Notes under the pieces: generated by a model | What the model saw: the letters and a program-made list of their open reading frames with translations, nothing else | Told to the model about the DNA's origin: nothing | Databases searched by the model: none | In this document: piece after piece, positions 1 through 15,475 of the stretch | Layout of the letters: each line of letters starts with the position of its first letter | Numbering within the stretch: position 1 is the stretch's first letter | Source of the DNA: an uncultured Collinsella sp. | Lineage (GTDB): Bacteria; Actinomycetota; Coriobacteriia; Coriobacteriales; Coriobacteriaceae | Assembly: GCA_934654605.1 (NCBI GenBank) | Contig: CAKUGH010000034.1 | Location: 1 to 15,475 of the forward strand | Reading direction: 5' to 3' | Length of the DNA stretch: 15,475 nt | Translations under genes and position numbers: made by a program

Positions 1-147
1 GTGCAGGATATTGCCGATACCCTCACCGGCAACGACCCCATTAGCGCGAGCGGCAACGAGGCACCCGATTACTACAAGGACCACAACGTGACCTGGAGTA
101 ACCGCCGCAACCAAAAGAACTCGCCCGCGGGGGACGGGGATAACTAG
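1..147 (+). CDS. 3' end of an unidentified protein gene (partial)
   Basis: Frame 1 is open from the window edge to a TAG at 145-147 and gives a hydrophilic 48-residue tail rich in Asn, Asp and Lys, ending in SPAGDGDN. A perfect hairpin terminator starts 8 bases after the stop, which supports a real gene end. The true start lies outside the window. The tail shows no domain, membrane segment or recognisable motif, so no function can be given. It converges with the minus-strand gene at 195-707. Confidence 0.6.
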   Translation: MQDIADTLTGNDPISASGNEAPDYYKDHNVTWSNRRNQKNSPAGDGDN

Positions 148-154
148 AACAAAG

Positions 155-194
155 AAGCGCCGGGCCGGAGTGATTATCCGGCCCGGCGCTTTTG
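155..194 (+). terminator. Strong intrinsic terminator after the first gene
   Basis: A perfect 15-bp stem pairs 155-169 with 177-191 around a 7-base loop (170-176), and the 3' arm runs into TTTT at 190-193. It follows the partial gene ending at 147. The minus-strand gene ends at 195, immediately beside it, so the hairpin probably stops transcription from both sides. The minus-strand T-tract is poorer (TTCTTTGTT). Confidence 0.9.
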
Positions 195-707
195 TTATAC
201 CGAGGTTTTGTCGGCGGCGGTGGCAGGAGCTGCTGAGATTTCGCTCAGCAAGAACAGCCGTAGGGCGAGCTTGATCGCGTAGCCTGGTTTGACTTCGCTC
301 GCGTTGTCCGTGCGCTCGCCGAGGTCGCTGCAATAGGCATAAACGTCGCGGATCAGGTCCGCGCCCGAAAGGGTGAACATATAGCCGGCGTCCGAGAGTG
401 CATTGGGCGCCGCAGGTAGCCCGGCTGCCTGGCAAAAGCTGGCAAGATCGGGAGCCATGACGGCGTCGTAGTCAATCGCGCGCCCGCTGTCCAGCGCGGC
501 CCGCTCCTGTTCGTGGGTGTACGACAGCGCCGCCGCCAGCACAAAGCTGGGCGTGGGCGCATTGACGTCGTCGGTGGTGGCGACGAGCTTGCCGGCGGCC
601 TGCGTGACCAGCCAAGCGACCTCGCGCTGGCAGCGAACGGCCTTGCGCGTCACGGGTTTGATGGAGCCGGATGAGACGCTTCCTTTAGGTTGAGCGGCAG
701 CAGCCAT
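195..707 (-). CDS. Hypothetical protein of 170 residues
   Basis: The ATG at 705-707 is preceded by a consensus AGGAGG (713-718 on the plus strand) five bases away, so this start is well supported. The product is Ala-rich and mostly soluble. It has a basic N-terminus (about residues 15-30, including KPVTRKAVRCQREVAWLV), a predicted helical middle and a polar Ala/Thr tail. I see no signal peptide, membrane helix or catalytic motif and do not recognise the family. It is divergent from the fibre pair at 1095 and shares the 387-bp region between them. A possible minus-strand -10 (TATACT, 763-768) lies about 55 bases upstream, and a small inverted repeat (GCCTG/CAGGC, 727-741) would fall in its 5' leader. 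A DNA-binding role is conceivable from the basic start but is speculation. Confidence 0.7.
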   Translation of the reverse strand: MAAAAQPKGSVSSGSIKPVTRKAVRCQREVAWLVTQAAGKLVATTDDVNAPTPSFVLAAALSYTHEQERAALDSGRAIDYDAVMAPDLASFCQAAGLPAAPNALSDAGYMFTLSGADLIRDVYAYCSDLGERTDNASEVKPGYAIKLALRLFLLSEISAAPATAADKTSV

Positions 708-762
708 GGGATCCTCCTAGCAAATAGCCTGTCAAGCAGGCAGAAATTACATGTGCTACATC

Positions 763-768
763 AGTATA
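763..768 (-). promoter_or_regulatory. Candidate -10 element for the 195-707 gene
   Basis: On the minus strand the hexamer TATACT matches the -10 consensus at five of six positions and sits about 55 bases before the ATG. The best -35 at an 18-bp distance (TTCGCC, 787-792) is poor, so this is a weak call. Confidence 0.35.
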
Positions 769-974
769 GCGAGGGGGAGGGCCCGGGGCGAAGCGCGGTG
801 GGGGAGAGCGCGTACGCTGGCGCGCAACTGTGACCGCAAGTCTTAAGGCGGACTTATGGCATCGCGAAAACGCGCGTTAAAAAAGGGCGAACGGCGTTTA
901 CATAACCCAAGGTAGACCGTTGAATCAATTGGATTATCAGGTCGCGAAAACTCATAAGGAAATCGTAAGAATTA

Positions 975-983
975 TGGTATTCT
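975..983 (+). promoter_or_regulatory. Candidate extended -10 promoter of fibre cluster A
   Basis: TG-g-TATTCT at 975-983 is an extended -10 arrangement and would start transcription near 990, about 105 bases before the ATG at 1095. No convincing -35 lies 17 bp upstream, which is usual for extended -10 promoters. The palindrome AGAAT-N6-ATTCT (968-983) overlaps it and could be an operator. Confidence 0.35.
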
Positions 984-1094
984 CAAACCCATGTTTTTAA
1001 GGATGGGCAAGCAACATCCAACACGAAAGCGCGGGCTCCCCTTCCGGGCTTCTCGAGGGTCATCTGGGATGAATGGGGAAAGAAAGGGGTCCGC

Positions 1095-1889
1095 ATGGAT
1101 ACCAAAGCATTAAAGAAGCAGATGGGCGCCGCCATCGCCATGGTGCTCGTGGCAGCCGTAGCCCTCGGCTCCGCCACGTTCGCATGGTTTGTGAGCAACA
1201 ACAAGGTTGATGCCACGACCAGCAAGATTTCTGCTCAGTCGAATTCTGCGTTCATGTATATCTATGACGAAAATAGTACCAGTGCCACCAAAACTGACCA
1301 GCGTGCCGATCAGTCGTCCGTGAAGGATACTCCGCTTTATCCTGCCCACTGGGCTTGCACCGGTGAAACTGACGTCTATGCAACTCCCGGCAATTTTTAC
1401 ACCGCATTCGGTGCCAGCGCCGATAAAAGCGTCATGAGCACCGATGGCGCGACCCTTGTTCCCGAGTCGGGAGATAAGGGTGCGGGTTCGGTTGAAGCTG
1501 CCGTCGCCGGGCAATATGCTGTCAAAAATACATTCAAGATTGGCTCCAAGGGCGCTGATCTTCAGAATCTTATTGTTAAGGAAGCATCTATTAAAGATGG
1601 CGGAACGGACAACGCTCAGTTTGATAACGCGCTCCGTGTTCTTGTGAAGTGTGGAGATAACTGGGTTCTTTGTGACAAGGACGGTGTGAAGGCCGCTTCT
1701 AACACTGACAATAAGCTTACTGATACGGTTTCGTCTACATCGGAAACTACGGTTGATATGTATGTCTTTTACGATGGTGACGATAGCAACGTCTATACGA
1801 ACAATCTTGAGAACCTGAAGAAGGCTTCCAAGCGCATCAACGTTGTATTCACTGCCACCTCTACTCAGACGGACAAGAAGGCCAACTAG
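1095..1889 (+). CDS. Secreted fibre-subunit-like protein with SipW-class signal peptide (cluster A, first gene)
   Basis: The 264-residue product begins with a basic n-region (MDTKALKKQ), a hydrophobic core at about residues 11-25 and the motif GSATFAWF (25-32), the hallmark of signal peptides cleaved by SipW-type signal peptidases. The mature part is hydrophilic, Ser/Thr/Asp-rich and predicted to be beta-rich, as in TasA/camelysin-like fibre proteins. An 'ALRVLV' strand (about 179-184) and a C-terminal DMYVFYDGDDSNVYTNNL (221-238) align with the other five secreted proteins of the window, but Asp replaces the Glu of their EGxD motif. The ATG at 1095 follows GAAAGGGG (1082-1089). Residues 1-50 are nearly interchangeable with those of the next gene. 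No sortase signal is present. No signal peptidase gene lies beside it; the likely processing enzyme is the one at 12128. Its exact role as major or minor subunit is unknown. Confidence 0.8.
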   Translation: MDTKALKKQMGAAIAMVLVAAVALGSATFAWFVSNNKVDATTSKISAQSNSAFMYIYDENSTSATKTDQRADQSSVKDTPLYPAHWACTGETDVYATPGNFYTAFGASADKSVMSTDGATLVPESGDKGAGSVEAAVAGQYAVKNTFKIGSKGADLQNLIVKEASIKDGGTDNAQFDNALRVLVKCGDNWVLCDKDGVKAASNTDNKLTDTVSSTSETTVDMYVFYDGDDSNVYTNNLENLKKASKRINVVFTATSTQTDKKAN

Positions 1890-1908
1890 CGCCTGTAGGT
1901 ATAACGCG

Positions 1909-1942
1909 AGGCGGGGGAGAGCTATCCCCCGCCTTTTTCTTT
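1909..1942 (+). terminator. Intrinsic terminator between the two cluster A genes
   Basis: A perfect 10-bp stem AGGCGGGGGA/TCCCCCGCCT (1909-1918 with 1925-1934), a 6-base loop and TTTTT then CTTT. It lies inside the 70-bp gap between two paralogous genes, and the ribosome-binding site of the second gene follows the T-tract directly. This suggests partial termination that makes the first gene product more abundant than the second. Confidence 0.85.
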
Positions 1943-1946
1943 AGAG

Positions 1947-1952
1947 AGGAGG
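1947..1952 (+). promoter_or_regulatory. Ribosome-binding site that decides a TTG start
   Basis: AGGAGG at 1947-1952 is 7 bases before the TTG at 1960 but 22 bases before the first in-frame ATG (1975). The spacing and the alignment with the N-terminus of the preceding paralogue both favour the TTG start. Confidence 0.75.
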
Positions 1953-1959
1953 ATTTCCG

Positions 1960-2904
1960 TTGAGCGTTAAGCAGATGAAAAAACAGCTTACAGTCGCAGC
2001 CTTGTCTGTCGTTATGGCAGCAGTTGCGCTTGGTTCTGCAACGTATGCCTGGTTCGTTTCGAACACAAAGGTTGATGGCACTACCAGCACCGTAAGCGCT
2101 CAGGCGAACGGAATGGTCCTCCAGATTGCGCCCGGCAAGAATGCCTTTCATGACGGCAGTGATCACCAAACGACCGCCGCAAGCACTGGTCATGAAATCA
2201 GTCCGTCCTCCACGGACGATGCTCATAGCTGGTTTGTACCAAAATCATGGAACGGTACAGATGTAAGCGGTTATCAAAAGGCAGCGATTTCCAAGCAGCT
2301 TGAGGGTTCTTATACGCTCAAGGGGGACACCGAGACTTATTACGCCTATACCATGGCGGAATATACGCTCTATACGATTAACCAGACTGGTGAGGCTGAC
2401 GTCTATCTCGACAACAGCAGTTCGAACGGCCCCGTTGTTGTGACTGCGTCGGAAGGCGCTTCGCGAGATTGGTTCAATAAAATCAAAGGTAGCCTTCGCG
2501 TGGGCCTGTTGATCGACGATGAGCTCAAGGTCGTCTACGCTCCCGTCCTTCCGACTGGCAAGGGAAATGATGTCTCTGCCACCGAAGGTTGGAGCTGCGT
2601 GAATTCAGACAACCTTTCGGTGACCATGGCACCGTCTTATGCCCATGTGTATGGCGGCAACATGGTTGACCAGAACAACAAAAACTGGGGAGCAACCGGA
2701 AACGGTGACTCCTACGTAAAGCCGACGGGCGATGCACAGATGCTCGCTCACGTTGGCTATAACGGCACTAACTTTAAGGTCGTCATTTGGATGGAGGGCA
2801 CCGACAACGATTGCCAGAATATGTCTGGCCTCGATGTTGGCGAGGGAAGCCCGACCTTCGACGTACTGGTCAGCCTGGTCGGCATCGTGCCCGATTCCAA
2901 GTAG
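1960..2904 (+). CDS. Secreted fibre-subunit-like protein with SipW-class signal peptide (cluster A, second gene)
   Basis: A TTG start is chosen from the AGGAGG seven bases upstream, giving 314 residues. The signal sequence has MSVKQMKKQ, a hydrophobic core at about 11-25 and GSATYAWF (25-32). The first 50 residues closely match the preceding gene, so the two arose by duplication, but the rest has diverged and is 50 residues longer. The mature region contains a 'SLRVGLL' strand (178-184) and the C-terminal motif VVIWMEGTDNDC (274-285), both shared with the cluster B proteins. The product should be exported and cleaved near Ala-Trp-Phe, and may form or decorate a surface fibre like TasA/camelysin. 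It is bracketed by terminators on both sides, so it may depend on read-through from 1095. Codon use is less GC-biased than in cluster B. Confidence 0.8.
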   Translation: MSVKQMKKQLTVAALSVVMAAVALGSATYAWFVSNTKVDGTTSTVSAQANGMVLQIAPGKNAFHDGSDHQTTAASTGHEISPSSTDDAHSWFVPKSWNGTDVSGYQKAAISKQLEGSYTLKGDTETYYAYTMAEYTLYTINQTGEADVYLDNSSSNGPVVVTASEGASRDWFNKIKGSLRVGLLIDDELKVVYAPVLPTGKGNDVSATEGWSCVNSDNLSVTMAPSYAHVYGGNMVDQNNKNWGATGNGDSYVKPTGDAQMLAHVGYNGTNFKVVIWMEGTDNDCQNMSGLDVGEGSPTFDVLVSLVGIVPDSK

Positions 2905-2941
2905 CGCTGAGCTAGGTTAAGTTAATCAAGCATGTTCGCCT

Positions 2942-2974
2942 AAGGGCCCACTTCGAAGGAAGTGGGCCCTTTTT
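2942..2974 (+). terminator. Strong intrinsic terminator ending cluster A
   Basis: A perfect 13-bp stem (2942-2954 with 2959-2971), a 4-base GAAG loop and TTTTT at 2970-2974. It follows the stop of the second fibre gene by 37 bases and isolates the cluster from the HNH gene. The in-frame ATG at 2976 lies just after this T-tract and is unlikely to be used. Confidence 0.9.
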
Positions 2975-3035
2975 CATGCGGCGTCATTGTTGCGTAGGCG
3001 ATAATGTGAGGAACTGTTCTTCCTGGAGGTTCCTT

Positions 3036-4118
3036 ATGGACGGCATCGCTTCTAGTGTTCCACTGATAACTCTGCCGAGTTTCGATCGCGCCTGTAGTCT
3101 TGTGCCGTCTGAGTATGTCCAGGCCTGGGAATGGTTCTTGCGCGAGGAGCAGCGCGGCGCGTTGTGGAGGAACCTCCCACATCGCACGAAATCCGAAAGC
3201 CCTCAATATTCCAATCGCCTGTCCATCGATTCAAAGCCTTTTCCCGTTTCGCGCGATTCGGGTATCTATTGGCCAGGCCGCGGTCGCGTTAAGCATCCGA
3301 GCCAAAAGACCTTTGCGCTCTCGGTACATAACTCTACCAACGGTCCTTATTCCGATGTCCCGCCGCTCTATCTCGAGGACGGCACGTGGGTATTCAAATA
3401 CTCGTCGCAGAGCGCCTCGGTCGAAAATTGGCGTGACCAGGACTATAACCAAAAGATGATCAACTGCATGGAGTACGGCGTTCCGGTCGGCGTGTTCTTT
3501 GCGACCAGCGCTGGCTACAAGGTGCTGGGCCTGGCATTCGTAGAGCGCTACGAGCCTGAGAACAGCTGGTTCGTGTTGCATGGACCCGTTCACAAGGGCG
3601 GACCCGACGCACGTTTCTTCCCCGATATGAGCTACATGAAGAACGCTCCTGTCGTGGCGGAGTTTTCTGCTGCTCCGGCGAACGATGACGAAAAGGTCCG
3701 CTACGCGCTGCGTCGCGAGCGAATTGGTCAGCAGCGGTTTCGCACTCAGCTCTTTGAGGCCTATACCGGTCGATGTGCCGTTTCTGGCTGTAGCGTTGAT
3801 GAGGCGCTGGAGGCCGCGCATATCGAGAACTACTCGGGTCCCAAGTCGCAGGTTGTCAGCAACGGCATCCTGCTGCGCCGGGATCTGCACTCACTGTTCG
3901 ATGCTCATCTGATTTCGTTCGAGCTCGTGCGTGGCGACTATCAGCTGTGCGGATCGTACCTTCTGCAGCATACGGACTATGCGACGTTTGCCGGGTCGGT
4001 GTTGCGTGAGCCGGACGAGCATCGCCTTCGTCCCGATGCACGGTTCCTCGAGGCCCACCGAGCCGAGTTCGATTTCTCGGAATCGCGGCGTCATGCGGAG
4101 GCCGTTGCTCCCTACTAG
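3036..4118 (+). CDS. HNH endonuclease with an N-terminal SRA-like domain (putative type IV restriction)
   Basis: I start this gene at ATG 3036, six bases after GGAGG (3025-3029), rather than at ATG 2976 beside the terminator; this gives 360 residues. The C-terminal third is an HNH nuclease of the HNH_2 type: Cys247 and Cys252 in RCAVSGC, then AAHIENY with His262, SNGILL with Asn276 and RRDLHSLFDAHL with His285 and Asp289. Residues about 110-190 (YLEDGTWVFKYSSQ, NWRDQDYNQKMINC, GYKVLGLAFVERYE) resemble the SRA-like domain found beside HNH domains in ScoMcrA-type enzymes that cut modified DNA. That match is from memory and is inference. The likely role is cutting foreign or modified DNA. It stands alone between the cluster A terminator and a small zinc-ribbon gene. 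A weak -10 (TAATGT, 3002-3007) lies upstream. No methyltransferase is nearby, which fits a modification-dependent enzyme. Confidence 0.8.
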   Translation: MDGIASSVPLITLPSFDRACSLVPSEYVQAWEWFLREEQRGALWRNLPHRTKSESPQYSNRLSIDSKPFPVSRDSGIYWPGRGRVKHPSQKTFALSVHNSTNGPYSDVPPLYLEDGTWVFKYSSQSASVENWRDQDYNQKMINCMEYGVPVGVFFATSAGYKVLGLAFVERYEPENSWFVLHGPVHKGGPDARFFPDMSYMKNAPVVAEFSAAPANDDEKVRYALRRERIGQQRFRTQLFEAYTGRCAVSGCSVDEALEAAHIENYSGPKSQVVSNGILLRRDLHSLFDAHLISFELVRGDYQLCGSYLLQHTDYATFAGSVLREPDEHRLRPDARFLEAHRAEFDFSESRRHAEAVAPY

Positions 4119-4140
4119 CAGGCTTGCCGTCTACCTTGCT

Positions 4141-4195
4141 CGATCATGTCAATTGATCGGATCGCGATACACTGCATCGAGGATCGTCTGATCCT
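4141..4195. repeat. Two small inverted repeats between the HNH and zinc-ribbon genes
   Basis: CGATCA-N7-TGATCG (4141-4159) and AGGATC-GTCT-GATCCT (4180-4195) lie in the 118-bp gap between the two genes. Neither has a T-tract, so they are not clear terminators. A possible -10 (TACACT, 4168-4173) sits between them. They may be operators for the downstream gene, but the evidence is only the symmetry. Confidence 0.3.
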
Positions 4196-4236
4196 GTCAT
4201 CCTCTCCTCAACAACCAAAGCGTGAAAGGGGAGACC

Positions 4237-4518
4237 ATGGGATGGCGAAGCGACATCGCGCGAGGCACATACGGAAACTTGCCACGTGCCCTGATGGACA
4301 GGGGCCTGTTCCCAACGGTCGAGGTCAGTTTCGACGAGATTGCCCTGCCCTGCCCAAACTGCGGCGCAGACCTCCTGTGCCTAGACATTAGCTTTATCGA
4401 CACCCGCGACAAGCACGCCGCCGACGCACGCGCTCGAACAGGGTTGCGTCTCCCAATCTATCCTCAACAATGCCCAACCTGCGGATGCGCCATCATCTAC
4501 GACGATACGGAGTCGTAG
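4237..4518 (+). CDS. Small zinc-ribbon protein of 93 residues
   Basis: The ATG at 4237 directly follows AAAGGGGAG (4225-4233) and is preferred to the GTG at 4222, which would overlap that ribosome-binding site. The protein has two metal-binding knuckles, CPNCGADLLC (Cys39, Cys42, Cys48) and CPTCGC (Cys79, Cys82, Cys84), which would bind a structural zinc. The N-terminus MGWRSDIARGTYGNLPRAL is basic and probably helical. No catalytic motif is visible and I do not recognise the family. It follows the HNH gene by 118 bp and may be independent of it. Confidence 0.7.
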   Translation: MGWRSDIARGTYGNLPRALMDRGLFPTVEVSFDEIALPCPNCGADLLCLDISFIDTRDKHAADARARTGLRLPIYPQQCPTCGCAIIYDDTES

Positions 4519-4571
4519 CCCCAATGGCCAAATTGCCAGCCAAACAAATCCGGTGCCCCGAATTGCTCGCC

Positions 4572-5165
4572 CTACGCCCGCAGCGCTCCGATGGGGAACA
4601 CGTAGACGTCGTGCTCGGCGTCGTAGCGGCAGAAGGGCGAGGTTGCGGTGATGACGGCGCAGAACTCCGGTTGAGGGTTGCGTGCGGCGGGGTTCAGAGC
4701 GACCTTGCGGCGCAGGCGCTCGATATTGCGGATTCCGTCGCTTACCGTGGATTCGCCGAGCTTGATTTCTATCGCTGCCCAGCGGCCATCGTTCAGCTCG
4801 ATGATGGCGTCAACTTCGAGCCCGTCTGAGTCGCCATAGTAGTGGAGCGAGCACGAATGCGAGCCGGGCAGGCATGCGGTGTAGACGCTCAGGTCGTGAA
4901 CGCACAGAGACTCAAAGAGCAGGCCAAAAGTCTGGCCGTCCGCAAGGAGCCTCTGGGGATTCATGCCAAGCGCGGCCGCGGGAATGGAAGGGTCGGCAAA
5001 ATAGCGCTTTGGCTTGGTGCGCAGGCGGGACTTTGCGCGGACGGGCGCATCCCAACCGGGCAGATTGACGATCGTATACATGCTCTCAAACATATCGAGG
5101 TAAAACGCCACGGTCGAAGCCGCCGGCTGGGCGTCGCTGTCGCCTAAGGCCATCCTCCGCAACAA
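4572..5165 (-). pseudogene. 5'-truncated ATP-binding DUF4143-family protein (C-terminal half only)
   Basis: The 197 codons match the C-terminal half of DUF4143-type AAA ATPases, which are normally about 400-430 residues. The recognisable features are the AVRAKSRLR-like stretch before KPKRYFADPSIPAAALGM, LLFESLCVHDLSVY, and the DGLEVDAIIELNDGRWAAIE segment followed by IKLG, which resembles a nuclease-like E-x-K strand. The ending VYVFPIGALRA is intact. The N-terminal ATPase domain with its Walker A motif is missing: the frame is closed by TGA three codons before the first TTG (5163-5165), and the only ATG nearby abuts its own GGAGG. A segment near MLRRMALGDSDAQPAASTV also looks shortened against the family. 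I regard it as a remnant; a shortened expressed protein cannot be excluded. Confidence 0.65.
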
Positions 5166-5192
5166 ATTGTGTCAGCCTCACTACCTGCGCAT

Positions 5193-5254
5193 ACTCGATT
5201 TTCGAGGATTTCCACACTCGATTTTCGAGGAAAACTGGACTCGATTTTCGAGGA
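5193..5254. repeat. Three identical palindromic repeats at exact 23-bp spacing
   Basis: ACTCGATTTTCGAGGA occurs at 5193-5208, 5216-5231 and 5239-5254, each start 23 bases after the previous one. Each contains the palindrome CTCGA-TTT-TCGAG. The 7-base spacers all differ. The array lies 28-89 bases upstream of the truncated DUF4143 gene, on its 5' side, and ends 6 bases before a duplicated gene fragment. Identical cores with varied spacers suggest a triple protein-binding site near two helical turns apart, most simply an operator. Confidence 0.8.
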
Positions 5255-5259
5255 TTGGG

Positions 5260-5342
5260 CTACAGGTAGATCCCCTCGCATAGGGTCTTATGGAACTGGG
5301 TGTGGTGGTCGCGTGCCCAGGTAATCAGCCTGGGATTCAGCC
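5260..5342 (-). pseudogene. Remnant 3' end of a second DUF5710-type gene
   Basis: The minus strand encodes ARDHHTQFHKTLCEGIYL and a TAG at 5260-5262, identical in protein sequence to the end of the intact gene at 5580-6278. Over 5261-5323 it matches 5581-5643 at 59 of 63 bases, and all four differences are silent. Homology stops abruptly at the codons just before the TWARDHH stretch, where the copy reads NRLNPRLI instead. No full reading frame continues upstream of it. Confidence 0.75.
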
Positions 5343-5579
5343 TGTTCGGTGTAGGTGGAGCAGGGGACGTTTTTAGGCTTAAGGAGTTGATACAATACAC
5401 GTGCGCGTTCGCGCAAAAAGGGAATCCGCCTCCGACTGGATGTAGGTCTTCTTTGTCGTTAAGGGGACTATTGCAGAAGGTTGGAGGCTTCCTTGCTTCT
5501 ATATCTCAAGAAATCGTAGATTACATTTTCTGAAATCGGTGGCCTTGGGCGACTGTATATTGCTTGCGCATCACAATTC
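5343..5579. other. Non-coding, relatively AT-rich stretch
   Basis: I see no supported gene here. Short frames exist on both strands but lack ribosome-binding sites and family resemblance. The base composition is less GC-rich than the flanks, and the stretch sits between two copies of the same gene end, so it is probably debris from recombination. Confidence 0.45.
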
Positions 5580-6278
5580 CTACAGGTAGATTCCCTCGCA
5601 TAGGGTTTTGTGGAATTGGGTGTGGTGGTCGCGTGCCCAGGTAAAGAGCGTTTGGTCAAAGTCACCCTGAGTGGCGGGGATGCCATAGACGCCGGCGACT
5701 TCCACGCGCACGAACTCCAGTGCGGGCAGCTTGTTGATGGCCGTGAGCGCAAACGGCGACGTGGGCTCTTCGAACAGGTAATGGCTGCCTTGCAGCGCGC
5801 CGCAGCCGGTGCACGTGCTGGCGAGCGATGCGGTCTTGGTGGTGCGCGACGTGACGGGCTTGTAGCCGCAGCGCTGGTGCAGGTAGTCGCGGATCTCGGC
5901 CGGCACACAGCCCAGCGCGGAGACAATGGCCACGGCGTTGGCGCGGCTGGTGTCGATCGCGACGTGGCCCGCGTCGTCCATGGCGGGCGCATCGCTGGAC
6001 GAGGCCTTGCTGCCCGAGCCCTCGGCCGCCAAATACGGAATGCCAAAGGCCGCGACCGTGGTCTGCTCGTGGCACCTCCAGCATTCGCGCTTGCCCAGCA
6101 CCAGGTAGATGTAGGGCGCGCTGGGGTCGGAGCGATCCACGCCGGGCAACCACGCGGCAAAGGGCTCGGGGTTGACGCCATCGGGCACGTACCAGATCTT
6201 CTTGGCCCGGTCCCACTTGGCGCCCAGGGCCTTGGCCTCGTCTTTGTGCGAAAAGGGAACATCGAGCTCGGTGCGCAT
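5580..6278 (-). CDS. DUF5710-domain protein with two zinc-knuckle pairs
   Basis: The start is ATG 6276-6278, five bases after AAAGGAG (6284-6290 on the plus strand), giving 232 residues; a longer open frame upstream has no such site and resembles non-coding DNA. Residues 3-35 (TELDVPFSHKDEAKALGAKW, then IWYVPDG) match the DUF5710 domain, a small module common in plasmid and phage DNA-processing proteins. CWRCH (Cys66, Cys69, His70) and CTGCG (Cys156, Cys159) probably bind zinc. A low-complexity Ser/Ala linker covers about 86-100. The C-terminus ARDHHTQFHKTLCEGIYL is strictly kept in the duplicated fragment at 5260. A nucleic-acid-binding role is plausible from the zinc knuckles and the DUF5710 context, but no enzymatic residues are evident. 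Confidence 0.75.
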   Translation of the reverse strand: MRTELDVPFSHKDEAKALGAKWDRAKKIWYVPDGVNPEPFAAWLPGVDRSDPSAPYIYLVLGKRECWRCHEQTTVAAFGIPYLAAEGSGSKASSSDAPAMDDAGHVAIDTSRANAVAIVSALGCVPAEIRDYLHQRCGYKPVTSRTTKTASLASTCTGCGALQGSHYLFEEPTSPFALTAINKLPALEFVRVEVAGVYGIPATQGDFDQTLFTWARDHHTQFHKTLCEGIYL

Positions 6279-6400
6279 GGCGGCTCCTTTGTGCGGCTTG
6301 CGGTGCATGTGCTCCAAGGATACCCCAGCGGTAGGCGTGTGGTCGCTGGGCGAGCGTTTTGCACGCTCGAGAGGTCGCGGAACATTTTGGCGAGGGCGCG

Positions 6401-6473
6401 CCGTCAAGCAAATGGGCAAGTAAATGGTCAGCTTTTGGTCAGTTGAGCGGCAACCTTGCCAAAAGCTTGACGG
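6401..6473. repeat. Two interlocked 9-bp inverted repeats in a divergent promoter region
   Basis: CCGTCAAGC (6401-6409) pairs with GCTTGACGG (6465-6473), and AGCTTTTGG (6430-6438) pairs with CCAAAAGCT (6459-6467). The right arms overlap, so the two hairpins or operators exclude each other. A direct repeat TGGTCAG also occurs at 6425-6431 and 6436-6442. The site lies in the 317-bp region between the divergent genes at 5580-6278 and 6596-7699, which otherwise shows no gene. Confidence 0.4.
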
Positions 6474-6580
6474 ATTTGCATTTAGACGTCGACGAATGAA
6501 CACTTTGGTTGCGCCGCAGCAAAAAATCGCCGGTCGTTTGCCGAAAACTCAGCAGGGCCGCCGCCTGTCGCCGGCGTGCG

Positions 6581-6589
6581 TGCTATCTT
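6581..6589 (+). promoter_or_regulatory. Extended -10 promoter predicting a leaderless mRNA
   Basis: TG-c-TATCTT at 6581-6589 is an extended -10 of the TANNNT type. Its 3' end is only 6 bases before the ATG at 6596, exactly where transcription would begin. No ribosome-binding site precedes this ATG. Leaderless genes with TANNNT boxes seven or so bases ahead are well known in Actinobacteria. Confidence 0.5.
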
Positions 6590-6595
6590 CGCGCC

Positions 6596-7699
6596 ATGAG
6601 CTACTTCATCGTTTCACATAGCGCTGCCTTGGCGCTCTTGGCGCATATTCCGAACCCGCGCTTTGGGGATTCGGAACCAGAGGTTGTGTCGATTGCAGGT
6701 GCCTGTGCGCTCTGTGACCAAGAGGCGCAGGAGTTTATCGATCGCTACGACCTTGGGATCGACGTGCTGGACCTGATGGTGCCGACGCGTGCCGGTCGCC
6801 GGCGGACCAAGCACGTAGCGACGCACCTGTGTACCAACGAGCTCCCGGCGGGTTCGTTTATCTCGCTGGGCCACTGGAGAGGCGACCTGGATGCGTATGT
6901 GTGCTCTCCCGAGCTGGCGTTTTTGCAAGCCGCGCACGACGGCGATGCACCGGAGGCTATCTATGCCGGTTATGCCATGACTTCGGACTATCGACTGGAT
7001 AATCTTGCTCCCGGCGGGGTGACCAGCAGGGATAAGGGCATGCGCGATGGAAAGCTTACGACCAAGGAGCTCATTGCGGCGTATATCGAGAAGTCCCCCA
7101 AGGTGCGAGATATTGCGAAAGCCAAGGCATTGCTTGCGTACGTGATTGAGGGGTCGCGCTCGCCAAGGGAGTCGGGGCTTTGCATGTTTATGTCGCTGCC
7201 TACGCGCTACGGCGGATATGCATTGGGTAAGGCCGAGCTGAACAAGAAGTACTATATTCGCGATGGATACAGCGTTGGACGCAAGCGCGAGCTTCGCGTG
7301 TTGGAGCGCACGCCCGACATTACGCTTACGGCAAAAGCCGAGGTGGGCATGGATAAAGTAAGGGCCGGACTGCTGCCCGAAGTGCTTACCGCGCTGGTCG
7401 ATTACGACAGCGACGCTATCCACGACGGGCGCGAGAAAATCCGTAAGGACGCCGAGCGCCGTAACGAGTTGCAACTGCTCAATGGGGTGGCCTACTTTAC
7501 GGTGACGACCGACCAGGCAAGTGACTACGACAAGCTCGTTAGGCTGTGCGAGCGCATTCGGCGCAAGCTGCATCGGAATAAACGCCCCATCTTTAACAAG
7601 GCAATGAACGAGGAGCAGCGATATCTCGCTCTTGCGCGCGTCGAAACGAAGCGGTTTAAGCTTTGGCAAACCGTAATCGAGGCGCATCGGCATTGGTAG
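6596..7699 (+). CDS. Coriobacterial protein with a Vsr/DUF559-like nuclease-fold C-terminus
   Basis: The start ATG 6596 (MSYFIVSH) gives 367 residues; the frame is open for 29 codons upstream, but those codons read as Arg-rich junk without a start signal, and a -10 box lies there instead. The middle has GSRSPRESGLCMFMSLPTRY followed by GGYALGKAELN (about 210-240), a block I associate with a large Coriobacterial family. The end carries LVDYDSDAIHDGREKIRKDA and a region LNGVAYFTVTTDQ, resembling the central D-x-D strand and following strand of Vsr/DUF559-type PD-(D/E)XK folds, but the expected lysine is not evident. An N-terminal half related to AbiEi-like regulators is possible and unproven. 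It may be a defence or toxin-antitoxin-related protein. It is read divergently from the DUF5710-type gene and is followed by a palindromic element. Confidence 0.65.
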   Translation: MSYFIVSHSAALALLAHIPNPRFGDSEPEVVSIAGACALCDQEAQEFIDRYDLGIDVLDLMVPTRAGRRRTKHVATHLCTNELPAGSFISLGHWRGDLDAYVCSPELAFLQAAHDGDAPEAIYAGYAMTSDYRLDNLAPGGVTSRDKGMRDGKLTTKELIAAYIEKSPKVRDIAKAKALLAYVIEGSRSPRESGLCMFMSLPTRYGGYALGKAELNKKYYIRDGYSVGRKRELRVLERTPDITLTAKAEVGMDKVRAGLLPEVLTALVDYDSDAIHDGREKIRKDAERRNELQLLNGVAYFTVTTDQASDYDKLVRLCERIRRKLHRNKRPIFNKAMNEEQRYLALARVETKRFKLWQTVIEAHRHW

Positions 7700-7737
7700 G
7701 CGCGGTTGCCGGGCGTGTGGTCAGGGCCTCTGTTTCT

Positions 7738-7917
7738 AGGTCTAATACTTTTCCCGAGAAGTGAACGAGTCAAAATGGACCCCCGAAGCATCGACACTTT
7801 TGGAGGCTCGTTTCCTGCGGTTTTGTCGTTGGAATCCTGCGGTTTTGACGCCGAAAAGTGTGGGTGCTTCGAGGGCCCAAATAAGGTCGTTCACTTCTCG
7901 GGAAAAGTATTAGACCT
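7738..7917. repeat. 180-bp palindromic element with perfect 31-bp terminal inverted repeats
   Basis: AGGTCTAATACTTTTCCC and the next 13 bases (7738-7768) are perfectly complementary to 7887-7917. Inside, shorter complementary blocks (CGAAGCA with TGCTTCG, ACACTTTT with AAAAGTGT) extend the symmetry, and the centre has the direct repeat CCTGCGGTTTTG twice. The transcript would fold into one long hairpin. It carries no gene, and no clear target duplication is visible. It looks like a MITE-like or REP-like non-autonomous repeat, and lies between the nuclease-fold gene and a degenerate repeat tract. Confidence 0.75.
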
Positions 7918-7958
7918 GATTATAGTATGGTCGATCGGATGCGACTGTGAGGCCCATT

Positions 7959-8168
7959 CGGGCTTGATCGGGGCGGTCGACAAGGCCGTTTGGGCGATTT
8001 TGGTTCGGTTGGGGTGCCGGCTGGCGGTGTGGAAGCGGGCTTGGGCTTGGCTGGGCTGGTTTGCGCCGGTGTAGAAGTGACTTTGGGCTTGGTTGGGGCA
8101 GCCGTCGGTGGTGCCGGGGCGGTTTTGGGCTTGGGTGGGGTGATTGCCGGCGTTGTTGGGGCGGCCTT
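7959..8168 (-). repeat. Degenerate 42-bp tandem repeat encoding Lys-Pro-rich 14-residue units on the minus strand
   Basis: GGGCTTGG recurs at 8043, 8085 and 8127, exactly 42 bases apart, with diverged units at 8001 and near 7960. Read on the minus strand in the frame 7920-8177, the units translate as KPKTAPAPPTAAPT, KPKVTSTPAQTSPA and KPKPASTPPAGTPT, then decay. A possible GTG start (8175-8177) has a weak AAGGCGGC in front. The frame ends two bases outside the 180-bp palindrome. It is probably the remnant of a proline-rich linker or wall-spanning segment; an expressed 85-residue peptide is less likely. Confidence 0.55.
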
Positions 8169-8201
8169 GGGTGCCACGCCGCCTTCATGGCTTGCCGGCG
8201 T

Positions 8202-8237
8202 AAAACAAAACAGCTCAGAGGCGAAGCCTCTGAGCTG
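8202..8237 (-). terminator. Intrinsic terminator of the tRNA-Val gene
   Basis: On the minus strand a perfect 12-bp stem (8226-8237 with 8211-8222) and a 3-base loop are followed by TTTTGTTTT (8202-8210). It begins 9 bases after the CCA end of the tRNA. Confidence 0.9.
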
Positions 8238-8245
8238 CGAACATT

Positions 8246-8320
8246 TGGTGGGCGTTACAAGATTTGAACTTGTGACCTCTTCCGTGTCAGGGAAGCGCTC
8301 TCCCCCTGAGCTAAACGCCC
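8246..8320 (-). tRNA. tRNA-Val, anticodon GAC
   Basis: On the minus strand the acceptor arm GGGCGTT (8314-8320) pairs with AACGCCC (8250-8256), followed by discriminator A and an encoded CCA (8246-8248). The D arm has AGCTCAGGGGGAGAGC. The anticodon stem CTTCC/GGAAG encloses the loop CTGACAC, so the anticodon is GAC, reading GUC and GUU. The T arm contains GTTCAAATC. The whole gene is 75 nucleotides. It has its own promoter and terminator. No duplicated 3' end suggesting an integrated element was found in the window. Confidence 0.95.
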
Positions 8321-8349
8321 GATCAAGGGTGCGCGAGTGCGCAGGAAAT

Positions 8350-8378
8350 AATATAACGGAGCTCCCACCCAGTGGCAA
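8350..8378 (-). promoter_or_regulatory. Promoter of the tRNA-Val gene
   Basis: On the minus strand, -35 TTGCCA (8373-8378) and -10 TATATT (8350-8355) are separated by exactly 17 bp. Transcription would start near 8343, leaving a leader of about 23 bases before the mature tRNA. This is the best sigma-70-type promoter in the window. Confidence 0.75.
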
Positions 8379-8484
8379 GAACTATTTTTAAAATCCGGCG
8401 ATTTATGACCCCGTCGGAGCCCGCCGCAGCGCGAACAGCACGCGAAAAGTCTCGTTTGTATACCCGATGAGCTGCACCTTCGCG

Positions 8485-8490
8485 TAAAAT
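8485..8490 (+). promoter_or_regulatory. Candidate -10 element of fibre cluster B
   Basis: TAAAAT lies 61 bases before the ATG at 8551 and would start transcription near 8497. I find no good -35 at the right distance, so this is tentative. No other promoter-like site is evident between here and the right edge, where all genes run in the same direction. Confidence 0.3.
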
Positions 8491-8550
8491 GGTTCCATTA
8501 TGGGCAAATGGTGCCCAGGCAGTTTACAACGCGGCATTTGGGGGAGGGGC

Positions 8551-9435
8551 ATGTCGGAAGCGCGCTCGCTGCGAAAACAGTTCAATCGCATGCTTGCCAC
8601 ATTGCTGGTGGCCCTTGCTGCTGCTGGAGCCGTAACGTACGCCTGGTACATCTACAACGCCAACCGCCACATCACCGACGTCAAGATGGCGGCGGGCACG
8701 GGCGTCACCTTCCTGATCTCCAACGAATACGACGGCGAGTACAAAACCAACGCCGGCCTGAGCTTTGCGGGCCTGCTCGATCCCGTCTCGACCGACAACG
8801 TGCTTAACGGCTTTCAAAAGGTAACGGGCTTTACCGGCGGAACCACGCAGGACTCGCTGTTTGCCAGCATGTTCGGTGCCGCGGAACATTCCGACTACTA
8901 CAAGACCTCCCTGTACCTGGCCACCAACTCGGCTGCGACTGATGTGTACCTTTCGGGCATCGACTTTACCGAGCAGGACCCGGCAAACCCCATCTCCACT
9001 GCCCTGCGCGTGGGACTGGTAGCCTATGCCCCGGGCAAAAGCGATACCGTAACGGGCCAGTACATCTTTGAGGTCTCGAGCGCCCGCAACCCCCAGGCGC
9101 ACTACAACACGCTCGACGGCAAAGATGCCGGCGAGAGCGAGCAGGACCACCTGGTGCTTGACAGCACCCGCTCCGATGGAACAACGGTTCATTTTGACCA
9201 GCTGACCAGCGCAAGCTTCTGCGACTACAACGAAGACACCGGCATCGTGAGCCTCAAGGAGGCCACGACCAAGATCTGCAGCCTGCCTGCCGCCGCCAAG
9301 GATGCCGACCGCAGCACGCCCGTGCGCGTGGACGTGTACGTGTGGCTGGAAGGCTGCGATCCCGACTGCACCAATAACCTGGCCGCTACCAGCCTGCAAT
9401 CGCTGGCGCTGCGCTTTGCCGGTAAGCGTTCGTAA
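8551..9435 (+). CDS. Secreted fibre-subunit-like protein with SipW-class signal peptide (cluster B, first gene)
   Basis: The ATG at 8551 follows GGGGGAGGGG (8540-8549), a far better context than the upstream in-frame ATG at 8500; the product is 294 residues. The n-region RSLRKQF, the hydrophobic core at about 14-27 and VTYAWY (28-33) form a SipW-class signal peptide. The mature region has DPVSTDN (77-83), a YYKTSLYL strand (116-123), ALRVGLVAY (151-159), QYIFEVSS (170-177) and the C-terminal DVYVWLEGCDPDC (261-273). Cys269 and Cys273 in that motif, with Cys224 and Cys243, could make disulfides after export. It is the first of four paralogous genes; the next starts 10 bases after its stop, so they are probably co-transcribed. 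Likely a fibre or pilus-like surface subunit. Confidence 0.8.
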   Translation: MSEARSLRKQFNRMLATLLVALAAAGAVTYAWYIYNANRHITDVKMAAGTGVTFLISNEYDGEYKTNAGLSFAGLLDPVSTDNVLNGFQKVTGFTGGTTQDSLFASMFGAAEHSDYYKTSLYLATNSAATDVYLSGIDFTEQDPANPISTALRVGLVAYAPGKSDTVTGQYIFEVSSARNPQAHYNTLDGKDAGESEQDHLVLDSTRSDGTTVHFDQLTSASFCDYNEDTGIVSLKEATTKICSLPAAAKDADRSTPVRVDVYVWLEGCDPDCTNNLAATSLQSLALRFAGKRS

Positions 9436-9445
9436 GGGGGCAGGC

Positions 9446-10282
9446 ATGAGTGCATCGAACATCAAAGACATCCTGAGCTCGCGTCGCCGCATGGTGGCCG
9501 CTGCCGCATGGATGCTGGTGCTGGTCGCCGCCCTGAGCGCTGCCACCTATGCCTGGTTTAGCAACTCGCGCTACACCAACGTGACCCCCGTGGCGCATAC
9601 GGTAAGCGACGAGGGTTCGGACCTGCAGATTGGCCTTTCGGCCAACGGCCCCTGGGACACGACGGCCACGCTTGCTGCGGTCGACAAGACACTCTATCCC
9701 ATCTCGACGGCCGACCTTTCCCGTTTTTGGCGCGGCACCTTCCAAAACGCCGCGGGCATCACGACCGACTATGCCGACTGCACCGCGCAGCTGGACGACT
9801 ATGCCCTCACCGGTACGCTGTACCTTAAAGGCAGCGACAGCGCCCTCAACGTGTATCTGTATCAGGGCCAGATGAGCGTGACGAGCGATCCGCAGCTGCT
9901 GGCCGCGCTGCGCCTGGGTCTGGTCATTACGACCCAGTCGGGCACGCAAACGCATATCTTTACCTGCGACGATCTGGGCAACACCTCGGGCGCCACCAGT
10001 AGGCGTACCACCGCGCAAGACGGCGTGGTCGTGGCGCCCGGTGCCTCGGGCTGGACCTACGCCGCCGATCCCGCACGCGCCATAAGCGCCTACAGCATGG
10101 ACGGCACCGGCGACACGCCCACAGCGCGCGCAGGCGCCACGCCCATCTGCACGCTGGCCGCCAACGAGGTGGCAAGCGTTCGCTACGTTGTGTACATGGA
10201 AGGCTGCGACGCCAATTGCATCGACGAGGCTCAGGCCCGCGGTGTGGTGCTGCAGCTTGCCTTTGCCGCGGCCAAGGCATAA
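9446..10282 (+). CDS. Secreted fibre-subunit-like protein with SipW-class signal peptide (cluster B, second gene)
   Basis: The ATG at 9446 sits behind AAGGGGGCAGG, giving 278 residues. The signal sequence has SSRRRM, a hydrophobic core at about 16-31 and SAATYAWF (31-38). The mature part repeats the family pattern: LYPISTADL (83-91), TGTLYLKG (122-129), a LAALRLGLVIT strand (152-162), HIFTCDD (170-176) and the C-terminal YVVYMEGCDANC (247-258) with paired cysteines. An expected role is a secreted structural subunit processed by the signal peptidase of the same cluster. It begins 10 bases after the previous stop and ends 13 bases before the next start. Codon use is strongly GC-biased, as in its neighbours. 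No anchoring signal (LPxTG or C-terminal helix) is present. Confidence 0.8.
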   Translation: MSASNIKDILSSRRRMVAAAAWMLVLVAALSAATYAWFSNSRYTNVTPVAHTVSDEGSDLQIGLSANGPWDTTATLAAVDKTLYPISTADLSRFWRGTFQNAAGITTDYADCTAQLDDYALTGTLYLKGSDSALNVYLYQGQMSVTSDPQLLAALRLGLVITTQSGTQTHIFTCDDLGNTSGATSRRTTAQDGVVVAPGASGWTYAADPARAISAYSMDGTGDTPTARAGATPICTLAANEVASVRYVVYMEGCDANCIDEAQARGVVLQLAFAAAKA

Positions 10283-10295
10283 GGGGGCGAGCTAA

Positions 10296-11276
10296 ATGCA
10301 CAAGAATAAGCACATGCAGGTAGGCGCCAGCGAGTCCGCGGGCGCAACCCCGGGGACCGTACCCGCCGCTGCCGTCGAGCGCGCTGTGGGTTCGGACTCC
10401 GCCGCCCGCCGCCACGCCCGCCGCGCGCGTGCCTACATCGCGCTCGTCATGGTGGCGCTCGCGGCCACCCTGGGCGCCGCGACCTACGCGTGGTTCACTA
10501 GCAACATGAAGGTCAACACCAACTCGGTGAGCGTGCACAGCGACACGTCCAAGCTGGTCCTGGAGCTGGGCGATGCCGATGCCGGCAGTTGGTCGCAGCA
10601 AGGTGACGCATCCCTGGCCTCCACCGCGAGCGGGGCCGCGACGCTCTATCCGGTCTCGACCTTCGACCTCAACGGCTTTGCAGCCTGCGCGCAGAACAAT
10701 TCCAGCGGCGACGCCACGGTGTTTGAGCAGGCAAAAGACAATGGCTCCGCCTACTATCACGGCTGGATCGACCTGCGTCCCACCATCACGGGCACGGGTG
10801 CCAGCAAGGTCAAGGGCAAGGTGAGCCTGTATCTGGCCGAGTCGCTGGTCCCGCAGGGCGCCGACGCCGAGCTGCTGCGCGCGGCCCGCGTGGGCATCAA
10901 GATCTCGAGCGGCGGCCAGGTGCTCGCCACCAACATTTTTGAGCTCGACAGCTCCGACAGCGGCCATCGCGGCGAGCATCCCACGACCGCCCCGGCTGGC
11001 CTTGCCGGCTACACCGACGGCATGCTGCTGGGCTGGCAAAACGGCCAGCTCGCCTGCGGCGCAGATGTGAAGCAGGACCCGGCCGCCTTTACCCTGGACG
11101 CCAGCGAGACGGCCGCGCGTCCGCAAAACACGCTCGCCACGCTGGCACTGGGTCAGACCTATCGCCTGGACATCTATTACTACATCGAGGGGACCGACCC
11201 CGATAGCGCCGACTACCTGCACCAGGACCCGGGCACCCTGCATCTGGCCCTCTTTGCGACCTTGGACGGTGAGTAG
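10296..11276 (+). CDS. Secreted fibre-subunit-like protein with a long cytoplasmic n-region (cluster B, third gene)
   Basis: The ATG at 10296 follows GGGGGCGAG (10284-10292) and gives 326 residues. Unlike its relatives it has about 45 residues before the hydrophobic core, mostly Ala/Gly-rich and then Arg-rich (RRHARRARA, 38-46). The core is about 47-60 and the SipW-type motif GAATYAWF is at 60-67. LYPVSTFDL (117-125), KVSLYLAES (176-184), AARVGIKISS (196-205), NIFELDSSD (213-221) and the C-terminal DIYYYIEGTDPDS (292-304) match the family, although Ser replaces the second Cys of the EGxDxxC motif. The coding sequence ends 2 bases before the next ATG, so translation is probably coupled. It might be a special subunit such as an anchor, since the extended n-region would remain on the cytoplasmic side until cleavage. 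Confidence 0.75.
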   Translation: MHKNKHMQVGASESAGATPGTVPAAAVERAVGSDSAARRHARRARAYIALVMVALAATLGAATYAWFTSNMKVNTNSVSVHSDTSKLVLELGDADAGSWSQQGDASLASTASGAATLYPVSTFDLNGFAACAQNNSSGDATVFEQAKDNGSAYYHGWIDLRPTITGTGASKVKGKVSLYLAESLVPQGADAELLRAARVGIKISSGGQVLATNIFELDSSDSGHRGEHPTTAPAGLAGYTDGMLLGWQNGQLACGADVKQDPAAFTLDASETAARPQNTLATLALGQTYRLDIYYYIEGTDPDSADYLHQDPGTLHLALFATLDGE

Positions 11277-11278
11277 CC

Positions 11279-12067
11279 ATGACACGTAAGCAACTCGCTG
11301 CCACCGGCAAGCCCAACGCGGCCGCCCCCGCCGACACCGACCTGCGCCGCAAGCTCACCACCACCGTGGTCCTGGTCCTGTTCGCCCTGGTGGCGATAGC
11401 CATGGCGACCTTCGCCTGGTTTTCCATCGCCGATAGCGCCAAGACCCGCATGCTCATGATCGACGCCAACGCCGACGGCTCGCTGCGCTTTGACCTGGAC
11501 GAGCACGCCACGTTCGAAGAGTACGTCCACAGCCTGGGCTTCGACCAGATCTCGGCACGCATCGCCAGCGAAAAGGGCGTGGACATCGACGCGTCCAAGC
11601 TCAAGCCCGTCACCACGAGCGACTACCAGACCTTCACCTTCGAGGACAGTTCCACCGCCGATCCCGCCACCGGCGCCTACCTGGAGTTTACGCTGCACTT
11701 TATGAGCAGCACGGACCTGCGCGTGCGCCTGACCGGGCAGGACGGCGACAACGGCGCCTCCGGCACGCGGTTTAGCTCCGACACCGAGGGCATGGCCAGC
11801 GCCATGCGCATGAGCTTTACCGCCGACGGCCAAACCTGGGTCTACAACCCCAACGGGGGCGGCGGCTCATCTGGTTCGGCGACGGTCTTCGGGCTCGGCT
11901 CGGGTGAGGCCACCGCGGCGAGCGACATGTTCGATCTGATAAAGGATACGGACAAGCCGGTAACCGTTCGCATATGGCTCGAGGGAACGGACCCAAGTTG
12001 CACTAATATGCTAAAGGGAGCTAACTATTCGGTTTCGATGCGCTTTGAGGGCATCGAGGAACAGTAG
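11279..12067 (+). CDS. Secreted fibre-subunit-like protein with SipW-class signal peptide (cluster B, fourth gene)
   Basis: The ATG at 11279 lies 2 bases after the previous stop and gives 262 residues. A Pro/Ala-rich n-region ends in DLRRKL, followed by a hydrophobic core at about 28-41 and MATFAWF (42-48). This is the most divergent of the cluster B set: the middle has AYLEFTLHFMSSTDLRVRL (133-151), AMRMSFTADG (175-184) and a Gly-rich turn (193-200), but the C-terminus TVRIWLEGTDPSC (229-241) is typical. The last 140 bases use less GC-rich codons (ATA, CTA, AGT, GGA) than the rest, hinting at an exchanged C-terminal segment. It directly precedes the signal peptidase gene, with a 60-bp gap holding a GC-rich hairpin. 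Confidence 0.8.
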   Translation: MTRKQLAATGKPNAAAPADTDLRRKLTTTVVLVLFALVAIAMATFAWFSIADSAKTRMLMIDANADGSLRFDLDEHATFEEYVHSLGFDQISARIASEKGVDIDASKLKPVTTSDYQTFTFEDSSTADPATGAYLEFTLHFMSSTDLRVRLTGQDGDNGASGTRFSSDTEGMASAMRMSFTADGQTWVYNPNGGGGSSGSATVFGLGSGEATAASDMFDLIKDTDKPVTVRIWLEGTDPSCTNMLKGANYSVSMRFEGIEEQ

Positions 12068-12076
12068 ATACGCACG

Positions 12077-12092
12077 GCGGCCGCCCGGCCGC
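12077..12092 (+). other. GC-rich intercistronic hairpin before the signal peptidase gene
   Basis: GCGGCC (12077-12082) pairs with GGCCGC (12087-12092) around a 4-base loop. No T-tract follows, so it is not a standard terminator. It could stabilise or process the mRNA and set different levels of subunits and peptidase. Confidence 0.35.
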
Positions 12093-12127
12093 ACACGACC
12101 TAGTCAGACACGGTAGTAAGGGACATC

Positions 12128-12877
12128 ATGCAATCTGTTAAAAAAGTCGCATCCATCGCACTGAGCGTCGTCATGTGGATCATCATCCTGGTGGCGGCCC
12201 TGTATGCGTTTACCACGCTCGCCACGCGCGAGGACGGCAGCGTCTCCGACATCGCCGGCTTCACCCCGCTCGCCGTGCAGTCCGACTCCATGTCGCCCAC
12301 GTTTAACAAAGGCGACCTCATCGTCATCCAAAAGTGCGACACCTCCAAGCTCGAGGTGGGCGACATCGTGACGTTCCACACCATCATCGACAACGAGTAC
12401 GCGCTCAACACGCACCGCATCGCCGCGATCGACGAGGTCAACGGCATGCGCAGCTTTACCACCAAGGGCGACAACAACGACGTGGCCGATACGCACATCA
12501 TTAGCGACGGCGACATTGTGGGCAAGTACCTGTTTGCGCTGCCGCAGATGGGCAAGGTCATGGACTTCCTGTCCAGCTCTATGGGCTTCCTCATTGTGAT
12601 CGTGCTGCCCATGCTGCTGTTCTTTATCTACCAGGTGTACCACCTTATCGTGGTGGGCATGAACCTTAAGCGCGCTATGGCCGAGGAGGATCGCCTGGCC
12701 GCCGCGGCTGCCATCGTGGACGCCGAGGGCAAGGGCACCGCTGCCACCGTCACGGCCGATAACGCCGCCGAGCAGCTCGCCCAGGCCGAGGCCAAGCTCG
12801 AGGAAGCCCGCCGTTTGAAGGCCGAGGCCGAGGCGGCGATGAACGCAAGCAAGCAGGAGGGCACCGACGGTGAGTGA
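12128..12877 (+). CDS. sipW: SipW/ER-type signal peptidase I with a cytoplasmic coiled-coil tail
   Basis: This 249-residue membrane protease should cleave the signal peptides of the fibre proteins. An N-terminal membrane helix (about 7-27) leads to VQSDSMSPTFNKGDLIVI with catalytic Ser54, then VGDIVTF (77-83), NTHRI with His96 replacing the bacterial general-base Lys, and TKGDNND (Asp115, Asp118). The Ser-His arrangement is the ER/SipW type rather than the usual Ser-Lys bacterial enzyme. A second helix (about 152-178) is followed by a charged tail whose last 45 residues (AEQLAQAEAKLEEARRLKAE) look like a coiled coil. In Bacillus subtilis SipW processes TasA and TapA; the gene name is used here by analogy. 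The ATG is preceded by AGTAAGGGA (12114-12122). Its stop overlaps the start of the ATPase gene, which links the two translationally. Confidence 0.9.
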   Translation: MQSVKKVASIALSVVMWIIILVAALYAFTTLATREDGSVSDIAGFTPLAVQSDSMSPTFNKGDLIVIQKCDTSKLEVGDIVTFHTIIDNEYALNTHRIAAIDEVNGMRSFTTKGDNNDVADTHIISDGDIVGKYLFALPQMGKVMDFLSSSMGFLIVIVLPMLLFFIYQVYHLIVVGMNLKRAMAEEDRLAAAAAIVDAEGKGTAATVTADNAAEQLAQAEAKLEEARRLKAEAEAAMNASKQEGTDGE

Positions 12878-14570
12878 GTTTCTGGGATTTGCCTGGGAGC
12901 TGCTGGCAAAGGTCGTCTACAACGTCGTTGCCGTCGTGAGCTCCATCCTTAACCTGCTGGTGTTTGGCTGGGTTGAGTACTTCAACATCTTTATGACCTA
13001 CTTCACCACGTTTGACCTGGTGGGCAAGATCGGCGCGGTCATTCTGTTTGCCATGCTCATCGCGGTCCCCGTGCTGATCGTGGCTATCCTTGTGCACCGC
13101 TATCGCATCAACCGCCGCCTACATCGCGACGACACGTCCAACAAGGCGCTCTACCGCGAGATCGGTCGCCTGAACAAGCAGGTGCTCGACCTCATGGACG
13201 AGAAGAACAAGCTGCTGGCGCTCAAGGTCAACGCCATGGGCGGCACCAAGCAGATTCCGTACGTGGGCGCCTCGGCCCTGGCCGACGACCACCTGCCCAC
13301 GGTGGGCAACGTCGTGGGTGCCGCTGCGGGTGCCGGTGCTGCCGCGGGCGAGGGCGCCGCGGCGACGGCCGTCATGTCGGGCAACGCGTCGCTCGCGCTC
13401 GACGGCGAGGGCGTCAAAGATGCCGCAGCTGCCATGGCCAAGGCCACCGTCGAGGCCAAGACCCTTGCCGAGGAAAAAGAGATCGCCCAGGCCAACCGCT
13501 TCCCCAAGCTTTCGCTCGTGGACCTCAAGTACCGCGACTGGGAGTCCCCGGTCTACGACGACGCCATCTCGCTGGAGGACTTTGTCGACAGCTTCCGCGC
13601 GTTTGCCTGCAGCCAGATGAAGCTCTACTACACGCCCGAGATCATCCGCCGCTTTGTGGCCGGCATGGCCGCCTCCAAGCTGCTGATCCTGGAGGGCATC
13701 TCGGGTACCGGTAAGACCTCGCTGCCCTACAGCTTTAGCCGCTACCTGGACAACCCCGCGACCATCGTGTCGGTGCAGCCGAGCTTCCGCGACCGCACCG
13801 AGGTGCTCGGCTACTTTAACGAGTTCTCCAAGCGCTTCAACGAGACCGAGTTCCTCCGCGCCGTGTACGAGGCGGGTCTGCGCCAGGACCCGTCCATGAT
13901 CGTGCTCGACGAGATGAACCTCGCCCGCGTGGAGTACTACTTTGCCGAGATCCTGTCGGTGCTCGAGATGCCCAGCCACGACGAGTGGGTACTCGACCTG
14001 GTGCCCACCCAGTGGGCCGCCGACCCCAAGGCGCTCCACGACGGCAAGCTCACCATCCCCGACAGCCTGTGGTTCATTGGCACGGCCAACAACGACGACT
14101 CCACCTTTACCATCACGGACAAGGTGTACGACCGCGCGATCCCCATCGAGCTTAACGAGCGCGCCGACGCGTTTGAGTGTGAGCCACACGAGCGCGTGCA
14201 CGTGACGGCCGACCACCTGCAGTATCTGTTCCAAAAGGCCAAGGTCGAGTACGTGATCGACGACGAGCTACTGCAGAAGATGCACAAGCTGGACCAGTAC
14301 CTGCAGACCCGCTTTAAGCTTGCGTTTGGCAACCGTATCATCAAGCAGATGTACGACTTTATCCCCGTGTACGTGGCGTGCGGCGGCACCGAGCTGGGCG
14401 GCATGGACTACATCATCGCCCGCAAGGTGCTCAAGAAGTTTGAGTCCATGAACGTGAGCTTTGTGCGCGACGAGATGAAGGGCCTGATCGAGTACATCGA
14501 GAAGACCTTTGGCGAGGGCGGCCTGCCCGATTCCGTCATGTACCTGCAGCGGATCCAGAACTTCTACTAA
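12870..14570 (+). CDS. Membrane-anchored McrB-like AAA+ ATPase
   Basis: A GTG start nine bases after AGGAGG (12855-12860) overlaps the signal peptidase stop by 8 bases and gives 566 residues. Two predicted membrane helices (about 15-35 and 54-75) are followed by a coiled coil (about 90-120), an Ala/Gly linker (149-168) and another helical stretch. The AAA+ domain starts near 245: Walker A GISGTGKT (276-283), Walker B MIVLDEMN (343-350), the McrB-type continuation LARVEYYFAEILSVLE, sensor GTANNDD (404-410) and DRAI (421-424). McrB proteins hydrolyse GTP or ATP and power an McrC-type partner in type IV restriction. Here the usual N-terminal DNA-binding domain is replaced by a membrane anchor. 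The DUF2357 gene begins 84 bases downstream and is the expected partner. Soluble McrB proteins normally lack membrane helices, so this architecture is unusual. Confidence 0.85.
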   Translation: MSEFLGFAWELLAKVVYNVVAVVSSILNLLVFGWVEYFNIFMTYFTTFDLVGKIGAVILFAMLIAVPVLIVAILVHRYRINRRLHRDDTSNKALYREIGRLNKQVLDLMDEKNKLLALKVNAMGGTKQIPYVGASALADDHLPTVGNVVGAAAGAGAAAGEGAAATAVMSGNASLALDGEGVKDAAAAMAKATVEAKTLAEEKEIAQANRFPKLSLVDLKYRDWESPVYDDAISLEDFVDSFRAFACSQMKLYYTPEIIRRFVAGMAASKLLILEGISGTGKTSLPYSFSRYLDNPATIVSVQPSFRDRTEVLGYFNEFSKRFNETEFLRAVYEAGLRQDPSMIVLDEMNLARVEYYFAEILSVLEMPSHDEWVLDLVPTQWAADPKALHDGKLTIPDSLWFIGTANNDDSTFTITDKVYDRAIPIELNERADAFECEPHERVHVTADHLQYLFQKAKVEYVIDDELLQKMHKLDQYLQTRFKLAFGNRIIKQMYDFIPVYVACGGTELGGMDYIIARKVLKKFESMNVSFVRDEMKGLIEYIEKTFGEGGLPDSVMYLQRIQNFY

Positions 14571-14585
14571 GCGCGTGCGGGGCGT

Positions 14586-14614
14586 GGGATAAGGCGACCA
14601 GTAGTCCTTGTCCC
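14586..14614 (+). other. Intercistronic hairpin between ATPase and DUF2357 genes
   Basis: GGGATAAGG (14586-14594) pairs with CCTTGTCCC (14606-14614) with one G-U pair and an 11-base loop; the flanking GGCG/CGCC bases could extend it. No T-tract follows. It may slow decay or processing of the mRNA; transcription probably continues into the next gene. Confidence 0.35.
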
Positions 14615-14654
14615 GCGCGCCTTCCCCCGATCGATCCAACCTATGGAGTAACCC

Positions 14655-15475
14655 ATGTCCGAGACCATTCAGGACCTCTATACCAGCTTCTCCGAGCAGA
14701 TGGAGCCCATCCAGGAGGACAGCCGCTACTTCCGCTATCTCTTTGAGATGGCGCAGGCCTCGGGCACCACGATCGAGCAGCAGCGCGAGGAGCTCGTCAA
14801 GGTGGTGGACGAGGAATGGATCAGCATGATCGAGGACTCGCTCGACGCCATCAACACTATTATCGAAAAGCCGCGCCGCTTCATCACCACTGAGGAAGAG
14901 GTGGTGCCGGTCTCGCTCGCCAAAAAGATCAGCGCCGACAGCGTCCGTCACCTCAGCCAGAACACGCAGTTTTTGGCGCCGAGCGACGATGGCGGCGTCC
15001 ATCCCACGCGCATCCTCAACGTCAACACCGTCGAGACGTACGACCTGTACGAGAACCGCTTCATCTACCACCTGATTCAGCGCCTGCTGACGTTTGTGGA
15101 CAAGCGCACCGACGTGATCTTTTGGTCGACGGGCAACGAGATCCGCAACCGCTTTAAGATGCACAGCAAGATCGACGACGCGTACGAGGAGATCGAGTAC
15201 AACGTCGAGATGACGGTCAAGAACCGCCAGAGCTTTGCCGAGAACGACGCCGACAACATGGACGTCTTTATGCGTATCGACCGCGTGCGCCGCCTGGTCA
15301 TGGCGTTGCGCGGCGCGTCGTTCTGCCAGATCATGAACGGCTGCAGTGCGGTCCGCAGCCCCATCCAGCGCACCAACCTCATCATGAAGGACCCCAATTA
15401 CCGCAAGTGCTACCAGCTGTGGCAGTTTATGGAGCGCTACGACAAGGTGGGCTACAACATCGACGTGCAGCAGCA
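14655..15475 (+). CDS. DUF2357-family McrC-like protein (5' part, runs off the window)
   Basis: The ATG at 14655 follows TATGGAG (14643-14649), and 273 codons are visible before the right edge. The sequence matches the N-terminal and middle region of DUF2357 proteins, which pair with McrB-like ATPases and usually end in a PD-(D/E)XK nuclease domain. Recognisable blocks are EKPRRFITTEEEVVPVSLAK (71-90), VNTVETYDLYENRFIYHLIQ (123-142, with the family ENRF core) and RSPIQRTNLIMKDPNYRK (234-251) followed by LWQFMERY. The catalytic part would lie beyond the window and cannot be checked. No membrane helix or signal peptide is seen, so it is probably cytoplasmic and recruited to the membrane by the ATPase. 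Codon use matches cluster B, so the gene belongs to the same unit. Confidence 0.8.
   Translation, partial: MSETIQDLYTSFSEQMEPIQEDSRYFRYLFEMAQASGTTIEQQREELVKVVDEEWISMIEDSLDAINTIIEKPRRFITTEEEVVPVSLAKKISADSVRHLSQNTQFLAPSDDGGVHPTRILNVNTVETYDLYENRFIYHLIQRLLTFVDKRTDVIFWSTGNEIRNRFKMHSKIDDAYEEIEYNVEMTVKNRQSFAENDADNMDVFMRIDRVRRLVMALRGASFCQIMNGCSAVRSPIQRTNLIMKDPNYRKCYQLWQFMERYDKVGYNIDVQQ

Follow-up and report, generated by a model that had tools for sequence, protein, structure and literature searches.

The window (the whole 15,475-nucleotide stretch of Collinsella DNA analysed here) exhibits a compact run of genes on its + strand. Four secreted proteins, F1 (8551..9435; TM/signal N-terminus, beta-sandwich model, EGCDPDC motif), F2 (9446..10282), F3 (10296..11276) and F4 (11279..12067), are followed by an ER/archaeal-type signal peptidase, SipW1 (12128..12877), a membrane-anchored McrB-like AAA+ NTPase (12870..14570) and an McrC-like DUF2357 protein truncated where the window stops (14655..15475). 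The successive gaps from F1 to the DUF2357 gene are 10, 13, 2, 60, -8 and 84 bases; the initial annotation was correct in describing a one-directional run with gaps of 2-84 bases and an overlap of 8 bases. Relatives favour position 8551 over 8500 as the start of F1. Two terminator-like matches on the + strand between 7900 and 15475 are both intragenic, with none in the intergenic gaps. Beyond the genes first described, the + strand also carries two further homologous secreted proteins, U1 (1095..1889), with an N-terminus of the SipW-class type (TFAWF), and U2 (1960..2904), with the same type of N-terminus and an EGTDNDC motif. At 1..147 lies the 3' end (last 48 codons plus stop) of the gene for a membrane protein, TMecto, also on the + strand, whose frame-1 translation ends in NRRNQKNSPAGDGDN before the stop. 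By alignment, window base 1 corresponds to L107:6421, within the TMecto gene L107:5428-6567. The stretch separating the two halves of the locus includes an HNH endonuclease gene.

The four F proteins are mutually homologous in profile comparison (E-values 2e-43 to 6e-13), as their initial description as paralogues implied, and each of the window's six secreted proteins displays a Y/F-A-W-F/Y motif. Against the family models, only F3 matches the cognate SipW signal peptide TIGR04088, weakly (15.7 bits, cut-off 19), and U1 exhibits a weak Arch_flagellin match (18.5 bits, below cut-off). A protein matching the U1 profile also follows the PilZ-TMecto pair in L071, L107, L108, L109 and L110, with U2 after U1 in L071, L107 and L109. 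In a structural comparison of the F1 model, the best ten rows are TasA, FimA or Sulfolobus filament subunits; Foldseek with the same model gave no match at 0.001. The F1 profile found one chance match (E-value = 0.94) and no chain below 0.9 among PDB sequences.

The peptidase, first described as SipW-type, passes TIGR02228 (113.5, cut-off 51.85) and fails the Bacillus SipW equivalog NF046067 (96.7, cut-off 190). SipW1 also matches SEC11A (1.6e-15), and S54, H96 and D115 are invariant across the 25 rows of the SipW1 and SipW2 alignment, giving the Ser-His-Asp arrangement of the ER/archaeal type. Its C-terminal tail, rich in A, E, K and R, is likely a cytoplasmic coil. In relatives, a second signal peptidase gene lies downstream of the DUF2357 gene (L003:5137-5844, L005:14041-14748).

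The AAA protein consists of a hydrophobic N-terminus, a helix/coil part, a linker and an AAA domain with the motifs GISGTGKT, IVLDEMN and NNDD (NxD type). The N-terminus is predicted to form long helices and has no FtsB-family Pfam match at E 0.1; the whole protein passes no Pfam family cut-off. It matches the PADLOC candidate PDC-M26A (3e-37), residues 243-430 are 35% identical to another McrB-type protein of genome G001, and its model (pLDDT 65) matches the fold class of RavA, MCM and McrB, including the T. gammatolerans McrB. Its profile (A1) found no match at 0.01 among PDB sequences, so the case for kinship with McrB is built on the shared fold class, the PADLOC match, the similarity to the G001 protein and the neighbouring DUF2357 gene. 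N-x-D-D occurs in all 51 aligned rows of the close, sister and group-3 sets; N-x-D is also present in three of 14 ordinary McrB rows (L091, L092, L098) and is not exclusive. The phylogenetic tree used 51 of the 65 rows found (16 close, all 17 sister, 4 group-3, 14 ordinary). In it, a 100/100 split divides the window's AAA clade and the ordinary McrB rows; long branches leave parts of the tree uncertain.

The DUF2357 assignment is borne out by Pfam (PF09823, 49.9 bits, cut-off 23.3). In relatives, a coiled coil comes after a core of roughly 360 residues (alignment A2), and a full-length relative (L003:5841-8087) matches DUF2357 alone in Pfam. The PDDEXK nuclease family PF04411 is absent from the partners in L003 and L012; in contrast, the other McrC of the same genome carries it (87.6 bits). 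It is likewise absent from the partners in L073, L079, L086 and the group-3 locus L089. Inspection of alignments A1 and A2 by eye places coiled coils on both the AAA and DUF2357 proteins of the window's clade. Among the sister-group partners, 8 of 17 are only 381-406 residues long and without the long coil. PDB matches of the A2 profile (apolipoproteins, vimentin, TolA etc.) were discarded as arising from the coiled coil, not the DUF2357 core.

This gene order is kept in 30 distinct close loci and, more loosely, in 17 more. The DUF2357 gene lies within 400 bases 3' of the AAA gene in all 27 close loci having at least 500 bases there and in 17/17 others. With profiles built from the loci themselves (SipW1, SipW2, F, U, PilZ, TMecto, EAL, HD_5), a signal peptidase is found in 46 of 47 related loci, the exception (L087) offering 451 bases of sequence 3' of the ATPase gene, and a secreted paralogue in 43 of 47. 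In L072, the secreted paralogue and TMecto lie farther along (L129), not in the first stretch. Loci L003 and L006 both represent G001, and L005 and L105 both represent G038; each genome is counted once. The initial annotation had considered that the association would be incidental if the AAA/DUF2357 pair were usually found apart from fibre genes; instead, all 47 loci carry a peptidase and/or a secreted paralogue. Neither occurs in any of 14 ordinary McrB loci, a control set from which L104 and L106 were dropped (no or 16-bit ATPase match). The group-3 loci L089 and L090, from two genomes, exhibit an AAA-DUF2357-AAA order with neither peptidase nor secreted paralogues, which counts against a tie to fibres. 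Surface-type proteins stand next to these genes too, which speaks for it, although two of the four matches in question are below cut-off.

Within Coriobacteriia, the AAA protein has matches in 5 of 197 genomes, strong only in G001 and G038. Across the phylum, 398 sampled genomes yielded a strong match only in G066, so the system seems to be concentrated in Lachnospiraceae and relatives. A binning error behind the Collinsella occurrence is thought unlikely, since G001 DNA 3' of the locus matches, at least partly, all 12 other genomes of the genus that were searched, two of them nearly full length (88-89%).

TMecto is a membrane protein with an ectodomain related to the secreted paralogues. Among 299 genomes it is present in 19, exactly those that carry the AAA protein (E-value 2e-19 or better), a count that leaves out a weak match in G316 (20.6 bits, E-value = 3.7e-4); the profile was built partly from 9 of those 19 genomes, and the absence in the remaining 280 is independent of this. 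Immediately 5' of the TMecto gene, a c-di-GMP-type gene is found in 30 of 32 cases (15 PilZ, 5 EAL, 10 HD_5), the EAL or HD_5 protein taking the place of PilZ in sister loci; the locus-built PilZ, EAL and HD_5 profiles gave no match in 16 control loci. In the Collinsella genome G038, the PilZ gene (L107:4628-5422; PF07238, 38.9 bits, cut-off 22.5) lies directly 5' of TMecto, a position that falls outside the window. The RxxxR and DxSxxG residues, which we take to be the c-di-GMP motif of PilZ, are present in 12 of 12 aligned proteins by eye. PilZ occurs in two of 65 Coriobacteriaceae genomes, the same two that carry the AAA protein. In five of six genomes checked, the sole PilZ protein above cut-off adjoins the TMecto gene, so in such genomes this system may be one of the chief outlets for c-di-GMP.

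By sequence, the recurring company thus comprises secreted paralogues, two ER-type peptidases, TMecto, the NxD AAA protein, the DUF2357 protein and PilZ (EAL or HD_5 in sisters). The conserved cluster points to reuse of an old defence engine for building or controlling surface fibres. In our view the locus is probably a machine for assembling surface fibres that belongs to gut Bacillota of the Lachnospiraceae type and is present also in a few Collinsella. A quite different use of TMecto would be in sensing at the surface: together with the fibre it would signal contact inward to the AAA/DUF2357 ring, which would set c-di-GMP turnover (EAL/HD_5) or read it. The conserved TMecto tail before a single membrane helix in the window's clade and the EAL or HD_5 neighbours of sister loci would fit such a sensor. 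Yet the neighbour in the window's clade is a PilZ protein whose conserved motif fits a c-di-GMP read-out, and a ring NTPase would be costly for sensing alone; we hold this very improbable.

The proximity of peptidase and ATPase might instead reflect regulated export or membrane-protein handling, in which the AAA protein extracts cleaved signal peptides or misprocessed precursors from the membrane, or times the peptidase, and the secreted proteins are mere substrates, no fibre being required. The 8-base overlap of the two genes recurs in Collinsella and several Bacillota loci, both proteins have likely coil stretches, and the AAA fold class takes in RavA-type remodelers. Such a role leaves unexplained the phyletic match with the ectodomain protein and the c-di-GMP-type neighbours; moreover, the sole peptidase visible in many sister-group loci lies 3' of the DUF2357 gene, away from the AAA gene. 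We regard it as unlikely.

The adjacent AAA NTPase and DUF2357 genes, and the structural class match to the T. gammatolerans McrB, recall McrBC type IV restriction (E. coli McrBC; the genus pair L004:3679-7989). The window's AAA protein differs in its membrane anchor and NxD motif, its partner has no PD-(D/E)xK nuclease match, and no methylase was seen adjoining the pair. This ancestry, and the PADLOC candidate, would also suit an envelope-linked anti-phage defence, in which attack at the surface would be sensed by the fibre-like proteins or the peptidase and answered by the McrBC-like pair, perhaps by way of an effector that escapes recognition. Phage and plasmid records contain no match covering 80% of the ATPase, and the four nearest matches inspected are soluble relatives. 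Those of the CoCoNuT/PDC-M26 type on plasmids NZ_CP044987.1, NC_008757.1 and NZ_AP017561.1 likewise exhibit an NxD AAA protein (36-39% identity) followed by a DUF2357-type gene. Their partners (L125-L127) also have no nuclease Pfam match, so that the missing nuclease alone is not an argument against defence. They differ in having no predicted membrane helices, and no signal peptidase or secreted paralogue within the stretch examined. Soluble relatives, on plasmids and a faecal phage scaffold, stand beside large AAA, helicase-related or unannotated genes, which favours defence, as does the HNH gene between the window's two halves. A literature search on PDC-M26 found no paper.

Against defence, the flanks of fibre-type loci (87 proteins, 21 loci) matched 7 PADLOC families with 10 member matches (E 1e-10), and those of ordinary McrB loci (80 proteins, 12 loci) 168 families, a figure inflated because the set holds McrC partners and many overlapping methyltransferase models. 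These flanks comprised at most five ORFs per fibre locus and at most eight per control locus (12 of 14 loci); 87 of 100 and 80 of 93 ORFs were scanned, overlong and doubtful ones being omitted. The fibre set omitted proteins matching the locus-built profiles, and control member matches were counted for 25 listed of the 168 families. The partners that do stay constant are TMecto and genes of the c-di-GMP type, and the loci as read here show no recurrent effector gene. We judge defence decidedly improbable. The initial annotation had offered envelope-linked defence or reuse of an McrBC-like machine for fibre assembly or regulated export: the former finds little support, and reuse is backed by the conserved order with fibre-like genes, the ATPase-ectodomain phyletic match and the recurrent c-di-GMP-type neighbours.

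Under the reading of a surface-fibre machine, subunits would leave via Sec and then be cleaved by the signal peptidases. The AAA ring would sit beneath the membrane, tethered through N-terminal helices, with the DUF2357 stalk activating it in the manner of McrBC. It would spend NTP energy engaging the peptidase tail, TMecto or the N-termini of the subunits, and thereby load, release or anchor these into a donor-strand fibre. Sensed by PilZ (or the EAL/HD_5 protein), c-di-GMP could act as an on/off switch through the cytoplasmic tail of TMecto. A more specific proposal, to which we would give even chances, is that a restriction-type NTPase was domesticated: with no nuclease but with a membrane anchor, it would have come to form the energy-consuming heart of a separate class of surface-fibre machines gated by c-di-GMP. 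PilZ, EAL and HD_5 proteins would be exchangeable as switches in a single fixed place, and transfer in the gut would have brought the machine, switch included, from Bacillota into Collinsella.

Known Gram-positive TasA-type fibres are generally regarded as assembling extracellularly, and they are not known to use a dedicated cytoplasmic motor. The locus shares with SipW/TasA systems its Ser-His-Asp signal peptidase, and differs in missing the Bacillus SipW equivalog cut-off. It also differs from TasA/SipW fibres and from archaeal bundling-pilus/0406 filaments in the AAA machine and PilZ protein, in its six diverged secreted paralogues, and in the F1 profile finding no PDB chain below E 0.9. 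If the proposal is true, subunits, a nuclease-match-free McrBC-type ring and a c-di-GMP protein would form a new way of powering or gating a surface fibre, a clear example of a defence module put to other use and a possible adhesion factor of gut bacteria.

The initial statement that no described system joins these elements is partly overtaken by a passage in Bell et al. 2024 (PMC11090510). That passage describes CoCoPALM as an NxD McrB-type NTPase fused to an FtsB-like membrane and coiled-coil part, associated with signal peptidase family genes, and usually, not universally, with coiled coils on the McrB- and McrC-like proteins; it names the group and defers it to later work. The window's AAA protein resembles this group in NNDD (NxD, not NxxD), its hydrophobic N-terminus with long helices may correspond to the membrane/coil part, and its relatives resemble the group in the signal peptidase neighbours of nearly all loci and, within the window's clade, the coiled coils on both proteins (PMC11090510). 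For CoCoPALM as that passage presents it, our proposal offers a concrete, testable role (PMC11090510). The ATPase is abundant in sequence collections: the best 120 listed relatives are 65-69% identical over the full length, and all 8,000 scored candidates pass E 0.001, a pass denoting a sequence match irrespective of membrane type.

All seven genes that the initial annotation had placed in one run, from the secreted protein F1 to the DUF2357 gene, were found with the claimed gaps and the 8-base overlap, and a search of the window revealed no terminator-like site between them. The four secreted proteins described as SipW-class paralogues (F1-F4) are mutually homologous in hhalign comparisons. 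Their peptidase passes TIGR02228, the model for archaeal/ER-type signal peptidases, but not the Bacillus SipW equivalog model. An alignment with its relatives gives a match to human SEC11A (1.6e-15), and its residues S54, H96 and D115 are kept across 25 aligned rows. The last gene (14655, forward strand), truncated by the window end, passes PF09823 as expected for a DUF2357 protein.

Two further secreted paralogues, U1 (1095-1889) and U2 (1960-2904), are encoded upstream. In another Collinsella locus (L107, genome G038), genes for a PilZ protein, a protein designated TMecto, U1 and U2 lie upstream of F1 with about 6 kb of other genes between, and base 1 of the window aligns within the terminal part of this TMecto. 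U1 and U2 are thus part of the same system, and the left boundary initially set at 8551 was too short. TMecto has one membrane helix and an ectodomain with an EGxDxDC-type motif common to the secreted paralogues.

The gene order is conserved in a close set of 30 distinct loci (the window, L003, L005, L007-L032 and L071). A same-strand signal peptidase is present in all 30, and a DUF2357 gene lies no more than 400 bases 3' of the ATPase gene in 27/27 loci with at least 500 bases there (L019, L028 and L031, with too short a downstream stretch, being left out). Secreted paralogues occur in 28 loci, the exceptions being L007, with just 714 bases upstream, and L027, where none was found in 5.7 kb. 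A second peptidase follows the DUF2357 gene wherever the sequence reaches, with a 4-base overlap in some loci; in L071 the run goes on with PilZ, TMecto, U1 and U2. In the draft assemblies G001, G067 and G071, the locus halves are on separate contigs. By contrast, 14 ordinary McrB loci (L004 and L091-L103, 5 to 19 kb each) contain neither a signal peptidase of this type nor a secreted paralogue. The association of fibre, peptidase, ATPase and DUF2357 genes is real, specific and conserved. No publication on such a locus was found by title (SipW, DUF2357, McrB/McrBC, TasA, PilZ, c-di-GMP), most subscription journals and preprints lying outside the coverage. Titles on CoCoPALM systems, which also have signal peptidase neighbours, were those of one paper (PMC11090510) and its preprint. 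A prepilin peptidase gene (A24_N_bact) is located just 5' of F1 in two Lachnospiraceae loci (L012:4641-5483 and L010:4451-5317).

A sister group of 17 loci (L072-L088; 492-570 bits) exhibits a looser form of this arrangement, with DUF2357 adjoining in 17, the peptidase in 16 and a secreted paralogue in 15. TMecto was present in 15 of the first stretches, and on further sequence in G282 and G080. In a third group (two genomes), two such ATPases flank one DUF2357 gene and no peptidase is present (L089:5397-12200 and L090:3230-11271). Both ATPases have hydrophobic N-terminal stretches. The operon adjoins genes for membrane-anchored proteins of transglutaminase-like or antigen I/II-like type, as judged from matches to a transglutaminase-like and an antigen I/II C2 domain; two further matches, one C2 and one MBG, fall below cut-off. 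Here the engine may have been put to a further use at the envelope.

The ATPase is carried by 19 of 299 genomes sampled from the family of G066, the source of L010. TMecto (E 2e-19 or better) occurs in the same 19, all with a group-1 (close) or group-2 (sister) ATPase, and is absent at this threshold from the other 280, G316 giving only a 20.6-bit match. As nine of the 19 contributed rows to the TMecto profile, its presence in them is in part circular; the findings in the remaining ten and the absences in the 280 do not depend on this. A PilZ gene lies directly 5' of TMecto on the same strand in 15/15 group-1 cases (L010, L012, L014-L017, L019, L022, L027, L030, L071, L107-L110). In the 17 group-2 loci this place is taken by EAL (5) or HD_5 (10), and by other genes in L078 and L088. 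Pfam confirmed PilZ in L010, L027, L071 and L107, EAL in L073, L074, L075 and L077, and HD_5 in L076, L079, L080 and L082-L087. A whole-genome PF07238 search also recovers the PilZ genes of L108, L109 and L110; the other PilZ cases, and L129 and L130, were assigned by locus-built profiles alone. Five of six genomes searched have exactly one PilZ above cut-off, which adjoins TMecto. In G173, the sixth, this search missed the PilZ of the locus, which nevertheless scored 37.0 bits in a protein-level scan. Each of these six genomes contains 6 to 22 GGDEF matches, so c-di-GMP can probably be made there. Among 65 Coriobacteriaceae genomes, PilZ occurs in two, those with the ATPase. In 16 control loci (L004, L091-L104, L106), none of the PilZ, EAL, HD_5 and TMecto profiles exceeded 30 bits. 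Judged by eye, the EAL proteins beside TMecto in L073 (11270-12145) and L074 (6171-6950) look degenerate at the usual EAL catalytic motifs, and may therefore act as receptors of c-di-GMP instead of as enzymes. The HD_5 proteins inspected retain HD...GYP-like residues.

The ATPase (12870-14570, forward strand) has a hydrophobic N-terminus with long helices, the Walker motifs GISGTGKT and IVLDEMN, and NNDD; its model (mean pLDDT 65) matches AAA domains of RavA, MCM, dynein and McrB. The partner consists of a DUF2357 core of about 360 residues followed by a coil of variable length, and is just 381-406 residues long in eight of the 17 sister loci. Scans of six partners (L003, L012, L073, L079, L086 and group-3 L089) gave no nuclease match. 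In contrast, the other McrC of G001, the genome of L003, combines DUF2357 with PDDEXK_7 beside a gene that looks methylase-like by eye. Nor did a nuclease match appear in the partners of three soluble relatives on plasmids, so nuclease loss may predate the move to the envelope. A soluble NxD ATPase with a DUF2357-type gene also occurs on an unverified faecal phage scaffold (L128:6702-11247, MT835511.1). Of the two readings offered initially, a defence system is the less likely. PADLOC scans (E 1e-10) gave 7 families (10 member matches, 87 proteins) in fibre-locus flanks and 168 families (80 proteins) in control flanks, the latter inflated by overlapping methyltransferase models and McrC partners. 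The locus most likely encodes a surface-fibre machine linked to c-di-GMP, with an McrBC-type core devoid of a nuclease, for which we infer motor action, switch and fibre as mechanistic steps.

The closest ATPase relatives are in Collinsella genomes (97-98%). In the ATPase tree, the window protein and that of L005 (Collinsella) fall in a 16-row clade (support 99/100), the remaining rows being from Bacillota or a Lachnospiraceae-sample genome, with weak internal branching (90/85). Only 2 of 65 Coriobacteriaceae genomes carry the ATPase, against 19 of 299 in the sample from the G066 family. DNA just downstream of the locus is at least partially matched in each of the 12 other genomes searched within the genus, indicating that the locus sits in real Collinsella DNA, where it was probably acquired. 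Both Collinsella genomes that carry the fibre locus have a second McrB-like gene (L004:3679-8879 in G001, and G038:C4), whereas the remaining 63 genomes of the family gave no McrB-like hit with the A1 profile.

Between the U and F halves, the window encodes an HNH_2 endonuclease (3036-4118, forward strand; PF13391 47.5 bits, PADLOC HNH 8e-13) with a weak likeness, below cut-off, to the phosphorothioate-DNA restriction model NF045808. A DUF4143 fragment (4572-5165, reverse strand; PF13635 94.5 bits), which lacks the usual N-terminal ATPase part, is probably a remnant. A DUF5710 protein (5580-6503, reverse strand) and a protein of 396 residues with no Pfam match at 0.01 (6509-7699, forward strand) follow, and the stretch 5580-7699 is mostly matched in L107 at 84-94% DNA identity.
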